In this document: positions 1 through 64,000 of the stretch, in pieces
Numbering within the stretch: position 1 is the stretch's first letter
How the letters are laid out: each line of letters opens with the position of its first letter
Source of the DNA: Phenylobacterium sp. CCH9-H3
GTDB taxonomy: Bacteria > Pseudomonadota > Alphaproteobacteria > Caulobacterales > Caulobacteraceae
Assembly (NCBI RefSeq): GCF_001557235.1
Contig: NZ_LSJI01000093.1
Coordinates: forward strand, 15,097-79,096
DNA: 64,000 nt
Direction: 5' to 3'
The notes under the pieces: generated by a model
What the model saw: only the letters and a program-made list of their open reading frames with translations
Told to the model about the DNA's origin: nothing
Databases searched by the model: none
Program-made: the position numbers and the translations under genes

Positions 1-1021
1 GATGCGCCAGGGTTGGTCGGCAATGGTGTTCCAGGCGGCGCAGCAGTTGTCGACGATGTCGTCGTAGTTGCGGAAGATGCGGTTGGAGAGGTGGTTGTCG
101 CGCATGAACTGCCAGAGGTTCTCGACCGGATTGAGCTCCGGGGCCTTGGCCGGCAGCGGCAGGAGGGTGATGTTCGATGGCGTCTGCAGGGCCTGGGAGG
201 TGCGCCATCCGGCCTGGTCGAGCAGCAGGACGGCGTGATGACCGGGCTCGACCTGGGCGCTGATCTCGGCCAGGTGGGCGTTCATGGCCTGGGTGTCGCA
301 GTAGGGCATGACAAGGCCGGCGGCGGTTCCCTTCTGCGGACAGATCGCGCCGAAGATGTAGGCCCATTGGGTGCGCTGTTCGTTGGGCGCGGACGGACGG
401 GTTCCGCGCCTTGCCCAACGGCGGGTGAGCTTGTTCTTCTGCCCGATGCGGGCTTCATCCTGCCACCAGATCTCGAGCTCGGTCCCTTCAGCCATGCGGT
501 CGCGGATCTCCTGGACCCGCAGGGGGAAAATCTCGCTTGAAGGCCTCCAGGGCCTGCGGGTTCTGGGCATGGTGTCTGGGCCGGGCGGACAGGCGCGCAT
601 AGCCCAGACCTTTCCGGATCCGGCCCAGTCGGCTGGGGTCCAGCGACACGCCGTACTCGTCGTAGATCCAGCCCGCCAGATCGATGAGCCGCCAGCGCAC
701 CACCCCGTGGATGGCCGGGATCGGGCCGTCCTCCACCAACTGGACGACCGCCGCCAGCTGCTCCGGCGTGAGCTTCGGCTTCGCTCCCGGCGCCTTGCGG
801 TCGATCAGCTCCGCAGGACCTTCGGCATTGAACCGCAGCGCCCAGTCGCGAAGAATCTGCCGGTCCATCCCGCCTACCGCCGCGGCCTCATGGCGGCTGG
901 CGCCGTCGTAGACCGCCACCAGCGCCAGCAGACGTCGGACCTGGCGGGCGTCCCTGCTGGCCCGCGCAAGCGCGCGAAGCTGAGCGGCGTCAAAGTCCTG
1001 GCGAAGCGTGATAGGTGGCAT
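1..1021 (-). mobile_element. IS630-family transposase, two frames, cut by left edge
   Basis: DDE transposase of the IS630/Tc1 group. The N-terminal half (start 1021, frame stop at 488) has helix-turn-helix segments. Continuing in a second frame from about position 530 to the left edge, the minus strand encodes the catalytic part: QDEARIG (first Asp), LLLDQAGW (second Asp) and ELNPVENLW (Glu), all intact. The switch lies at a minus-strand TTTTCCCCC run (522-530 on the plus strand). Joining the frames needs a +1 (or -2) shift there, which could be programmed slippage or a one-base insertion in the C run. The 3' end and that terminal repeat lie outside the window, and I could not place the other inverted repeat. 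Confidence 0.9.
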
Positions 1022-1229
1022 GGCGAACCCTCCGGTCCGACGATCGAATCCTACTTCGCCGCCCCTGAGAATCCCCCCGAGTCAGGCACTGCGCCGATTG
1101 GTATAAACGTGGCTTTCACAGACAAGCCTGGTGAAGAGCAGCACAATAAACTTCGACCCGGGGGCAGAACTTCTGCGCTCAAGCTTGGTTCCAGATTCGC
1201 CTCGGCGGAACGCCTACAGCGATGGCGAG

Positions 1230-1331
1230 CAAACATTGCGACGATCACCCAAGCTGTTCGCCGACGAGACCACAGCCCCGGTGCACGATCCGGGGCGCTG
1301 CAAGATCAAGACTGGCCAGATGTGGGCATAA
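1230..1331 (+). pseudogene. IS66 transposase (TnpC) relic
   Basis: Within the stretch between the IS630 element and the TonB receptor, one frame reads KLFADETTAPVHDPGR followed by KTGQMWA and then a stop. This matches the hallmark block around the first catalytic Asp of IS66 TnpC proteins (usually LFADDT, VLDPGRGRTKTGQLW). Nothing recognisable as TnpC flanks it on either side, so it is a small degraded remnant. The rest of 1022-1359 shows no gene. Confidence 0.6.
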
Positions 1332-1359
1332 AGGCGATCAGCCAGTGACAGAAGGGGTT

Positions 1360-1393
1360 GGACCGTCTCCCTGCCCTCCCCGAGAGACGGTCC
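1360..1393. terminator. hairpin after the TonB receptor gene
   Basis: A perfect 10-bp inverted repeat (GGACCGTCTC at 1360-1369, GAGACGGTCC at 1384-1393) with a 14-nt loop lies 9 bp beyond the stop codon of the minus-strand TonB receptor. A short T run follows only on the plus strand, so its strength as an intrinsic terminator for the receptor gene is uncertain. Confidence 0.5.
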
Positions 1394-1402
1394 ATTTTCG
1401 CC

Positions 1403-3946
1403 TTAGAACCGATACTGGAGCTCTATCCCGTACGTGCGCGGGAAGTTCGGCTTCACCGTGACTCGTTGAACGCCACTGGCCGAGGGGGCTCCGGTTCGGA
1501 AGTCCTGATAGGCCAACTCATCAAAGGCATTCTTGACGTAGCCAATTACTGTGTAGCGATCGTCGGAGTCCTTCCAAAGCGCCCGGAGGTCCACGACTTC
1601 GTTCGATGGTGAGCGGAAACCCGGCTGAGCAAAAACGACGGCCTGTTGCTCGTCTGTGAAGGTGTAGGTACCCCCAAGTGTGAGATCGCCCTTAGTGAAC
1701 TCGAACGTATAATTCAACCCAAGGTTAAGCTTGTTCTCCGGAGTCAGGGGGAGCCTGTTTCCGACGAGGGTCTGGGGCCGGCTGCCGTTCGGCAACACCA
1801 CACCCGTAGGTCGCGCGCCCGCCTGTAGCGCCTTCGGGTCCGCTGTATCGACGAAACAGCAGCCGCTCTTGAGTTCGGTGTTGAGGTACGAATAGCTCGC
1901 GAAAATCTGCAGATGATCGATGGGAACCCACTGGGCCTCCATTTCCAGGCCCCAACTCACAGCGTCCAGGTTCAAAAACTGACTGCCGGTTGAGCCGGTG
2001 GCCGGATTTAGAACTACGGTAAGCGGGGCCTGAAAACCCTTGTAGTCCGCGTAGAACAGCGCGGAGTTCAGCTGGAAACGTCGCCCCAGATTCTTCTTCA
2101 ACCCGAGTTCATAGTTGTCGACGTATTCGGGATCGGCATAGGGGAACGGCGTTAGGCCATTGGACGCAAGCCAGCCGCCAGACTTGTAGCCGCGGCTGTA
2201 GCGGGCATAGGCGTTGGTGTCGGAGTCAGGTTGCCACTGCAGCCCTAAGGTCCCCGTCCAGGCGTCATAGTCTGCGGCCAAGTCACGAGTAAGGCCGCCG
2301 TTTGCCGAAGGGCGTAGATTTGCATAGAGCGGATTGGCCAAGCAAGACGCGATGGTCGGGCCGCCACAGACGACAAACGTAGTGAAATCCACCGCGATCC
2401 CTTGTCCGATGGCGGCTGGTATCCCTGCGGCGGCCAAGATGGTGGTGGTGGTGTTGGTACGCGACACGTAGCGAGCCGAGTCTGTACCCGACTTCTCGTC
2501 AACCGTGTACCGGAGGCCACCCGTAAGCGTGAGCGTATCGGTGATATCATAGTCGATCTGAACAAAGGCCGCATAGGAGTCGACCTCCAGCGCACCTTCT
2601 ACGAAGAGGTAGTTCCCCTTCGGGTTCGGCGCCGCCGGAACTCCGGTCGCCAGACTGATCGGGTTCTGAACGGCCGGATCGTTGAGGACTCGCTGGCCCT
2701 GGGGTTGCGCGTAGGTTTGATGATACTGGTACAGACCGACGATCCAGCGCAGTGGCCCGTCCGTGTTCGATGACAGGTTGATCTCATTGGAGTACCATTT
2801 CTGGTCCTCGCGGTAGAAGAACCTCTGGTCTGGCGACACGCCCGTGGCGGTGTAGGCGCCGAAAGGCGTCGCGGTCGGCACGCTGAATAGGCCGGTGCGC
2901 GATGAACGATCCTCATCCCCAGCCGTGTCGTAGACATAGGATTGGTAGCCGGCCAGATACTTGAGGGTCATGCCGCCAAGATCCCAGGTGAGATCGAAGT
3001 GCAGTCGCTCATGATTGCTGAGCTTACCTTCACTCGTCTGGTTGGTGTTGATCTTGTAGGGGTCGGTCATCGCCGGATTAATTCCTGCGAAGCCGAAGGT
3101 CGGATTGTAGTAGAGGCCAGCGTTGCCGAGGCCGGTCGGGGACGTGGTGTCGTAGCGGCTCGTGATCGACTCGTGGACGTTGCCAACGCCGAAGCTGTCA
3201 TCCCAGTCGAACTTCGAATAGCGCAGGCGGGCCGTGATGTTCTCGCCGAGATCGGCTTCCAGCTGAGCCTCGACTATGTACCGTTTAACAGCGCTGGAAT
3301 CGCCGGCAGGCCCGAGGTTCTCGAAGAAGCCTTCCTCTCGGCGTTCCAGAGAGCCGCCGAGGAGGAAGCGCAGGCCATCCGTGATCGGTCCTCGAACCAA
3401 GGCGTCGGTTCGCCAGGTGCCGTAGTTCCCAAGGACGGCGCGGACCTCACCATTGAAATCCTCTGTCGGACGTTTGGCGATGATGTTCAGCGCCCCGCCG
3501 ATGGAATTGCGCCCGTACAGGGTGCCTTGCGGGCCGCGCAGAATCTCCGTGCGTTCGATAAACAGCGACGGCGTGCCGGCATCAAACATGGAGTTTGAGA
3601 AAATGCCGTCCGAGTACAGCGCGACGGAAGGATCCGTGCCAATAGCATTGGTCAGGCGACCAAACCCCCGGATCGAGAGGCGGTCGTTGTTGGTATAGGT
3701 GACGCTCGGCGAAACGCGCGCCAAGTCCTCGACATTAGCTACCCCTAGCAGGTCGCGCCGTTCGCTTGTATAGGCCGTTACGGCCACAGGAACATCCTGA
3801 AGGCTCTGCTCACGTTTTTCAGCCGTCACCACCAGCTCTTCAATGGTGAAGCCGGTGTCTTGCGCCCAACTAGGCGAGGCCGCAGCCAGAGCCAGCGCGG
3901 ATGCGCTGCATGCGAAGGCGAGTCGCAGATTTACGTAGTTTTTCAT
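1403..3946 (-). CDS. TonB-dependent receptor, MarR-linked
   Basis: Outer-membrane TonB-dependent receptor of 847 residues. I start at 3946 because MKNYVNLR begins a normal signal peptide (cleavage likely near SPSWA-QD, about residue 26) and a strong GGGAGG ribosome site lies just upstream; the much longer open frame to 4348 is not coding. The TonB box/plug region begins with IEELVVTAEKREQS; the plug carries ILRGPQGTLYGRNSIGGALN, and the chain ends in an aromatic residue (YRF), as outer-membrane barrels do. This plug type is common in sphingomonads and caulobacters for uptake of poorly soluble organics or siderophores. The divergent MarR gene suggests control by a small, perhaps aromatic, ligand, but the substrate cannot be read from the sequence. 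Confidence 0.9.
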   Translation of the reverse strand: MKNYVNLRLAFACSASALALAAASPSWAQDTGFTIEELVVTAEKREQSLQDVPVAVTAYTSERRDLLGVANVEDLARVSPSVTYTNNDRLSIRGFGRLTNAIGTDPSVALYSDGIFSNSMFDAGTPSLFIERTEILRGPQGTLYGRNSIGGALNIIAKRPTEDFNGEVRAVLGNYGTWRTDALVRGPITDGLRFLLGGSLERREEGFFENLGPAGDSSAVKRYIVEAQLEADLGENITARLRYSKFDWDDSFGVGNVHESITSRYDTTSPTGLGNAGLYYNPTFGFAGINPAMTDPYKINTNQTSEGKLSNHERLHFDLTWDLGGMTLKYLAGYQSYVYDTAGDEDRSSRTGLFSVPTATPFGAYTATGVSPDQRFFYREDQKWYSNEINLSSNTDGPLRWIVGLYQYHQTYAQPQGQRVLNDPAVQNPISLATGVPAAPNPKGNYLFVEGALEVDSYAAFVQIDYDITDTLTLTGGLRYTVDEKSGTDSARYVSRTNTTTTILAAAGIPAAIGQGIAVDFTTFVVCGGPTIASCLANPLYANLRPSANGGLTRDLAADYDAWTGTLGLQWQPDSDTNAYARYSRGYKSGGWLASNGLTPFPYADPEYVDNYELGLKKNLGRRFQLNSALFYADYKGFQAPLTVVLNPATGSTGSQFLNLDAVSWGLEMEAQWVPIDHLQIFASYSYLNTELKSGCCFVDTADPKALQAGARPTGVVLPNGSRPQTLVGNRLPLTPENKLNLGLNYTFEFTKGDLTLGGTYTFTDEQQAVVFAQPGFRSPSNEVVDLRALWKDSDDRYTVIGYVKNAFDELAYQDFRTGAPSASGVQRVTVKPNFPRTYGIELQYRF

Positions 3947-3998
3947 GTTCCCTCCCAGTCCGCTAGGCGTTTTTGCCTCTATGCTGACGGTAATGGAG

Positions 3999-4017
3999 AT
4001 TACTATAATGTCATTGA
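3999..4017. promoter_or_regulatory. candidate MarR operator, receptor side
   Basis: ATTACTATAATGTCATTGA lies about 50 bp upstream of the TonB receptor start. A closely similar sequence, differing by one insertion and three substitutions, lies just upstream of the MarR gene at 4457-4476. An adjoining GTAAT-ATTAC inverted repeat (3990-4003) overlaps it. Repeat copies at both ends of a divergent intergenic region are typical of MarR autoregulation; the assignment is inferred. Confidence 0.4.
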
Positions 4018-4456
4018 CGATGGCAAACGGTCCCCGCGCCCGGCCTCTGACTGGCGGTCGCTTGTAGACTCGCGCGAGCACTTCGTTTGCTCGCGGCCAG
4101 TCGAGATGGCTACAGGCCGCCTGAGTATTGGGTGCCTTGGCGCAGCTACCGCCTTCGTCGCCGCGCGCTTTGTCTTGCATCGCCGGCGGCGGTGTTATCT
4201 TGGGGGGCCTCTCGGGGCATGCGGCGAGCCGCCAGGCCGCTCGTGACCACACGGTCGAACGCACGGCGTTTGCAAAGACGCGGGAAGACGCCCCCGAGTC
4301 GGCTCGTCTGCCGCCTCTCGGCCTGGGAGGCCCTAACGCGAGCCACAAATCCGAGGACGGTCAGAGTGCTCGACAGGTTGCGCAAAGGTCGTCACATGAC
4401 AGGAACCGTTGTTCACATCGCCTGGAATTGGCCCGGCCACGATTCCAGCCTTAAAT

Positions 4457-4476
4457 ATTACTGATAGAGTCATGGA
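4457..4476. promoter_or_regulatory. candidate MarR operator, regulator side
   Basis: ATTACTGATAGAGTCATGGA, the partner of the element at 3999-4017, ends 13 bp before the MarR start codon and includes its GGA ribosome-site bases. A repressor bound here would block the MarR gene itself. Confidence 0.4.
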
Positions 4477-4489
4477 GTTGTAGCCGACG

Positions 4490-4975
4490 ATGCCCGGAGA
4501 ATCTAACGAGCTCCTCTCACAGGATGAGTTGGACAGCGGTTTGAGCCCTATGGGCGGAGGCTACCTCCTGGCCGATGTCACCCGCCTGATGCGAGCGGCT
4601 TTTGATGACAAGATGCAGGAACTCGGCCTGACCGCGTCCACTTGGCGGGTTCTGATCTACCTGCACCGTAGCGACGGCGTCTCTCAGGCGGCTTTGGCCC
4701 GGCAGCTTGAGGTCAGCCGGGCCTCGCTTGGGCAAATGATTGATCGATTGGAGCAAAGTGGGCACGTAATGCGCGCTGAACATTCAGAAGATCGGCGCGT
4801 CTGGTGCGTCCATCTCACCGCAAAGGCGTTAGCCATGATGCCCGATGTGGAGAGCAAGGCCAAGAGTTTGCACGCTTTGAGTTTTGGAAAGCTCGCCCCG
4901 AAGGACTACAAGAAACTCCTGAAGATACTCTTAGAGCTCCGCGATATCCTGGTGACGAATGAAAGCGCCGCTTGA
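4490..4975 (+). CDS. MarR-family transcriptional regulator
   Basis: A 161-residue winged-helix regulator, normal length for MarR. The recognition helix region reads SQAALARQLEVSRASLGQMI (about residues 63-82), followed by a wing with the family's D-R-R signature (EDRRVWCVHLT, about 100-110). Helices at both ends would form the dimer interface. It lies divergent to the TonB receptor and, by family precedent, likely represses it and itself until a small hydrophobic or aromatic ligand binds. The ligand is unknown. Confidence 0.9.
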   Translation: MPGESNELLSQDELDSGLSPMGGGYLLADVTRLMRAAFDDKMQELGLTASTWRVLIYLHRSDGVSQAALARQLEVSRASLGQMIDRLEQSGHVMRAEHSEDRRVWCVHLTAKALAMMPDVESKAKSLHALSFGKLAPKDYKKLLKILLELRDILVTNESAA

Positions 4976-5023
4976 GGTCGCTCGAAGGTCGCGGATAGGC
5001 CATCGCGCATCTGCCATGAAAAG

Positions 5024-5053
5024 AGGCGGCGCGGCCGGTCGTCCGCGCCGCCT
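5024..5053. terminator. GC-rich hairpin after MarR gene
   Basis: A perfect 11-bp stem (5024-5034 with 5043-5053, 8-nt loop) lies about 50 bp after the MarR stop. A TTTT run follows on the minus strand, so it may also end minus-strand transcripts. The remainder of the 332-bp gap to 5307 is AT-richer and shows no gene. Confidence 0.55.
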
Positions 5054-5307
5054 AAGCTTCCCTTGGCCCCGGGAGGTAGGTCGGGGCAGCGGGGCAAGAT
5101 GGGGTCACAGTGCGCATTCTCTCGGGCGAAAATCCGAATACCGGGCGAGCCTCATCGATCGACATTCTATACGCGGCCTTATCGTAAGCTACAATATGAT
5201 AAATGACCTCGCGATGAGCATCGGCGATGAGGGCTATGGTCGGCCGTATTGAAATGGCCAAGCGCGGCGGGGTGCCTGGTGCGGTGAGGGCGCGGGTCGC
5301 TCCGAGG

Positions 5308-5793
5308 TCAGTCGTCTGCCGTTGGTGGTTCTTCCGGCCGCGGGTCGAGGCGTTCCGGCGATAGGGCGTCGCGAAGGGCGACGCGGTGACGCGCTTCGGC
5401 GGCGAGCTGTTCGAAGGCCAGATTGAAGGCGGCGACGCACGAGCTGGCGTCCAGCTGCGCCATGTCATCGCCCACCGTCTGGTCGAACTCCTGCAGCGCG
5501 ATCAAGAAGGCGGTGGTGAGCTTGTTGCCGGAGGTCCTGAGGGCGAAGGCGGGGGATCTGATCAGGGCGGCGACGACGAGGCCGTAGGCGTCGGCGTCCG
5601 TGAACTCGGCGAAGGCCTTCAGACGCTCGAACTTGAGCGGGCCGACGCCGGCCTCCAGATATTCGTACGACCGCTTGCCGATGCCCATGGCGGCGGCCAC
5701 CTCGGCGGTCCTGAACCGGCGGGCGCGCCGGATGAGGCGCAGCGCCATGGACAGCAGGTGCTCGATGGTCGAGGCAGAAGTCGGACGGGCCAT
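5308..5793 (-). CDS. helix-turn-helix protein of unknown role
   Basis: A 161-residue protein beginning MARPTSASTIEHLL. Residues about 18-55 (FRTAEVAAAMGIGKRSYEYLEAG) look like an XRE-type helix-turn-helix; the rest is helical with an acidic, proline-rich tail and no recognised domain. The start is uncertain: the frame stays open to an ATG at 5856, but the residues between are arginine-rich and unlike a protein start. It is divergent from the GntR gene of the lasso-peptide locus, so a regulatory role there is possible but unproven. Confidence 0.6.
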   Translation of the reverse strand: MARPTSASTIEHLLSMALRLIRRARRFRTAEVAAAMGIGKRSYEYLEAGVGPLKFERLKAFAEFTDADAYGLVVAALIRSPAFALRTSGNKLTTAFLIALQEFDQTVGDDMAQLDASSCVAAFNLAFEQLAAEARHRVALRDALSPERLDPRPEEPPTADD

Positions 5794-5960
5794 GGCCTCG
5801 ACGCGCTGGGGTAGCAACTCGGAGACGATGCAACCTCGCCTCCTTCGCCTCCACAATCAATATGCAAACAGTCGCCTGAGAAACAGATCGGGCGCCTGGT
5901 GTGTCCAGAGAACAAAATCGGCCTGATATTCCAGCGGCGGCGACTTCGAAAATAGAGAAT

Positions 5961-5987
5961 GCGCAAGAAGTTTGCGCGGTTCGCGCA
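5961..5987. promoter_or_regulatory. overlapping GCGC palindromes upstream of GntR gene
   Basis: GCGCA-N7-TGCGC (5961-5977) overlaps TGCGCG-GTT-CGCGCA (5973-5987) in the region between the helix-turn-helix gene and the GntR gene. A similar TTTGCGC...GCGC element (6822-6836) lies upstream of the lasso precursor. They may be operators for the GntR protein; this is inference from position and similarity only. No other feature was seen in 5794-6130. Confidence 0.3.
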
Positions 5988-6130
5988 GACATTCGGCGCG
6001 TATAGAAGTGTGTAGTGGGGAGGCTAACGAATATTTTCATCGAGTCGTTCGAATTCTATTGTTGAACTTCGCTCTTCGAAGAATGGTGGATGCGTATTTG
6101 ACGCTTAGGCCGCCGCGTTGGGAGGCGATA

Positions 6131-6793
6131 TTGATTCGAGAGCGGGACCCATTCGGACGAGCGCTGGCGACCCTGAGGGTCCGCTTGCGCGCCGGCGCCT
6201 ATGGTCAGGGTCAGCCGCTCGCCATCGTCGAACTGGCTCGAGAACTCGATCTCAGCCCGACGCCGGTGCGCGAAGCGCTGTCGCGACTGGCGGGGCAGGG
6301 GCTGGTGGAGGACCGGCGAGGCCGCGGCTATTTTAGTCCGAGGCTCGAGGCGCTCGACCTGGCGGAGCTCTATGACCTGAGCGCGGTGCATGTGCGCCTT
6401 GCGCTGCAGGGGCTGGACGCGGTCGGACGCCGGCGAAGGTCGCCCGACACGGTCTCCGCGCGGACCGTGCTGGAGACCCTCGGCGAGGACGCGGCCTCGC
6501 CGGACGCCTTGGCGGGGGTCTACGAGACCCTCCTCGAACACATCGTTCTGGTTGCCGGCAACCGAACCTTGCTGGTCCAGCACCGGATCACTTCCGATCG
6601 CCTTGGCCCCGCCCGCCGCGTCGAGCCCTTGGTCCTGGGCGACGTCCGCGCCGAACTGGCGGAGCTTGCGGATCGCTTCGACGCGGCCGATTGGCGCGGG
6701 GTGGACGTGGCGGCTCAAGCCGCCCTGGCCCGGCGACGCGAGGCCTCGGCCGAGATCGCCGCCGTGCTTCGCGAGCGCTATTTAAGTATATGA
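6131..6793 (+). CDS. GntR-family regulator of the lasso-peptide locus
   Basis: About 220 residues. A GntR winged helix lies near the N-terminus (LARELDLSPTPVREALSRLA, then GLVEDRRGRGYF), followed by a helical effector domain of FadR-like size without clear metal ligands. I chose the TTG at 6131 because GGGAGG lies 5 bp upstream; an in-frame ATG at 6083 has only a weak ribosome site. It stands immediately before the lasso precursor gene in the same direction, with a 92-bp AT-rich promoter-like gap between them, so it most likely controls the lasso genes. Confidence 0.8.
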   Translation: MIRERDPFGRALATLRVRLRAGAYGQGQPLAIVELARELDLSPTPVREALSRLAGQGLVEDRRGRGYFSPRLEALDLAELYDLSAVHVRLALQGLDAVGRRRRSPDTVSARTVLETLGEDAASPDALAGVYETLLEHIVLVAGNRTLLVQHRITSDRLGPARRVEPLVLGDVRAELAELADRFDAADWRGVDVAAQAALARRREASAEIAAVLRERYLSI

Positions 6794-6821
6794 AATATAT
6801 ATCGAATATAGTTTGAATCTC

Positions 6822-6862
6822 TTTGCGCCGGCGCGCTCCATCGACAGGCCGCGATCCGCGGC
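6822..6862 (+). promoter_or_regulatory. promoter/leader region of the lasso precursor
   Basis: Downstream of a strikingly AT-rich tract (about 6780-6820) come TTTGCGCCGGCGCGC (6822-6836, containing the palindrome GCGCCGGCGC) and a small perfect hairpin GCCGCG-ATC-CGCGGC (6848-6862), which ends 11 nt before the AAGGAG ribosome site. The first resembles the GCGC palindromes in front of the GntR gene. The exact promoter hexamers are not clear. Confidence 0.35.
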
Positions 6863-6885
6863 AGTTGCAATGCAAGGAGATGGAA

Positions 6886-6999
6886 ATGTCCAAGACCCGC
6901 ACGTTCAAGGTGATCCGCATGGGCGCCGCCCGCCGCCTCACCAAGGGCATCGAAGGCGTCGGCCTGGAGCTGGCGACGTTCAAGCGGGAGGAAGGCTGA
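6886..6999 (+). CDS. lasso peptide precursor (A protein)
   Basis: A 37-residue gene, too short for ordinary ORF lists, with a near-ideal AAGGAG ribosome site 6 nt before ATG. The leader MSKTRTFKVIRMGAARRLTK ends in Thr-Lys before Gly, the same LTK|G junction as microcin J25, with Thr at the conserved penultimate position. The predicted core is GIEGVGLELATFKREEG: Gly1 can form the macrolactam with Glu8, the standard 8-residue ring, leaving a 9-residue tail in which Phe12, Lys13 or Arg14 could hold the thread. The B and C genes follow directly. Expected mass of the cyclised 17-mer is about 1785.9 Da (monoisotopic), calculated from the sequence. Because the local cyclase is broken, the peptide may no longer mature. 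Confidence 0.88.
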   Translation: MSKTRTFKVIRMGAARRLTKGIEGVGLELATFKREEG

Positions 7000-7006
7000 C
7001 CTCCCC

Positions 7007-7044
7007 GCGGCGCCGGCTCGCGCCGGCGCCGCCCCTCCAGGGGC
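7007..7044 (+). terminator. double hairpin between lasso A and B genes
   Basis: An 11-bp perfect stem (7007-7017 with 7022-7032, loop TCGC) lies 7 nt after the precursor stop and is followed at once by a second small hairpin (GCCCCT-CC-AGGGGC). There is no T run. Such a structure after a RiPP precursor commonly stabilises its mRNA or dampens read-through, giving more substrate than enzyme. Confidence 0.55.
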
Positions 7045-7086
7045 GGCCCTGAGGTCGCCCAGTGACCGCTCAAGCCAAGGCGAAAC

Positions 7087-7734
7087 ATGCTCGTCCATTT
7101 GGGTCCGGACATTCACCTGGTGGCGGTCGGTGCGGACCTGGTGGTCCTGAACATCGCGGCCGACGCCTATTTCTGCCTGCCAGACGCCGCCTGCGCGGTC
7201 GCGCCCAGCCGGGGGTACGGGTTTGAGATCGATGGAGACTTGGCCGAGGCCTTCGCCGCGGCCGGCTTCCTCGCCGGCCCCGATGACCCGCGACGTCAGC
7301 CCCTGAACCTGCCCCCGGCGTCCCGCTTCGACCTCTGCGGCCATGTCGCCGCGCCCCGCGGGTCCGACATGGGGCGGATGGCGCGCGCCTTCGGGAGCAT
7401 GGTGCGCCTCTACTATGGCGCGCCCCTCAAACACCTGGTCGCCACGGCGGCGTGGGCCCGGCCCCGCCGCGCGCGCGAAGGCGACCTGGACGTGTTGGCG
7501 GATCGCGCGGCGCGGTTCGATCAGCTGCTGCCCTGGGTCCCCTTCCAGGGCGAGTGCCTGTTCCGCGCCTTCATGCTGCTACGCTTCCTGCGGCTGGGCG
7601 GCCAGGATGCAACCTGGGTGTTCGGGGTCCGCACCTGGCCGTTTCAGGCCCATTGCTGGCTACAATCGGGATCGACCGTACTGGACGACGCCGTGGAGCG
7701 GGTGCGCCCGTTCACGCCGATCTTCGCGGTCTAG
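7087..7734 (+). CDS. lasso peptide B protein (RRE plus leader peptidase)
   Basis: A 215-residue protein with both halves of a proteobacterial lasso B protein. Residues 1 to about 75 form the PqqD-like leader-recognition element (VVLNIAADAYFCLP at about 18-31). The C-terminal part is the transglutaminase-like cysteine protease: Cys in FQGECLFRAF (about 155), His in FQAHCWLQ (about 196) and Asp in VLDDAVERV (about 205). It would bind the leader and cut after Lys20 of the precursor. It appears intact. The gene order A-B-C differs from the A-C-B usual in caulobacters. Confidence 0.88.
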   Translation: MLVHLGPDIHLVAVGADLVVLNIAADAYFCLPDAACAVAPSRGYGFEIDGDLAEAFAAAGFLAGPDDPRRQPLNLPPASRFDLCGHVAAPRGSDMGRMARAFGSMVRLYYGAPLKHLVATAAWARPRRAREGDLDVLADRAARFDQLLPWVPFQGECLFRAFMLLRFLRLGGQDATWVFGVRTWPFQAHCWLQSGSTVLDDAVERVRPFTPIFAV

Positions 7735-7739
7735 GCGCG

Positions 7740-9686
7740 ATGGGAGACTACCTCGCCTTGGCCTGGCGGGCCGAAAATCTCCTGGCCCGGACCCGCGTGG
7801 CGCAGCTGAAGCGGCGGGCCACGGCCGCCGGCGCCTACCGGGTCGTCGCCGACGAGGCGCAGTTCCTGCTGCTGGTCTGCGCCTGCCTCGCCCCGCCCGT
7901 TCGGCGGATCGGCCGGGACGGCTGGGTGGTCGGCGACCTGTTCGGCCGCGCCGGCTTCGAGCCAGCCCCGGACGTGCTCAAAGTCTGCGAGGCGGGTGGA
8001 GGAGCGCAGGCCAGGCGGCTGATCGCGCGCTATTGGGGGCGCTACGTGGCGCTGTGGCCGGACGGCGACACGCTCTCGGCCTTGCGCGATCCCTCCGGCG
8101 CGGTCGAGGCCTTGAGGTGGCGAATCGACGGCGTGACACTTGTGGCGTCGGACCTGCCGCCCGCGGATCTCCTCGGCCCCTTGGCGTGGCGGGCCGAAAT
8201 CTGCTGGCCGGTCGTGGCGGGGTTTCTGTCGTCGTCCTCGGGCGCGGCCGCCGCGGAGCTTGGGCTGTCGGGTGTCGAAGCGGCCCTGCCCGGGGCGAGG
8301 CTGGGGTCCCGCAGCGTGACTGCGGGCGGAGAGCTCCTCTGGACCCCGGCCGCCTGCGCCCGCGCCGAGGCCTCGGACCCGGCCGTCCTGGTGGCGGCGG
8401 TGGATGGCGCCGCGCGCGCCTTCGCCGCCGGCGACCCGGGCGTGATCGCGGAGATCTCCGGCGGGCTGGACTCGGCCATCGTCGCCTCGGCGCTGCGCCG
8501 CGGGCCCGCCCTGGAGGTGAAGGCCTGGACGAACTTCTATGCCCGCGATCCGGAAGCCGACGAGCGGGACTTCGCGCGCGCCGTGGCCCAGCGCCTTGGG
8601 GTCGGTCTGACCGAGATCCTGAAGCCCGACCAGACCCTGACCTGCGAGGCGCTGGAGGGAATGCCCACGGGGCTGCGGCCCAGCGTCAACGGCCTGGATC
8701 GGCAGTATGACGCCGATGTCGTGCGCCTCGCCCGCGAGCATGGTGCGTGTCGCGTCCTCACCGGACAGGGGGGTGACGCGGTGTTCTTCCAGAGGGTCAC
8801 GGCGCTCGCCGCGGCCGATCTGCGGGGTCGAGGCCTTGGCGCGGCGCAATGGGCCGGGGTCCTGGCCGCCATGGCGCGTAGCACGCGGCGCTCGGTCTGG
8901 TCGGTCGGCCGGGAGGCCTTATGGGGGCGCCTGGCGGGCGTGCGCCCCAAGCCCGCCGTCGCGCCGTTCGTGTCGGCCGATGCGCGCCGTCTGGCGCGCC
9001 GGCTTGGCCCCCATCCCTGGCTTGCGCGCGGCCAGGCCGTCGCGCCCGCCAAGGCCCTGCAGATCGAGGCGCTGATCTATGCCTCCGGCGCCTATGGCGC
9101 GTCGGAGCGCGGGCGGCGGATCGACCTCGTGCATCCGCTCTTGTCACAGCCGGTGATCGAAGCCTGCCTGGCGATCCCGGTGGCGGACCTGACCTGGGGC
9201 GGGCGGGTCATGGGGATCTGCGGCGGCTACCAGATTCTGGGCGCCCGGATTGCCGACCCCGAGGGCGTAGAGGGGCCATCCGGGTCGGCGGCGGGCCTGG
9301 GCCTCCTGGACATCGAGACGGTGCTGGCCGGCGACAAGGTGCTGCGCCCCGTCTCCGGCGAGCTTCACGGCGGCGCCGCGTTCCGGGGCTACGAGATGCA
9401 CATCGGCCGCACGCACGGCCAGGGCCTGACGAGGCCCATGCTGACCTTCGCGGATGGCTCGCAGGGCGGCGCGGTCTCGCCCGACGGCCGGATCTCCGGC
9501 TGCTACGTCCATGGCCTGTTCGCCGACCGCAGCGCCCGCGCGGCCATCCTGGCCGGCCTGGGGGCCGCCGCCCGGGCGGGCGACCACGCCGTCGCCGTGG
9601 ACACGGCGCTGGACGAGATCGCCGCTGAGCTCGAGGGCGCGCTCGATATCGCCCGCCTCGCGCGACTGGCTGGCCTCCCGGCCTGA
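7740..9686 (+). CDS. truncated lasso cyclase fused to CobQ glutaminase domain
   Basis: One open frame of 648 residues made of two unrelated parts. Residues 1 to about 488 are a lasso macrolactam synthetase (C protein, asparagine synthetase B-like): a degenerate glutaminase-like N-terminus, then the ATP-binding SGGLDSAIV at about 239 and HPLLSQPVIEACLAIP near 472. The sequence then passes at a shared Gly-Gly-Arg (about 9199-9207) into the C-terminal part of cobyric acid synthase: VMGICGGYQILG with the nucleophile Cys, GLGLLD, FRGYEMHIG and the His of YVHGLF. The last roughly 100 residues of the cyclase, including the RRSKG-type lysine segment, and the whole N-terminal half of CobQ are missing. 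Either activity is doubtful. It starts 6 bp after the B gene. Confidence 0.85.
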   Translation: MGDYLALAWRAENLLARTRVAQLKRRATAAGAYRVVADEAQFLLLVCACLAPPVRRIGRDGWVVGDLFGRAGFEPAPDVLKVCEAGGGAQARRLIARYWGRYVALWPDGDTLSALRDPSGAVEALRWRIDGVTLVASDLPPADLLGPLAWRAEICWPVVAGFLSSSSGAAAAELGLSGVEAALPGARLGSRSVTAGGELLWTPAACARAEASDPAVLVAAVDGAARAFAAGDPGVIAEISGGLDSAIVASALRRGPALEVKAWTNFYARDPEADERDFARAVAQRLGVGLTEILKPDQTLTCEALEGMPTGLRPSVNGLDRQYDADVVRLAREHGACRVLTGQGGDAVFFQRVTALAAADLRGRGLGAAQWAGVLAAMARSTRRSVWSVGREALWGRLAGVRPKPAVAPFVSADARRLARRLGPHPWLARGQAVAPAKALQIEALIYASGAYGASERGRRIDLVHPLLSQPVIEACLAIPVADLTWGGRVMGICGGYQILGARIADPEGVEGPSGSAAGLGLLDIETVLAGDKVLRPVSGELHGGAAFRGYEMHIGRTHGQGLTRPMLTFADGSQGGAVSPDGRISGCYVHGLFADRSARAAILAGLGAAARAGDHAVAVDTALDEIAAELEGALDIARLARLAGLPA

Positions 9687-9761
9687 CAGACAAGCCCGAG
9701 GTTGACCAGGCGGGTATACCAAATTGAGAAATCCTCAGTCGTCGTCATTTTGCGGGTGAGA

Positions 9762-9779
9762 CTGTCTTTGGCCTGTCAT
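9762..9779 (+). promoter_or_regulatory. PHO box (PhoB site) upstream of phnD
   Basis: CTGTCTTTGGCCTGTCAT is two 7-bp units (CTGTCTT and CTGTCAT) separated by 4 bp, the exact 11-bp-period layout of the classical PhoB box, differing from it in one unit at one or two bases. It lies about 40 bp before the start of the phosphonate/phosphate-type importer operon. Confidence 0.7.
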
Positions 9780-9819
9780 CAGGATGGGGCAATGCCTTCG
9801 GCGTACCGGAGGACCCCTC

Positions 9820-10737
9820 GTGCTACGCCTGCTGACGCTTTGCCTCGCGTTCCTGATCCCGACCGCGGCCTGGAGCGCCGCGCCGCTGGGTTCGGCGCAG
9901 AACCCGCTGCGGGTCGTGCTCATTCCGGCGGACGGCGGCACCGAGGACGGCACCCGCGCCGACTTCCAGCCGGTGTTCAACGCCATCACCCGCACCTCCG
10001 GCCTGCACTTCACCCTGCGGGTGGGGCAGTCCTACAACGCCGTGGTCGAGACGATGTGCAACGGCGGCGCCGACGTCGCCTTCTTCGGGCCGGTCGCCTA
10101 TGTCCAGGCGCGCCGCCGCGGCTGCGCCGAACTGCTGGCAGTCTCGGTGGAGAACGGCCGCTCGACCTATTACGCGGGCCTGTTCACCAGGGCGAAGGGC
10201 CCGGTGCGCCGGCTGTCGGACGTCAAGGGGCGGCGCGTGGCCTTCGGCGACCTCAACTCCGCCTCCTCGTTCATCGCGCCGATGGCGATGCTCCTGGACG
10301 CTGGCATCGACCCGGTCCGCGACCTTGGCGCCGTGCGCCTGACGGGCAGTCACGCCAACAGCCTGGCCGCCCTGATGCAGGGACAGGCCGACGCCGCGGC
10401 GCTGTCGTTCGACTCGTTCGAGAAGGCGGTGAACCAGGGCGTGGTGTCCGGCCGCGAGGTGAGCGTCCTTGCCCGCAGCGCGCCCATCCCCAACCCCCCG
10501 CTGGGCATGAGCACCCGCCTGCCGCCGACCATGAAGGCGCGGCTGAAGCGGGCCTTCGCGACGGTCTCCAAGGCGCCTGGGGTCACGCCGGATATGATCC
10601 GCGGCTACGGCGGCAAGCGGGTGGACGGCTACGACACCGCGTTTCCGGAGCGGAGCTACGCCGCCGCCGCCGCCATGCTGGCGCGCGTCGACGATCCGCT
10701 GAAGGCGGCGATCCTGAAGAAGGCGGCCGCCCGATGA
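9820..10737 (+). CDS. phnD: PhnD-type periplasmic binding protein
   Basis: Substrate-binding protein of a phosphate/phosphite/phosphonate ABC importer, 305 residues. I chose the GTG at 9820, with GGAGG 7 nt upstream, because it places the signal peptide (LLTLCLAFLIPTAAWSA) at the N-terminus. Family blocks include NPLRVVLIPADGGTEDG, DVAFFGPVAYVQA and RVAFGDLNSASSFIAP. It overlaps the ATPase gene by 4 bp (ATGA) and follows a PHO box, which supports a phosphorus compound as substrate; phosphonate, phosphite or phosphate ester cannot be told apart. Confidence 0.88.
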   Translation: MLRLLTLCLAFLIPTAAWSAAPLGSAQNPLRVVLIPADGGTEDGTRADFQPVFNAITRTSGLHFTLRVGQSYNAVVETMCNGGADVAFFGPVAYVQARRRGCAELLAVSVENGRSTYYAGLFTRAKGPVRRLSDVKGRRVAFGDLNSASSFIAPMAMLLDAGIDPVRDLGAVRLTGSHANSLAALMQGQADAAALSFDSFEKAVNQGVVSGREVSVLARSAPIPNPPLGMSTRLPPTMKARLKRAFATVSKAPGVTPDMIRGYGGKRVDGYDTAFPERSYAAAAAMLARVDDPLKAAILKKAAAR

Positions 10738-11495
10738 GCGCCGAGCCGCACATCGCCTTCGAAGGCGCCTCCAAGCGGTTCGCGGATGGGACCCTGGCGC
10801 TGGACGACGTCACCTTCGGCGTTCCGCGCGGCCAGGTCTGCGCGCTTGTGGGGCCGTCGGGCAGCGGGAAATCGACACTGCTGCGCGCCGTGAACGGGCT
10901 GACCGAGCTCACCGGCGGAGCCGTGCGGGTCGATGGAACGCCCGTCGACGCGGCCCACCTCTCCCAGATCCGGCGCAAGGTGGGCATGGTCCACCAACAC
11001 TACGGCCTCGTGGACCGCGCCAGCGTCGCCGAGAACATGATCGCCGGTGCGATCGCCGAGATCGCCACCTGGCGTGCGCTGCTCGGCCTCTATCCGACCG
11101 CCTACCGGGCCAAGGCCTGCACGCTGCTGGCCGAGGTGGGGCTTTCGCCCGAGCACCTGACCCGGCGGGTGTCCGAGCTGTCGGGGGGGCAGCGCCAGCG
11201 AGTCGGCATCGCCCGCGCCCTGATGCTGGACCCCGAGATTCTGGTCGCGGACGAGCCGGTGGCCAGCCTGGATCCCCGGGTGAGCGTCGAGGTGCTGGAC
11301 CTGATGCGCCGCGAGGCGCAGGCGCGGGGCGCGAGCGTCCTGTGCAGCCTGCACCAGGTGGATCTGGCGCGGCGTTTCGCTGATCGCATCGTGGCCCTGC
11401 GCGCCGGCCGCCTGATGTTCGACGGTCCGGCCGCCGCCTTCGACGAGGCCGCGGCGCTGTCGATCTACGGCTCGGCCGCGGAGGCGGCGCGATGA
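10734..11495 (+). CDS. phnC: PhnC-type ABC transporter ATPase
   Basis: A 253-residue ABC ATPase with Walker A GPSGSGKST (about 40), signature LSGGQRQRVGIARAL, Walker B ILVADEP and an H-loop (CSLHQVD). GMVHQHYGLVDRASVAENM is the PhnC-type Q-loop region. It overlaps phnD and phnE by 4 bp each, so the three subunits are translationally coupled. It powers uptake of the ligand captured by PhnD. Confidence 0.9.
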   Translation: MSAEPHIAFEGASKRFADGTLALDDVTFGVPRGQVCALVGPSGSGKSTLLRAVNGLTELTGGAVRVDGTPVDAAHLSQIRRKVGMVHQHYGLVDRASVAENMIAGAIAEIATWRALLGLYPTAYRAKACTLLAEVGLSPEHLTRRVSELSGGQRQRVGIARALMLDPEILVADEPVASLDPRVSVEVLDLMRREAQARGASVLCSLHQVDLARRFADRIVALRAGRLMFDGPAAAFDEAAALSIYGSAAEAAR

Positions 11496-12508
11496 GCCTG
11501 GCGCGCGATTCTGCGGCCACGCCGGCGCCCGCCTGGCGCTTCCCGCGAGCCCTGCGTCCCCGCGTCGTGGCCGGCTGGCTTCTGCTGGTGGTCGCAATCC
11601 TGGCGTCTGCGCCGAGCGTCGAGGCGGGCCGGATGCTCCGGATGACGGGCGAGGCCATCGCGGCGTTGGCTACCGGCGGGACGTCGCAGGTCGTGGACGG
11701 CCTCGGCGCCATCGGCCGCCAGATGATCCCGCTGCAGATCTCGGAACGCCGCGAGGTCTCGCGGATCGAGGGCTTCGACCGCGACCGCCTGCCGCTCTTC
11801 TCGCGCATCGAGGTCGTCGACACCCGCACCGAGCGCCTGGATCCCGAGACGTTCCAGATGCGCGCGGTGGTCGAGCGCACTGAATACCTGGTGGAGCCGG
11901 TGGGCTACCTCGTCCGCGTCGGCGTCAAGCTCTGGGAGACCTTGATGATCGCGTTCTGGGGCACGCTGCTGGCGGTGCTCATGAGCGCCCCCCTGGCCTT
12001 CCTGTCGGCCCGGAACCTGACGCCGCACGTCTGGGTCTACGGCGGCGCGCGGGCCTTGGTCAGCCTGCTTCGCGCGGTGCCCGAGCTGGTCAGCGCGCTG
12101 TTCCTCGTCGTCGCCTACGGCTTCGGTCCGGTGGCGGGCGTCCTGGCCCTGGCGCTCCATGGCGCGGGTTTTCTCGGCAAGTTCTACGCCGAGGATGTCG
12201 AGGCGGCAGACCCCAAGCCGCAGGAAGCCCTGGCGGCCACCGGCGCGAACCGGCTGAAGGTGCTGCGCTTCGCGATCCTGCCGCAGGTGCTGCCGCAATA
12301 CATCGGCTACACCCTCTACGTCCTCGACCGGAACTTCCGCATGGCCACGGTCGTCGGTCTGGTGGGGGCCGGGGGCATCGGCCAGGAGTTGAAGGGCCGG
12401 TTCGACATGTACAACTACCATCATGTCGGCACGATCCTGGTGGCCATGTTCGCGGCTGTGTTCCTGATCGATCAGGTCTCGGCCCGCCTGCGCAGGGCTC
12501 ACTTCTAG
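11492..12508 (+). CDS. phnE: PhnE-type ABC transporter permease
   Basis: A 338-residue inner-membrane permease. A first membrane segment (about 30-47) is followed by a periplasmic stretch and a C-terminal block of membrane helices with the EAA loop that docks on the ATPase (EAADPKPQEALAATGANRLK). VGLVGAGGIGQELKGRFDMYNY near the C-terminus is typical of PhnE. It is the last gene of the phnDCE operon. Confidence 0.9.
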   Translation: MSLARDSAATPAPAWRFPRALRPRVVAGWLLLVVAILASAPSVEAGRMLRMTGEAIAALATGGTSQVVDGLGAIGRQMIPLQISERREVSRIEGFDRDRLPLFSRIEVVDTRTERLDPETFQMRAVVERTEYLVEPVGYLVRVGVKLWETLMIAFWGTLLAVLMSAPLAFLSARNLTPHVWVYGGARALVSLLRAVPELVSALFLVVAYGFGPVAGVLALALHGAGFLGKFYAEDVEAADPKPQEALAATGANRLKVLRFAILPQVLPQYIGYTLYVLDRNFRMATVVGLVGAGGIGQELKGRFDMYNYHHVGTILVAMFAAVFLIDQVSARLRRAHF

Positions 12509-12552
12509 CCGCCGCGACAATCTCATCATGATGTCGCTCGTGGAATGAAGAA

Positions 12553-12592
12553 TATTCACTAGCTCGTCATGGACGCCTCACGTGAGCGTCAC
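12553..12592 (+). promoter_or_regulatory. PHO-box-like array upstream of phospholipase C
   Basis: TCA recurs four times at exactly 11-bp spacing (12556, 12567, 12578, 12589), giving units TATTCAC, TCGTCAT, GCCTCAC and GCGTCAC. This is the phasing of tandem PhoB half-sites (CTGTCAT every 11 bp). The first two units and their surroundings (AATATTCACTA, CGTCA) recur upstream of the neighbouring TonB receptor. Confidence 0.55.
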
Positions 12593-12638
12593 GGCCAGAC
12601 GTCACCTTGCCCTCCAGATCAAGCGATGGGGGTCAGTG

Positions 12639-14747
12639 ATGGACGAGACGAACCGGCGGACATTCCTCAGGCTCGCGACGGGCGCGGCGGCCGGCGGGGC
12701 GGCGATCGCCGCGATGCCGGTGGCGATCCAGCGGGCGCTGGCCCTTCCGGCGCGGCAGGTGTCCGGTACGATCCAGGACGTGAAGCACGTGGTGATCCTG
12801 ATGCAGGAGAACCGGTCCTTCGATCACTACTTCGGGACCCTGCGCGGCGTGCGCGGTTTCGGCGACCGGCATCCCATTCCCCTCGTCGGCGGGCGCAACG
12901 TCTGGCGGCAGTCGGACGGCAAGCGCGAACTGCCGCCGTTCCACCTCGACACCAGCAAGACCGACGCTCTGCGCGTGCCGGGCACGCCTCACTCCTACGC
13001 CGACGCCCAGGCCGCCTGGGGGCAGGGCAAGATCGAGGAGTGGCCGCGGTTCAAGACGGCCTATTCGATGGGCTACTACCGCCGGGAGGACATCCCCTTC
13101 CAGTTCGCCTTGGCCGAGGCGTTCACGATCTGCGACGCCTACCACTGCTCGGTGACGGCCGGGACGGACCCCAACCGCATCGTCTTCTGGTCGGGATCGA
13201 GCTCGGACCCGGAGCTGCGCGCCAAGGGCGTCGACTGCACGGACGACCATGCCGAACCCGACAACTGGCGTTGCTGGGTCAAGGGCGCCCTGCCGGAGCC
13301 GGGCTACACCTACGCGGGCAACAGCCTGAAGTGGGACACCATCCCGGACGTCCTGGAGAAGGCCGGCGTTTCATGGCGGATCTACCAGGACCCCAACAAC
13401 AACTGGACCGGCGCCATGCACGGCGGCCTGGCGTTCGAGAGCTTCCGGACCTGCAAGCCGGGCTCGCCGCTCTACGAGAAGGGCATGAGCCACTGGTCGC
13501 TGGAACAGCTGGCGCGCGACGTGAAGGAGGGGACGCTGCCCGCGGTGAGCTGGGTGCTTCCATCCCCGCCCTATTCCGAACATCCGAGCGCCTCGACGCC
13601 GGTGCAGGGCGCCGAGTTCACCGCCCGGGTCCTGGAGGCCCTGACCGCCAATCCCGACGTCTGGGGCAAGACCGTCTTCTTTCTCACCTTCGACGAGAAC
13701 GACGGCCAGTTCGACCACCTGCCGCCGCCGGCGCCGCCGTCCTACGACGCCGAGGGCCGGCTCGCGGGGAAGTCCACTCTGGACCTGCGCGGGCACTATT
13801 TCTCGGACCCCCAACGCAAGCACATCGACGCGCGTGACACGCAGAGCGGCCTCGTCCGCCCGTTCGGCCTCGGGCCGCGGGTGCCGATGTACGTGGTCTC
13901 GCCCTGGAGCAAGGGCGGCTGGGTCAGCTCCGAGACCTTCGACCACACGTCGGTGGGCCAGTTCCTGGAGACGCGGTTCGGGGTCACGGTGCCGGGGATC
14001 AGCCCGTGGCACCGGGCGGTCTGCGGCGATCTCACCTCCGCCTTCGATTTCGCCAAGCCGAACGATCCGGTGTTCCCGGATCTGCCGGACGTCAGCGGCG
14101 CCTCGGCGGTGGTGCTGCAACACATCCAACGGCCGCGCATCATGCCGCCGGAGCAACCCCAGCCGGTGCGGGCGGAAACGGGTGTGCGGCCCTCGCGCGC
14201 CTTGCCCTACGTGCTCAACGTCAAGTCGGAGGTCGTGGCCGGCGAGGTGCGGCTCGAGTTCCGTAATGGGGGCAAGGCCGGCGCCGTGTTCCACGTCTAC
14301 GACCGCCTGCATCTCGACCGCATCCCGCGGCGCTATACCGTCGAGGCCGGCAAGACGGTCTCGGACGTCTGGGCGACGGCGGGCGACGGCGGCCGCTACG
14401 ACCTTTCGGTCTTCAGCCACAACGGCTTCCGCCGGGACGTGCAGGGCGAGACCGGCGGCGCGCTGGAGATCGAGGTGCGGTACCGCCCGCAGGCGCGCGA
14501 GGTGGAGCTGGAGATCCGCAACGGCTCGACCGAGGCCCAGGCGGCCGTGATCCGCCACAACGCCTACGGCGAGGCGGGCGGCGAGGTGCGCGTGCCGCCC
14601 GGGGGCCGTTCGACGCGGAAGTGGTCGGTGGCCGACGCGGGCGACTGGTACGACGTCAGCGTCACCGCGCCCGGCGTGACCCGCCGCGCGGCCGGCCGGA
14701 TGGAGACCGGCGCGCACGGGATCAGCGACCCCGCCATGGGCGCCTAG
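12639..14747 (+). CDS. phospholipase C, Tat-exported (phosphocholine-type)
   Basis: A 702-residue enzyme of the bacterial non-toxic phospholipase C (phosphoesterase) family, which releases phosphoryl head groups from phospholipids. The N-terminus has a Tat motif (TNRRTFLRL) and a hydrophobic stretch. Catalytic-domain marks are LMQENRSFDHYFGTLRGVRGF (about 52-72), GTDPNRIVFWSG and FDENDGQFDHLPPP (about 348). Two C-terminal beta domains typical of this family occupy about 500-695. I start at 12639, after a G-rich ribosome site, so that the Tat signal is terminal. The PHO-box-like array and flanking phosphorus genes suggest a role in lipid phosphate scavenging. Confidence 0.9.
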   Translation: MDETNRRTFLRLATGAAAGGAAIAAMPVAIQRALALPARQVSGTIQDVKHVVILMQENRSFDHYFGTLRGVRGFGDRHPIPLVGGRNVWRQSDGKRELPPFHLDTSKTDALRVPGTPHSYADAQAAWGQGKIEEWPRFKTAYSMGYYRREDIPFQFALAEAFTICDAYHCSVTAGTDPNRIVFWSGSSSDPELRAKGVDCTDDHAEPDNWRCWVKGALPEPGYTYAGNSLKWDTIPDVLEKAGVSWRIYQDPNNNWTGAMHGGLAFESFRTCKPGSPLYEKGMSHWSLEQLARDVKEGTLPAVSWVLPSPPYSEHPSASTPVQGAEFTARVLEALTANPDVWGKTVFFLTFDENDGQFDHLPPPAPPSYDAEGRLAGKSTLDLRGHYFSDPQRKHIDARDTQSGLVRPFGLGPRVPMYVVSPWSKGGWVSSETFDHTSVGQFLETRFGVTVPGISPWHRAVCGDLTSAFDFAKPNDPVFPDLPDVSGASAVVLQHIQRPRIMPPEQPQPVRAETGVRPSRALPYVLNVKSEVVAGEVRLEFRNGGKAGAVFHVYDRLHLDRIPRRYTVEAGKTVSDVWATAGDGGRYDLSVFSHNGFRRDVQGETGGALEIEVRYRPQAREVELEIRNGSTEAQAAVIRHNAYGEAGGEVRVPPGGRSTRKWSVADAGDWYDVSVTAPGVTRRAAGRMETGAHGISDPAMGA

Positions 14748-14790
14748 GATCGGCGGATCGACGGCGACGCGCCCTCAATGAGGAACGCTC

Positions 14791-14819
14791 AGGCGCGGCC
14801 GCGACCGGCGGCCGCGCCT
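14791..14819. terminator. hairpin after phospholipase C gene
   Basis: A perfect 12-bp GC-rich stem (14791-14802 with 14808-14819, 5-nt loop) lies 44 bp after the phospholipase stop. No T run follows, so it may be a stabilising or Rho-assisted end. Confidence 0.5.
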
Positions 14820-14894
14820 GCTGACGCATGTCCGGAATGGCTGGATACGGACGGTGCGCAAAGTTCATTTTGATGATCAAAAACGAATGAGAAA

Positions 14895-14923
14895 TATTCA
14901 CTACACCGTCACGAGACGCCCCT
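14895..14923 (+). promoter_or_regulatory. PHO-box-like repeats upstream of TonB receptor
   Basis: Units TATTCAC (14895-14901) and CCGTCAC (14906-14912) keep the 11-bp phase, with a weaker third unit after them. The segment AATATTCACTA followed by CGTCA is shared with the phospholipase promoter at 12551-12569, so both are likely under the same regulator, probably PhoB. Confidence 0.5.
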
Positions 14924-15006
14924 ACTGATCCCAGCCCGACGGGAGGCCGAACGGGCCGCCCGCACCGAACGCGAGCCTCGCTCGCATGACCGGGGGATGG
15001 GTTGTC

Positions 15007-17226
15007 ATGAAGAAGAGACACACGCCGACAGCTGCGGCCTTCGCCGCTACGCTTCTGGCCGGGTGCGCGGCGCCGGCGCTGGCCTGGGCCGCCGAGGCCG
15101 CCGGAGATGCCGACGGCACCAGCGTCAGCGAACTGCTGGTGAAGGGCAAGCGCGCCGAGCTGGGCTCGGTGAAGGCGGTCGAGGCCGTGGAGTACGGCAA
15201 CTCCGTCCAGGTCGTGACCGCCGCGGACGTGGCCAAGAGCGGCGCGCTGAACTTCGCCGAACTGGCCCAGTTCCTCGTGAAGGGCGTGAACGTCGGCTAC
15301 TCCCCCGACGAAGGCGAATACACGATCCGCCTGGATGGCGGCGGCGACCGCGACACCCTGGTCGTCCGCGACGGGGTGCCGCTGTACGACCGCGGCCCGG
15401 CGCTGGAGGACATCTGGGGCTCCACCACCATCGATCCGCACATGATCGAGCGCGTGGAGGTTTTCCGGGGCGGCAACAGCCTGTTCTTCGGCAGCAACGG
15501 CGGCATCGGCGTCGTCAGCCTCGTCACCAAGAAGCCGGACGGCACGCGCAAGGGAGAGCTTGGCGTCAGCTACGGCTCGTTCGAGTCACGTGAGATCTGG
15601 GGCAACTACTCGTTCCCGCTGGACGCCGACGGCCGCCACAGCGTGATGTTCTACGGCTCGATGCAGGCCACCGACGGGCCGCGGATCTTCAATCCCGACG
15701 ACTTCGTGGACAACGTCCGCGCGGCCGGCGGCGTGCAGGAATACCCGCTCAACCGCAATGAAGTGGGGGTGAAGTACCTCTGGAAGATCGACGAGAGCAC
15801 CGAGTTCCGGCTGAACGGCGAATACACGGAATCACAGTTCCAGGACGCCTTCCCGGACCGCGAGGTCCACTCGCCCAACACGGTCCGCTATCCCATCGTC
15901 GACGCCTCGCTGGAAAAGCGCTGGTCGCCGATGCTCTTCACCGAGGTGAACGCCTACTACAGCAACCCCAAGCTCTGGAACACCGAGCTCTACCCCGACA
16001 TCTGCCTGGTCCAGGCCGGCTGCATCAACCCGGCCACCAACACCCGCGTCGCCTTCGGCGAGTGGTCGGGCAAGGTGTTCGCCAACGGCGCCAACCGGGG
16101 CTTCGGCTCCACCAACCAGCGTCGCGCCGGCTTCAAGGAATACGGCCTGACGGTCCGCAACACCGTCAACCTGGGCGAGTACATCGAGTTCGTCGCCGGC
16201 GGCCAGATCGTCCGCTACCAGGATGACTCCGCGGCCGAGTATCCGGTCGACGACGATCCGGCGACCACCACGGGCGTGTTCATCGACGCGCGGCCGAAAC
16301 TGCCCTTCAGCCCCGACACCGCGATCTCGCTCGCGGTGCGCACCGATTTCCTTCCCGGGTCCGAGAAGCGGACGATCTGGAAGTTTGGCGTGCGCCAGCC
16401 GCTGCCCTACGGGTTCTACGTCCGGGCGAACGGCGGCACCTCGTACAGCCTGCCCCGGATCACCGAACTGCGGAACGAGAGCTCGACCGTCGTCGGCAAC
16501 CCGAACCTGCAGACCGAGGAAACGGAGACCTACAACGGCGGCTTCGGCTACGAGCGTCGCTTCGACAGCTTTGCTGTGTCGGCGGAAGTGGGCGGCTTCA
16601 AAACCGAGATCAAGAACCGCATCCGCACCACCACCGACTTCCCGGTCCCCGCCAGCAACGGCTTCCCGGCGCGCAATACCTACTACAACGACCCCGCCGT
16701 CACCGAGATCGTAGGCGTCACCGCCGATGTGAACCTTACCGTCGGTCAGAGCTGGCGGCTGAACCTTGGCTACACGGCCCAGGATGCGGCGGCCAAGACG
16801 GGGGTGCTCAAGGGCGAGCAGATCAGCGAGACGCCGGCCTGGTTCATCAACGGCATCCTGGAATGGACCTCGCCCGACCGCCGGCTCAACGTCGCCATCA
16901 TGCCGCGTCTTCAGGGCTCGGAGTTCGCCAGCGGCGGCCTGACGATCAATGGTCGCCCGCAGATCCGGAAGAACTTCGGTAAGTACACGGTCACCAACGC
17001 CACCGTGAACTACTTCCTGGGCGACGACATGCAGTACCAGCTGCAGTTCCGCGTCGTGAACGTATTCAACGAAAAATACGCGGAACGCTACGGGTTCGGG
17101 AACCAGCTCTACGGCTCGGCCTTCAATCGCGGCGAGTATACGAACCGCGACCCCAGGTACTTCTTCGGCTACCCGTTCGAAGGCAAGCCCCGCGCCTTCT
17201 ACGGCACCTTCACGGCCCGCTTCTAG
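15007..17226 (+). CDS. TonB-dependent receptor of the phosphorus block
   Basis: Outer-membrane receptor of 739 residues. The start at 15007 gives a signal peptide (MKKRHTPTAAAF to about residue 30). The plug contains VSELLVKGKRAELGSV, YTIRLDGGGDRDTLVVRDGVPLYDRGP and ERVEVFRGGNSLFFGSNGGIGVVSLVTKK; the barrel ends FYGTFTARF. It is monocistronic between the phospholipase and the HAD phosphatase and has PHO-box-like repeats upstream, so its substrate may be a phosphorylated compound. That is inference from context. Confidence 0.88.
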   Translation: MKKRHTPTAAAFAATLLAGCAAPALAWAAEAAGDADGTSVSELLVKGKRAELGSVKAVEAVEYGNSVQVVTAADVAKSGALNFAELAQFLVKGVNVGYSPDEGEYTIRLDGGGDRDTLVVRDGVPLYDRGPALEDIWGSTTIDPHMIERVEVFRGGNSLFFGSNGGIGVVSLVTKKPDGTRKGELGVSYGSFESREIWGNYSFPLDADGRHSVMFYGSMQATDGPRIFNPDDFVDNVRAAGGVQEYPLNRNEVGVKYLWKIDESTEFRLNGEYTESQFQDAFPDREVHSPNTVRYPIVDASLEKRWSPMLFTEVNAYYSNPKLWNTELYPDICLVQAGCINPATNTRVAFGEWSGKVFANGANRGFGSTNQRRAGFKEYGLTVRNTVNLGEYIEFVAGGQIVRYQDDSAAEYPVDDDPATTTGVFIDARPKLPFSPDTAISLAVRTDFLPGSEKRTIWKFGVRQPLPYGFYVRANGGTSYSLPRITELRNESSTVVGNPNLQTEETETYNGGFGYERRFDSFAVSAEVGGFKTEIKNRIRTTTDFPVPASNGFPARNTYYNDPAVTEIVGVTADVNLTVGQSWRLNLGYTAQDAAAKTGVLKGEQISETPAWFINGILEWTSPDRRLNVAIMPRLQGSEFASGGLTINGRPQIRKNFGKYTVTNATVNYFLGDDMQYQLQFRVVNVFNEKYAERYGFGNQLYGSAFNRGEYTNRDPRYFFGYPFEGKPRAFYGTFTARF

Positions 17227-17237
17227 GCCGGCTGTCG

Positions 17238-17303
17238 CCGCCGCGCGCGCCCGGAGCTGCGTCCCCTCCGCAGGCCCGGACCGCGCGCGGCGGTTCATTT
17301 TTC
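17238..17303 (+). terminator. strong intrinsic terminator after TonB receptor
   Basis: A perfect 12-bp outer stem (17238-17249 with 17282-17293) encloses a second small hairpin (CTGCG...CGCAG) and is followed by TTCATTTTTC. It begins 11 bp after the receptor stop. Confidence 0.75.
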
Positions 17304-17382
17304 AATCTCGCCGCCCACGCCGCAGCGGGCGCGCGTCGAACCCATCAGCGCCGGCCGGTCCCGGCGCGCGGAGTCCATTCTC

Positions 17383-18171
17383 TTGAATCGTCACGACATT
17401 CGGGCGACGCCGTGGGCGGCCGCCATCGAGGACGCCGTGGAGGCGCGCCGGGCCATCGCCGACGCCAAGGCGCTGCTTTTCGACTGGGACGGGTGCGCGG
17501 CCATCGCCGACCGACCCCAGGCCGCCGCGGTCGCGCTCATGGCGGCCCGGCCGGAGCGTTTCGCCATCGTCTCCAACAACACCAGCCACGGGCGAGGCTT
17601 CTTCTCCGACCGGCTGCGGGCCAACGGAATCCACGCCCCGCCGGAGCGCGTGATCCTGGCCGGGATCGAGACCCTGCTCCGGGCCCGCCAGCTCGCCCCC
17701 GAACGGACGCTGCTCCTGGCCGCCCCGCGCATGGAGGAGGCGGCCCGCCGGATGGGCCTGGAACTCGTCACCGACGAGCCGGACCTCGTGGTCCTGCTCC
17801 GCGACACCCGCTTTTCCTATGCCAAGCTGACCCAGGCGGTGAACGCCGTGCGGCGCGGGGCGCGCCTGCTGGTCGGCAACCCGGACCGGAGCCACCCCTC
17901 CGCGGAGGGCCGCGTGATGCCGGAGACCGGCTCGCTGCTGGCTGCCATCCTCGCCGGCGCCGGCCCCGGCGCCGAGCCGTTCGAAGTCGTGGGCAAGCCT
18001 CACCCGACCCTGTTCCTGCGGGCCTGCGAGGCGCTTGGCGTCCAGCCGGAGGACGCCGTGATGATCGGCGACAACCCCGAGACCGACGTGGCGGGCGCGG
18101 CCCCGCTGGGCCTTCGCTGCATCCTCGTCGACGGTCCGGGGGAGCTGACCCTGGAAGACCTGGCCGGGTGA
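17383..18171 (+). CDS. HAD-superfamily phosphatase (NagD-like, class IIA)
   Basis: A 262-residue HAD hydrolase. Motif I is LLFDWDG (about 32-38), motif II is IVSNNTSHG (about 63), motif III is the Lys in VVGKPHP (about 204) and motif IV is MIGDNPETD (about 226). The cap between II and III fits type IIA enzymes such as NagD, p-nitrophenyl phosphatase and phosphoglycolate or glycerol-phosphate phosphatases. The TTG start has GGAG 9 nt upstream. Its place after the phosphorus-scavenging genes suits dephosphorylation of imported organophosphates; the true substrate is unknown. It converges on the RpiR gene with a 6-bp gap. Confidence 0.85.
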   Translation: MNRHDIRATPWAAAIEDAVEARRAIADAKALLFDWDGCAAIADRPQAAAVALMAARPERFAIVSNNTSHGRGFFSDRLRANGIHAPPERVILAGIETLLRARQLAPERTLLLAAPRMEEAARRMGLELVTDEPDLVVLLRDTRFSYAKLTQAVNAVRRGARLLVGNPDRSHPSAEGRVMPETGSLLAAILAGAGPGAEPFEVVGKPHPTLFLRACEALGVQPEDAVMIGDNPETDVAGAAPLGLRCILVDGPGELTLEDLAG

Positions 18172-18177
18172 GGGGCT

Positions 18178-19080
18178 TCAGAACCGCTTGCTGGAGAGGG
18201 TGTCGAAGGTGCTGCGCAGGGTCTCCGTCGCCCGGTCGTGATCGGCGAGCGCCAGGGCGGCGATCAGGGCGTCCAGGACGCAAAGCTGGGCGATCCGGCT
18301 CATCATCGCTTCGGTGCGGAAGCGGGTCTCGCGGGCCATGGTGAAGAGCACGACGTCCGCGTGGGCCTGGATGGGCGAGCGTGCATAGTTGGTGATCACC
18401 ACGGTCCGCGCGCCCGCGGCCTTGGCGAGCTTGGTCGACATCACCGTCTCGTGGGTGGCGCCTGAGTGGGAGATCGTCAGCACGGCGACGCCGGGGTCCG
18501 TTCGCGAGGCGCTGATCGCCTGGATGTGGCTGTCGGTGACCGCCTTGGCGTCCAGGCCGATGCGCAGCATGCGGTAGTGCGCGTCGTCGGCGATCGGGGC
18601 CGAGGATCCGATGCCGTAGACCTCGATCCGGCGCGCGGTGCGCAGCGTCTCGACCGCCTTGGCCAGGGCCGTGTGATCCAGGACCGAGAGCGTGTCCTGC
18701 AGCGCCTGGATGCCCGAGTGGAAGATCTTGCGGCACACGACCGCCGTATCGTCGCCGATCTCCAGATCCTCGTGGATGAACTGGACCGGCCGCACGATCT
18801 CCTGCGCCAGGCTGAGCTTGAGCTGCTGGAAACCTGACAGCCCCAGCCGCTGGCAGAAGTTGATCACGCTGCCCTCGGACGCCTGGGTTTCCTCTGACAG
18901 CTCGGTGACCGACATCTTGAGGACGTCGTCGGGGCGCTCGAGTACGTAGTCGGCGATGCGCCTGGCTCCGGGGGCGAGGGTCTCCAGCACCGCCCTTATG
19001 CGGCCGAGGGCGTTGTCGACCGGCGCAAGGTCCGAGGCGCGCGCCCGTGCGGTCGGCTTCGGGGCGGCTTGATCCGGCAT
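18178..19080 (-). CDS. MurR/RpiR-family transcriptional regulator
   Basis: A 300-residue regulator. It has an N-terminal RpiR helix-turn-helix (VTELSEETQASEGSVINFCQRLG, about 58-80) and a C-terminal SIS sugar-phosphate-binding domain (IEVYGIGSSAPIADDAHYR, about 145; VLTISHSGATHETV, about 196). The start at 19080 is supported by GAGGGA 5 nt upstream; longer readings are shadows of the neighbouring transporter. The effector should be a phosphorylated sugar or polyol. It may control the upstream MFS gene or the convergent phosphatase. Confidence 0.88.
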   Translation of the reverse strand: MPDQAAPKPTARARASDLAPVDNALGRIRAVLETLAPGARRIADYVLERPDDVLKMSVTELSEETQASEGSVINFCQRLGLSGFQQLKLSLAQEIVRPVQFIHEDLEIGDDTAVVCRKIFHSGIQALQDTLSVLDHTALAKAVETLRTARRIEVYGIGSSAPIADDAHYRMLRIGLDAKAVTDSHIQAISASRTDPGVAVLTISHSGATHETVMSTKLAKAAGARTVVITNYARSPIQAHADVVLFTMARETRFRTEAMMSRIAQLCVLDALIAALALADHDRATETLRSTFDTLSSKRF

Positions 19081-19229
19081 CGTGTCCCTCGCTGGCTCCA
19101 ACGCTTGTGATGCCATCGGCGCCTGTGGGGGTCCAGGGCATGGCCGCCGTCCGCCGTGGCCGCTCGGCGCACGTCGAATCTGCTGAGAACTAGCGGCGGC
19201 ATGCGACAGATTTGGAACACGCCCGCCGG

Positions 19230-20582
19230 TCAGTCCTCGGCGATCTCGCTGGTGCGCCGGGTTTCGGGCATGCGCAGGTAGGCGAAGAGCGACAGGGCGA
19301 TCATGCCGGTGACGTACCAATAGAAGCCGCGTTCCAGCCCCACGCTTTTGAACCACAGGGCGACGTATTCGGCCGTGCCGCCGAAGACGGCGTTGGCCAG
19401 GGCGTAGGGCAGGGCGACGCCCAAGGCCCGGATGTGGGCGGGGAACAGCTCGGCCTTCACGACGGCGTTGATGGCCGTATAGCCGGTGACGATCAGCAGG
19501 GCGGCCAGTACCAGCAGGAACGCCGTGAACGAGTTGTCGGCCTGTTCCAGCAGCCGGAAGATCGGATAGGTGCCCAGGGCGCCCAGCGTCCCGAACGCGA
19601 TCAGCAGCGGCTTGCGGCCGATCCGGTCGGACATCCAGCCGGCCAGCGGCTGGATCAGCATGAAGACGAACAGCGCCGCGGCCGTGACCTCGGTGGCGGC
19701 CTCGCGGCTGAAGCCGGAGGTGTTGACCAGGAATTTCTGCATGTAGGTGGAATAGGCGTAGAAGGCCAAGGTGCCGCCGGCGGTCAGCGCGATGACCAGG
19801 AACGCCTGCCGGGGATAATGCCGGAACAGGATCCAGCCGCTGGAGCCCAGGCTGGCGGTCGCCTTCACGTTCTGGAAGCTCTCGGTCTCCACGAGGCCCC
19901 GGCGGATGTAGAAGACGGCGATGGCCAGCGCCCCGCCGATCCCGAACGGGATGCGCCATCCCCAGCCTTCCAGGTCCGCCGCCGGCAGGACGGACTGGAG
20001 CACCAGCAGGACGCAGAGCGCGAGCAGTTGGCCCGAGATCAGGGTCACGTACTGGAAGCTGGAGAAGAAGCCGCGGCGGTCGCGGCCGGCCATTTCGGAC
20101 AGATAGGTGGCGGAGGCGCCGTACTCGCCGCCCACCGACAGGCCCTGCAGCAGGCGGGCGAAGAGGAGGATCAGCGGCGCTACGGCGCCCGCCTGCTCAT
20201 AGGTCGGCGCGACGGCGATGGTCAGCGAGCCGAGGCACATCAGCGTCACCGACAGGGTCAGCCCCGCCTTGCGGCCCTTGCGGTCGGCGTAGACCCCCAT
20301 GACCCAGGCGCCCAGGGGGCGGACGATGAAGCCCACCGCGAAGACTGCCGCCGCGCTCAGGAGCTGGGCCGTCGGATCGTCGGAGGGAAAGAAGGCTGGC
20401 GCGAAATAGAGGGTGAAGGCCGAGTAGACGTACCAGTCGTACCACTCCACCAGGTTGCCGGTGGAGCCGCCGATGATGGACTTCAGGCGCCGACCGCCCG
20501 CCAAGGATTCCGACACCGCCACCCCACTCCCGACCACATGCTCTCGACGACTTGAACGGGCGGGCGCCTCACTTTCCGCCAT
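19230..20582 (-). CDS. MFS transporter, metabolite:proton symporter (MHS) type
   Basis: About 450 residues with 12 predicted membrane segments. The family marks of ProP/KgtP transporters are present: GGSTGNLVEWYDWYVYS at the first helix, RPLGAWVMGVYADRKGRKAGL in the 2-3 loop and LQGLSVGGEYGAS in helix 4. These symporters carry dicarboxylates, osmolytes or similar acids; the substrate here is not readable. The start is uncertain: the ATG at 20582 lacks a good ribosome site, and an internal GTG before VAVSESL, preceded by GGGAG, could be the real one. Confidence 0.83.
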   Translation of the reverse strand: MAESEAPARSSRREHVVGSGVAVSESLAGGRRLKSIIGGSTGNLVEWYDWYVYSAFTLYFAPAFFPSDDPTAQLLSAAAVFAVGFIVRPLGAWVMGVYADRKGRKAGLTLSVTLMCLGSLTIAVAPTYEQAGAVAPLILLFARLLQGLSVGGEYGASATYLSEMAGRDRRGFFSSFQYVTLISGQLLALCVLLVLQSVLPAADLEGWGWRIPFGIGGALAIAVFYIRRGLVETESFQNVKATASLGSSGWILFRHYPRQAFLVIALTAGGTLAFYAYSTYMQKFLVNTSGFSREAATEVTAAALFVFMLIQPLAGWMSDRIGRKPLLIAFGTLGALGTYPIFRLLEQADNSFTAFLLVLAALLIVTGYTAINAVVKAELFPAHIRALGVALPYALANAVFGGTAEYVALWFKSVGLERGFYWYVTGMIALSLFAYLRMPETRRTSEIAED

Positions 20583-20699
20583 CCGGCGCCCGCGCTTTCG
20601 CCGTGCGCGAGGGATACGCAAGGGAACCCTAGACGACGCCTCGCAAGCATGCGCCGATTGTCACATCGGTGTCGTGAAGGCGCTGATGGGGGGCCGGAT

Positions 20700-21290
20700 A
20701 TGAGCGAGCTTCTCGTTCGCCTGGAATGGTTCAAGGCCGTGGTGCTGCCGCACGAGGCGGCGGTCCGCGCGCGCCTGAAGCGGATCTGCCCGCCGGGGTT
20801 CGACGTCGACAACCTGGTGGCCGAAAGCCTGGCGCGCGCCTACCAGGCGCCGGAGTTCGGCCGGGTCACCGCCGGGCGCGCCTATCTGTTCACGGTGGCG
20901 CGGAACCTGCTGATCGACACCCTGCGGCGCGAGACCATCGTGTCATTGGACTTCGTGGCCGACCTGGACGTGCTGCGGTCAGACGAGGCGGCCGTGGAGC
21001 GGCAGCTGCAGGCTCGCGACGAACTGCGCTGGTTGCAGGCGGTGGTCGAGCGCCTCCCGACCCAGGCGCGTAAGGTGTTCCTGCTCCGCAGGGTGCACGA
21101 TCTTTCGCTTGCCACCATAGCGGGACAGATGAGCTTGTCCGTTTCAACGGTCGAGAAGCATCTTGCCAAGGCGCTGAAGCTGGTGGCCGAGGCGTTGGCG
21201 GAACGTGAGGATCACGAGCTTGGGCGAACAGCCCCACGAGAGCTGCGACCGGCGGGCGACAGACGAACAGGCGGCCGCCTACGTCGCTAA
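20700..21290 (+). CDS. FecI-type ECF sigma factor
   Basis: A 196-residue extracytoplasmic-function sigma factor. The sigma-2 region includes FDVDNLVAESLARAYQAPEF and RAYLFTVARNLLIDTLRR; the sigma-4 helix-turn-helix is LSLATIAGQMSLSVSTVEKHLAKAL (about 138-162). Its end overlaps the FecR gene by more than 80 bp. With FecR and an STN-bearing TonB receptor next, it fits a cell-surface signalling cascade that switches on the receptor operon when ligand is outside. Confidence 0.9.
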   Translation: MSELLVRLEWFKAVVLPHEAAVRARLKRICPPGFDVDNLVAESLARAYQAPEFGRVTAGRAYLFTVARNLLIDTLRRETIVSLDFVADLDVLRSDEAAVERQLQARDELRWLQAVVERLPTQARKVFLLRRVHDLSLATIAGQMSLSVSTVEKHLAKALKLVAEALAEREDHELGRTAPRELRPAGDRRTGGRLRR

Positions 21291-22212
21291 GCTCGCCTGT
21301 GGGGTCAGTCCCCAGGAGCGCCAGGACATCTATGCATGGGTGGCGGCCGATCCCCGCCACGCTGTGGCGTTCGCACGTATGGAGGCCGCCTGGGACGCCT
21401 CGGCCCGCCTGCGCGCCGCGCCGCCGCCCTTGGAGATTGCGTCCGCGACGCCGCGTGCGGCCGGCAGGCCCGACCGGCGGCGGCTGATGTTCGGCGGGCT
21501 GGCTGCGGCCGGCGCGGCGGTCGCCGCCACGGTGGGCTGGCGCCTGCTCGACAATGTGGACCTGTATCGCACCGGCGTGGGCGAGCGGCGTGTGGTGGCG
21601 CTGCGGGACGGGTCCAGCGTGACGCTGAACACCGCCTCCACGGTCGAGGTCGCATACACGGACGCGGAGCGGCGCGTGCGGCTGGTGCGCGGCGAGGCGC
21701 TGTTCGATGTCGCCCATGACGCCGCGCGCCCCTTCCTGGTGGACGCCGGCTCCGCGCGGTTCCGGGCCCTCGGCACGGCGTTCAACGTGCGACTCCGGCC
21801 CGACGTGGTCGAGCTGACGGTCACCGAGGGCGTGGTCGGGGTCGTGGCGCGGGAAGGGGAGGTCAAGGCCCCGCCCGCGGCCAGGATCGCGGCGGGCGGG
21901 GGCGCCATCGTGCGGTCGGGCGCCGTCGCGCCAACTGCGCTGGACGGGCAGCACCTGCGCCAGCGTACGGCCTGGCAGGAGGGCGTGCTCGAGTTCGACG
22001 GCGAGTCGCTTGCGCAGGTCGTGGGCGAATTCAACCGCTACCGGCGTCAGCCTATCGTCATCGGCGACGCGCGTCTGGAGTCCCTGCGCATCGGCGGCCG
22101 CTTCGAGGTGGACGAGGCCGACAAGTTCCTGGCCGCCCTGACCAGCAGCTTTCCGATCGAGGTGATCGAGACCGCGGACGGCGGCGTCCTGCTGGTGGAA
22201 AGGTCGAGCTGA
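21205..22212 (+). CDS. FecR-type anti-sigma regulator
   Basis: A 335-residue inner-membrane sensor. The N-terminal cytoplasmic part (TDEQAAAYVAKLACGVSPQER, and WVAADPRHAVAFARMEAAWD) is the FecR/DUF4880 region that holds the sigma factor. One membrane helix is at about 95-112. The periplasmic FecR domain follows (VGERRVVALRDGSSVTLNTAS; VRGEALFDVAHDAARPF) and a C-terminal domain contacts the receptor STN. The start is GTG at 21205 or TTG at 21220. Confidence 0.9.
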   Translation: MRITSLGEQPHESCDRRATDEQAAAYVAKLACGVSPQERQDIYAWVAADPRHAVAFARMEAAWDASARLRAAPPPLEIASATPRAAGRPDRRRLMFGGLAAAGAAVAATVGWRLLDNVDLYRTGVGERRVVALRDGSSVTLNTASTVEVAYTDAERRVRLVRGEALFDVAHDAARPFLVDAGSARFRALGTAFNVRLRPDVVELTVTEGVVGVVAREGEVKAPPAARIAAGGGAIVRSGAVAPTALDGQHLRQRTAWQEGVLEFDGESLAQVVGEFNRYRRQPIVIGDARLESLRIGGRFEVDEADKFLAALTSSFPIEVIETADGGVLLVERSS

Positions 22213-22294
22213 CGATTTTTTCGCCGCCTGATGGCGGTGGCGCGAACCCCGTCCGTTCGGATGGGTAGCTGGATGCACCCGGGGGGCCTCGCAT

Positions 22295-25078
22295 ATGCTG
22301 CTGAAATCCAATCTTCTTGCGTGGGCCTCGCCCGTCGCCGCGTTCGTCGCCCTGGCCGCGGCGCCGGCCGCGGCCCAGGACACGGTGGCGAACTTCGACA
22401 TCGCCGCCCAGCCGATGCAGGGGGCGCTGAACGCGCTCTCGGCTCAGTCTGGGGTGCGGCTGCTGTACCCCTACGACCGGGTCTCGGGCCTGATCTCTCC
22501 GGCGGTGCGTGGGCGGATGGCGACCCGCTCGGCGCTGGGTCAGATCATCGCCGGCTCGCCGCTCCGGGTGGCCATGGCCCAGAAGGACCTGATCGCGCTT
22601 TCGGCGTCGGCGCCGCCCGCCTCGCTGATCCGGACGGCTTCGGCCGGTCCCGTCTATGCGACGGCGACCGCGCTGGCCGTGCAGGATGAGAGCGCCGGCG
22701 CGCCGGCCGCGCCGACGGCGCTGGACGAGCTGGTCGTCACGGGCGCCCGCGGCGCGCCGCGCACCGTGACCGACAGCCCGACGCCGATCGACGTGCTGAG
22801 CGCGGCGGACCTCGAGAAGACCGGCCGCGCCGGCGCCTTCCAGGCCCTGCAGACGCTGGTCCCGTCCTTCAACCTGCCGGCTCGCGCCGGCGGCGGTACG
22901 TCGACGGTGATCGCCACCGGCGGCCTGCGCGGCCTCAACCCGGACCAGACGCTGGTGCTGGTGAACGGCAAGCGCCGCCACAAGACCTCGCTGATCAACT
23001 CGGTGTCGTCGCTCTACAACGGCTCGGTCCCGGCGGACCTGGACCACATCCCGGTGCCGGCCATCGGGCGGATCGAGGTGCTGCGCGATGGCGCCGCGGC
23101 CCAGTACGGATCGGACGCCATCGCCGGCGTCATCAACATCATCCTGCGCGAGACCGAAGGCGGCTTCGTCAGCGGCAGTTTCGGCCAGAACTTCGACCGC
23201 AGCGACGGAGCGCTGTGGCAGTTCCAGGCCAACTACGGCTCCAGCATCGGGGAGCAGGGCTTCCTGAACCTGTCGCTGGCCAGCAAGAGCCAGGAGCTGT
23301 CGAACCGCGCCATTCCGGTGGCCTCGACGGTCCAACTCTACCCGCGCATCAACGGCCAGCCCGACCCGCGCGAGCTGACCGCCGACCGGCTGGTCACCAA
23401 GAACTCCGGCGTCCTGCCGCAGGAGAGCATCAGCTTCGGCTACAACGGCCGCTACGACCTGGACGGCGGCGTCCAGCTCTATTCGTTCGGCACGTTCAGC
23501 CGGCGTCTGTCCGATCTGCCCTTCACGTTCCGCTCGCCGAACAACGTCAACACCCTGCCCCAGATCTACCCGGAGGGCTTCCGCCCGAACCTGGTGATCC
23601 GCGAACGCGACTTCGAAGTCGCGCTCGGCGCCCGGGGCGAGCTCAGCGGCTGGTCGTGGGACGTCTCCACCACCTACGGCTACAACCGGGCGCGCGAGAA
23701 CACCTCCAACACCCTGAACGCCAGCCTCGGGCCGACCAGCCCGACGGTCTTCTACGTGGGCCAGCTCAAATCGACCGAGTGGGTGAACTCGCTGGACGTG
23801 ACCCGGCCGTTCGAGCTTGAGGGCGCCGGCCAGCTGCAGGTTTCCTTCGGCGCCCAGCACCGCCGCGAGACCTATTCGGTCGGCGCGGGCGAGCCGCTCA
23901 GCTACGCGGCGGGGACCTATGTGATCCCAGCGGGCCAACCGTTCGCCGGCCAGCGTCCGCAGACCGGCGCCCAGGCCACACCCGGCTTCCAGCCGTCCGA
24001 CGCCAGCAAGTCGCACCGCAACAACTTCGCGGGCTATGTGGAGCTGGGTTGGGAGGCGAGCGACCGGCTCTTCCTGGGCGCCGCCGCGCGCTATGAGGAC
24101 TATTCCGACAGCTCGGGCGACACTCTGGTCGGCAAGCTGAACGCCCGCTTCGAGCTGACCGACTGGCTGGCCGTCCGCGGCGCGGTCTCCACCGGCTTCC
24201 GGGCCCCCGGCCTGGCGCAGCAGAACTACGCCGCCAGCTCCAGCCAGTTCCGACTCGTGAACGGCGTCCTCGACCTGCTGCAGATCAAGACCTTGCCGGT
24301 GGGCTCGCCCGAAGCCATCGCCCTGGGCGCCGAGCCGTTGAAGCCCGAGGAGTCCACCAACTACAGCGTCGGCCTGACGCTGGAGCCGATGTCGAACCTG
24401 GCGATCACCGTCGACGCCTACCGCATCGAGGTGGACAAGCGGATCGCCATCACCAGCACCCTGACCGGGACCGCCGTCTCGAACATCCTGATCGCCAATG
24501 GCCTGCCGGGCTCGCTGAGCGCCCAGTACTACACCAACGCCATCGACACGCGGACGGATGGCGTCGACATCGTGGCCACCTACCGCGCAGACCTGGGCGA
24601 CTGGGGCAGCCTGCGGGCTACCGCGGGCTACAACTGGAACGACACGGACATCACCGGGATCATCCCGAACCCGCCGGAGCTCAGCGCGCTGGGTCCGACG
24701 TTCGTGCTCTTCGACCGGTTGAGCCAGGGCTACCTGACCCGGGCGTTCCCGAAGGACAAGATCGCGCTGTCGGCCACCTGGACCTGGAACGACCTGACCC
24801 TCAACGGCCGCGCCACCCGGTTCGGCAAGTACTTCATCCAGCAGAACGCCGTCGCCAACGACCGGGCCTACGGCGCCGAATGGATCGTCGACCTGGAGCT
24901 CGCCTACAAGCTGCCCTACCGCGTGACCGTGGCGGTGGGGGCCAACAATCTGTTCAACAACTACCCGGACGCCAACGGCATCTTCAACGCCAACACCGGC
25001 GCAGGCCAGTATCCCGGCACCTCGCCGATCGGCTTCACCGGCGGGTCCTACTACGGAAGGGTTCAATGGGAATTCTGA
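22295..25078 (+). CDS. STN-domain TonB-dependent transducer/receptor
   Basis: A 927-residue outer-membrane receptor. After the signal peptide comes an STN secretin/TonB signalling domain (FDIAAQPMQGALNALSAQSGVRLLY, about 34-58), then a TonB box (LDELVVTGARG), a plug (LVLVNGKRRHKTSLIN; RIEVLRDGAAAQYGSDAIAGVIN) and a barrel ending YYGRVQWEF. The STN domain and the FecI/FecR pair just upstream make it a signal-transducing receptor. The next gene, an Ntn acylase, overlaps it by 13 bp, so receptor and hydrolase are coupled. An amide-containing ligand is likely but unproven. Confidence 0.92.
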   Translation: MLLKSNLLAWASPVAAFVALAAAPAAAQDTVANFDIAAQPMQGALNALSAQSGVRLLYPYDRVSGLISPAVRGRMATRSALGQIIAGSPLRVAMAQKDLIALSASAPPASLIRTASAGPVYATATALAVQDESAGAPAAPTALDELVVTGARGAPRTVTDSPTPIDVLSAADLEKTGRAGAFQALQTLVPSFNLPARAGGGTSTVIATGGLRGLNPDQTLVLVNGKRRHKTSLINSVSSLYNGSVPADLDHIPVPAIGRIEVLRDGAAAQYGSDAIAGVINIILRETEGGFVSGSFGQNFDRSDGALWQFQANYGSSIGEQGFLNLSLASKSQELSNRAIPVASTVQLYPRINGQPDPRELTADRLVTKNSGVLPQESISFGYNGRYDLDGGVQLYSFGTFSRRLSDLPFTFRSPNNVNTLPQIYPEGFRPNLVIRERDFEVALGARGELSGWSWDVSTTYGYNRARENTSNTLNASLGPTSPTVFYVGQLKSTEWVNSLDVTRPFELEGAGQLQVSFGAQHRRETYSVGAGEPLSYAAGTYVIPAGQPFAGQRPQTGAQATPGFQPSDASKSHRNNFAGYVELGWEASDRLFLGAAARYEDYSDSSGDTLVGKLNARFELTDWLAVRGAVSTGFRAPGLAQQNYAASSSQFRLVNGVLDLLQIKTLPVGSPEAIALGAEPLKPEESTNYSVGLTLEPMSNLAITVDAYRIEVDKRIAITSTLTGTAVSNILIANGLPGSLSAQYYTNAIDTRTDGVDIVATYRADLGDWGSLRATAGYNWNDTDITGIIPNPPELSALGPTFVLFDRLSQGYLTRAFPKDKIALSATWTWNDLTLNGRATRFGKYFIQQNAVANDRAYGAEWIVDLELAYKLPYRVTVAVGANNLFNNYPDANGIFNANTGAGQYPGTSPIGFTGGSYYGRVQWEF

Positions 25079-27144
25079 AGCCGCTCATCGCCGCGGGCCT
25101 GGCTGCCGGCGTCCTCGCCGCGCCGGCGTTGTCGGTCGCGGCGCCCCGGGGCGAGATCCTGTTCGACAGCTACGGGGTCCCGCACATCTACGGAAAGGAC
25201 GAGGCCGCGGTCTTCTACGGCTTCGGCTACGCCACGGCGAAGAACCATGGGAACGTGGTCGTGAAGCTGTACGGCCAGGCTCGTGGCCGCGCCGCCGAAT
25301 ACTGGGGACCGGCCGAGATCGAGTCCGACAAGTGGGTGATCGCCAACGGCGTCTACGAGCGCGCCAAGGCCTGGTACGCCCAGGAGCCGGCCAGCTTCCG
25401 CGCCAACCTCGACGCCTTCGCCGAGGGAATGAACGCCTACGCCAAGGCCCACCCGGACAAGCTCGATCCGTCGATGCTCCAGGTCTTCCCGATCACTGGC
25501 GTGGACGTCATGGCGCACGGCCACCGGCTGATGAACTACGTCTATGTGGCGCCCCAGGGCCGGACCATGGGAGCCAACGCCGACGCCGGCTCGAACGCCT
25601 GGGCGGTGATGCCCAAGAAGTCGGCCAGCGGGAACACCATGCTGCTGGCCAACCCACACCTGCCGTGGGCGCCCAGCCAGCTCACCTATTTCGAGGCCGA
25701 CCTGAACGGGCCGGGCTTCAAGATGTATGGCGCGACCCAGGTGGGACTGCCCGTCCTGCGCTTCGCCTTCAACGACCGGATGGGCTTCACCAACACGGTC
25801 AACGGCGTGCTGGGCGCCACGAATTATGAGCTGAAGCTGGCGGACGGCGGCTATCTGTTCGACGGCAAGGTGCGGCCCTTCGAGACCCGGACCGCCAGCC
25901 TCAAGGTCCGACAGCCGGACGGCACGCTCGCGACCCAGACCCTGGAGCTGCGTTCATCCGTCCACGGCCCGGTCTTCGCCCGCGCGGACGGCAAGACGGT
26001 GGCGGTGAAGGTGGCCGGCCTCGATCGCCCCGGCGGCCTTCGCCAGTACTGGGACATGGGCAAGTCGAAGAGCTTCGCCGAATACCAGTCGGTCATGAAG
26101 CGCCTGCAGGTGCCCTCCTTCAACATCGTCTACGGCGACAAGGAAGGGCACGTTCAGTACCTCTACAACGGCATCCTGCCCAAGCACCCGGATGGCAACG
26201 TCGCCAAGTGGGCTGGGCTGGTTCCCGGCGATACCTCCGCCACCCTGTGGACCGAGACGCATCCTTACGAGGACCTGCCCAAGGTCATCGATCCGCCCAG
26301 CGGCTACGTCCAGAACTCCAACGACCCGCCCTGGGTGTCGACCTGGCCCCAGGCGATCCACGCCAAGGACTATCCCGCCTACATGGCCAACAACGGGCCG
26401 ATGTCGCTGCGCGCGCAGCACTCGTCCCACCTGATGGCCGATTCGCCGAAGATCACCTTCGACGACTTCGTGGCGCGCAAGCTGAGCGACCACGTGCTGA
26501 TGACCGACCGGGTCCTGGACGAACTCCTCGCCGCCGCGGCGCAGAGCAGCGATCCGGAGGTGCTGGAGGCCGCGGCGGTGCTCAAGGCCTGGGACCGCAC
26601 CGTGACCGCCGACGCCAAGGGCGCCCTGCTGTTCGAAGCCTGGGCCCGTAAGTTCGCCGGTCCCACCTACATCAGCGACGCCAACTACCGGGTCCGCTGG
26701 GATCCCGAGAAGCCCATCGACACGCCCTATGGCCTCAAGGACCCGGCCCAGGCGGTGGCGATGCTGAAGGCGGCCGTGCAGGAGGCCAAGGCCAGCTACG
26801 GCGCCATCGACCGGCCGTTCGGCGAGGTCTCGCGCTTTGCCCTGGGCAAGGTGGACCTCCCCGGCAGCGGCGGCTTCGGCAACACCGGCGTCTTCCACGT
26901 GATGACCTGGAGCCCGCTCAAGGACGGCAAGCGCACGCCGGTCCATGGCGAGACCTGGATGTCGATGGTGGAATTCTCGACGCCCATCAAGGCCGTGGGC
27001 CTGATGAGCTACGGCAACTCGACCCAGCCCGGCTCGCCGCATCGCAGCGACCAGCTGGAACACCTGTCGAAGAAGACCTTCCGGACCCTGTGGACCACCC
27101 GCGCCGAGGTCGAGAAGCACGTGGAAGAGCGGGTCGCCTACTAG
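25066..27144 (+). CDS. penicillin/acyl-homoserine-lactone acylase family hydrolase
   Basis: A 692-residue Ntn-hydrolase precursor that would self-cleave in the periplasm. Signal peptide at about 1-26 (GLAAGVLAAPALSVAAP). The alpha-chain start (GEILFDSYGVPHIYGKDEAA) is classic. The autoproteolysis site and nucleophile are in DAGSNAWAV, Ser about 175, which becomes the beta-chain N-terminus. NGPMSLRAQ lies in the beta chain. Family members hydrolyse amide bonds of acyl-homoserine lactones, penicillins, or N-acyl amino acids and peptides. GGAAGGG precedes its ATG inside the receptor gene. Coupling to a receptor suggests nutrient use rather than defence. Confidence 0.88.
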   Translation: MGILKPLIAAGLAAGVLAAPALSVAAPRGEILFDSYGVPHIYGKDEAAVFYGFGYATAKNHGNVVVKLYGQARGRAAEYWGPAEIESDKWVIANGVYERAKAWYAQEPASFRANLDAFAEGMNAYAKAHPDKLDPSMLQVFPITGVDVMAHGHRLMNYVYVAPQGRTMGANADAGSNAWAVMPKKSASGNTMLLANPHLPWAPSQLTYFEADLNGPGFKMYGATQVGLPVLRFAFNDRMGFTNTVNGVLGATNYELKLADGGYLFDGKVRPFETRTASLKVRQPDGTLATQTLELRSSVHGPVFARADGKTVAVKVAGLDRPGGLRQYWDMGKSKSFAEYQSVMKRLQVPSFNIVYGDKEGHVQYLYNGILPKHPDGNVAKWAGLVPGDTSATLWTETHPYEDLPKVIDPPSGYVQNSNDPPWVSTWPQAIHAKDYPAYMANNGPMSLRAQHSSHLMADSPKITFDDFVARKLSDHVLMTDRVLDELLAAAAQSSDPEVLEAAAVLKAWDRTVTADAKGALLFEAWARKFAGPTYISDANYRVRWDPEKPIDTPYGLKDPAQAVAMLKAAVQEAKASYGAIDRPFGEVSRFALGKVDLPGSGGFGNTGVFHVMTWSPLKDGKRTPVHGETWMSMVEFSTPIKAVGLMSYGNSTQPGSPHRSDQLEHLSKKTFRTLWTTRAEVEKHVEERVAY

Positions 27145-27175
27145 TTTCGCATCACCCTTCGAGAGGACGCCCAAG

Positions 27176-27667
27176 ATGAACATGCGCGCGATCGTTGCAG
27201 GCCTGGCGGTGAGCGCCGCCCTGCTGGCCGCCCCGGCCCTGGCCCACCCCGTCGATGGCGCCTGGAAGGAGCAGCACAACGACACCCCCGGCATCACCAC
27301 CCCGGCGAACTTCAAGCTGACGATCTGGATGAAGGTGGAGGGCGATACGCTCCACTATCACTCGGAAAACACGACCCAGCCGGACAAGCCCTACATCAGC
27401 GACCACGTCTCGACGCTGGACGGGAAGGTGGCGCCGTTCCCTAACCAGACCCGCTTCAACGAGATCTCGACCCTGCTGACCGAGCCGCATGAACTGCAGA
27501 TCCTAAAGATGAAGGACGGTGACGTGATCGCCGGCGAATTCTGGACCTTCAGCAAGGACGGCAAGACGGCCGTGCGCCGGGGCATCGGCAAGAGCCCGGA
27601 AGGCAAGTCGCGCGCCTACCAGGAGCACTTCGTAAAGGTCACGGACGAGCCGAAGTACAAGAAGTAG
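27176..27667 (+). CDS. secreted protein of unknown function
   Basis: A 163-residue protein with a clear signal peptide (AIVAGLAVSAALLAAPALAHP, cleavage near 24) and a GAGAGGA ribosome site. The mature part (DGAWKEQHNDTPGITTPANF, EPHELQILKMKDGDVIAG) looks like a small beta-rich domain with no family I recognise. It follows the acylase by 31 bp in the same direction and probably shares its transcript. Confidence 0.75.
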   Translation: MNMRAIVAGLAVSAALLAAPALAHPVDGAWKEQHNDTPGITTPANFKLTIWMKVEGDTLHYHSENTTQPDKPYISDHVSTLDGKVAPFPNQTRFNEISTLLTEPHELQILKMKDGDVIAGEFWTFSKDGKTAVRRGIGKSPEGKSRAYQEHFVKVTDEPKYKK

Positions 27668-27674
27668 CGGCGGC

Positions 27675-30600
27675 TCAGACCTCGGTCGCCCGGAAGATGC
27701 GGCGGCCGCCGGCGCCCACGGCGCAGAACCCATCCACGCAGCAGGCGGCGCGGCCCGACTCCACATAGGCCGCGTCGTGCCACCAGAGGCCGGGCGGCGC
27801 CGCGCGCGCCGCCATGCGCACCGGCGTCGCCTGGGCCGTCTTCATGCCCGCGAATGGCCCGAGGATCGTGGGCAGGTCGTACGCCTCGCCGTTCTTGATC
27901 ACGTGGCGCACGGCGGCCGCGTCCTCGATCCGTGTCAGGGGATCACCCTCGGTCACGACCAGGTCGGCCAGCATTCCCGGCTTGATGACCCCCAGCGGCT
28001 GGTCGAGGAATTCGCCGGCGTAGCGGGTGGCGGTGGTGAGGGCCTCCACGGGCGTCATGCCGAACTTCACCATGGCCCGCAGGTTCATATGCAGGCTGAT
28101 CCCGTTGAAATCGATCGGCGAGTCCGTGCCCGTCACCACGCGGCCGCCGCCTTTCAGGATCGCCCGGAGGTGGGCGACGTTGCGCTCGAGCGAGGCCAGG
28201 GGCGCGCTGACGTCGGCGGACCGCAGCTGGGCGGCCCGCTGCTGCAGCTTGGCGTATTCCCACGGCGGGTAGAGCGCCTTGGTCCGCGGATCGTCCACCA
28301 GCGAGCGGTCCTGGGCGTAGAGGACCGACGAGGTGAAGAGCGTCGGGGTACGCCGCGCGCCGCTGGCGGCGAACAGGGCCGTGACGTCTTCGTAGCTGAC
28401 GCCCAGCTGGCTCACCGTACGCGAGTAGCCGGTGCGGCTGGTGGCGCCGATGTGCTCCATCCCGTCCAGGCCGAAGTTGAGCGCCGGGTAGTGGTAGTGC
28501 GAGGTGACCGGGATGCCCTCGGCGTGGGCCCAGGCCGTAATGTCCCGCTGCGCCTGCAGCGGCTGGCGGACATAGGACTTCAGCAGGTCGTAGCCCAGGG
28601 CCTTGGCCCGCGAGAGCTCCAGCTCCATCTGCCCCGGCTCGGTCACCGGGCGCATGAAGTTGTAGTAGATCCGGCCGCCGTCGATCGCCTCGCCGGTGGA
28701 GAAGTAGCGGGGCCCGAGCCGCAGGCCCGCGTCGATGGCCTCCCGGTCCTCGACCATGTGGTAGGCGGGCGAGCCCGGCGAGCGGGCCGTGGTGACGCCC
28801 AGGGACAGCCACAGGCGCCCCTCGCGGTCTCCGTAGCCGTAGCCCTGCATCTGGCGGTGGGCGTGCATCTCCACCAGGCCGGGGATCACGGTGGCGTCGC
28901 GGGCGTCGATGGTGCGGGCGTCGGCGACCGACACCCCGGCGGGCGCGAGCTCGGCAATGCGATTGTCCACAACGACGATGTCGACGTCCTTGCGGGCGCT
29001 CGCGTCCAGCCCGTCCCAGAGGCGGCCCGCGCGGATCACGAGGCGGCCCTTGGGCTTGGCCGTGGCCCAGGTGATCCCATGGGCGACGGTGCTCGGCGCC
29101 CCGCCCGCGGCGTCGATCAGCCGGAGCTCGCCGTTGCAGAGATAGAGGAGCTTGCGGCTGTCGCCGCTCCAGGTGGGGGCGTCGGTGACCTCGGCGTTGA
29201 GGGCCTTCGGCGGACCGGTCATGACGCCCCGGGCGTCCACCGGCGCCGTCCAGAGGCGGCTGGCGAATACGAAAGCCAGGCTCTTGCCATCGGGCGACCA
29301 GACGGGGCCGTCGTCGCCGCGCGTCCCCAGCGACTTGTGCGGGAACACCGGCTGGTAGGTCGCAGCCCCGGTGGCCACGTCGACCGTCAGGATCTCGCTC
29401 AGCCCCTCCCGGAAGCGGGCGGCGTAGGGCTTGAAGGCGGCGAGGGCCAGGGTCTTGCCGTCGGGGCTCCAGGTGGGCTTGCCGGGCTCCCAGATCGCGC
29501 CGAACACCTGCCGGATCTGGCCGCCGGCGACGTCGACCGTATGCTGCGAGCCGTTCTGGTCCAGGAAGGCGATGGTCTTGCCGTCCCGGGACCAGGCCGC
29601 CGAGACGGCCGCGTCCTTGTGCGTGGTCAGGCGGCGTTCGGCGCCGCTCGCCATGTCGCGCAGCCAGATGTCCAGCTTGCCGCCGCGGTCGGTGGAGTAG
29701 GCGAGGGTTTTTCCGTCGGGAGACCAGGCGGGGTCGCAGACCCAGAACCCGTCATCGACCAGCCGCCTCGCCTTGCCGCTGAGCGGCAGCAGCCACAGGG
29801 CGTTCAGCGCCCGGAACACGACCTGGGACCCGTCCGGCGACAGGGCCGGGCTGCCGATCCCCACGACCCGGCGCGCGCCCGCGCCGTCGTAGTCCCTCTG
29901 CCGCTTCCTGTAGTTCGGCCGGGTGACCGGAACCGACAGGCTGAAGGGGATGTCGCTGACCTGGCCCGCCGGGGTCCGGCGCCGGATCTTGCCGTCGGCG
30001 GCATAGACCATGTCGCCGTTGGGCAGCCAGGCCGGGCGGAACGGGAAGACGTCCTGCCCCGACACCAGCGGGCCATCCGGCCCGATCATCTCGGACCGGC
30101 CGTTGGCCAGCAGGGGATAGACGATCCCTGTGCCGTCCGGCGTGAAGGCCGGGCTGTGCAGCTCGACCGGGTTCATCCGGTCGGCCGACGCCTTGATTGT
30201 GGGCCCGACCGATCGGGTCCCGCCGGCGTCGACGATCTCGACCCTCGCCCGCTCCACCGCAAAGGCGATGCGCTGCCCGTCCGGCGACCAGGCGGGCTCG
30301 CAGGCCTGGCCGTCGGCCGTGGCCCACAGCCGGATGGCGCCGCTTGCCAGGTCCAGGACGTGGATGGCGTAGGCTCCGGTGCGGTCGGACGCGAAGGCGA
30401 CCATCTTCCCGTCGGGCGAGAAGCGCGGCTCGCGGCAGTCGAACGGCCCCTCCGTGAGCTGCCGGAGCCCGGTCCCGTCGGCGCCGACCGTCCAGATCTG
30501 GAACGAGCCGTCGCGATAGGACTGGAACACCAGCCGCTTGCCGTCCGGCGACCAGTCGGGCTGGGCGCCGTCGGTGAGGTCGTCGGTGAGCCGCCGGGCC

Positions 30601-30845
30601 GGGCCGCCCGCGACCGGGATTGTCCAGATCACGCCATAGAGGTCGAACGCCAGGGTCCGGCCGTCCGGCGCGGCGGAGACGGCGATGTTCGTCCCCTCCG
30701 TGACCGTGACCTGGCGCACGACCGGCCGGTCCCTGGCCGCCGCCCCGACCGCCCCCGGCGAGGCCAGGGACGAGGCGGCGATCGCCGTTCCGCCCATCGA
30801 CAGCAACCGCCGGCGATCCACGCCGCCGCGAGGTGATTTACGCAT
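27675..30845 (-). CDS. amidohydrolase with N-terminal TolB-like beta-propeller
   Basis: About 1056 residues. A Tat-type signal (DRRRLLSMGG) is followed by a propeller of repeated PDWSPDGK-type blades (about 40-600; for example PDWSPDGKRLVFQSYRDG, PAWSPDGKTLAYSTDRGG). The C-terminal metal-dependent amidohydrolase has HAH in VEMHAHRQM (about 658), HYHYP (about 785), MEHIG, and Asp in VTGTDSPID (about 905). These periplasmic two-domain enzymes are annotated as imidazolonepropionase- or prolidase-like; the substrate is likely a peptide or cyclic amide. An ATG at 30845 or a GTG at 30866 could start it. It follows a TonB receptor by 28 bp. Confidence 0.87.
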   Translation of the reverse strand: MRKSPRGGVDRRRLLSMGGTAIAASSLASPGAVGAAARDRPVVRQVTVTEGTNIAVSAAPDGRTLAFDLYGVIWTIPVAGGPARRLTDDLTDGAQPDWSPDGKRLVFQSYRDGSFQIWTVGADGTGLRQLTEGPFDCREPRFSPDGKMVAFASDRTGAYAIHVLDLASGAIRLWATADGQACEPAWSPDGQRIAFAVERARVEIVDAGGTRSVGPTIKASADRMNPVELHSPAFTPDGTGIVYPLLANGRSEMIGPDGPLVSGQDVFPFRPAWLPNGDMVYAADGKIRRRTPAGQVSDIPFSLSVPVTRPNYRKRQRDYDGAGARRVVGIGSPALSPDGSQVVFRALNALWLLPLSGKARRLVDDGFWVCDPAWSPDGKTLAYSTDRGGKLDIWLRDMASGAERRLTTHKDAAVSAAWSRDGKTIAFLDQNGSQHTVDVAGGQIRQVFGAIWEPGKPTWSPDGKTLALAAFKPYAARFREGLSEILTVDVATGAATYQPVFPHKSLGTRGDDGPVWSPDGKSLAFVFASRLWTAPVDARGVMTGPPKALNAEVTDAPTWSGDSRKLLYLCNGELRLIDAAGGAPSTVAHGITWATAKPKGRLVIRAGRLWDGLDASARKDVDIVVVDNRIAELAPAGVSVADARTIDARDATVIPGLVEMHAHRQMQGYGYGDREGRLWLSLGVTTARSPGSPAYHMVEDREAIDAGLRLGPRYFSTGEAIDGGRIYYNFMRPVTEPGQMELELSRAKALGYDLLKSYVRQPLQAQRDITAWAHAEGIPVTSHYHYPALNFGLDGMEHIGATSRTGYSRTVSQLGVSYEDVTALFAASGARRTPTLFTSSVLYAQDRSLVDDPRTKALYPPWEYAKLQQRAAQLRSADVSAPLASLERNVAHLRAILKGGGRVVTGTDSPIDFNGISLHMNLRAMVKFGMTPVEALTTATRYAGEFLDQPLGVIKPGMLADLVVTEGDPLTRIEDAAAVRHVIKNGEAYDLPTILGPFAGMKTAQATPVRMAARAAPPGLWWHDAAYVESGRAACCVDGFCAVGAGGRRIFRATEV

Positions 30846-30873
30846 CGAACGCCCCCGGATCCCCACCGCCGCC

Positions 30874-33348
30874 TCAGAACTTCGCGATCACCTTGGCATA
30901 GTAGAACCCGCCGGCGATCCCGAAGGGCGAGAACTGGTTGAAGTAGGCGAATGGGCCCGTCGCCGCCCCGCGGTTCGCAGGCTGCACGATGTCGGGCAGC
31001 ACATCGGTCAGATTGTTGGCGCCCAGCGAGATCCGCAGGTTCTCGTTGAGGTCGTAGGCGAGGTCCAGGTCGACGATCCCGGTGGGCGAGACCGTCTCGT
31101 CGAGGTTGGGGTTGGCCGAGTTGCGCTGGATCACCTTGCCGTAGCGGGTGATGCGCAGGTTGGCGGTGAACTTCTGGATCGTCCACTCCGCCGAGGCGAT
31201 CTGCTTGTTGCGGGGCGTGCCGACCGTGAAGTTGCCGATCTGCCCGCGGCCCACCAGGACCAGGCCCGCCGCCGCCAGCATGGGCGGGGGCGGAGTGATG
31301 CGGTCGAACTTCGTCTTGTTGAAGTTCGCCGAGAGGGTCCATTTGACCGCGCCGTACTCCCCAAAGTCGGTGCGGTAGTCGATGACCGCGTCCAGGCCCC
31401 GGGTCGTCGTGTCCGCGGCATTGGCATAGTAGAACGCGGCCTGCCCGCCGGGCAGGCCGGCGGCGATCAGGGCTTGGCTGACCGCCGCATTGGGGCCGAG
31501 CTGCTCGCTCTGCAGGATGCGGTTGCGGATCTCGATCTCATAGACGTCGACCGTGGCGTTCAGGCCCGGCAGCGGCTGCATGACCAGGCCGACGGAATAG
31601 TTGGTCGATTTCTCCGGCTCCAGCGGCTTGGCGCCCAGCGCGATCGCGGCCGGGTTGTTGGTCGGCAGGATCTGGGAGGGGCCCAGCTGGGCGGGGCGGC
31701 CGGGCAGGGCGACGTTGATGGTGCTGGCCGATCCGTAGTGCTGCTGCTGCAGCGAAGGCGCCCGGAAGCCGGTGGAGGCGGTGGCGCGGATGGCGTAGCC
31801 CTCGATCGGCTCCCAGCGCAGCGACGCCTTGCCGGTCTCGGCGGTGCCGAAGTCGGAATAGTCCTCGTAGCGGCCGGCGAGCGAGATCTCGAAATTGTCG
31901 GTCAGGGCCTGTTCGATGTTGAGGTAGAGGCTCTTGTTGTTCCGCTTGAACGTACCGGCCGTGTTGGGCGGGAAGCCCGAGACGCCATTCGCGCCGCCGG
32001 CGATCGCGGCGGGGTTGGTGGCCAGCGGATGGCCCGCGGGATAGGTGAACGGGCCGGTGTCGTAGGATTCCGGCTGGCCCGCGGTGATGACGAACTCGCT
32101 CTCCCGGTACTCGGCGCCCGCCGCCACGAACATCGGCTTGGCGAGGCCGAAGTCGAACTCGCGGCTGATGTCGAAGTTGCTGGTCCATTCCTTGAAGGTC
32201 AGCGTGCCGAGGTAGAAGTAGGTGGGCGAGGCCGGGCCGTACGAGGCGTTCAGCGAGTTCTCGTAGTAGCCGACCTTGCTCCGCGCGAGTGACGTCGACA
32301 GGTCCCAGTCGAAACCGAGCAGGCCTGAGCCCTTGGCGCCGACCGCCGCCTGGTAGTCGCGATCCCTGAGGAACAGGCGGGGCGAGTAGCCGTCGGGATA
32401 GACCGTCGCGTTGTTGTTGAAGGCGTTGGGGGCGCGAAAGGTCAGCCAGGCGGCGGAGTTGCGGCTGGAGACGGTGCCGAAGCTGTAGAGCTTCACGGCC
32501 TCGCTCACGTCCCAGGCGGTGTTGTAGCCCAGCGAATAGAGCTGCGACGCCGGCGCGCCGGGGTGGGAGACGTGCCGGTCGATGGTCTGTTCGCGCGGGT
32601 CCGGAACGCCCGGCGCGATCGGGAAGTAGAGGTTGGCCGTCGCCGGCGTGTACTTGCCCCGGTCGACCAGGTTGGTGGTGCGCGCGTCCAGCGTCACGTT
32701 CAGGAAGGCGCGTTCGCCCAGGCCCATCCCGTAGTTCAGCGAGCCCTGCAGCGTCTCGCCATCCCCCTGCAGCGTCGTGCCCGCCAGGGCGGTGAACGAG
32801 CCGCCCTCGGCGTCGTCCTTGAGGATGATGTTGATCACGCCGGCCAGGGCGTCCGAGCCGTATTGCGCCGAGGCGCCGTCGCGCAGCACCTCGATCCGCT
32901 GGATCGCCGAGGAGGGGATCAGGTCGAGGTCCGGCGGCGACTGGCCGGCCTGGGTCGTGCCGTTGACGAACAGGATGGCCGTGTTGTGCCGCCGCTTGCC
33001 GTTGACCAGCACCAGCGTCTGGTCGCTGGCCAGGCCGCGCAGGGACACCGTCTTGATGGCGAAGCTGGCCCCGGCGCCCGAATTGGACGTGTTGGCCGAG
33101 GGCACGAGCGTGGAGATCAGGTCGCGGGTCGACTGCTTGCCGCTTTTCTCCAGCACCTCGGCGCTCAGCACGTCGATCGGCGCCAGGCTGGTGGTCACGG
33201 TCCGCGCGGTGGACCGCGTGCCGGTGACGATCAGTTCGTCGATGACGGAGGCTTCAGCGGCTGCCTCGGCCGCCGCCGCCGTATCCGCCACCGCAAGGGC
33301 GAGCCCCGAAATGCCCGCCAGCAGAAACGTCCTTGTGAATACCCGCAC
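30874..33348 (-). CDS. TonB-dependent receptor paired with amidohydrolase
   Basis: An 824-residue receptor. I start at the GTG at 33348 because GGAGGAG lies just upstream and a signal peptide follows (TRTFLLAGISGLALAVADTA); the longer frame to 33468 lacks both. It has a TonB box (IDELIVTGTRS), a plug (LVLVNGKRRHNTAILF; RIEVLRDGASAQYGSDALAGVIN) and a barrel ending YYAKVIAKF. It resembles the 22295 receptor but has no STN domain. It forms an operon with the amidohydrolase, so import and hydrolysis of the same compound is likely. Confidence 0.9.
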   Translation of the reverse strand: MRVFTRTFLLAGISGLALAVADTAAAAEAAAEASVIDELIVTGTRSTARTVTTSLAPIDVLSAEVLEKSGKQSTRDLISTLVPSANTSNSGAGASFAIKTVSLRGLASDQTLVLVNGKRRHNTAILFVNGTTQAGQSPPDLDLIPSSAIQRIEVLRDGASAQYGSDALAGVINIILKDDAEGGSFTALAGTTLQGDGETLQGSLNYGMGLGERAFLNVTLDARTTNLVDRGKYTPATANLYFPIAPGVPDPREQTIDRHVSHPGAPASQLYSLGYNTAWDVSEAVKLYSFGTVSSRNSAAWLTFRAPNAFNNNATVYPDGYSPRLFLRDRDYQAAVGAKGSGLLGFDWDLSTSLARSKVGYYENSLNASYGPASPTYFYLGTLTFKEWTSNFDISREFDFGLAKPMFVAAGAEYRESEFVITAGQPESYDTGPFTYPAGHPLATNPAAIAGGANGVSGFPPNTAGTFKRNNKSLYLNIEQALTDNFEISLAGRYEDYSDFGTAETGKASLRWEPIEGYAIRATASTGFRAPSLQQQHYGSASTINVALPGRPAQLGPSQILPTNNPAAIALGAKPLEPEKSTNYSVGLVMQPLPGLNATVDVYEIEIRNRILQSEQLGPNAAVSQALIAAGLPGGQAAFYYANAADTTTRGLDAVIDYRTDFGEYGAVKWTLSANFNKTKFDRITPPPPMLAAAGLVLVGRGQIGNFTVGTPRNKQIASAEWTIQKFTANLRITRYGKVIQRNSANPNLDETVSPTGIVDLDLAYDLNENLRISLGANNLTDVLPDIVQPANRGAATGPFAYFNQFSPFGIAGGFYYAKVIAKF

Positions 33349-33744
33349 TCGCCCCGCTCCTCCGGTCAAAATCCTGACCCTCGCGGCGCTTCCCCCTGCG
33401 TAGTCCGGGTGTTGCTCCCCGGCTGTTCTTGCGAGGACGAGAGATGTGACTTTCGCATCCCGCAACATGGAAGATGAGGGTGGGGTCGCGGATCGAGTGG
33501 CGGTCCATAGATTGCATCAAATACAGGCTAAACGGGCCGACTTTAGAGCAAAACGCCAGGCGATTGGGCAATAGGCTCCGCAACGACTCACCATGATGAA
33601 TTTTATACATGAGCGACGATTTGACGAATCTGATGAAAACTGAAATGACGCCGCAGTGTGGCGCCTTCACGCTGACGTGCATGGGGTCTTCTTGCCATGG
33701 TTGTGATCCTGGGGATTACTTCCTTTGCAAGGGTGGGGGCGGCG
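33349..33744. other. divergent intergenic region, no gene seen
   Basis: This stretch of about 400 bp between the divergent receptor and phosphatase-fold genes is AT-richer than its surroundings (notably 33480-33660). It should hold both promoters. I see no RNA gene, repeat or supported reading frame. Confidence 0.6.
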
Positions 33745-34926
33745 ATGAGCAACAACTATGTGAATCTGCGCGGTCTGCTGTCGCGGGAGCCCGTGGCCGG
33801 GCGGCGGTGCGCCGAGCGCCTGCTGAAGATGCAGGCCTCGCTGCAGGACCTGCGCAAGCGCAAGAGCGACGACACGCTCCTGCTGGCGACCTGGAACATC
33901 AGGGATTTCGAATCCAACAAGTTCGGGTACGGGCCCCGGCTGCCGGAGACCTATTACTATCTGGCGGAGATCATCTCCTGCTTCGACCTCGTCGCGCTCC
34001 AAGAGGTGAACCGCGACCTCACCGGCCTGGAAAAGCTGATGCGGATCCTCGGCCGGGAGTGGGACTACATCGCCACCGACGCCACCGAAGGCTCCGGCGG
34101 CAATGACGAGCGGATGGCGTTCGTCTTCAACACCGAGAAGGTCTGGTTCCGGAAGATCGCGGGCGAAGTGGTGCTGCCCGAAGGCCAGATGGTCGTGGCG
34201 CAGAAGAAGGTGAAAACCCCCAGGGGCGCCGCCGCGCCGGTCGAGCCCACCGCTGCGGCCGCGGCCAAGGTCAAGGACCAGTACGAGGAGGTGAAGCAGC
34301 AGTTCGCCCGGACGCCGTTCCTGGTGGCCTTCCAGTCCGGCTGGTTCCGCTTCAGCCTCTGCACCGTCCACATCTACTACGGCGCTGACAGCGGCCAGAA
34401 GCTGAAGCAGCGCATCGCCGAGATCGAGCGGCTCGTGGAATTCTTCGCCAAGCGGCAGGACGACGACAACGACGCCGAGCGCGACGCCAGCGGCGCCGTC
34501 GAGAACTACATCGTGCTGGGCGACTTCAACGTCGTCAGCCCCAAGCACAAGACCATGGAGGCCCTGGTCAGCAACGGCTTCCAGGTCCCGAAACAGATCG
34601 ACGGGGCCAAGGTCCGCAAGACCGGCGACCACTTCTACGACCAGATCGCCACCCGGGTGAAGGACCCGCGGTTCGAGTGCGTCGGCGGTGGCATGGTGGA
34701 CATGTTCGCCGACGTCTTCCGGGAGGAGGATCTGCAGATCTACGACGCCTTCATGCCCGCCTCGGATCCAGAGGCGGATCCCCGGTTCCATGCCGACACC
34801 CGCGAGAAGCTGTTCCGCAAGTGGCGCACCTGGCAGATGTCGGATCACAGGCCGCTGTGGATCCAGATCCGGACCGACTTCGCCGACAAGTACCTGCAGG
34901 ATCTGCTCGCTCCGCCCGGGCCCTAG
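33745..34926 (+). CDS. endonuclease/exonuclease/phosphatase family protein
   Basis: A 393-residue protein of the DNase I-like fold. Marks in order are LLATWNIRDFES (Asn, about 46), DLVALQEVNRD (metal-binding Glu, about 89), FSLCTVHIYYG, IVLGDFNVVSP (Asp/Asn pair, about 256) and MSDHRPLWIQI (catalytic His, about 369). There is no signal peptide. An alanine-rich, charged insert at about 165-190 separates two halves. Substrates in this family range from DNA to phosphoinositides and other phosphoesters. The start at 33745 gives MSNNYVNLRG after a G-rich ribosome site. Confidence 0.85.
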   Translation: MSNNYVNLRGLLSREPVAGRRCAERLLKMQASLQDLRKRKSDDTLLLATWNIRDFESNKFGYGPRLPETYYYLAEIISCFDLVALQEVNRDLTGLEKLMRILGREWDYIATDATEGSGGNDERMAFVFNTEKVWFRKIAGEVVLPEGQMVVAQKKVKTPRGAAAPVEPTAAAAAKVKDQYEEVKQQFARTPFLVAFQSGWFRFSLCTVHIYYGADSGQKLKQRIAEIERLVEFFAKRQDDDNDAERDASGAVENYIVLGDFNVVSPKHKTMEALVSNGFQVPKQIDGAKVRKTGDHFYDQIATRVKDPRFECVGGGMVDMFADVFREEDLQIYDAFMPASDPEADPRFHADTREKLFRKWRTWQMSDHRPLWIQIRTDFADKYLQDLLAPPGP

Positions 34927-34928
34927 CC

Positions 34929-34958
34929 GGCGGATGGTCCCCCTGCGGTTCCACCGCC
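34929..34958. terminator. short hairpin between convergent genes
   Basis: GGCGG-A-TGG (34929-34937) pairs with CCA-CCGCC (34951-34958), with one bulged base, in the 35-bp gap between convergent genes. It probably acts as a bidirectional terminator, though it has no T run. Confidence 0.35.
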
Positions 34959-34961
34959 GCG

Positions 34962-35990
34962 TTAGGCGAACAGCGCCTCGCACCCCGTACCGGCGAGAGC
35001 CGCGTCCGCTCGAGCGCGGTCCGGGGACGAGAGCGCCGCGTACTCTTCCCGCAGCCAGGCCAGGCACTTCGCCTGGTATGGGAACGGCTGTGACACCCAC
35101 GGCTGGCCGTCGATCTCGGCCCGCACCTCGTCCTGACCCGCCTGGACGGCGCGCGCATTGGCCAGCAGCAAGGGCGCATAAGCACGGCCGGCCTCTCGCA
35201 GAAGGGCGGTGATCGTCGGCGGCAGGGCGTCGGCATCCGCCCAATCGGCTTCGGCGGGCTCCTCGCCGGTGAGGTCTTCCATCAACAGCACCCACGCGCA
35301 GAGCCGCGGAGCCCGGGCGTGGGTCAGCGCCATGGGCGTCGGGTCGAAATGGGCCAACTGGGTGAGCTGGCCATAGATGGCGAAGTCGGCCGCGGCGGGC
35401 CGTCCGCCGAGCAGGAAACGATGGTCGCGCAGATGCGCCTCCATCAGATCGACGAAGCGCACGTAGCCGGCCTCGATCACGGGTCCGGTCGTCGGGTTGG
35501 AGCCCACGTAGCGCAGCCTGGGGATCTGCCGTTCCGCCACGGCGCGGCCGGCGCCTTGCAGGATGTCGTCCGGCAGGCGCGCGCGCGTGAAAGCCGGCAG
35601 CACGGCCGAGGCCTTGGTGACGTCGGCGTCATAGGCCCACCGGTAGTGGAACATGGCCTTCGTCAGCCATTCGTCGCCGAAATCCTCAAGCAGCGCATCG
35701 ATGAGGGCCAGGGCGGGATCGGGCGGTCGGACCTCTCGACCTGGGCGCTCCCGTTCCAGCCGTCGAAGGATTGGCGTGGAATCGGTCACGGCGATGCGTC
35801 CGCCGTCCGGACCTTCGAAGTAGAATGTCGGCAACAGCGGCACCTTCGGTCGCGGCAGGCCCGCGACATCGTGCGAGACTTGGACAAGGCTGTACGGGAT
35901 ATGCCGGTAGCGCAGCAGCGCGAGCATCTTCCGGGTGTAGGGGGATCCAGGAACCCCGCTCAGGAGTACGCGGCCGTCAGGCTTGTCCAT
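34962..35990 (-). CDS. glutathione S-transferase family protein (copy 1)
   Basis: A 342-residue GST-fold protein. The N-terminal thioredoxin-like domain has LLSGVPGSPYTRKMLALLRY (about 9-28) and VTDSTPILRRLE (the Ser/Thr contact for glutathione, about 70); the all-helical C-terminal domain carries FLLGGRPAAADFAIYGQL (about 195). It is longer than ordinary GSTs (about 210), with an extra C-terminal segment. GGAGAGAT precedes ATG at 35990. It is a paralogue of the protein at 36919 on the other side of the TetR gene. Confidence 0.85.
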   Translation of the reverse strand: MDKPDGRVLLSGVPGSPYTRKMLALLRYRHIPYSLVQVSHDVAGLPRPKVPLLPTFYFEGPDGGRIAVTDSTPILRRLERERPGREVRPPDPALALIDALLEDFGDEWLTKAMFHYRWAYDADVTKASAVLPAFTRARLPDDILQGAGRAVAERQIPRLRYVGSNPTTGPVIEAGYVRFVDLMEAHLRDHRFLLGGRPAAADFAIYGQLTQLAHFDPTPMALTHARAPRLCAWVLLMEDLTGEEPAEADWADADALPPTITALLREAGRAYAPLLLANARAVQAGQDEVRAEIDGQPWVSQPFPYQAKCLAWLREEYAALSSPDRARADAALAGTGCEALFA

Positions 35991-36162
35991 ATATCTCTCC
36001 GTTGACAGAGAAGCGCGGGCGATAAACCGTAATTCCGGTTCGCAATTGAGCATGACCCTTGTCACGCGGGCGAACAAGGCGAGACGGCGGGAGGCCGGCC
36101 CGGGCGTGCGCCGATTGGAAAGACCGTAGCGGGGGGCTAAACCGCTGGGTGAGCAGCGGAAG

Positions 36163-36846
36163 ATGCAGATGCCGAAACCCAAGCCGCTGGACACCGGCGA
36201 GACCGACCCGACCTGGACGCGGCCGGCCTATCAGAACCGGAGCCGCGAACAGCGGGACCGGCTGCTGAAGGCGGGCGAGCGTGCGTTCGCCGCGGCGGGA
36301 TTCTGGCAGACGCACATCACCGACATCGCCAAGCGCGCCGGCTGCTCGGTCGGCAGCTTCTATCGGCGGTTCGAGGACAAGGAGGCGTTCTTCCTCGCGC
36401 TCCAGGCCGACATGGCCACCCGCGCCGAGGCCAACATCGCCAGGTTTTTCGAGGATCCGGCGCGCAAGGACGAGACGCTGGAGGAACTGCTGCGGCGGCT
36501 GGCGGGCAATACCGCCCGCACCATGCGGGGGATCGAGGGCTACTACCGCGCCCTGTTCGAACTCAGCCTCCGCGGCCAGAACGTCTGGCCGCCCATGCGG
36601 CGGATCGAGGCGATCGAGGCCGAGTTCGTGGCGCAGCTGCTGACGGCGCGTGGGATCGCCGTCGACGAGCGGACGCGGCGGCGGGCCCAGCTCGCCATCC
36701 GGATGATGCACGGCCAGATCATCTCGGCCATGCTGCACGGGCCCGGCCCCTGGGCGGCGGACGATCCCGAGTTGCACGACGAGCTCAGCCTGATGCTGCT
36801 CCGCTATCTGGGCATCGACGGCGCGGCGGCCAGCCGGAAGGGATGA
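36163..36846 (+). CDS. TetR-family transcriptional regulator
   Basis: A 227-residue regulator. Its helix-turn-helix is HITDIAKRAGCSVGSFYRRFEDKEAFF (about 45-72), classical for TetR; the C-terminal helical ligand domain extends to the end (IEGYYRALFELSLRGQ). It is divergent from one GST gene and 70 bp upstream of the other, so control of both is likely. The ligand is unknown. Confidence 0.88.
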   Translation: MQMPKPKPLDTGETDPTWTRPAYQNRSREQRDRLLKAGERAFAAAGFWQTHITDIAKRAGCSVGSFYRRFEDKEAFFLALQADMATRAEANIARFFEDPARKDETLEELLRRLAGNTARTMRGIEGYYRALFELSLRGQNVWPPMRRIEAIEAEFVAQLLTARGIAVDERTRRRAQLAIRMMHGQIISAMLHGPGPWAADDPELHDELSLMLLRYLGIDGAAASRKG

Positions 36847-36918
36847 TGCGCCGGCTCGGGCGACCGGGCGGCGGTGACAGGGAACCAGAACGGCTGTTCT
36901 GGTCTGGGGAGGAAGTTG

Positions 36919-37917
36919 ATGGCTGCGCCCTACCGGATCTTTGGCTCGGAGATGTCGCCCTATTCCGTGAAGGTGCGATCGTACTTCCGCTTCAAGGGCG
37001 TTCCGCACGAGTGGATCCCGCGCAACGCGGACTCGGACGAAGCCTACAGGCGCTACGCCAAGCTGCCGATCGTGCCCACGGTGGCGACGCCGGAGGACGA
37101 GGGCCTGCAGGACTCGACCCCGATCCTCGAGACGATCGAAGCCCGGTTCCCGGAGCCGTCGATGCATCCGGCCGATCCGGCGCTCGCCTTCCTCTCCGCT
37201 CTCCTCGAGGAGTTCGGCGACGAGTGGGGCAACAAGCTGATGTTCCATCACCGCTGGTACGCCGACGTGGACCAGGCGGCCTCGGCCCAGACCCTGGCCC
37301 GCCTGAGCCTGCCGAACGGCACGGCCGAGCAGGTGGCGGAACGGACAAAGCTCGTCCGCGAGCGCATGACCGGGCGCGGCCACTTCGTCGGCTCCAGCGA
37401 AGCGAACGCGCCGCTGATCACCGCCTACTATCTGGAGCTTCTTGACCTCCTGGAGCCGCACCTGGCCGCGCGGAAGTATCTCTTCGGCGCGCGCCCTGCG
37501 TTCGGGGATTTCGGGCTGTCGGCGCAACTCTACGAATGTTCGGTCGACCCCACCTGCGGCGGCATGATCCGGGCCCGCGGGCCGGCCGTGCTGGACTGGT
37601 GCCATCGCATGCTGGAGCCGCGCGTCGACGGGGCGTTCGAGGACTGGGAGAGCCTGAAGCCGACGATGGCGCCGCTGCTCGCCTACGTGGGCCGCTACTT
37701 CCTGCCGTGGTCCACGGCCAACGCGGCCGCCCTGATGGCGGGGGATCCGGAGTTCACCATCGAACTGGCCGGGGCGCCCTATACCCAACCGCCGCAGAAG
37801 TACCACGCCAAGTCGCTGGCCGCCCTCCGGGCCCGCTATGCGCCGCTGGCCGGGAATGCGGAGCTCGCCGCGATCCTGCGCGAGGCGAACGGCCTGCCGT
37901 TCCTGCGCCCCGCCTAG
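36919..37917 (+). CDS. glutathione S-transferase family protein (copy 2)
   Basis: A 332-residue GST-fold protein. It has thioredoxin-like residues IFGSEMSPYSVKVRSYFRFKG (about 6-26), LQDSTPILETIEARFP (about 66) and a C-terminal FGARPAFGDFGLSAQLYE (about 192). ATG at 36919 follows GGGGAGGAAG. Like its paralogue it is about 100 residues longer than a standard GST; both contain a D-E-W motif near residue 100 (FGDEWGNKLMFHHRW here, FGDEWLTKAMFHYRW in copy 1). Confidence 0.85.
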   Translation: MAAPYRIFGSEMSPYSVKVRSYFRFKGVPHEWIPRNADSDEAYRRYAKLPIVPTVATPEDEGLQDSTPILETIEARFPEPSMHPADPALAFLSALLEEFGDEWGNKLMFHHRWYADVDQAASAQTLARLSLPNGTAEQVAERTKLVRERMTGRGHFVGSSEANAPLITAYYLELLDLLEPHLAARKYLFGARPAFGDFGLSAQLYECSVDPTCGGMIRARGPAVLDWCHRMLEPRVDGAFEDWESLKPTMAPLLAYVGRYFLPWSTANAAALMAGDPEFTIELAGAPYTQPPQKYHAKSLAALRARYAPLAGNAELAAILREANGLPFLRPA

Positions 37918-37950
37918 GCGCGGCCGGCCGGGGCGGGCTATCAAGGCGGC

Positions 37951-38805
37951 ATGGCGCGTGAAACTCTCCAGGCGGGCGGCCTGCGGCTGGACTTCGATCC
38001 GGACCTCGGCGGCGCGATCCTGTCGCTCACCCACGAGGGGGAGGACCTGCTGCGCCCCACGCCCGACGGCGCCACCGACGTGCTGGAGACGGCTTGCTTC
38101 CCGCTCGTGCCCTACGCCAACCGCATCGCCGACGGCCGCTTCACCTTCGCCGGCCGGACCGCCGCGCTCAGCCGGAACATGGCCGGCCAGGCCCATCCGC
38201 TGCACGGCGACGGCTGGCGTGGGGCCTGGCAGGTGGAGGCGAAAGGCGCGGACTTCGTCACCCTGGTCTTCGAGCCCGCGGCGACCGAGTGGCCTTGGCG
38301 CTATCGGGCCCGCCAGACGTTCCGGCTGACGCCCGATGGTTCGACCTTCGAGATGAATGTTCTGAATGGGGCGGACACGCCGGGGCCGTTCGGCGTGGGG
38401 TTCCATCCCTACTTCCCGCACAGCGCGACGGCGCGCCTGACGGCCCGGACGACCGGTGTCTGGCAGGCTTCCGCCGACCTGCTGCCGACCGAGCTCGTGG
38501 CCGCCGCGCCGTGGGCGGATGGGGCGCCGGTGCGCAGCGAGCGTCTTGTGGACCACTGCCACACCGGCTGGACCGGTCCCGCGCGGATCGACCTGGGTCC
38601 CGGCCGGCCGAGCCTTGAGGTCACCGCCACCTCGGAGCTGGGTTGCCTGCATGTCTTCGCGCCGCCGGCGGAGGACTTCTTCTGCGTCGAGCCGGTCAGC
38701 CACGCCCCGAACGCCCTGAACATGATCGATCCGGCGGCGCACGGCATGCGGGTGCTGTCCCCTGGCGAGAACCTGTCGGCCTGGATGCGTATCGCTCTAA
38801 TGTGA
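37951..38805 (+). CDS. aldose 1-epimerase family protein
   Basis: A 284-residue galactose-mutarotase-like protein that interconverts alpha and beta anomers of sugars. Family marks are FPLVPYANRIADGRF (about 50), HPLHGDGWRG (catalytic His, about 87), GVGFHPYFP (second His, about 153) and the C-terminal catalytic Glu region FFCVEPVSHAPN (about 247). It lies at the left edge of the xylan block, and its stop codon is inside the palindromic operator of the next operon. Confidence 0.88.
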   Translation: MARETLQAGGLRLDFDPDLGGAILSLTHEGEDLLRPTPDGATDVLETACFPLVPYANRIADGRFTFAGRTAALSRNMAGQAHPLHGDGWRGAWQVEAKGADFVTLVFEPAATEWPWRYRARQTFRLTPDGSTFEMNVLNGADTPGPFGVGFHPYFPHSATARLTARTTGVWQASADLLPTELVAAAPWADGAPVRSERLVDHCHTGWTGPARIDLGPGRPSLEVTATSELGCLHVFAPPAEDFFCVEPVSHAPNALNMIDPAAHGMRVLSPGENLSAWMRIALM

Positions 38806-38816
38806 GCGCTAACATT
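38799..38816. promoter_or_regulatory. LacI-type operator upstream of GH43
   Basis: AATGTGAGCGCTAACATT is an 18-bp palindrome with one mismatched pair, centred on the CG of AGCGCT as in many LacI-family operators. Relatives occur at 52698, 55257 and 61873. It overlaps the stop codon of the epimerase gene and lies 10 bp before a GntR-type site. Confidence 0.65.
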
Positions 38817-38826
38817 TCTGCTTGAA

Positions 38827-38837
38827 AGGTCTGACCA
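38827..38837. promoter_or_regulatory. GntR/FCD-type operator upstream of GH43
   Basis: AGGTCTGACCA contains the palindrome GGTC-T-GACC, the consensus core of FadR/UxuR-type (FCD) GntR regulators. The same core occurs at 45796, 52752, 52775 and 55282, always at xylan/uronate genes. Confidence 0.6.
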
Positions 38838-38900
38838 CCTCCGGCACAACGTCACGCATGCGGCGGCGCAAGACCGCCTGAGGAGACGTAAGGAGGGCGT

Positions 38901-40589
38901 GTGGCGGCGAGGTCGCGAAGGCAGGTGCTGTCGCTCGGCGCGGCCGCGCTCGTGGCGCTCGCGCTGGTTAGCCCGGCGTCGGCCGCCGAGGCCCGCTTCG
39001 ACTGGTTCGAGTATCGCGGCCATGATCCTGCCGGCGTCACGCCGCTGAAGCCCGGCGAGTACCGCAACCCGATCCTGCGCGGCTTTTATCCTGATCCTAG
39101 CCTCACGCGGGTTGGCGACGACTTCTATCTCGTCACCTCGACCTTTGCCTATTTCCCGGGCCTGCCGGTGTTCCATAGCCGCGACCTGGTGAACTGGACC
39201 CAGATCGGCAACGCGATCGACCGGCCGGACCAGCTGGATTTCAAGGACCTCGGCCTCTCCCGCGGGGTGTTCGCCCCGACCATCAGCCACCGGGACGGGA
39301 CGTTCTACATCCTGAACACCTGCGTCGACTGCGGCGGCAACTACCTGATCACCGCGAAGGATCCGTCCGGGCCATGGTCAGACCCGATCTGGATCAAGGA
39401 CGTTGACGGCATCGATCCCTCGTTCTTCTTCGACGAGGATGGACGAACCTGGCTGCTCAACAACGGTCCGCCGGAAGGCGCGCCGCTCTACCCCGGCCAC
39501 CGCGCCATCTGGATCCAGGAATTCGACCTCGCCGCCCGCAAGCCCATCGGCCCGCGCAAGGTGCTGGTGAACGGCGGCGTCGATCTCTCGACCAAGCCGA
39601 TCTGGATCGAGGGGCCCCACATCTTCAAGCGGGGCGGCTGGTACTATCTGAGCTGCGCGGAGGGCGGCACGGCGGAGGGCCACTCGCAGGTGATCCTGCG
39701 CAGCCGGAACGTGCTGGGTCCCTATGAGCCGTGGTCCGGAAATCCGATCCTGACCCAGCGCGGCCTGCCCCGCGGCCGGCCGCACCCGATCACCTCCGCC
39801 GGCCATGCCCAGCTGGTGCAAACGGCCAAGGGTGAGTGGTGGGCCAGTTTCCTGGCGACCCAGCCGTACGCCGGCGACTTCTACAACACCGGCCGTGAAA
39901 CCTTCCTGTTGCCGGTCAAGTGGACGGACGACGGCTGGCCCGTGATCCTGCCGTCCGGCCAGGCGATCCCACGCACGCATCGGCGGCCGGACCTGCCGCC
40001 GGCGCCGGCCGGGACGCCGCCCGAGAGGGAGGAGTTCGACGGCAAGGCGCTGGGGCCAGAGTGGATGACGATCCGCAATCCGCGCGGGCCCTGGTATCGC
40101 CTCGACGCCGGAACGCTGGTGCTGGAGGGCGCCGAACCCCTGGGCGGTTCCGGCCATCCCGCCTATGCCGGCCGTCGCCAGCAGCACGTGAACGCCGAGG
40201 CGGCGACGCGCGTGCGGTTCACGCCGGCGCGCGGGGGCGATCGCGCCGGGCTGGTCGCCCTGCAGAGCCCTGACTTCTTCTACGCCCTGACGGTTGGGCG
40301 AGAGGGCGGGGCCATGGTCGTCGCCCTGGAGCGTCGCGCCGGACCCAAGGCGCCGGTGAACGGCGAGGTCGTCGCCACTGCGCCCGTTCCGGCCGGCCAG
40401 CCGGTCGAGCTCAAGATCACGGCGCGCGGCGGCCGCTACGACTTCGCCTACGCCCTGGCGCCCGGCCGCTGGACCACGCTCGCCGCCGACCAGGACGGCA
40501 CGATCCTTTCCACCAAGACGGCCGGCGGCTTCGTCGGCGCGACCTTCGGGCTCTATGCCTACAGCCCGGCCCGGCCGGACGGAGACTGA
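38901..40589 (+). CDS. GH43 glycoside hydrolase (xylosidase/arabinosidase)
   Basis: A 562-residue exported enzyme. The GTG start follows AAGGAGG; a Tat/Sec signal runs to about residue 28 (RSRRQVLSLGAAAL). The five-bladed GH43 domain has the general base Asp in FYPDPSLTRVGDDFY (about 66), the pKa-modulating Asp in GIDPSFFFDEDG (about 172) and the acid Glu in IEGPHIFKRGGWYYL (about 237). A C-terminal beta-sandwich (about 375-560) is usual in GH43 subfamilies 11/12. It would trim xylose or arabinose from xylo-oligosaccharides. It is followed after 1 bp by the GH3 gene. Confidence 0.9.
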   Translation: MAARSRRQVLSLGAAALVALALVSPASAAEARFDWFEYRGHDPAGVTPLKPGEYRNPILRGFYPDPSLTRVGDDFYLVTSTFAYFPGLPVFHSRDLVNWTQIGNAIDRPDQLDFKDLGLSRGVFAPTISHRDGTFYILNTCVDCGGNYLITAKDPSGPWSDPIWIKDVDGIDPSFFFDEDGRTWLLNNGPPEGAPLYPGHRAIWIQEFDLAARKPIGPRKVLVNGGVDLSTKPIWIEGPHIFKRGGWYYLSCAEGGTAEGHSQVILRSRNVLGPYEPWSGNPILTQRGLPRGRPHPITSAGHAQLVQTAKGEWWASFLATQPYAGDFYNTGRETFLLPVKWTDDGWPVILPSGQAIPRTHRRPDLPPAPAGTPPEREEFDGKALGPEWMTIRNPRGPWYRLDAGTLVLEGAEPLGGSGHPAYAGRRQQHVNAEAATRVRFTPARGGDRAGLVALQSPDFFYALTVGREGGAMVVALERRAGPKAPVNGEVVATAPVPAGQPVELKITARGGRYDFAYALAPGRWTTLAADQDGTILSTKTAGGFVGATFGLYAYSPARPDGD

Positions 40590-40590
40590 C

Positions 40591-42969
40591 ATGACGACCC
40601 TGACCCGCCGCCGCTTCGGCGCCAGCCTCGCCGTCCTGGCCAGCCCGCTTGCGGCGCCTGCCGCCCACGCGCAGGGGCGGCCGCTCTACAAGGATCCCAA
40701 GACGCCGATCCCGGCCCGCGTCGACGACCTTCTCGGTCGCATGACGCTGGAGGAGAAGGTCGCCCAGATGGTCGGCATCTGGCTGAACAAGGAACAGATC
40801 CAGACGGCCGAGGCCGAGTTCTCGCCGGAAGCCGCGTCCAAGGCCTTCCCGCATGGCCTGGGTCAGATCTCGCGCCCCTCCGACCGCCGCGGCGCCAAGG
40901 CGGGCGCCTTCGCCGGCGCCGAACCCGGGACGGTCAACCGCACGCCCGCCGAGACTGCCCGCTACATCAACGCCGCCCAGAAATGGGCGATGGAGAAGAC
41001 CCGCCTGGGGATCCCGCTGCTGATGCACGACGAAGCGCTGCACGGCTATGTGGCCCGCGAGTCCACCAGCTTCCCGCAGGCGATCGCCCTGGCTTCCACC
41101 TGGGATCCGGAGACGGTCGAGAAGGTCTTCGCGATCACCGCCCGCGAGATGCGGCTGCGCGGCTCCAACATCGCGCTGGCGCCGGTGGTGGACGTGGCGC
41201 GCGACCCCCGCTGGGGCCGGATCGAGGAGACCTATGGCGAGGATCCCCACCTCTGCGCCGAGATCGGCCTGGCCGCCATCCGAGGGTTCCAGGGACGCAC
41301 CCTGCCGCTGGCCAAGGACAAGGTGTTCGTCACGCTGAAGCACATGACGGGGCACGGCCAGCCGGAGAGCGGGACCAACATCGGCCCGGCCCAGATCTCG
41401 GAACGGACCCTGCGGGAGAACTTCTTCCCGCCCTTCGAGCGCGCGGTGAAGGAGGCCAACGTCCGCGCGGTGATGCCGTCGTACAACGAGATCGACGGGG
41501 TTCCCTCGCACGCCAACCGCTGGCTGCTGCACGACGTGCTGCGCGAAGAGTGGGGCTTCCAGGGCGCCACCCTGAGCGACTACTTCGCGATCCGCGAGAT
41601 GGTCACCCGCCACAAGATGTACGAGACGCTGGACGATGCGGCGGTGGCGGCGATCAAGGCGGGCGTCGACGTCGAGCTGCCCGATGGCGAGGCCTACAAC
41701 CGCCTGCCGGAGCTGGTGCGGGCCGGCCGGATCAGCCAGGCTGAGATCGACGCCGCCGTGCGCCGGGTCCTGACGCTGAAGTTCGAGGGCGGCTTCTTCG
41801 AGAACCCCTACGGCGACCTGAAGAACGCCGACCGGCTGACCGCCGCGCCCGACGCCATCGCCCTGGCCCGGCAGGCCGCCGCCAAGGCCATGGTGCTGCT
41901 CAAGAACGACAAGGGCCTGCTGCCGCTGGACGCCGGCAAGGTCGGCCGTCTGGCCGTGCTGGGCACGCATGCCCGCGACACGCCGATCGGCGGCTACAGC
42001 GACATCCCCCGCAAGGTGGTGAGCGTGCTGGAGGGCCTGCAGGCCGAGGCCAAGGGCCGGTTCCAGGTCGACTACGCCGAGGCGGTCCGCATCACCGAGA
42101 GCCGGGTCTGGGCCGCCGACGAGGTCAAGCTGGTCGATCCCGCGGTGAACGCCCGGCTGATCGCCGAGGCCGTGGAGGTCGCCAGGAAGGCCGACGTGGT
42201 GCTGATGGTGCTGGGCGACAACGAACAGACCAGCCGCGAGGCCTGGGCCGATAACCACCTGGGCGACCGCGACAGCCTGGACCTGATCGGACAGCAGAAC
42301 GACCTGGCTCAGGCGATCTTCGCCCTGGGCAAGCCCACGATTGTGCTGCTGCTCAACGGGCGGCCCCTGTCGGTGACCTTGTTGGCCGAGAAGGCCGACG
42401 CCCTGATCGAGGGCTGGTACCTGGGGCAGGAGACGGGCCACGCGGTGGCCGACGTCCTGTTCGGCCGGGTCAATCCGGGCGGCAAGCTGCCGGTGACCAT
42501 CGCCCGCAACGCCGGTCAGCTGCCGGTGCTCTACAACGCCAAGCCCAGCGCCCGCCGCGGCTACCTCTTCGCCGACGCGGCCCCGCTCTATCCCTTCGGC
42601 TTCGGCCTCTCCTACACGACCTTCGAGATCGGAACGCCCCGGCCCGCGCGCGCCACCATCGGCGCCGGCGAAAGCGTGCGGATCGAGGTGGATGTGACGA
42701 ACACGGGCGCGCGGGCGGGCGACGAGGTGGTGCAGATCTACCTGCGCGACGAGGCCGCGTCGGTGACCCGGCCGGTGAAGGAACTGAAGGCGTTCCGGCG
42801 CGTGACCCTGGCGCCCGGCGAGAAGCGCACCGTGGCGTTCGAGCTGACGCCGGCCGACCTCGCCATCTGGAACATCGACATGAAGCGGGTTGTGGAGCCG
42901 GGCAAGTTCACGGTGATGGCCGGCGGCGACAGCCGCGACGTCAAGTCGGCGTCGTTCACCGTGACCTAG
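40591..42969 (+). CDS. GH3 beta-xylosidase/beta-glucosidase
   Basis: A 792-residue exported enzyme with a Tat motif (TRRRFGASLAVLA). Marks of GH3 are the KHMTGHG segment (about 250), the nucleophile Asp in ATLSDYFAI (about 330), LLKNDKGLLPL (about 436) and a C-terminal fibronectin-III-like domain (VDVTNTGARAGDEVVQIYL, about 700). Together with GH43 in the same operon it likely hydrolyses xylo-oligosaccharides. Strict xylosidase versus glucosidase specificity cannot be told from sequence. Confidence 0.9.
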   Translation: MTTLTRRRFGASLAVLASPLAAPAAHAQGRPLYKDPKTPIPARVDDLLGRMTLEEKVAQMVGIWLNKEQIQTAEAEFSPEAASKAFPHGLGQISRPSDRRGAKAGAFAGAEPGTVNRTPAETARYINAAQKWAMEKTRLGIPLLMHDEALHGYVARESTSFPQAIALASTWDPETVEKVFAITAREMRLRGSNIALAPVVDVARDPRWGRIEETYGEDPHLCAEIGLAAIRGFQGRTLPLAKDKVFVTLKHMTGHGQPESGTNIGPAQISERTLRENFFPPFERAVKEANVRAVMPSYNEIDGVPSHANRWLLHDVLREEWGFQGATLSDYFAIREMVTRHKMYETLDDAAVAAIKAGVDVELPDGEAYNRLPELVRAGRISQAEIDAAVRRVLTLKFEGGFFENPYGDLKNADRLTAAPDAIALARQAAAKAMVLLKNDKGLLPLDAGKVGRLAVLGTHARDTPIGGYSDIPRKVVSVLEGLQAEAKGRFQVDYAEAVRITESRVWAADEVKLVDPAVNARLIAEAVEVARKADVVLMVLGDNEQTSREAWADNHLGDRDSLDLIGQQNDLAQAIFALGKPTIVLLLNGRPLSVTLLAEKADALIEGWYLGQETGHAVADVLFGRVNPGGKLPVTIARNAGQLPVLYNAKPSARRGYLFADAAPLYPFGFGLSYTTFEIGTPRPARATIGAGESVRIEVDVTNTGARAGDEVVQIYLRDEAASVTRPVKELKAFRRVTLAPGEKRTVAFELTPADLAIWNIDMKRVVEPGKFTVMAGGDSRDVKSASFTVT

Positions 42970-42990
42970 GTCGAGCCAGCAGCGCCGGGC

Positions 42991-43572
42991 TCAGTCCTGG
43001 TCCCAGGATCGGTCCCGCGGCTTCCGCGGCGCCAATAGGCCGGGGTAGGGCGCCTTGCCGATGCGGTACTCGCACCAGACGTCGCCCTTCGGGCACTCGA
43101 AGGTCTTGTCGAACACCTTCTTGAGCTTGGGACTGACGACCGGGTAGGTCGGCGCCGTCTCCGCGCCCTTGGCCAGCGCCTCGTCGCAGGCGGCCCGCTC
43201 GGCCTTGGTCAGGGCGAGGAGGTCCGCGGTTCGGCATCCAAGCTTCGCCCGCAACGCCGCGCGGGTCCCATCGGGCTCCGGCGCGTCGGAGGGACGGACC
43301 CGCCAATCCAGGCTGGGTGTTGCGCTCGCCGTGGGCGCCGCGAGGCGGTTGGCCGGAGCCTTGGGGCCCGGGCTGGCCGCAAGGCTCGGCGATGACGGCG
43401 CCCGGGGCTCCGCCTTGGATGGCGGCGGCAGCTCCAGAAGCGTGACCTGGATGGCGCGGGGCTCGGGCGTCTGCGGCGCCGTCCTGGCGATCAGAAGGGC
43501 GGCCAGCAGCGCGTGGAGAGCCGCTGCGACGACGAGCGCCAAGGATCGATGCGAAGGCGAGCGTTTTCGCAA
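42991..43572 (-). CDS. TonB-like membrane-anchored protein, function unknown
   Basis: A 193-residue protein with a single N-terminal membrane helix (SLALVVAAALHALLAALLI, about 10-28) after a basic start, a proline/alanine-rich linker of about 80 residues as in TonB-type energy transducers, and a small C-terminal domain with four cysteines (LGCRTADLLAL; RAACDEALAKG; TFECPKGDVWCEY). It lacks a recognisable TonB C-terminal fold. It converges on the GH3 gene. A role in the cell envelope is plausible only. Confidence 0.65.
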   Translation of the reverse strand: MRKRSPSHRSLALVVAAALHALLAALLIARTAPQTPEPRAIQVTLLELPPPSKAEPRAPSSPSLAASPGPKAPANRLAAPTASATPSLDWRVRPSDAPEPDGTRAALRAKLGCRTADLLALTKAERAACDEALAKGAETAPTYPVVSPKLKKVFDKTFECPKGDVWCEYRIGKAPYPGLLAPRKPRDRSWDQD

Positions 43573-43694
43573 GGAGACGTCCCCACGCGGCGCCGGTTCG
43601 CCCGCGGGGAAGGGGTTAGGTCTGCAGTGCGGCCGGGATGTTGCCGCTGTGTATCGGCGGCGGCGAAATCATAGGCCGCGTCGGGGGCTCCACG

Positions 43695-44441
43695 TCAGAT
43701 CGCCACCCGTTTGGCCACCTGGCTGCGGCGCGCCTTGCTCTCCTGCTGAGCCTTCTCCAGCGCCTCGGTCTCGGTGGCGTGGAGGAGATGCTCGATCACG
43801 CGCTCCAGGTGGTCGCGCATGGCCTGGCGAGCCTCGGCGGGATCGTGCGCCTTCAGGGCGTCGAGCACGCGCCGGTGCTCCTCTATCCGCGGCTCCAGGC
43901 CGCCGCCGCGCGCGCGGCTCAGGATCGCGCGGGCCAGGGGCGAGCGGTTGCGCAGCTCCCACAGGTTCTCGACCGTGGCGATGATCGCCCCGTTCCCGGT
44001 CGAGCGGGCGATCACCATGTGGAATTCCTTGTCCGCGTCCTCGCCCTTGAGCTCGTCCTGGTCGGCCATCAGGCCCAGCAGGCGCTCCAGTTCGGCGATC
44101 GCCTCCTCGTCGATGGTGGCGGCCGCCAGAGCGCACGCCTCGCCCTCGAACAGGCGCCGCGCCTCGATCAGTTCGAAGGCGCCGATCTCGACGTCGTAGG
44201 CCGAGGCGGTGAGGGGCATCTGGGCGCGGGTGACATAGATGCCGAGGCCGTGGCGCGCCTCGATCATGCCCAGCATCTCGAGCGCGATCAGCGCCTCGCG
44301 CAGGGTGGGCCGGCTGACGCCGTACTGATCGGCCAGTTCGCGCTCGGTGGGCAGGCGCTCGCCGACCTTGTACGTCCCCGCCTCGATCTCGGCGGCAATG
44401 GAGTCGGCGAGACGCCGGTAGAGCTTGCCGCTGACGGCCAT
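43695..44441 (-). CDS. GntR-family FCD-domain regulator (UxuR/ExuR-like)
   Basis: A 248-residue regulator. The winged helix is RLPTERELADQYGVSRPTLREAL (about 29-51) and the C-terminal FCD domain supplies the ligand and metal site (EARRLFEGEACALAAA; DKEFHMVIARSTGN; EEHRRVLDALKAHDPAEA). I start at 44441, preceded by CAGGAG; longer frames lack a ribosome site. It is next to mannonate dehydratase, and FCD regulators of this kind sense hexuronates or aldonates, so it is the best candidate to bind the GGTCTGACC sites in this block. Confidence 0.87.
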   Translation of the reverse strand: MAVSGKLYRRLADSIAAEIEAGTYKVGERLPTERELADQYGVSRPTLREALIALEMLGMIEARHGLGIYVTRAQMPLTASAYDVEIGAFELIEARRLFEGEACALAAATIDEEAIAELERLLGLMADQDELKGEDADKEFHMVIARSTGNGAIIATVENLWELRNRSPLARAILSRARGGGLEPRIEEHRRVLDALKAHDPAEARQAMRDHLERVIEHLLHATETEALEKAQQESKARRSQVAKRVAI

Positions 44442-44527
44442 GGACTCCTGACGCATATCTGCTGCGCGTCCACTGGGACGCCGGGCGTTCGATACCATGA
44501 GTCAGGACCGCTTGCCGAACCTGCGCC

Positions 44528-45739
44528 TCACCAGTCGTGCATCGTCCCGTCCTGCAGCCGCGCCACGGGCAGGTAGGCGCGGCGGTAGGGGAACTTCGCC
44601 GCCGCCGCCTCGTCGATGTCGACCCCCAGGCCCGGCGACTCGCCGGGGTGCAGCTGGCCGTCGGCGAAGGCATAGGCGTGCGGGAACACCGGGTCCGTCT
44701 CGGCGGTGTGGCGCATGTACTCCTGGACCCCGAAGTTCGGGATCGACAGGTCCACATGCAGCGCCGCCGCCATCGACACCGGCGACAGGTCGGTGGCGCC
44801 GTGGCAGCCCGTCCGCACGCCGTGGAGGTCGGCGAAGGCCGCGATCCGCCGCAGGTGGGTGATGCCGCCGGCGTGGGTGACGGTGGCGCGGATGTAGTCG
44901 ATTAGCTGGTTCTCGATCAGGGCCTTGCAGTCCCAGATCGAGTTGAAGATCTCGCCCACCGCGATGGGCGTGGTCGTGTGCTGGCGGATCAGGCGGAAGG
45001 CGTCCTGGTTCTCGGCCGGCGTCGGGTCCTCGATCCAGAAGGGGCGATAGGGCTCCAGGTCCTTGCCCAGGCGCGCCGCCTCGATGGGCTTCAGCCGGTG
45101 GTGGACGTCGTGGAGAAGGTGGATATCCCAGCCCAGCGCCTCGCGCGCCGCGGCGAAGAGTTCGGGCACGACCGGAAGGTAGCGCTCGGTGGACCAGACG
45201 GTTTCGGTGGGCAGGTCGGCGTCGGCGGGCTCGTAGAAGAACTTGTCCTTCGAGACGCCGTACGTACCCTTCATGCCCGGCACGCCGGTCTGCAGGCGCA
45301 CCGCCCGGTATCCCGCCGCCTGATATTCGCGCGCGCGGGCGATGGTGTCGTCTACCGTTTCGCCATTGGCGTGGCCGTAGACCATGACGCCGCTACGGCT
45401 GGCCCCGCCCAGCAGCTGATAGACCGGCAGGCCGGCCAGCTTTCCCTTGATGTCCCACAGGGCCATGTCCACGGCGGCGATCGACGTCATGGTCACGGGC
45501 CCGCGGCGCCAGTAGGCGCCCTTGTAGAGATACTGCCAGATGTCCTCGATCCGGTGCGCGTCGCGGCCGATCAGGCAGGGGATCACGTGGTCGTCCAGAT
45601 AGCTCTTCACCGACAGCTCGCGGCCGTTCAGCGTCGCATCGCCCACGCCCGTGACCCCGTCGGAGGTCTCGATCTTGAGCGTGACGAAGTTCCGTCCCGG
45701 GCAGGTGACGATCGTCTTGGCGGCGGTGATCTTGGGCAT
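44528..45739 (-). CDS. manD: D-mannonate dehydratase (enolase superfamily)
   Basis: A 403-residue enzyme that dehydrates D-mannonate to 2-keto-3-deoxygluconate in glucuronate catabolism. The N-terminus ([18 protein letters not shown]) and the block [16 protein letters not shown] are typical of ManD. Mg ligands are the Asp in LLHDVHHRL (about 210), Glu in [12 protein letters not shown] (about 236) and Glu in VGEIFNS (about 262); catalytic Tyr/His segments follow. It lies divergent from the GH67 alpha-glucuronidase gene, so liberated glucuronate can be channelled onward. Confidence 0.92.
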
Positions 45740-45795
45740 GGAGGCCTTTCGCGGACGCTTCTGCCTAGGCTGCGACAGAGGGGTTGTCAACGAGG

Positions 45796-45806
45796 TGGTC
45801 TGACCA
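45796..45806. promoter_or_regulatory. GntR/FCD operator between manD and GH67
   Basis: TGGTCTGACCA is a perfect 11-bp palindrome in the 102-bp gap between divergent mannonate dehydratase and alpha-glucuronidase genes, where one bound regulator could control both. A weak LacI-like half-site (ACGCTAATGT) follows at about 45811. Confidence 0.7.
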
Positions 45807-45841
45807 ATAGAACGCTAATGTCTCGACCACTGGAGCTCTCG

Positions 45842-47950
45842 ATGATCCGGCGCACGTTTCTGGCCTTGATGGCCGCGGCGACCCTGGCCGGCAGCGCCGC
45901 AGCCGCGCGGGCCGAGGACGGCTACGATCTCTGGCTCCGCTATCGGCCGGTGGAGGGCGCCGCCGCGGTCGGCGAGGTGACGGTGCTGGGCGACAGCCCC
46001 ACCCTCAGGGCCGCGAGGGCCGAGCTGGCGCGGGGCCTGGGCGGGCTAAGGGGCGGCGCGCCGGCCGGGGCGCGGGCGGCGCTGCTAGCGGGGACGGCCG
46101 CTTCGCCGCAGATCGCGGCGCTGAAGCTGCCGCTGCAAGGCGTGGGTCCCGAGGGCTACGTGATCCGCTCGCTGCAGGTGGAGGGGCGCCCGACGACGGT
46201 GATCGCGGCGAACTCGGACGTGGGCGTGCTGTACGGCGCCTTCCACGTTCTGCGGCTGCTCCAGACGCGCCAGCCGATCGACAGGCTCGATATCGCCTCC
46301 AAGCCGGCGGTGAAGCTGCGCGTCCTCAACCATTGGGATAACCTGGATCGGTCGGTGGAGCGCGGCTACGCGGGCCAGTCGATCTGGGACTGGTGGAAGC
46401 TGCCCGACTACAGGGACCCGCGCTACGTCGACTACGCCCGGGCCAACGCCTCGCTGGGCATCAACGGGTCGGTCCTCAACAACGTCAACGCCAAGGCCGA
46501 CAGCCTGACGGAGCCGTACCTCAAGAAGGCCGCGGCGGTGGCCGACGTACTGCGGCCCTATGGCATCAAGGTCTATCTGTCAGCCCGGTTCTCGGCGCCG
46601 AAGGAGATCGGCGGCCTGCCCACCGCCGACCCGCTGGACCCCGCCGTCCGCGCCTGGTGGAAGGCCAAGGCCGACGAGATCTACCGCACGATCCCCGATT
46701 TCGGCGGCTTCCTGGTCAAGGCCAATTCCGAGGGACAGCCCGGGCCGCAGGACTATGGCCGCTCGCACGCCGACGGCGCCAACATGCTGGCCGAGGCGCT
46801 GGCCCCGCATGGGGGCGTCGTGATGTGGCGGGCCTTCGTCTATTCGCACGAACAGCCCGAGGACCGGATCAAGCAGGCCTTCTCCGAGTTCACCCCGCTG
46901 GACGGCCAGTTCGCCAGGAACGTCATCGTGCAGGTCAAGAACGGGCCGCTGGACTTCCAGCCGCGCGAGCCGTTCCACCCGCTGTTCGGCGCGATGCCCA
47001 AGACGCCGCTGATGATGGAATTCCAGATCACCAAGGAATACCTCGGCTTCGCCACCCACCTCGTCTACCAGGGCCCGCTCTGGGAAGAGGTGCTGCAGGC
47101 CGATACCTGGCGCGGCGGCAAGGGGGCGACCGTCGCCAGGGTGGTCGCCGCGGGCGCGCCAGGCGAGGGCCTCACCGGCATGGCGGGCGTCGCCAATATC
47201 GGGGCTGACCGCAACTGGTCGGGCTCGCACTTCGACCAGGCCAACTGGTACGCCTTCGGCCGCCTGGCCTGGGACCCGAACCTGTCAGCCGCCGCCATCG
47301 CGGACGAGTGGATCCGCATGACGTTTTCCAACGACCCCGCGGTGGTGAAGCCGGTGGGTGACATGATGGCGACCTCTCGCGAGACCATGGTGGACTACAT
47401 GACCCCGCTGGGCCTGCACCACATCATGGGGCGCAGCCACCACTACGGCCCGGGGCCCTGGGTGGCGGGCGGCGAGCGCGCCGACTGGACGAGCGTCTAC
47501 TACCACCGCGCCTCGCCCGACGGGATCGGTTTCGACCGCATGGCCACGGGCAGCAACGCCGTCGCCCAGTACGCGCCGCAGGCCGGCAAGGCCCTGGCCG
47601 CCGACGAGCGCTTCCTGCTGTGGTTCCACCGCCTCCCATGGGACCACCGCGTGGCGTCCGGCCGCACCCTGTGGGACGAGCTGGTGGTCCGCTACTCGCG
47701 GGGCGTCGACGAGGTGAAGGCGATGCGCCGGACCTGGGACGCCGTGGCGCCCCATGTGGACGCTGAACGCCACGCGGAGGTCGCGGCCTATCTGGCCATC
47801 CAGGAGCGGGAGGCCCAGTGGTGGCGCGACGCCTGCATCGCCTATTTCCAGAGCTTCTCGAAACGACCGCTGCCGGCCGGCTACGCGCCGCCGCCGCACT
47901 CTCTCGAGTGGTACGAGGCGCTCAGCTTCCCCTATGCCCCCGGGATCTGA
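45842..47950 (+). CDS. GH67 alpha-glucuronidase
   Basis: A 702-residue exported enzyme that removes (methyl)glucuronic acid from the ends of xylo-oligosaccharides. The start at 45842 follows GGAG by 7 nt and gives a signal peptide ([19 protein letters not shown]). GH67 blocks are [20 protein letters not shown] (about 160), [20 protein letters not shown] (catalytic acid Glu, about 297), [12 protein letters not shown] and [15 protein letters not shown]. The length fits the family (about 690-720). Confidence 0.93.
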
Positions 47951-48132
47951 AGGCTGGCGGACATCGCACGGGCGTTGCGAAAGATTCGTAATTAATAGTT
48001 GCGTAATAACTGGACTCAGGAGATCGGGCGCCCCATGGCTTCACGGGCGCTGGGCAGGCCGGGACCCAACGTGCGCCGCCAAAGGGCGGCCCAGCGACAA
48101 GAGTGGTCCGGCGGCGCGTGACGGAGTGCAGT

Positions 48133-48660
48133 ATGAGACGCTTGGCGTATTCCCTTGGCGCGGCCATCGCCGCCCTCAGCCTCGCCGCATCGGGGGCCGA
48201 GGCGGCGACCTACATCAACTATGGCCCGGTAGGCTCCGATGGCGGCTTCACCATCACCTTCGGCAACACGGGCATCACCGACGCGTCGTTCAGTGACGTC
48301 TTCAACTTCAGCATGCCGACCGGCCGGGGCGATTTCGTCATCACCTCGACCATGAGCACGGGCAGCCAGAACATCACCTGGACCAGCGTCGCGTTCAACG
48401 GCGAGGAGTTCGAGACCGGCACGGCCGGGTGGAACGAGTTCCGGTTCCTGAACGGGTTGGAGCTGACGGCCGGCGCCGCGCAGCAGCTGGTGCTGTCCGG
48501 CCTGGGCGGCGGCAACGCCTCCTACTCGGGCGTGATCACCTTCGTGCCCACGGCGGCGGTTCCCGAGCCGGCTTCGTGGGCCCTGATGATCGCCGGCTTC
48601 GGCGGCGCGGGTGCGATGATCCGTCGTCGGCGCGCCGACAGCCTCCCGGCCGCGGCCTGA
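48133..48660 (+). CDS. FxDxF/PEPxxWA-CTERM surface protein
   Basis: A 175-residue secreted protein. Signal peptide to about residue 25 (LSLAASGAEA). The body carries an FxDxF-like motif (ASFSDVFNFSMP) and is Gly/Thr/Ser-rich. The C-terminus is a complete sorting signal: VPEPASWALMIAG, a hydrophobic helix and RRRR. Such proteins are processed by an exosortase and often belong to exopolysaccharide or biofilm surfaces. The start has GGAG at suitable spacing. The 182-bp gap before it shows no other gene. Confidence 0.85.
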   Translation: MRRLAYSLGAAIAALSLAASGAEAATYINYGPVGSDGGFTITFGNTGITDASFSDVFNFSMPTGRGDFVITSTMSTGSQNITWTSVAFNGEEFETGTAGWNEFRFLNGLELTAGAAQQLVLSGLGGGNASYSGVITFVPTAAVPEPASWALMIAGFGGAGAMIRRRRADSLPAAA

Positions 48661-48666
48661 CGACCA

Positions 48667-48692
48667 CGCCCCGGCCTGTCCGGGCCGGGGCG
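48667..48692. terminator. hairpin between convergent genes
   Basis: A perfect 10-bp stem (CGCCCCGGCC at 48667-48676, GGCCGGGGCG at 48683-48692, 6-nt loop) in the 43-bp gap between the convergent CTERM and arginase-family genes. There is no T run. Confidence 0.55.
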
Positions 48693-48703
48693 TCCATCGG
48701 ACA

Positions 48704-49546
48704 TCATACCGTGGGCATCTCCCGCAGGCCTGCGGCCTCGCAGAGGCGTTGCAGATAGCGGCCGCCGTCCAGGGCCGCAGCGGCGTCGGCGGGCGCGAAT
48801 TCCGTGAGGGTCAGGCCCACAAGATTGCCCCCTGCCGCGATGTTGCGCACCAGATCTACGCCCGCCTCCAGGGACAGGCGGCCTTCCGGATAGGCGAGAT
48901 GCGGGAACTGGGCCGGGTCGAGGGCGTCGAGGTCGAAATGGATGTGGACCGGGCCGGAGACGGTCTGGCCGGGTTCGAGCCAGCGCACGCCCTGTTCGCG
49001 CTGGAAGGCCCATTCCCCATGGTCGCCGACGTGGGCCGAGACATAGAGGAGCTGCGACGGCGCCAGGGCCGGGCCAAGCAGGCCGCGCAGGGCGGCCGGC
49101 GGGCGGCCCAGGAGCGTGGCGACCGGCATGCCGTGGAAGCTCCCGCTGGGGCTCGTCTCGGCCGTATTGGCGTCCAGGTGGGCGTCCACCCAGATGACCG
49201 TCAGGTCCGGATAGCGCCGGTGAAGGTGGTCGATCACCACCACGTCGACCGCGCAGTCGCCGCCCGCGGTCAGGATGCGGGCCGGGCGCACCTCGTCGAG
49301 GATGGCCTGGGCCGCCCGGAACTGGTCGAGGATCGCCGTCCAGCGATTGATCCCGCCGACCGCATCGCCTTCGCCGGCCATGGCCACGCGCCGGAGCGGC
49401 GCATAGCGGCCGCAGACCTCCGCCGCGGCCTCCGCCCCCCGTGGCAGGTTGGCGGAACGCCCCGACCCCTGCCACTGGGGATAGGCGAGGGCGAGGTCGA
49501 ACCGGTCCGGCGATCCGGGCGCGGCGCTGTGTTCAAAGACTTGCAT
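48704..49546 (-). CDS. arginase/agmatinase-family (ureohydrolase) protein
   Basis: A 280-residue Mn-dependent ureohydrolase-fold protein. Metal motifs are GGDCAVD (in place of GGDHS, about 95), WVDAHLDANT (DAHxD, about 120) and HFDLDALDP (about 199). The His-to-Cys change in the first motif and the short length depart from true arginase, so the substrate may be a formimino- or guanidino-compound other than arginine. It is not obviously tied to the xylan genes around it. Confidence 0.8.
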   Translation of the reverse strand: MQVFEHSAAPGSPDRFDLALAYPQWQGSGRSANLPRGAEAAAEVCGRYAPLRRVAMAGEGDAVGGINRWTAILDQFRAAQAILDEVRPARILTAGGDCAVDVVVIDHLHRRYPDLTVIWVDAHLDANTAETSPSGSFHGMPVATLLGRPPAALRGLLGPALAPSQLLYVSAHVGDHGEWAFQREQGVRWLEPGQTVSGPVHIHFDLDALDPAQFPHLAYPEGRLSLEAGVDLVRNIAAGGNLVGLTLTEFAPADAAAALDGGRYLQRLCEAAGLREMPTV

Positions 49547-49676
49547 GGCCCGATGCTCGTACGGTTCGCAGAGCCCGAAAAGGGCTCGTGGCCTTGGTCC
49601 TCCGACGAAAAGAAAGCGGGCGGCGCTTGCGCGCCGCCCGAGGGTTGCCGGTCTCGAGGGGAGAGACGAGCGGACG

Positions 49677-52577
49677 TCAGAACCGGCCGCGGATGCCCAC
49701 CAGGATCCCGCGGCCGGGCTTGTAGTAGGTGTAGGCGGCGTTCGGGTATTCGAAGGTCTGCCGCTGCTCCTCGTCGGTGATGTTGATGATGTCGAGGGTG
49801 AGCCGCGGCTCGGTGGGCAGCCAGTCGAAGGAGTAGCTGGCCGACAGGTCGAGCTGGCCGCGGGCGTCGGTGCGCAGCTGGGCCACGGGCACGCTGTTCT
49901 GGTTCGGGCCGGAGCTGATCTGCTTGTCGTTGTAGGTCCACGACAGGCGGATCGAGGCCGGGCCCTTCTCGTAATATCCGGTCAGGTTGTAGGTGTAGGG
50001 CGAGACCCCAATGGCCACCGGCGGCGCGCCGGCGCCCGAGGCGCTCTGATAGATGCGGGTGTAGTTGGCGGTGAAGCCCAGGCCGTCCACGACGAAGCTC
50101 AGCGGCTGCACCCAGTTCAGCTCGTAGCCCCGGATGGTCAGCACGCCGCCGGCGTTGACCTGCTGGGTCACCGTGACCGTAGCGGCGTCGGGGCCGCCGC
50201 GGTTGTTGATCGCCTGCTGCTGGTTGGGGGTCAGGCTCTCGAACGGAACGCCCAGCTGGCGGAACGGGATGGTGTTGGTCCCCTGGACGGTGAAGCCGCT
50301 GACCTCCTTCTGGAAGCCCACCGCGCCGATGTAGCCCTCCTGGCCCGTGTACCACTCGATCCCGGCGTCGAAGTTGTTCGACTTGAACGGGGTCAGGTTC
50401 GGGTTGCCCTGGCTGGCGTTCTGCGCCGAGGGGTCGCTGAAGCTGGTGCCCGGCAGCATGGCGCTGGGGTCGGGCCGCGTCAGGGTGCGCGAGGCGGCCA
50501 GGCGGAACACCACGTCGTGCGGCAGCTCCAGCGAGGCGTTGAACGAGGGCAGGTAGGCGTCGTAGCGCGAGCCCAGGGTCTGGAAGCCGATCGCGGCCGA
50601 GGCGCCGGGTGGGGTGAAGGGGCCGGTGATCCTCTGTTCGGTGGAGATGTAGCGGACGCCGGCATTGTAGCGGAGGCGGAAGTCCTGGAACTCCGACGTT
50701 CCGTTGAACTCGGCGTAGGCGCCGACCGTCTCCTCCTTGATGATGCCGGAACGGGCCGCGGTGGCGGAGGCCGCCGAGAAGGGCGCGGCGTCGCTGAAGG
50801 CGTCGTAGTTGGTGGCCTGCTTGAAGGCGTCCCAGTCCACCGTGATGTAGCCGTCGGGGCCCGGGCGCAGGTACGAGGCGAGCTGCGATTGGGTCACGGC
50901 CGAGCCGGCCTGGCCGTTGCAGGCGGGCTGGGGCGCCGGCGCCGGCTGGAACGTGCCGCCCCCGCCGCACACCGCCTGCTGCCAGGCGGGGCTGTTGTCG
51001 AGAGCGATGATCGAGCGGCGGGCCGTATCGTACGCGCCGCCAACCTTCAGGTTCAGGTTCTCGTCGCCGAAGGTGGTGTCCAGGTGCGCGCCCTTGGTCT
51101 TGGTGACACGCCGCTCGTTCTGGATGTTCACCCGCGCGCCTGCCCAGACCCAGCCGAGGTTCGGATCGTTCAGGTCGGCGTTGGTGGTGATGCTGGGGAA
51201 CGGGCCGGAGGTGTTGTCGTAGGTGACCGTGACGCCGGCGTTCAGCGGCGTGTTCACCAGGACGCTGGGCGCCTCCCGGAAGAACTGGCTCTTGCTCATG
51301 TTGAGCTGGCCTTCGACCTTGATCCAGTCGTTGGCCTGCCAGGTGAAGCCGGGGTTCAGGTTGAAGAACTCCAGGTCCTCTTCGTACGGGCGGTACTCGA
51401 GGAAGAACTGCGAGTTGGCGAAGGTCCCGGAGGTGACGACGTTGTTGGAGTCCACCTTCACGTTCAGGGGGACCATGTTGTTCGAGTTGCGGACGATCCA
51501 GTTCATGTCCAGGCGTTCGAACTTGCGTTCGGCCTGGGCCAGCAGGGTGTCGAAATAGAAGCTGAGATTTTCCGACGGCCGGTACTCGATGGAGATCAGG
51601 GCCGAGTCCCGGTCGCGGCGGCCGGCGTTGTAGGCCGGGCGGCCCAGGCGCGGCAGCAGGCCGTCGCTGAGCTGCTGCAGGGTCGTGCCGGGGTTGTTCG
51701 CCAGCAGGAAGGCGTTGTCGACCACCGTCCCGGGGGTGAGGCCGTTGCCGGCGTTGGCGGGGACCGTCGTGGCGAAGTTGAAGCCGTTGCCGCCGTTGGT
51801 GTTGCAGCCGGCGCAAGTCACGTTGGTGACGTTGGACCAGCCGATGGTCTCGAAGCCCCGGGTCTGCACCTTGTTCCGGGCGATGGCGACGCCGGCCAGG
51901 ATCCCGAACTCGCCGACGTTCGTGTCCCAGGTCTGGCTGGCGATCAGGGCGCCGCGCGGGCTCCACTTCTCGGAATTCTCGTTGTAGGCGCCCTGGAGCG
52001 AGTAGTTGAGCTGGCGGCCCGGGTTGTCGAACGGGCGGGCGCTTCGCATGTTCACGGAGCCGGAGACTCCGCCCTCCAGCATGCTGGCCACCGGCGTCTT
52101 GTTCACGTCCAGCCGGTTGAACAGCTCGGTCGGGAAGACGTCGAGGTCGACTTCGCGGTTCTGGTTCTGGGCGTCCGTCTTGCCCGAGGAGGCGACCGCG
52201 ATCTGGTTGCCGTTCAGCATGACCTTGGTGAAGTTGGTGCCCAGGCCGCGGATGGCGATGTTCAGGCCCTCGCCGGTGATCTCGCGGGTCAGCTGCACGC
52301 CGGGAATCCGGTTCAGCGATTCCGCCAGGTTGGTGTCGGGGAACTTCCCGATGTCCTCGGCGAAGATGCTGTCCTGGAAGCCGGTGGCCTCACGCTTGGC
52401 GATGGTCGATTCGGCTAGGCTGCGGCGGAATCCCGTCACCACGACCTCGTCCACGTCGCCGGCGGGGGCCGGCGCGGTCTGGGCCTGGGCCTGAGAGGCC
52501 AAAAGAGTCGCAAGACATGTGGCGCCCAGCAGCAAGGATTTGGCGTGCGCAGGCTTCTTCTTCTGTGAAGAATTCAT
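49677..52577 (-). CDS. TonB-dependent receptor of the xylan block
   Basis: A 966-residue outer-membrane receptor. I start at 52577 (MNSSQKKKPAHAKSLLLGA) with GGGA upstream; the signal ends near QAQAQT. It has a TonB box (VDEVVVTGFRRSL) and a plug with SIFAEDIGKFPDTNLAESLNRIPGVQ and LGTNFTKVMLNGNQIA. This subfamily (with FPDTNLAE and ISREI/TREITGEG motifs) is linked to carbohydrate uptake in caulobacters and xanthomonads. It carries both a LacI-type and two GntR-type sites upstream, so xylo-oligosaccharides, perhaps glucuronylated, are the likely cargo. Confidence 0.9.
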   Translation of the reverse strand: MNSSQKKKPAHAKSLLLGATCLATLLASQAQAQTAPAPAGDVDEVVVTGFRRSLAESTIAKREATGFQDSIFAEDIGKFPDTNLAESLNRIPGVQLTREITGEGLNIAIRGLGTNFTKVMLNGNQIAVASSGKTDAQNQNREVDLDVFPTELFNRLDVNKTPVASMLEGGVSGSVNMRSARPFDNPGRQLNYSLQGAYNENSEKWSPRGALIASQTWDTNVGEFGILAGVAIARNKVQTRGFETIGWSNVTNVTCAGCNTNGGNGFNFATTVPANAGNGLTPGTVVDNAFLLANNPGTTLQQLSDGLLPRLGRPAYNAGRRDRDSALISIEYRPSENLSFYFDTLLAQAERKFERLDMNWIVRNSNNMVPLNVKVDSNNVVTSGTFANSQFFLEYRPYEEDLEFFNLNPGFTWQANDWIKVEGQLNMSKSQFFREAPSVLVNTPLNAGVTVTYDNTSGPFPSITTNADLNDPNLGWVWAGARVNIQNERRVTKTKGAHLDTTFGDENLNLKVGGAYDTARRSIIALDNSPAWQQAVCGGGGTFQPAPAPQPACNGQAGSAVTQSQLASYLRPGPDGYITVDWDAFKQATNYDAFSDAAPFSAASATAARSGIIKEETVGAYAEFNGTSEFQDFRLRYNAGVRYISTEQRITGPFTPPGASAAIGFQTLGSRYDAYLPSFNASLELPHDVVFRLAASRTLTRPDPSAMLPGTSFSDPSAQNASQGNPNLTPFKSNNFDAGIEWYTGQEGYIGAVGFQKEVSGFTVQGTNTIPFRQLGVPFESLTPNQQQAINNRGGPDAATVTVTQQVNAGGVLTIRGYELNWVQPLSFVVDGLGFTANYTRIYQSASGAGAPPVAIGVSPYTYNLTGYYEKGPASIRLSWTYNDKQISSGPNQNSVPVAQLRTDARGQLDLSASYSFDWLPTEPRLTLDIINITDEEQRQTFEYPNAAYTYYKPGRGILVGIRGRF

Positions 52578-52697
52578 AATTCCCGTCCCCATTGTGCGTG
52601 CCGCGCACACACCTGTTGTTCTTCACGCGCAAGCGCGTCGACCGGTCTTTGACCGTGCCGCATCCAAGACTGTTCTCGGGCCGCTGCTTTACTGTAG

Positions 52698-52715
52698 AAT
52701 GATAGCGGTCACATT
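52698..52715. promoter_or_regulatory. LacI-type operator upstream of xylan TonB receptor
   Basis: AATGATAGCGGTCACATT matches the reverse strand of the GH43 site (AATGTTAGCGCTCACATT) at 16 of 18 positions. It lies about 120 bp upstream of the receptor start. Confidence 0.5.
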
Positions 52716-52750
52716 GAGACTGGTACTAGGTCAGTTCTTTGCTGTCAATA

Positions 52751-52784
52751 CGGTCTGACCGATGTGCTATTGTAGGTCAGACCA
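52751..52784. promoter_or_regulatory. paired GntR/FCD operators between TonB receptor and LacI gene
   Basis: CGGTCTGACCG (52751-52761, perfect palindrome) and AGGTCAGACCA (52774-52784) lie 23 bp centre to centre, roughly two helical turns, in the divergent gap between the receptor and the LacI-family gene. The paired arrangement could allow cooperative binding. Confidence 0.6.
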
Positions 52785-52866
52785 ATCCAAACGGCCGTTG
52801 CGGCCGGCGGGACGCGGGCTTGAGAAGCGGCGGAGGTTGGGCGACAGCTAGGGCGCAGTTGGGAGA

Positions 52867-53919
52867 ATGGGTTTGGAGCCAAAACCGGCGCGTCGACAGA
52901 GGGGATCCCTGACGATTCACGACGTGGCCCGTTTCGCGGGCGTGTCGCCGATGACGGTGTCACGGGTGATCAACGGCGAAAAGAACGTCCGCGACTCGAC
53001 CCGCGAGGCGGTGAACGCGGCGATCCGCGAGCTGAACTATGCGCCCAACCCCGCCGCGCGCAGCCTGGCCGGCGCTGACCTGATCCGGATCGGCCTGCTC
53101 TATTCGAACCCCAGCGCGGCCTATCTGAGCGAGTTCCTGGTCGGCAGCCTGGACCAGTGCAGCCGCGGCAATATCCAGCTGATCGTCGAGAAGTGCGACG
53201 ACGAGCGCGCCGAGCTGGCCGCCACGCGCCTGGTGGCCTCGGGCGTGGACGGGATCATCCTGCCGCCGCCGCTCTGCGACAACGCCGCCGTGACCCGGGC
53301 GCTGGCCGAGGCGAACGTCCCGGCCGTGGCCGTGGCGACGGGCCAGCCGCCCGCCGACGTCTCGGCCGTGCGCATCGACGACTTCGCGGCGGCCCGGGCC
53401 ATGACCCGGCACCTGATCGCCCTGGGCCACCGCCGGATCGGCTTCATCAAGGGCCATCCCAACCAGACCGCCAGCCGCCAGCGCCTGGAGGGCCACCTGG
53501 CCGCCCTGGCCGAAGCGGGCCTGCCGGCGCCGCAAGAGCTGCTGGCGCAGGGCTATTTCACGTACCGCTCCGGGTTCGAGGCGGCGGAAGCGCTGATCGC
53601 GCTCAGGCCGGCCGTGGCCGCCATCTTCGCCAGCAACGACGACATGGCGGCCGCCGCGATCGCCGTGGCCCACCGGCGCGGCCTCGACGTGCCGCGAGAT
53701 CTGACCGTCGTGGGGTTCGACGACAGCGCGCTCGCCACCACGGTGTGGCCGGAGTTGACCACCATCCGCCAGCCCATCGCCGACATGTCGCGCCAGGCCG
53801 TCACCCTGCTGGCCGACGAGATCCGCAGCCGCCGCGCCGGCGAGAAGGCGCAGCATCCGCACGCGCTGCAGGACTTCACCCTCATCCGCCGCCAGTCGGA
53901 CGGGCCGCCGCCGGCGTAG
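52867..53919 (+). CDS. LacI-family transcriptional regulator
   Basis: A 350-residue regulator. The helix-turn-helix and hinge are LTIHDVARFAGVSPMTVSRV followed by INGEKNVRDSTREAV; the periplasmic-binding-protein-like ligand core spans about 70-335 (VVGFDDSALATTVWPELTTIRQP near the end). It is divergent from the xylan TonB receptor and near xylX, so it is the natural candidate for binding the TAGCGCTA palindromes in this block. A xylose- or xylonate-type effector is inferred. The ATG is very close to its GGGAG; a TTG two codons later is also possible. Confidence 0.88.
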   Translation: MGLEPKPARRQRGSLTIHDVARFAGVSPMTVSRVINGEKNVRDSTREAVNAAIRELNYAPNPAARSLAGADLIRIGLLYSNPSAAYLSEFLVGSLDQCSRGNIQLIVEKCDDERAELAATRLVASGVDGIILPPPLCDNAAVTRALAEANVPAVAVATGQPPADVSAVRIDDFAAARAMTRHLIALGHRRIGFIKGHPNQTASRQRLEGHLAALAEAGLPAPQELLAQGYFTYRSGFEAAEALIALRPAVAAIFASNDDMAAAAIAVAHRRGLDVPRDLTVVGFDDSALATTVWPELTTIRQPIADMSRQAVTLLADEIRSRRAGEKAQHPHALQDFTLIRRQSDGPPPA

Positions 53920-53928
53920 CTCCCCGCC

Positions 53929-55179
53929 TCAGGGCTTGAACAGCGACAGGGGAACCGCCTCCGCCATCGCCCGATAGCCCGCCATCGACGGGTGCAGGTG
54001 GTCGCCCGAATCCAGATCGGCCCGCAACCGATCGGGCTGGGCCGGATCGCGCATCACCGCGTCGAAATCGATCACCGCGTCGAAGTTCCCGGGCGTCCGG
54101 ATCCAGGCGTTCAACGCCTGGCGGTCGGCCTCGTGCGCCGCCTCGGGCTTATAGAACGACCCCGCGAACGGCAGGATGGTGGCGCCGATCGCCTTGATCC
54201 CGCGGGCCCGGGCGCGGGCGACCATCTGGCGGTAGACCCCGATCATGTCCGCCACGAGCCGGGCGTGCGCCTCGGGCGACATCGCCCCGGCCTGGGCCGC
54301 GGTCCCCAGGTCGTTCACGCCCTCCAGCACGATCACGTAGCGCACGCCGGTCTGGGCCAGGACATCGCGCTCGAAGCGCGCCAGGGCGTTGGGGCCCAGG
54401 CCGTCCAGCAGCAAGCGGTTGCCGCCGATGCCGTGGTTCAGGACCGACAGGCGCCGCAGCGACGGGACCTGCTGCAGCCGCTCGGCCAGCACGTCCGGCC
54501 AGCGCTCGTTGCGGTCCGGCCCCACGCCGTAGCCGTCGGTGATGGAGTCGCCGAACGCGACGATGGCGGCGCTGCGCGGCGCGGCCGGGACGTCGATCCC
54601 GGCAAGCTGGTACCAGCGCACCACCTTCTCCGCCCCCTGCAGGTCGGCGTCGGCGACCCGCTGGCCGTGCACATGGAAGGTCGTCGTGCGCGAGCCAGGG
54701 TGGCCGGTCTGGGTCGCCGGAGCCGCGGGCAGGTGGAAGCTGACCGCGACGCTGTCCAGCGCGCGGACCGCGAAGTCCACCGGGTCCGAGACATATTCCG
54801 CGCCCGCCGGCACCGTGATGTCCGGGCGGCCGTCGAAGGTGACAAGCCGGCCGCTCGCCGGATCGATGGCGGCGGAGCCCGGCGTGCGGGGCCGGCCCAC
54901 ATGGACCGCCGAGAAGCGCAGGGGCGCGGTCCCGAAGGCGTTGGAGAGCCGGATGCGGATCTGCGGCCCGCCGGCGGTCACGCGCACGATCTGGCGCACC
55001 GTTGCGTCGGTGAGCGCGGCGTCGGGCAGGGCGTTGCGCGGCTCTGGAACCTGCTGGGACGAGGCCCAGGCGCCCACCCAGGCCGGCTCCCGCGCCTGCG
55101 CCGGCGCGCCCAGGGCCAGGATGAGCAGGCCGGCCGAGGCCAGGCGGCGCAGCTTCGAAAGGCGTGACGGCAGGCGCAT
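53929..55179 (-). CDS. SGNH/GDSL esterase, secreted
   Basis: A 416-residue exported hydrolase with signal peptide to about 28 (LLILALGAPAQA). An N-terminal beta domain (about 30-190) precedes the SGNH fold: block I FGDSITDGYG (nucleophile Ser, about 211), block II Gly in IGGNRLL, block III GVND (Asn), block V catalytic Asp/His in DSGDHLHPS (about 395). Many such two-domain enzymes are carbohydrate esterases; given the location, deacetylation of xylan is likely. It converges on the LacI gene. Confidence 0.87.
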   Translation of the reverse strand: MRLPSRLSKLRRLASAGLLILALGAPAQAREPAWVGAWASSQQVPEPRNALPDAALTDATVRQIVRVTAGGPQIRIRLSNAFGTAPLRFSAVHVGRPRTPGSAAIDPASGRLVTFDGRPDITVPAGAEYVSDPVDFAVRALDSVAVSFHLPAAPATQTGHPGSRTTTFHVHGQRVADADLQGAEKVVRWYQLAGIDVPAAPRSAAIVAFGDSITDGYGVGPDRNERWPDVLAERLQQVPSLRRLSVLNHGIGGNRLLLDGLGPNALARFERDVLAQTGVRYVIVLEGVNDLGTAAQAGAMSPEAHARLVADMIGVYRQMVARARARGIKAIGATILPFAGSFYKPEAAHEADRQALNAWIRTPGNFDAVIDFDAVMRDPAQPDRLRADLDSGDHLHPSMAGYRAMAEAVPLSLFKP

Positions 55180-55256
55180 GGTCTTTTCCTCTCCTCGGTA
55201 TGGCGGCTCTTTGAGCGGCCGCCCGCGAAGGCTCGCCTTGACAGGTTGGCCCCTGG

Positions 55257-55274
55257 ATTGATAGCGCTACCAAA
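55257..55274. promoter_or_regulatory. LacI-type operator upstream of xylX
   Basis: ATTGATAGCGCTACCAAA shares the GATAGCGCTA core with the perfect site at 61873. It resembles the xylose-operon operator that I recall for Caulobacter crescentus XylR. It lies 17 bp upstream of the xylX start codon. Confidence 0.65.
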
Positions 55275-55281
55275 AATAGGG

Positions 55282-55292
55282 AGGTCTGACCA
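55282..55292. promoter_or_regulatory. GntR/FCD operator over the xylX start
   Basis: AGGTCTGACCA lies inside the xylX translation start: its first bases belong to the GGGAGG ribosome site and its last A is the first base of ATG. A protein bound here would sit 7 bp beyond the LacI-type site. Confidence 0.55.
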
Positions 55293-56437
55293 TGGGCGAA
55301 GCCGCATCGCGGCCGACGGCCTTCTTGCCCGAGGATTGGCAGGCTGCGACGCTCGTGGGCCGTATCGAGACCTCGGCCGGTCCGACCCCGGTGGTGTGCC
55401 GGAACGGACACCTGTTCGACGTCTCCCAGACCGCCCCGACGGTCTCCGATCTATTGAACTTCGACGCCGCGACCGCGCCCGGGCGGGACCTTGGGCCCAT
55501 CGACGCCTTCGACTTCGCGCGCCAGCCGCTGCTGGCGCCCGTCGACCTGCAGTGCGTCAAGGCGGCCGGGGTGACCTTCGCGGTCTCGGCTGTGGAGCGG
55601 GTGATCGAGGAGCGGGCGCGCGGCGATGCGGCGCGCGCCGAGGCGATCCGCGCCGACCTGCGCGACCGCGTCGGCGCCGATATCCGCTCGGTGACGCCCG
55701 GCTCGCCGGAAGCGGCCAAGCTGAAAGCCGCCCTGATCGCCGACGGCCTGTGGTCGCAGTACCTGGAGGTGGCCATCGGCCCGGACGCGGAGATCTTCAC
55801 CAAGGCGCCCGTGCTGTCGGCGGTGGGCCATGGCGCCCAGGTCGGCATCCGCTCGGACTCGGCGTGGAACAACCCCGAGCCGGAGGTGGTGCTGGTGTGC
55901 GACCGCGCCGGCCGCGCGGTGGGCGCCACCCTGGGCAACGACGTCAACCTGCGTGACTTCGAGGGCCGCTCGGCCCTGCTGCTCGGCAAGGCCAAGGACA
56001 ACAACGCCTCGTGCGCCTTGGGGCCGTTCATCCGCCTGTTCGACGAGGGGTTCACCCTCGACGACGTGCGCCGCGCCCGGGTCGACCTGGTGATCGAGGG
56101 GCGCGACAACTACCGTCTTGAGGGCGTGAGCTCGATGGACCAGATCAGCCGCGACCCGCTGGAGCTGGTTCGGCAGGCGCTGTCCGAGCACCAGTACCCC
56201 GACGGCTTCGCCCTGTTCCTGGGCACGCTGTTCGCCCCGACCCAGGATCGCGACGTGGCGGGCCAGGGGTTCACCCACAAGGTGGGCGACGTGGTGCGGG
56301 TCTCCAGCCCGCGCCTCGGGACCCTCGAGAACGAGGTGACGACCTCGAAGGCCGCCGCGCCGTGGAGCTTCGGCGTCGGCGACCTGATGCGAAACCTGGC
56401 CGGACGCGGCCTCCTCCTGCCCCAGGCTGCGCAATGA
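55292..56437 (+). CDS. xylX: 2-keto-3-deoxyxylonate dehydratase
   Basis: A 381-residue fumarylacetoacetate-hydrolase-fold enzyme, fourth step of the Weimberg pathway, giving 2-oxoglutarate semialdehyde. It closely resembles Caulobacter XylX: LPEDWQAATLVGRI, LLAPVDLQCVKAAGVTFAVS, GLWSQYLEVAIGPDAEIFTK and NNPEPEVVLVCD (metal-binding Glu residues, about 195). It is the first gene of xylXABCD; the next gene overlaps by 4 bp (ATGA). Confidence 0.95.
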   Translation: MGEAASRPTAFLPEDWQAATLVGRIETSAGPTPVVCRNGHLFDVSQTAPTVSDLLNFDAATAPGRDLGPIDAFDFARQPLLAPVDLQCVKAAGVTFAVSAVERVIEERARGDAARAEAIRADLRDRVGADIRSVTPGSPEAAKLKAALIADGLWSQYLEVAIGPDAEIFTKAPVLSAVGHGAQVGIRSDSAWNNPEPEVVLVCDRAGRAVGATLGNDVNLRDFEGRSALLLGKAKDNNASCALGPFIRLFDEGFTLDDVRRARVDLVIEGRDNYRLEGVSSMDQISRDPLELVRQALSEHQYPDGFALFLGTLFAPTQDRDVAGQGFTHKVGDVVRVSSPRLGTLENEVTTSKAAAPWSFGVGDLMRNLAGRGLLLPQAAQ

Positions 56438-57870
56438 CCGAGACCTTACCCCAGTACATCGGCGGCGAGCGCGTGCGCGCGGCGGCGGCCGAGGACAGCA
56501 CCAACCCGTCCAACACGACCGACGTGGTGGCCCACGTGCCGCGGGGCGGCGAGACCGAGGTGAACGCTGCGGTGGACGCGGCGCAGGCCGCGTTCCCCGC
56601 CTGGTCGGAAGCCTCGCCCGAGGTCCGCTCCGACCTGCTGGACAAGGTGGGCGACACCATCCTGGCCCGGCGCGAGGAGCTGGGCAGGCTGCTGTCGCGC
56701 GAGGAGGGCAAGACCCTGCCCGAGGGCATCGGCGAGACGGTGCGGGCGGGGCGCATCTTCAAGTACTTCGCCGGCGAGGCGCTGCGCCGCCACGGCCAGA
56801 ACCTGGACTCGGTGCGCCCCGGCGTGGAGATCCAGACCTACCGCCAGGCGGTGGGCGTGTTCGGGCTGATCACGCCCTGGAACTTCCCCATCGCCATCCC
56901 CGCCTGGAAGAGCGCGCCCGCCCTGGCGTTCGGCAATACGGTGGTGCTGAAGCCGGCCGGTCCGACGCCGGCCACCGCCGCGGCCCTGGCCGAGATCATC
57001 TGGGAATGCGGCGCGCCCAAGGGCGTCTTCAACATGATCTTCGGGCCTGGGGCCATGGGCGCGAAGCTGGTCGACCATCCGGGCGTGGACGGTGTCTCGT
57101 TCACCGGCTCCCAGGGTGTGGGCGCCACCGTGGCCGAGGCGGCGGTGAAGCGCCAGGCGCGGGTGCAGCTGGAGATGGGCGGCAAGAACCCGCTGGTTGT
57201 CCTGGACGACGCCGACCTGGACCGGGCGGTGATGGTGGCCCTGGACGGCTCGTTCTTCGCCACCGGCCAGCGCTGCACCGCCTCCAGCCGCATCATCGTC
57301 ACCGAGGGCATCCATGACCGCTTCGTGGCCGCCCTGGCCGAGAAGGTGGCGGCCCTGCGGGTGGGCGACGCCCTGAAGCCCGACACCCAGATGGGCCCGG
57401 CGGTCAGCGAGGCGCAGATGGAGACCAGCTACCGCTACATGGACATCGCCACGTCCGAGGGCGGCCGCATCGTCACGGGCGGCGGGCGGCTGAAGCTGGA
57501 CACCCCCGGCTGGTACGTCCAGCCGACCCTGATCGCCGACACCGATCCCAGGATGCGGATCAACAACGAGGAGGTGTTCGGCCCGGTCGCCAGCACGGTC
57601 CGGGTGAAGGACTACGACGAGGCCCTGGCCGTGGCCAACGGCGGCGACTTCGGCCTGTCGGCCGGGATCGTGACCACCTCGCTGAAGTACGCCCGCGACT
57701 TCCAGCGGCGGGTGCGGGCGGGGATGGTGATGGTCAACCTGCCGACCGCCGGCGTCGACTATCACGTCCCCTTCGGCGGCTCGAAGAAGTCCAGCTACGG
57801 CGCCCGGGAGCAGGGCTTCTCCGCGGTGGAGTTCTACACCCAGACGAAGACGGCCTACTCATGGGCGTGA
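56434..57870 (+). CDS. xylA: 2-oxoglutarate semialdehyde dehydrogenase
   Basis: A 478-residue aldehyde dehydrogenase that makes 2-oxoglutarate at the end of the Weimberg pathway. Marks are PWNFPIAIPAWKSAPALAFG (about 149), the general base Glu in QLEMGGKNPL (about 247) and the catalytic Cys in GQRCTASSR (about 280). It follows Caulobacter XylA along its length (this is not xylose isomerase, which shares the symbol). It overlaps xylX by 4 bp and xylB by 10 bp. Confidence 0.95.
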   Translation: MTETLPQYIGGERVRAAAAEDSTNPSNTTDVVAHVPRGGETEVNAAVDAAQAAFPAWSEASPEVRSDLLDKVGDTILARREELGRLLSREEGKTLPEGIGETVRAGRIFKYFAGEALRRHGQNLDSVRPGVEIQTYRQAVGVFGLITPWNFPIAIPAWKSAPALAFGNTVVLKPAGPTPATAAALAEIIWECGAPKGVFNMIFGPGAMGAKLVDHPGVDGVSFTGSQGVGATVAEAAVKRQARVQLEMGGKNPLVVLDDADLDRAVMVALDGSFFATGQRCTASSRIIVTEGIHDRFVAALAEKVAALRVGDALKPDTQMGPAVSEAQMETSYRYMDIATSEGGRIVTGGGRLKLDTPGWYVQPTLIADTDPRMRINNEEVFGPVASTVRVKDYDEALAVANGGDFGLSAGIVTTSLKYARDFQRRVRAGMVMVNLPTAGVDYHVPFGGSKKSSYGAREQGFSAVEFYTQTKTAYSWA

Positions 57871-58637
57871 CGGTGAAGGTGGACGCTCAGCCCAGGGGCG
57901 CGGTCTATCCCAGCCTGGAGGGCAAGCGGGTGGTCGTCACCGGCGGCGGCTCCGGGATCGGGGCCGGCCTGGTCGAGGCCTTCGTCGGCCAGGGCGCCGA
58001 GGTGCATTTCGTCGACGTGCTGGAGGCGGAGTCCAAGGCGCTCGTGGCGCGGCTCGGCGAGGCCAGGGTCGCGCCCAGGTTCCACGCCGTGGATCTGCGG
58101 GACGCCGACGCCATCGCCGCGTTCTTCCGCGCGATCGGGCCGGTGGACGTGCTGGTCAACAACGCCGGCAATGACGACCGCCACACCCTGGCGGAGGTGA
58201 CGCCGGCCTATTTCGACGACCGGATCGCCGTGAACCTGCGCCACATGGTGTTCTGCGCCCAGGCGGTGGTGGAGGGGATGAAGGCCGCCGGCGGCGGGGC
58301 GATCATCAACTTCGGCTCCATCTCCTGGCATCTCGGCCTGCCGGACCTCGTGCTCTACGAGACCGCCAAGGCCGGGATCGAGGGCATGACCCGGGCCCTG
58401 GCCCGCGAGCTGGGCCCCTTCGGCATCCGCGTCACCTGCATCGCGCCCGGCAACGTGCGCACGCCGCGACAGCTCAAGTGGTACACGCCCGAGGGCGAGG
58501 CCGAGATCGTCGCCCAGCAGTGCCTGAAGGGCCGGATCGAGCCGCGGGACGTGGCGGCCCTGGTGCTGTTCCTCGCCTCGGACGACGCACGGTTCTGCAC
58601 CGGCCACGAGTACTGGATCGACGCGGGCTGGCGATGA
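57861..58637 (+). CDS. xylB: D-xylose 1-dehydrogenase (SDR)
   Basis: A 258-residue short-chain dehydrogenase that oxidises D-xylose to xylonolactone with NAD, first step of the pathway. It has the nucleotide-binding TGGGSGIG (about 27), NNAGNDDRH (about 95), and catalytic Ser in FGSISWHLG with Tyr/Lys in YETAK (about 167-171). It matches Caulobacter XylB to the C-terminal TGHEYWIDAGWR. It overlaps both neighbouring genes. Confidence 0.95.
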   Translation: MGVTVKVDAQPRGAVYPSLEGKRVVVTGGGSGIGAGLVEAFVGQGAEVHFVDVLEAESKALVARLGEARVAPRFHAVDLRDADAIAAFFRAIGPVDVLVNNAGNDDRHTLAEVTPAYFDDRIAVNLRHMVFCAQAVVEGMKAAGGGAIINFGSISWHLGLPDLVLYETAKAGIEGMTRALARELGPFGIRVTCIAPGNVRTPRQLKWYTPEGEAEIVAQQCLKGRIEPRDVAALVLFLASDDARFCTGHEYWIDAGWR

Positions 58638-59509
58638 GCGCCGCCCCGCCCGAGTGCGTCCTGCGGTCCGCCTGCGAGCTGGGCGAGGGGCCGGTCTGGC
58701 GCTCGGCCGACAAGGCGGTCTGGTTCGTCGACATCAAGGGCCTGCGCATCCACCGCTACGAGCCCGAGAGCGGGGCGGCGTTCAGCTGGCAGGCGCCGGC
58801 GCAGCCGGGGTTCATCGCGCCGGTCCAGGGCGGCGGGTGGATCGCGGGCCTCAAGACCGGCCTGCACCGGTTCGACCCGGCCGGCGGCCGCTTCGACCTG
58901 ATGGCGACGGTGGAGGATGCGAGCCTGGGCAATCGCCTGAATGACGGCTTCGTCGACGCCCGGGGCCGCCTGTGGTTTGGCTCCATGCACGACGGCGAGA
59001 CGGACCTGACCGGCGCGCTCTATCGCCTGGACGAGCGCGGCCTGCGGCGGATGGACGACGGCTACTGCATCACCAACGGCCCGGCGGTCAGTCCCGACGG
59101 CCGCACGCTCTACCACACCGACACGCTGCAGCGGGTGCTCTACGCCTTCGACCTCGCCCCCGACGGCAGCCTTTCGAACAAGCGGGTCTTCGCCCGGATC
59201 GAGGACGGCGCCGGGTATCCCGACGGCCCGACCGTCGACGCCGAGGGCTGCGTCTGGACGGGCCTCTTCGCCGGCTGGGGCGCGCGCCGCTATTCGCCGA
59301 AGGGCGAGCAGATCGGCTTCGTCCGCCTGCCCGTGGCCAACGTCACCAAGATCGCCTTCGGCGGCCCGGACCTGAAGACCGTCTACGCCACGACCGCCTG
59401 GAAGGGCCTGTCACCCGCCGAGCGCGAGGCCCAGCCCCTGGCGGGCGGCCTGTTCCGGTTCGACGTCGACACGCCGGGCCTGCCGCAGCACGATGTCCAG
59501 CATGCCTGA
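58634..59509 (+). CDS. xylC: xylonolactonase (SMP-30 family)
   Basis: A 291-residue beta-propeller lactonase that opens xylonolactone to xylonate. SMP-30 metal-site marks are the Glu in CELGEGPVWR (about 17), Asn in GNRLNDGFVD (about 101), Asn in CITNGPAVSPDG and Asp in YPDGPTVDAEG. The ATG at 58634 overlaps the xylB stop; the longer open frame upstream is a shadow of xylB. xylD begins 17 bp before its stop. Confidence 0.93.
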   Translation: MSAAPPECVLRSACELGEGPVWRSADKAVWFVDIKGLRIHRYEPESGAAFSWQAPAQPGFIAPVQGGGWIAGLKTGLHRFDPAGGRFDLMATVEDASLGNRLNDGFVDARGRLWFGSMHDGETDLTGALYRLDERGLRRMDDGYCITNGPAVSPDGRTLYHTDTLQRVLYAFDLAPDGSLSNKRVFARIEDGAGYPDGPTVDAEGCVWTGLFAGWGARRYSPKGEQIGFVRLPVANVTKIAFGGPDLKTVYATTAWKGLSPAEREAQPLAGGLFRFDVDTPGLPQHDVQHA

Positions 59510-61283
59510 CCGCACCCCGGCCCGACCCTTCCGCTCCCGGGACTGGTTCGCCGACCCCGCCCGCTCCGACATGACCGCGCTCTACCTGGAGCGGTTCATG
59601 AACTACGGCGTCACCCCGGCCGAGCTCCAGGACGGCCGCCCGATCATCGGCATCGCCCAGACGGGCAGCGACCTCTCCCCCTGCAACCGCATCCATGTGG
59701 AGCTGGCCAAGCGGGTGCGCGACGGCATCCGGGACGCCGGCGGGATTCCCATGGAATTCCCGGTCCATCCGATCTTCGAGAACTGCCGCCGGCCGACCGC
59801 GGCGCTGGACCGGAACCTGGCCTATCTGGGGCTCGTAGAGACGCTCTACGGCTATCCCATCGACGCGGTGGTGCTGACCACGGGCTGCGACAAGACCACG
59901 CCCAGCGGGATCATGGCCGCCTCCACCGTCGACATCCCCGCCATCGTGCTGTCCGGCGGGCCGATGCTGGACGGCTGGCACGAGGGCGAGCTGGTCGGCT
60001 CCGGCACGGTGATCTGGCGCAGCCGCCGCAAGCTGGCCGCAGGCGAGATCGACGAGGCCGAGTTCCTGGCCCGCGCCACAGCCTCGGCGCCGTCCGCCGG
60101 CCACTGCAACACCATGGGCACGGCCTCGACCATGAACGCCGTGGCCGAGGCGCTGGGCCTGTCGCTGCCGGGCTGCGCGGCGATCCCGGCGCCGTACCGC
60201 GAGAGGGGCCAGATGGCCTACGAGACCGGCAGGCGGATCGTGGAGATGGCCTATGAGGACCTGCGCCCGTCCAAGATCCTGGATCGCGCCGCCTTCCTGA
60301 ACGCCATCAAGACGGTCAGCGCCATCGGCGGCTCGTCCAACGCCCAACCGCACATCGTGGCCATGGCGCGCCATGCGGGCGTCGAACTCGCGCCCGACGA
60401 CTGGAGCGTCCACGGCCTGGACATCCCCCTGCTGGTGAACATGCAGCCGGCCGGCAAGTATCTGGGCGAACGGTTCCACCGCGCGGGCGGTGTGCCGGCG
60501 GTGCTGAGCGAGCTCTTGGCGGCGGGCCGGATCGACGGCGGGTGCCTGACCGTGACCGGCCGGACGATCGCCGAGAACGTGGCCGGCCGCGGCTCCACCG
60601 ACCGCGAGGTGATCCTGCCCTACGCGGCGCCGCTTCGCGAACGCGCCGGCTTCGTGGTGCTGAAGGGCAACCTGTTCGACTTCGCGATCATGAAGACCTC
60701 GGTGATCTCCGAGGAGTTCCGCGCCCGCTACCTGTCCGAGCCGGGGCGGCAAGGGGTGTTCGAGGCCCGCGCGGTCGTGTTCGACGGCTCGGACGACTAC
60801 CACCACCGCATCAACGATCCGGCGCTCGCCATCGACGAGCGTTCGATCCTGGTGATCCGGGGCTCGGGGCCGCTGGGTTGGCCGGGTTCGGCCGAGGTGG
60901 TGAACATGCAGCCGCCGGACGCCCTGATCCAGCGGGGGATCTCCAGCCTGCCGACCCTGGGCGATGGCCGCCAGTCGGGGACGTCGGACAGCCCGTCGAT
61001 CCTGAATGCGTCGCCGGAGAGCGCCGCGGGGGGCGGCCTGGCCTGGCTGCGCACGGGCGACATCATCCGCATCGACCTTAACGCGGGCCGCTGCGATGCG
61101 CTGGTGGAGGAAGGTGAGATCGAACGGCGCAAGGCCGAGGGGTCGCCGCCGGTCCCGGAGAGCCACACACCGTGGGAGGAGCTCTATCGCGAGAAGACCG
61201 GCCAGCTGGCCGACGGCGCCGTGCTGGAGATGGCCGTCAAGTACCGTGGCGTCGCGGCGAAGACGCCGCGACACAACCACTGA
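59493..61283 (+). CDS. xylD: D-xylonate dehydratase (IlvD/EDD family)
   Basis: A 596-residue iron-sulphur dehydratase that turns xylonate into 2-keto-3-deoxyxylonate. Cluster-ligand cysteines are in SPCNRIH (about 66), TTGCDKTTPSG (about 131) and GHCNTMGTAST (about 204). The C-terminal blocks LPTLGDGRQSGTSDSPSILN and YRGVAAKTPRHNH are as in Caulobacter XylD. It is the last gene of the operon. The start may be ATG 59493 or 59502. Confidence 0.95.
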   Translation: MSSMPDRTPARPFRSRDWFADPARSDMTALYLERFMNYGVTPAELQDGRPIIGIAQTGSDLSPCNRIHVELAKRVRDGIRDAGGIPMEFPVHPIFENCRRPTAALDRNLAYLGLVETLYGYPIDAVVLTTGCDKTTPSGIMAASTVDIPAIVLSGGPMLDGWHEGELVGSGTVIWRSRRKLAAGEIDEAEFLARATASAPSAGHCNTMGTASTMNAVAEALGLSLPGCAAIPAPYRERGQMAYETGRRIVEMAYEDLRPSKILDRAAFLNAIKTVSAIGGSSNAQPHIVAMARHAGVELAPDDWSVHGLDIPLLVNMQPAGKYLGERFHRAGGVPAVLSELLAAGRIDGGCLTVTGRTIAENVAGRGSTDREVILPYAAPLRERAGFVVLKGNLFDFAIMKTSVISEEFRARYLSEPGRQGVFEARAVVFDGSDDYHHRINDPALAIDERSILVIRGSGPLGWPGSAEVVNMQPPDALIQRGISSLPTLGDGRQSGTSDSPSILNASPESAAGGGLAWLRTGDIIRIDLNAGRCDALVEEGEIERRKAEGSPPVPESHTPWEELYREKTGQLADGAVLEMAVKYRGVAAKTPRHNH

Positions 61284-61292
61284 GTCGGCCGC

Positions 61293-61568
61293 TTAGCGCT
61301 TGCGGAACGGGCGCTTCGGCGGGCCGCCGCCGCCCACGCGGGGCGTCGCATCGCGGTGACGGAAGATGATCCGCGCGCGATCGAGGTCGTAGGGGGTCAT
61401 TTCCACCGTCACCCGGTCGCCGACCATGGAGCGGATCCGGTTCTTCTTCATCTTGCCGGCGGTATAGGCCAGCACCTCGTGATCGTTTTCCAGGCGCACG
61501 CGAAACCGGCCTTCGGGCAGCAGCTCGGCGATTTCGCCTTCGAATTCGATCAGTTCTTCCTTCGCCAT
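61293..61568 (-). CDS. infA: translation initiation factor IF-1
   Basis: A 91-residue IF-1 with one S1-type OB fold ([50 protein letters not shown]). It has a C-terminal extension rich in Gly, Pro and Arg (about 20 residues) beyond the usual 72, seen in some alphaproteobacterial copies. AAGGAG precedes ATG. It is unrelated to the xylose genes on either side and converges on xylD. Confidence 0.93.
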
Positions 61569-61586
61569 GTAGTCTCCTTGGCATGT

Positions 61587-61614
61587 GAAAACGGGCCGGC
61601 GCTGGCCAGCCCGT
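61587..61614 (-). terminator. intrinsic terminator or attenuator upstream of infA
   Basis: On the minus strand a 10-bp stem (ACGGGCTGGC with GCCGGCCCGT, one G-U pair, loop CAGC) is followed directly by TTTT and, 12 nt later, by the infA ribosome site. No minus-strand gene is recognisable upstream for it to terminate, so it may be an attenuator in the infA leader or end a short RNA. Confidence 0.55.
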
Positions 61615-61872
61615 CGTCGTCTTGGCAGCTCTGGCCCCGGAAGATCAGGTCTCGCGGCGCGCTGGGCGGCGGGATCAATCTTCGAAGAGGTCGGACGCGG
61701 GAGTCCTTGCGGGTCGTAAGATCAGCAGGGACCGCAGGCGAGCCAAAGCGATGTTTGATCTTGGCATAATGGGGTTTTTGGCGCTCCGGCGCAAGGTGCG
61801 CGGCACTGCAACTGCGCGTGACGTCGGGGCGCGTGTGACGCGCGGGATCGAGGTGATACCATTGGACTTGAC
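61615..61872. other. intergenic stretch between infA leader and sugar MFS
   Basis: About 260 bp with no convincing gene. Open frames on both strands (for example 61622-61891) lack ribosome sites and family resemblance. It should hold the infA promoter and the upstream part of the sugar-transporter promoter. Confidence 0.5.
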
Positions 61873-61890
61873 CATGATAGCGCTATCATG
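61873..61890. promoter_or_regulatory. LacI-type operator upstream of sugar MFS
   Basis: CATGATAGCGCTATCATG is a perfect 18-bp palindrome, the best of the four LacI-type sites in the window, about 95 bp upstream of the sugar transporter start. Confidence 0.75.
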
Positions 61891-61984
61891 AAGGGTGGGA
61901 GTTCGTCGAACCGGCCCATGAGAGCCGGCCGGCGGGTCGAGGAAAACGCAAGGCCGCCACGGCCTGCCAGGGAAGGGTGATCCA

Positions 61985-63421
61985 GTGTCCGCCACGAGCA
62001 GTCCGGCCGTCGCCGGAACCCCGGAGAGCGCCCGGGTGAACATGGCCTTCATCGCCGCCATCGTGGCCGTCGCCACCATCGGCGGCTTCATGTTCGGCTA
62101 CGACAGCGGCGTCATCAACGGCACCCAGGAGGGGCTGGAGAAGACCTTCGCCCTCTCCAAGCTGGGAACCGGCTTCAACGTGGGCGCCATCCTGCTGGGC
62201 TGCGCGGTCGGCGCCTTCCTGGCCGGTCGGCTGGCGGACCTGATGGGCCGGCGCACGGTGATGATGATCGCCGCCGCGCTGTTCATCGTCAGCGCCCTCG
62301 GGACCGGCGCGGCGGACAGCTCGCTGGTCTTCGTCATCGCCCGCTTCATCGGCGGCATCGGGGTGGGCGCGGCCAGCGTCCTGTCGCCGGTCTACATCTC
62401 GGAGGTGACCCCCGCCTCGATCCGTGGCCGGCTCTCCAGCGTCCAGCAGATCATGATCATCACCGGCCTGACCGGCGCCTTCGTGGCGAACTACGCCCTG
62501 GCGGCCACGGCCGGCGGCTCCACCGCCGAGTTCTGGCTGGGCTTTCCCGCGTGGCGCTGGATGTTCTGGATGCAGGTGATCCCGGCGGGGATCTTCTTCT
62601 CCACACTGCTGCTGATCCCGGAAAGCCCGCGCTATCTGGTGGCCAAGGGCAAGGAAGGGCCGGCCCTGATGGTGCTGACCCGCCTCTTCGGCGCCGCGGA
62701 AGGCGAGCGCAAGGTGGCCGAGATCCGCGACAGCCTGGCCGCCGACCACCACCGCCCGACGCTGCGCGACCTGATCGACAAGTCCACGGGCCGGATCCGC
62801 CCGATCGTCTGGACCGGCATCGGCCTGGCCGTCTTCCAGCAGCTGGTGGGCATCAACATCGTCTTCTACTACGGCGCCGTGCTCTGGCAGTCGGTGGGCT
62901 TCAGCGAGGACGACGCGCTGAAGATCAACATCCTGTCGGGCTCGCTCTCGATCCTCGCCTGCCTCGCCACCATCGCCCTGATCGACCGCATCGGCCGCAA
63001 GCCGCTGCTGCTCATCGGCTCGGCGGGGATGGCGGTGACCCTGGCCGTCATGGCCTGGGCCTTCTCCACCGCCGCCATGGTCGACGGCGCCCTGCACCTG
63101 GCCGACGGCCCGGGCCTGGCGGCGCTGATCGCGGCGAACCTCTACGTGATCTTCTTCAACCTCAGCTGGGGCCCGGTGATGTGGGTGATGCTGGGCGAGA
63201 TGTTCCCCAACCAGATCCGCGGCTCAGGCCTGGCGGTGGCCGGCTTCGCCCAGTGGACCGCCAACTTCGCGATCTCGGTCAGCTTCCCGGCCCTGGCGGC
63301 CTCGCTGGGCCTGGCCGCCACCTACAGCTTCTATGCCCTCAGCGCCCTGGTCTCGCTGTTCTTCGTCCGCGCCATGGTCACCGAGACCCGGGGCAAGGAG
63401 CTGGAGGACATGACGGGCTGA
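61985..63421 (+). CDS. xylE: sugar porter MFS transporter, probably xylose:H+ symporter
   Basis: A 478-residue transporter of the sugar porter family with 12 membrane segments. Signatures are FGYDSGVINGTQ (helix 1), GRLADLMGRRTVM (2-3 loop), RFIGGIGVGAASVLSPVYISE (4-5), PESPRYLVAKGK (after helix 6), QQLVGINIVFYYG (helix 7) and DRIGRKPL (8-9). The LacI-type operator and nearby xyl operon point to xylose. The start is the GTG at 61985 after GGAAGG. Confidence 0.88.
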   Translation: MSATSSPAVAGTPESARVNMAFIAAIVAVATIGGFMFGYDSGVINGTQEGLEKTFALSKLGTGFNVGAILLGCAVGAFLAGRLADLMGRRTVMMIAAALFIVSALGTGAADSSLVFVIARFIGGIGVGAASVLSPVYISEVTPASIRGRLSSVQQIMIITGLTGAFVANYALAATAGGSTAEFWLGFPAWRWMFWMQVIPAGIFFSTLLLIPESPRYLVAKGKEGPALMVLTRLFGAAEGERKVAEIRDSLAADHHRPTLRDLIDKSTGRIRPIVWTGIGLAVFQQLVGINIVFYYGAVLWQSVGFSEDDALKINILSGSLSILACLATIALIDRIGRKPLLLIGSAGMAVTLAVMAWAFSTAAMVDGALHLADGPGLAALIAANLYVIFFNLSWGPVMWVMLGEMFPNQIRGSGLAVAGFAQWTANFAISVSFPALAASLGLAATYSFYALSALVSLFFVRAMVTETRGKELEDMTG

Positions 63422-63443
63422 CCGGCCGTCCGGCGCGGGTCCC

Positions 63444-63978
63444 ATGAAGACGCTCCACGCGCTCCGCTGGTGGATCATCGGCCTGGTGATGCTGGGCGCG
63501 ATGCTGAACTACCTGACGCGCGCCGTGATGGGCGTGGCGGCGCCCACCATGCTGACCGAGCTGCACATCACCGAGCAGCAGTACGGCTGGATCACCGCCG
63601 CCTTCCAGGCCGGCATCATCCTGCAGCCGGTGGTGGGCTATGTCCTCGACAGTGTGGGTCTGCGCTATGGCCTGGCGCTGTTCGCCGGCGCCTGGTCGGT
63701 GATCTCGATGGCGCACGGCTTCGCCAGCACCTGGCCGGTGTTCGCCGTCCTGCGCGGCCTGCTGGGCTTTGCCGAGGGCTCGGCCAATCCGGCGGGGATG
63801 AAGGTGGTCGCCACCTGGTTCCCGGCGCGCGAGCGGGGCTTCGCCGGCGGCTTCTACAATATCGGCGCCTCGCTGGGCTCCATGCTGGCGCCGCCGCTCG
63901 TGGCCTGGGCGATCCTGGCCTACGACTGGCGGGCGGCCTTCGTGATCACCGGCGCCATCGGCCTCCTCTGGGCGCTGG
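63444..63978 (+). CDS. hexuronate-type MFS transporter, 3' end missing
   Basis: The first 178 codons of an MFS transporter of the anion:cation symporter (ExuT-like) family, which carries glucuronate or galacturonate. Marks are NYLTRAVMGVAAPTM (helix 1), QYGWITAAFQAG, GYVLDSVGLRYGL and RGLLGFAEGSANPAGMKVVATWFPARERG (helix 4 region, typical of ExuT). It starts 22 bp after the sugar MFS. Coding sequence ends where adapter sequence begins at 63979, so the truncation is artificial. Confidence 0.85.
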
Positions 63979-64000
63979 CTGTCTCTTATACACATCTCCG
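63979..64000. other. Nextera transposase adapter sequence at contig end
   Basis: The last 22 bases begin CTGTCTCTTATACACATCT and continue CCG, which is the Tn5 mosaic end plus the first bases of the Illumina Nextera read adapter. It is untrimmed library sequence, not genomic DNA. Confidence 0.97.

What the first reader, a model, noticed from the sequence alone, without database searches (positions are those of the whole stretch)
9150..9686. Lasso cyclase fused in frame to the CobQ glutaminase domain
The cyclase reads normally to HPLLSQPVIEACLAIPVADLTWGGR, then continues without a stop as VMGICGGYQ, the class I glutaminase core of cobyric acid synthase, complete to its C-terminus with Cys and His intact. 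Both families carry Gly-Gly-Arg at this point, so the join falls on short shared sequence. The cyclase loses about 100 C-terminal residues that include a lysine segment important in the asparagine synthetase fold. It may be a microhomology deletion that destroyed two pathways, an assembly chimera, or less likely a new two-domain enzyme.
Basis: partly seen in the sequence, partly recalled or inferred. Interest (0 to 1): 0.75.

Follow-up and report, generated by a model that had tools for sequence, protein, structure and literature searches.

The report
Accidental cyclase-CobQ join, not an enzyme
Two unrelated bacterial genes appear stuck together in this one assembled sequence, but each exists whole elsewhere and the joined protein lacks essential pieces of both, so it is most likely an assembly error or a chance deletion rather than a new enzyme.

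Summary
The in-frame join is really in the sequence: ORF 7740-9686 (648 aa) is residues 1-489 of a lasso cyclase followed by residues 324-482 of cobyric acid synthase. It is very unlikely to be a new two-domain enzyme. Both partners exist intact, with 100% amino-acid identity over the shared parts: P0002 (594-aa cyclase) and P0008 (482-aa CobQ). Only P0001, the window's own protein, has both Pfam domains among the 120 rows listed of 729 hits. Of 390 Caulobacteraceae genomes, 161 match the intact cyclase, and every match listed runs to residue 582-594. The join removes 105 cyclase residues, including 15 that are invariant in 21 intact cyclases. The breakpoint lies on 10 nt, possibly 12, of shared G+C-rich DNA. 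From there the window is collinear (about 92%) with a Phenylobacterium chromosome; the lasso side has no match in the 134 kb compared. I judge a chimeric join (0.50) barely likelier than a real one-strain rearrangement (0.45). Reads would decide. Low interest.

The parts
6083..6793 (+). GntR-family regulator at the head of the lasso cluster
   Evidence: Pfam PF00392, 50.1 bits
6886..6999 (+). Lasso precursor, MSKTRTFKVIRMGAARRLTKGIEGVGLELATFKREEG; core probably starts at GIEGVGLE (ring Gly1-Glu8, inferred)
   Evidence: Translation; position next to the B and C genes; core assignment recalled from known lasso precursors, not tested
7087..7734 (+). Lasso B protein with C-terminal transglutaminase-like protease domain
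   Evidence: PF13471, 74.4 bits; NF033537 lasso_biosyn_B2, 72.8 bits against cut-off 33
7740..9206 (+). Lasso cyclase, residues 1-489 of 594, truncated
   Evidence: Identical to intact P0002 over residues 1-489; PF00733
9196..9205 (+). Breakpoint: 10 nt GGGGCGGGCG shared by cyclase and cobQ (up to 9207, 12 nt, if this species' cobQ uses CGG for Arg323)
   Evidence: Comparison with G001 cobQ
9207..9686 (+). 3' end of cobQ (residues 324-482 of 482): part of the class I glutaminase domain without its first 76 residues
   Evidence: Identical to P0008; GATase_3 positions 75-194 of 196; 88.6% DNA identity to G001 C3:335451-335941
9784..10737 (+). Phosphonate-type substrate-binding protein (PhnD-like); start of the collinear chromosomal stretch downstream of cobQ
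   Evidence: PF12974, 189.7 bits; 92.3% identity to G001 C3 from 9725

Best explanation
The reading frame is an accidental, non-functional join of two genes that normally lie apart. The left half of the contig is a lasso-peptide cluster on accessory DNA; the right half is Phenylobacterium chromosome starting inside cobQ. They are joined at 10-12 nt of shared G+C-rich sequence. I think it slightly more likely that the join was made in library preparation or assembly (two ends joined over a minimal overlap, or a chimeric molecule) than in a living cell. Shown: the join, its single occurrence in the rows listed, intact copies of both partners, and the loss of conserved parts on both sides. Inferred: that it arose in vitro or in silico.
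For: Fusion seen once: only P0001 (1 member, 1 contig of 79,096 bases) carries both PF00733 and PF07685 among 120 rows listed of 729 hits. Intact partners identical over the shared parts: cyclase P0002 (9 members, 8 contigs as printed, longest 71,030) and CobQ P0008 (2 members, 1 contig of 151,292). Window 1-9195 has no match at E <= 1e-3 in 134 kb of sister contig C3, which includes 44 kb upstream of cobQ, whereas 9196-64000 is collinear with it at 88-94%. All cyclase matches listed from 161 of 390 Caulobacteraceae genomes run to query residue 582-594.
Against: A 10-12 nt overlap is shorter than usual assembly k-mers (recalled) and is also what a real microhomology-mediated deletion would leave. 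Identity to intact copies also fits a very recent real event. Composition does not help: the left side deviates from the right (tetranucleotide distance 0.314 against 0.153-0.238 in 21 overlapping windows), but lasso clusters in five stretches of related genomes deviate as much (0.264-0.319). The source labels of the intact partners differ (cyclase jgi/lgn, CobQ ncbi), but the contig figures of this database are incomplete: the B protein's cluster is printed with one contig of 1,383 bases although the gene also lies in this window. So nothing firm follows from labels or counts. No read or coverage data could be examined.
Confidence: 0.5

Rival explanations
1. A real, strain-specific rearrangement (deletion, or inversion/transposition with loss) in one Phenylobacterium lineage, using the 10-12 nt microhomology. 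It cut off the end of the lasso cyclase and whatever lay beyond it (in related clusters a convergent S9 peptidase and/or a TonB receptor), together with the upstream part of cobQ. It leaves an expressed or decaying pseudogene.
For: A shared stretch of at least 10 nt exactly at the join is unlikely by chance: about 8e-5 of position pairs between the two genes lie in such a match. The right side looks like natural chromosome: cobQ precedes the phn genes on the same strand in sister genome G001 too; the kdp operon between them there gave no match in the window or in seven stretches of other genomes. Beyond the cyclase, on the opposite strand, an S9 peptidase gene was found in three related loci tested and a TonB receptor in three tested, consistent with truncation of the cluster here. 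The composition of the left side is normal for a lasso cluster of this genus.
Against: Seen in one contig only among the rows listed; intact copies of both genes exist elsewhere; no lasso cluster in the 44 kb upstream of cobQ in the sister genome, though the sister may simply lack the island.
Confidence: 0.45
2. A functional two-domain enzyme in which the cyclase receives ammonia or is regulated by a CobQ-type glutaminase.
For: Open frame with the glutaminase Cys and His retained. Relatives of the asparagine synthetase fold elsewhere use a glutaminase domain (recalled).
Against: No homologue of the fusion among 120 rows listed of 729. The cyclase lacks 15 of the 66 residues invariant among 21 intact homologues. 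The glutaminase lacks its first 76 residues; the alignment to the solved glutaminase 5n9m places the start of the retained part at about chain residue 88 of 243. Lasso cyclases do not need glutamine-derived ammonia (recalled). The fold of the hybrid was not predicted.
Confidence: 0.02

Closest known systems
Lasso peptide cyclase (C protein, PF00733, asparagine-synthetase-like)
   Same: Residues 1-489, identical to intact P0002, following a GntR regulator, a precursor and a B protein
   Different: Lacks the last 105 residues, including Lys512 and 14 other invariant positions
Cobyric acid synthase CobQ/CbiP, glutaminase domain GATase_3 (PF07685)
   Same: Residues 324-482, identical to P0008; nucleophile Cys (GICGGYQ) and His (CYVHGLF) retained (roles recalled)
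   Different: Lacks the synthetase domain (CbiA/AAA_26) and the first 76 residues of the glutaminase domain
Chimeric contigs or chance microhomology junctions in metagenome assemblies (recalled; search listings only)
   Same: Single occurrence in the rows listed, intact partners elsewhere, short shared sequence at the breakpoint
   Different: Not proven here; reads are not available, and it is not known which assembler made this contig

Membership tests
Functional lasso cyclase (PF00733) | Asparagine-synthase domain over its full length | tested here: not met
   Profile positions 14-194 of 354 in the fusion, 14-354 in P0002
Functional lasso cyclase (PF00733) | ATP-binding SGGLDS motif (recalled as the pyrophosphatase motif) | tested here: met
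   S240 G241 G242 L243 D244 S245 invariant in the alignment of 22
Functional lasso cyclase (PF00733) | Conserved C-terminal segment with the RRSKGD lysine | tested here: not met
   K512 invariant in 21 of 21 intact cyclases and absent from the fusion
Functional lasso cyclase (PF00733) | NCBIfam lasso cyclase score above cut-off | tested here: inconclusive
   NF033535: 24 bits for the fusion against cut-off 525, but intact P0002 also fails (45.5), so the model does not discriminate here
Functional lasso cyclase (PF00733) | Lasso cluster context (precursor, B protein) | tested here: met
   Precursor-like ORF 6886-6999, B protein NF033537 above cut-off
Cobyric acid synthase CobQ | Equivalog score above the curated cut-off | tested here: not met
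   NF001989 122.5 against 273 and TIGR00313 87.1 against 309.9; intact P0008 scores 601.5 and 423.3
Cobyric acid synthase CobQ | N-terminal nucleotide-binding synthetase domain | tested here: not met
   PF01656/PF13500 not reported for P0001, present in P0008
Class I glutaminase domain GATase_3 | Complete domain with nucleophile Cys and catalytic His | tested here: not met
   Cys and His present, but only positions 75-194 of 196 matched
Conserved fusion protein family | Homologues of the full fusion in several species | tested here: not met
   1 protein (the window's own) with both domains among 120 listed of 729 hits; every cyclase match listed from 161 of 390 genomes reaches residue 582 or beyond, more matches not listed
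Assembly or library chimera | No reads spanning the junction, or a coverage step | not testable with these tools
   No reads; the source genome is not held

The most novel reading that the evidence does not exclude
A genuine gene-fusion allele in one Phenylobacterium strain makes a 648-aa hybrid in which the CobQ remnant replaces the cyclase C-terminus and keeps some activity or regulatory role.
Probability: 0.02. Interest if true: 0.6.

Novelty: not a real feature. Interest (0 to 1): 0.08.

Why it matters
If it were a working enzyme it would be an unusual domain architecture for RiPP biosynthesis. As found, its use is practical: this contig should not be used to claim a cyclase-glutaminase fusion, nor linkage between this lasso cluster and the cobQ-phn chromosome region, without read support.

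Tried and rejected
Conserved fusion: not supported. Lasso cluster on a plasmid: of 850 plasmid records with a match to window 7000-13000, the 20 listed match cobQ or the phn side, none the cyclase body. Cyclase DNA in viral contigs: no exact match to a 39-base piece and no relative confirmed. Second breakpoint after cobQ: the kdp operon between cobQ and phn in G001 (8.2 kb) first looked like a second anomaly, but kdpA, kdpD and kdpE gave no match in the window or in seven stretches of other genomes (L120-L126), so I read kdp as peculiar to G001 and the cobQ-phn adjacency as natural (inference). Reciprocal fusion (CobQ start with cyclase end): none among the 120 listed of 8000 CobQ hits. Cyclase against solved structures: no match. 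Composition as evidence for a chimera: dropped. My first comparison with relatives used the first 4,190 bases of each fetched stretch, mostly upstream of the clusters; measured on the clusters themselves the relatives deviate as much as the window. Source labels as evidence: dropped. Structure prediction of the hybrid was not run. Literature: search listings only, no paper opened; 0 papers hold 'lasso peptide', 'cobyric acid synthase' and 'fusion' together; some searches gave general listings.

Full report
What is there. The frame 7740-9686 (+) is open for 648 residues. It lies in a lasso-peptide cluster: GntR regulator (6083-6793), a precursor-like ORF MSKTRTFKVIRMGAARRLTKGIEGVGLELATFKREEG (6886-6999), B protein (7087-7734; PF13471; NF033537 above its cut-off), then the cyclase. 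Residues 1-489 are cyclase and residues 490-648 are the end of cobyric acid synthase.

How much is missing. Intact cyclase P0002 has 594 residues; the fusion lacks the last 105. In an alignment of 21 intact cyclases chosen from the rows, 66 columns are invariant and 15 of them lie beyond residue 489 (R491, A494, R495, A497, P503, R509, K512, G520, L534, L535, G537, L554, E575, W577, W581, alignment). On the other side, intact CobQ P0008 has 482 residues and the fusion keeps 324-482. Pfam GATase_3 covers P0008 248-431 (profile 1-194), but in the fusion only profile positions 75-194 are matched. The glutaminase domain is therefore not complete: its first 76 residues, with the conserved ILPGTK stretch, are gone. 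The alignment to the solved glutaminase 5n9m places the start of the retained part at about chain residue 88 of 243. Neither half is an intact domain by its Pfam profile. The fold of the hybrid was not predicted.

Is it found elsewhere? A search of about 5.8 billion proteins with the whole fusion gave 729 hits among 7994 candidates scored. Of the 120 listed, only P0001 (the window's own protein, 1 contig of 79,096 bases) has both domains. An intact cyclase identical over residues 1-489 (P0002; 9 members, 8 contigs as printed, longest 71,030, sources jgi/lgn) and an intact CobQ identical over its last 159 residues (P0008; 2 members, 1 contig of 151,292, source ncbi) both exist. These contig figures are not complete: the B protein, identical to the window's, is printed with 9 members but one contig of 1,383 bases, so I draw nothing firm from contig counts or source labels. 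Among 390 Caulobacteraceae genomes, 161 have a match to the intact cyclase at E <= 1e-30, and every match listed extends to query residue 582-594 (more matches were not listed). The best-scoring of them is 48% identical (G076), so no genome of the cyclase's own close kin is held there. In 18 of 18 fetched loci (17 distinct, since L127 and L133 are the same place) the alignment continues past the breakpoint to residue 582 or beyond.

The breakpoint. The window reads TGG GGC GGG CGG GTC ATG at 9195-9212. The cobQ of sister genome G001 reads CGG GGC GGG CGC GTC ATG. The exact shared stretch is GGGGCGGGCG (9196-9205), and 12 nt if the cobQ of this species has CGG there. Between the cyclase part and G001 cobQ there are 16 maximal matches of 10 or 11 nt, and about 8e-5 of all position pairs lie within one. 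The join was therefore probably guided by shared sequence, which fits microhomology-mediated recombination and also joining of ends over a minimal overlap. I recall that some short-read assemblers close gaps on overlaps of about 10 nt; that was not checked here, and the assembler of this contig is not known.

The two sides. Window 9196-64000 is collinear with contig C3 of G001 (titled Phenylobacterium sp. RIFCSPHIGHO2_01_FULL_69_31) at 87.8-93.8% identity, apart from local gaps and an 8.2-kb kdp operon that G001 carries between cobQ and phnD. kdpA, kdpD and kdpE gave no match in the window or in seven stretches from other genomes, so the cobQ-phn adjacency in the window is probably natural and the only odd join is the one at 9196-9207. 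Window 1-9195 has no match at E <= 1e-3 in the 134 kb of C3 compared, which includes 44 kb upstream of cobQ; elsewhere in G001 it finds only short, weak matches, and G001's own two cyclases are about 38% identical. The left side differs in composition (tetranucleotide distance 0.314 for 5000-9190 and 0.266 for 1000-5000, against 0.153-0.238 for 21 overlapping windows on the right), but lasso clusters in five stretches of related genomes give 0.264-0.319, so this is what an acquired lasso cluster of this genus looks like and does not speak for a chimera. In relatives an S9-family peptidase gene lies beyond the cyclase on the opposite strand in the three loci tested for it (L127, L128, L130) and a TonB receptor in the three tested (L128, L129, L131); in the window these are replaced by the chromosome.

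Interpretation. A working two-domain enzyme is very unlikely (about 2%): one occurrence, both domains cut, intact versions of both genes elsewhere. The choice between an assembly or library chimera (about 50%) and a real, private rearrangement (about 45%) cannot be settled without reads. Single occurrence, intact identical partners and the absence of a lasso cluster near cobQ in the sister genome lean to a chimera; the short microhomology, the ordinary composition of the lasso side and the natural chromosomal side leave a real event fully possible. 'Two pathways destroyed' cannot be claimed, because the source genome is not held.

Verdict. The feature is ordinary: an accidental junction, not a gene family.

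Noticed in passing
window 1-1021 (-): Transposase-like gene in two overlapping frames (1-600 and 488-1021), resembling an IS630-type element (name recalled); helix-turn-helix domains found in the second frame.
   Followed up: partly
window 1001-5000: G+C of 0.59-0.61, against 0.66-0.75 from about 6.5 kb to 20 kb; holds a TonB receptor (1403-4348, -) and a MarR regulator (4490-4975).
   Followed up: partly
L001 10810-19035 (G001 C3): A kdp operon sits between cobQ and phnD in the sister genome (named from recall of the proteins) but gave no match in the window or in seven stretches of other genomes; the genes upstream of phnD differ among the three relatives looked at (L120, L121, L122).
   Followed up: partly
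L127-L131: Lasso B and cyclase genes lie side by side in all five stretches, with DNA similar to the window's GntR gene upstream in several and an S9 peptidase (candidate isopeptidase) and/or TonB receptor on the opposite strand beyond. Precursor genes were not looked for.
   Followed up: partly
protein database rows: Contig counts and longest-contig figures are not complete for a cluster (P0221 is printed with one contig of 1,383 bases although the same protein is encoded in this window).
   Followed up: no
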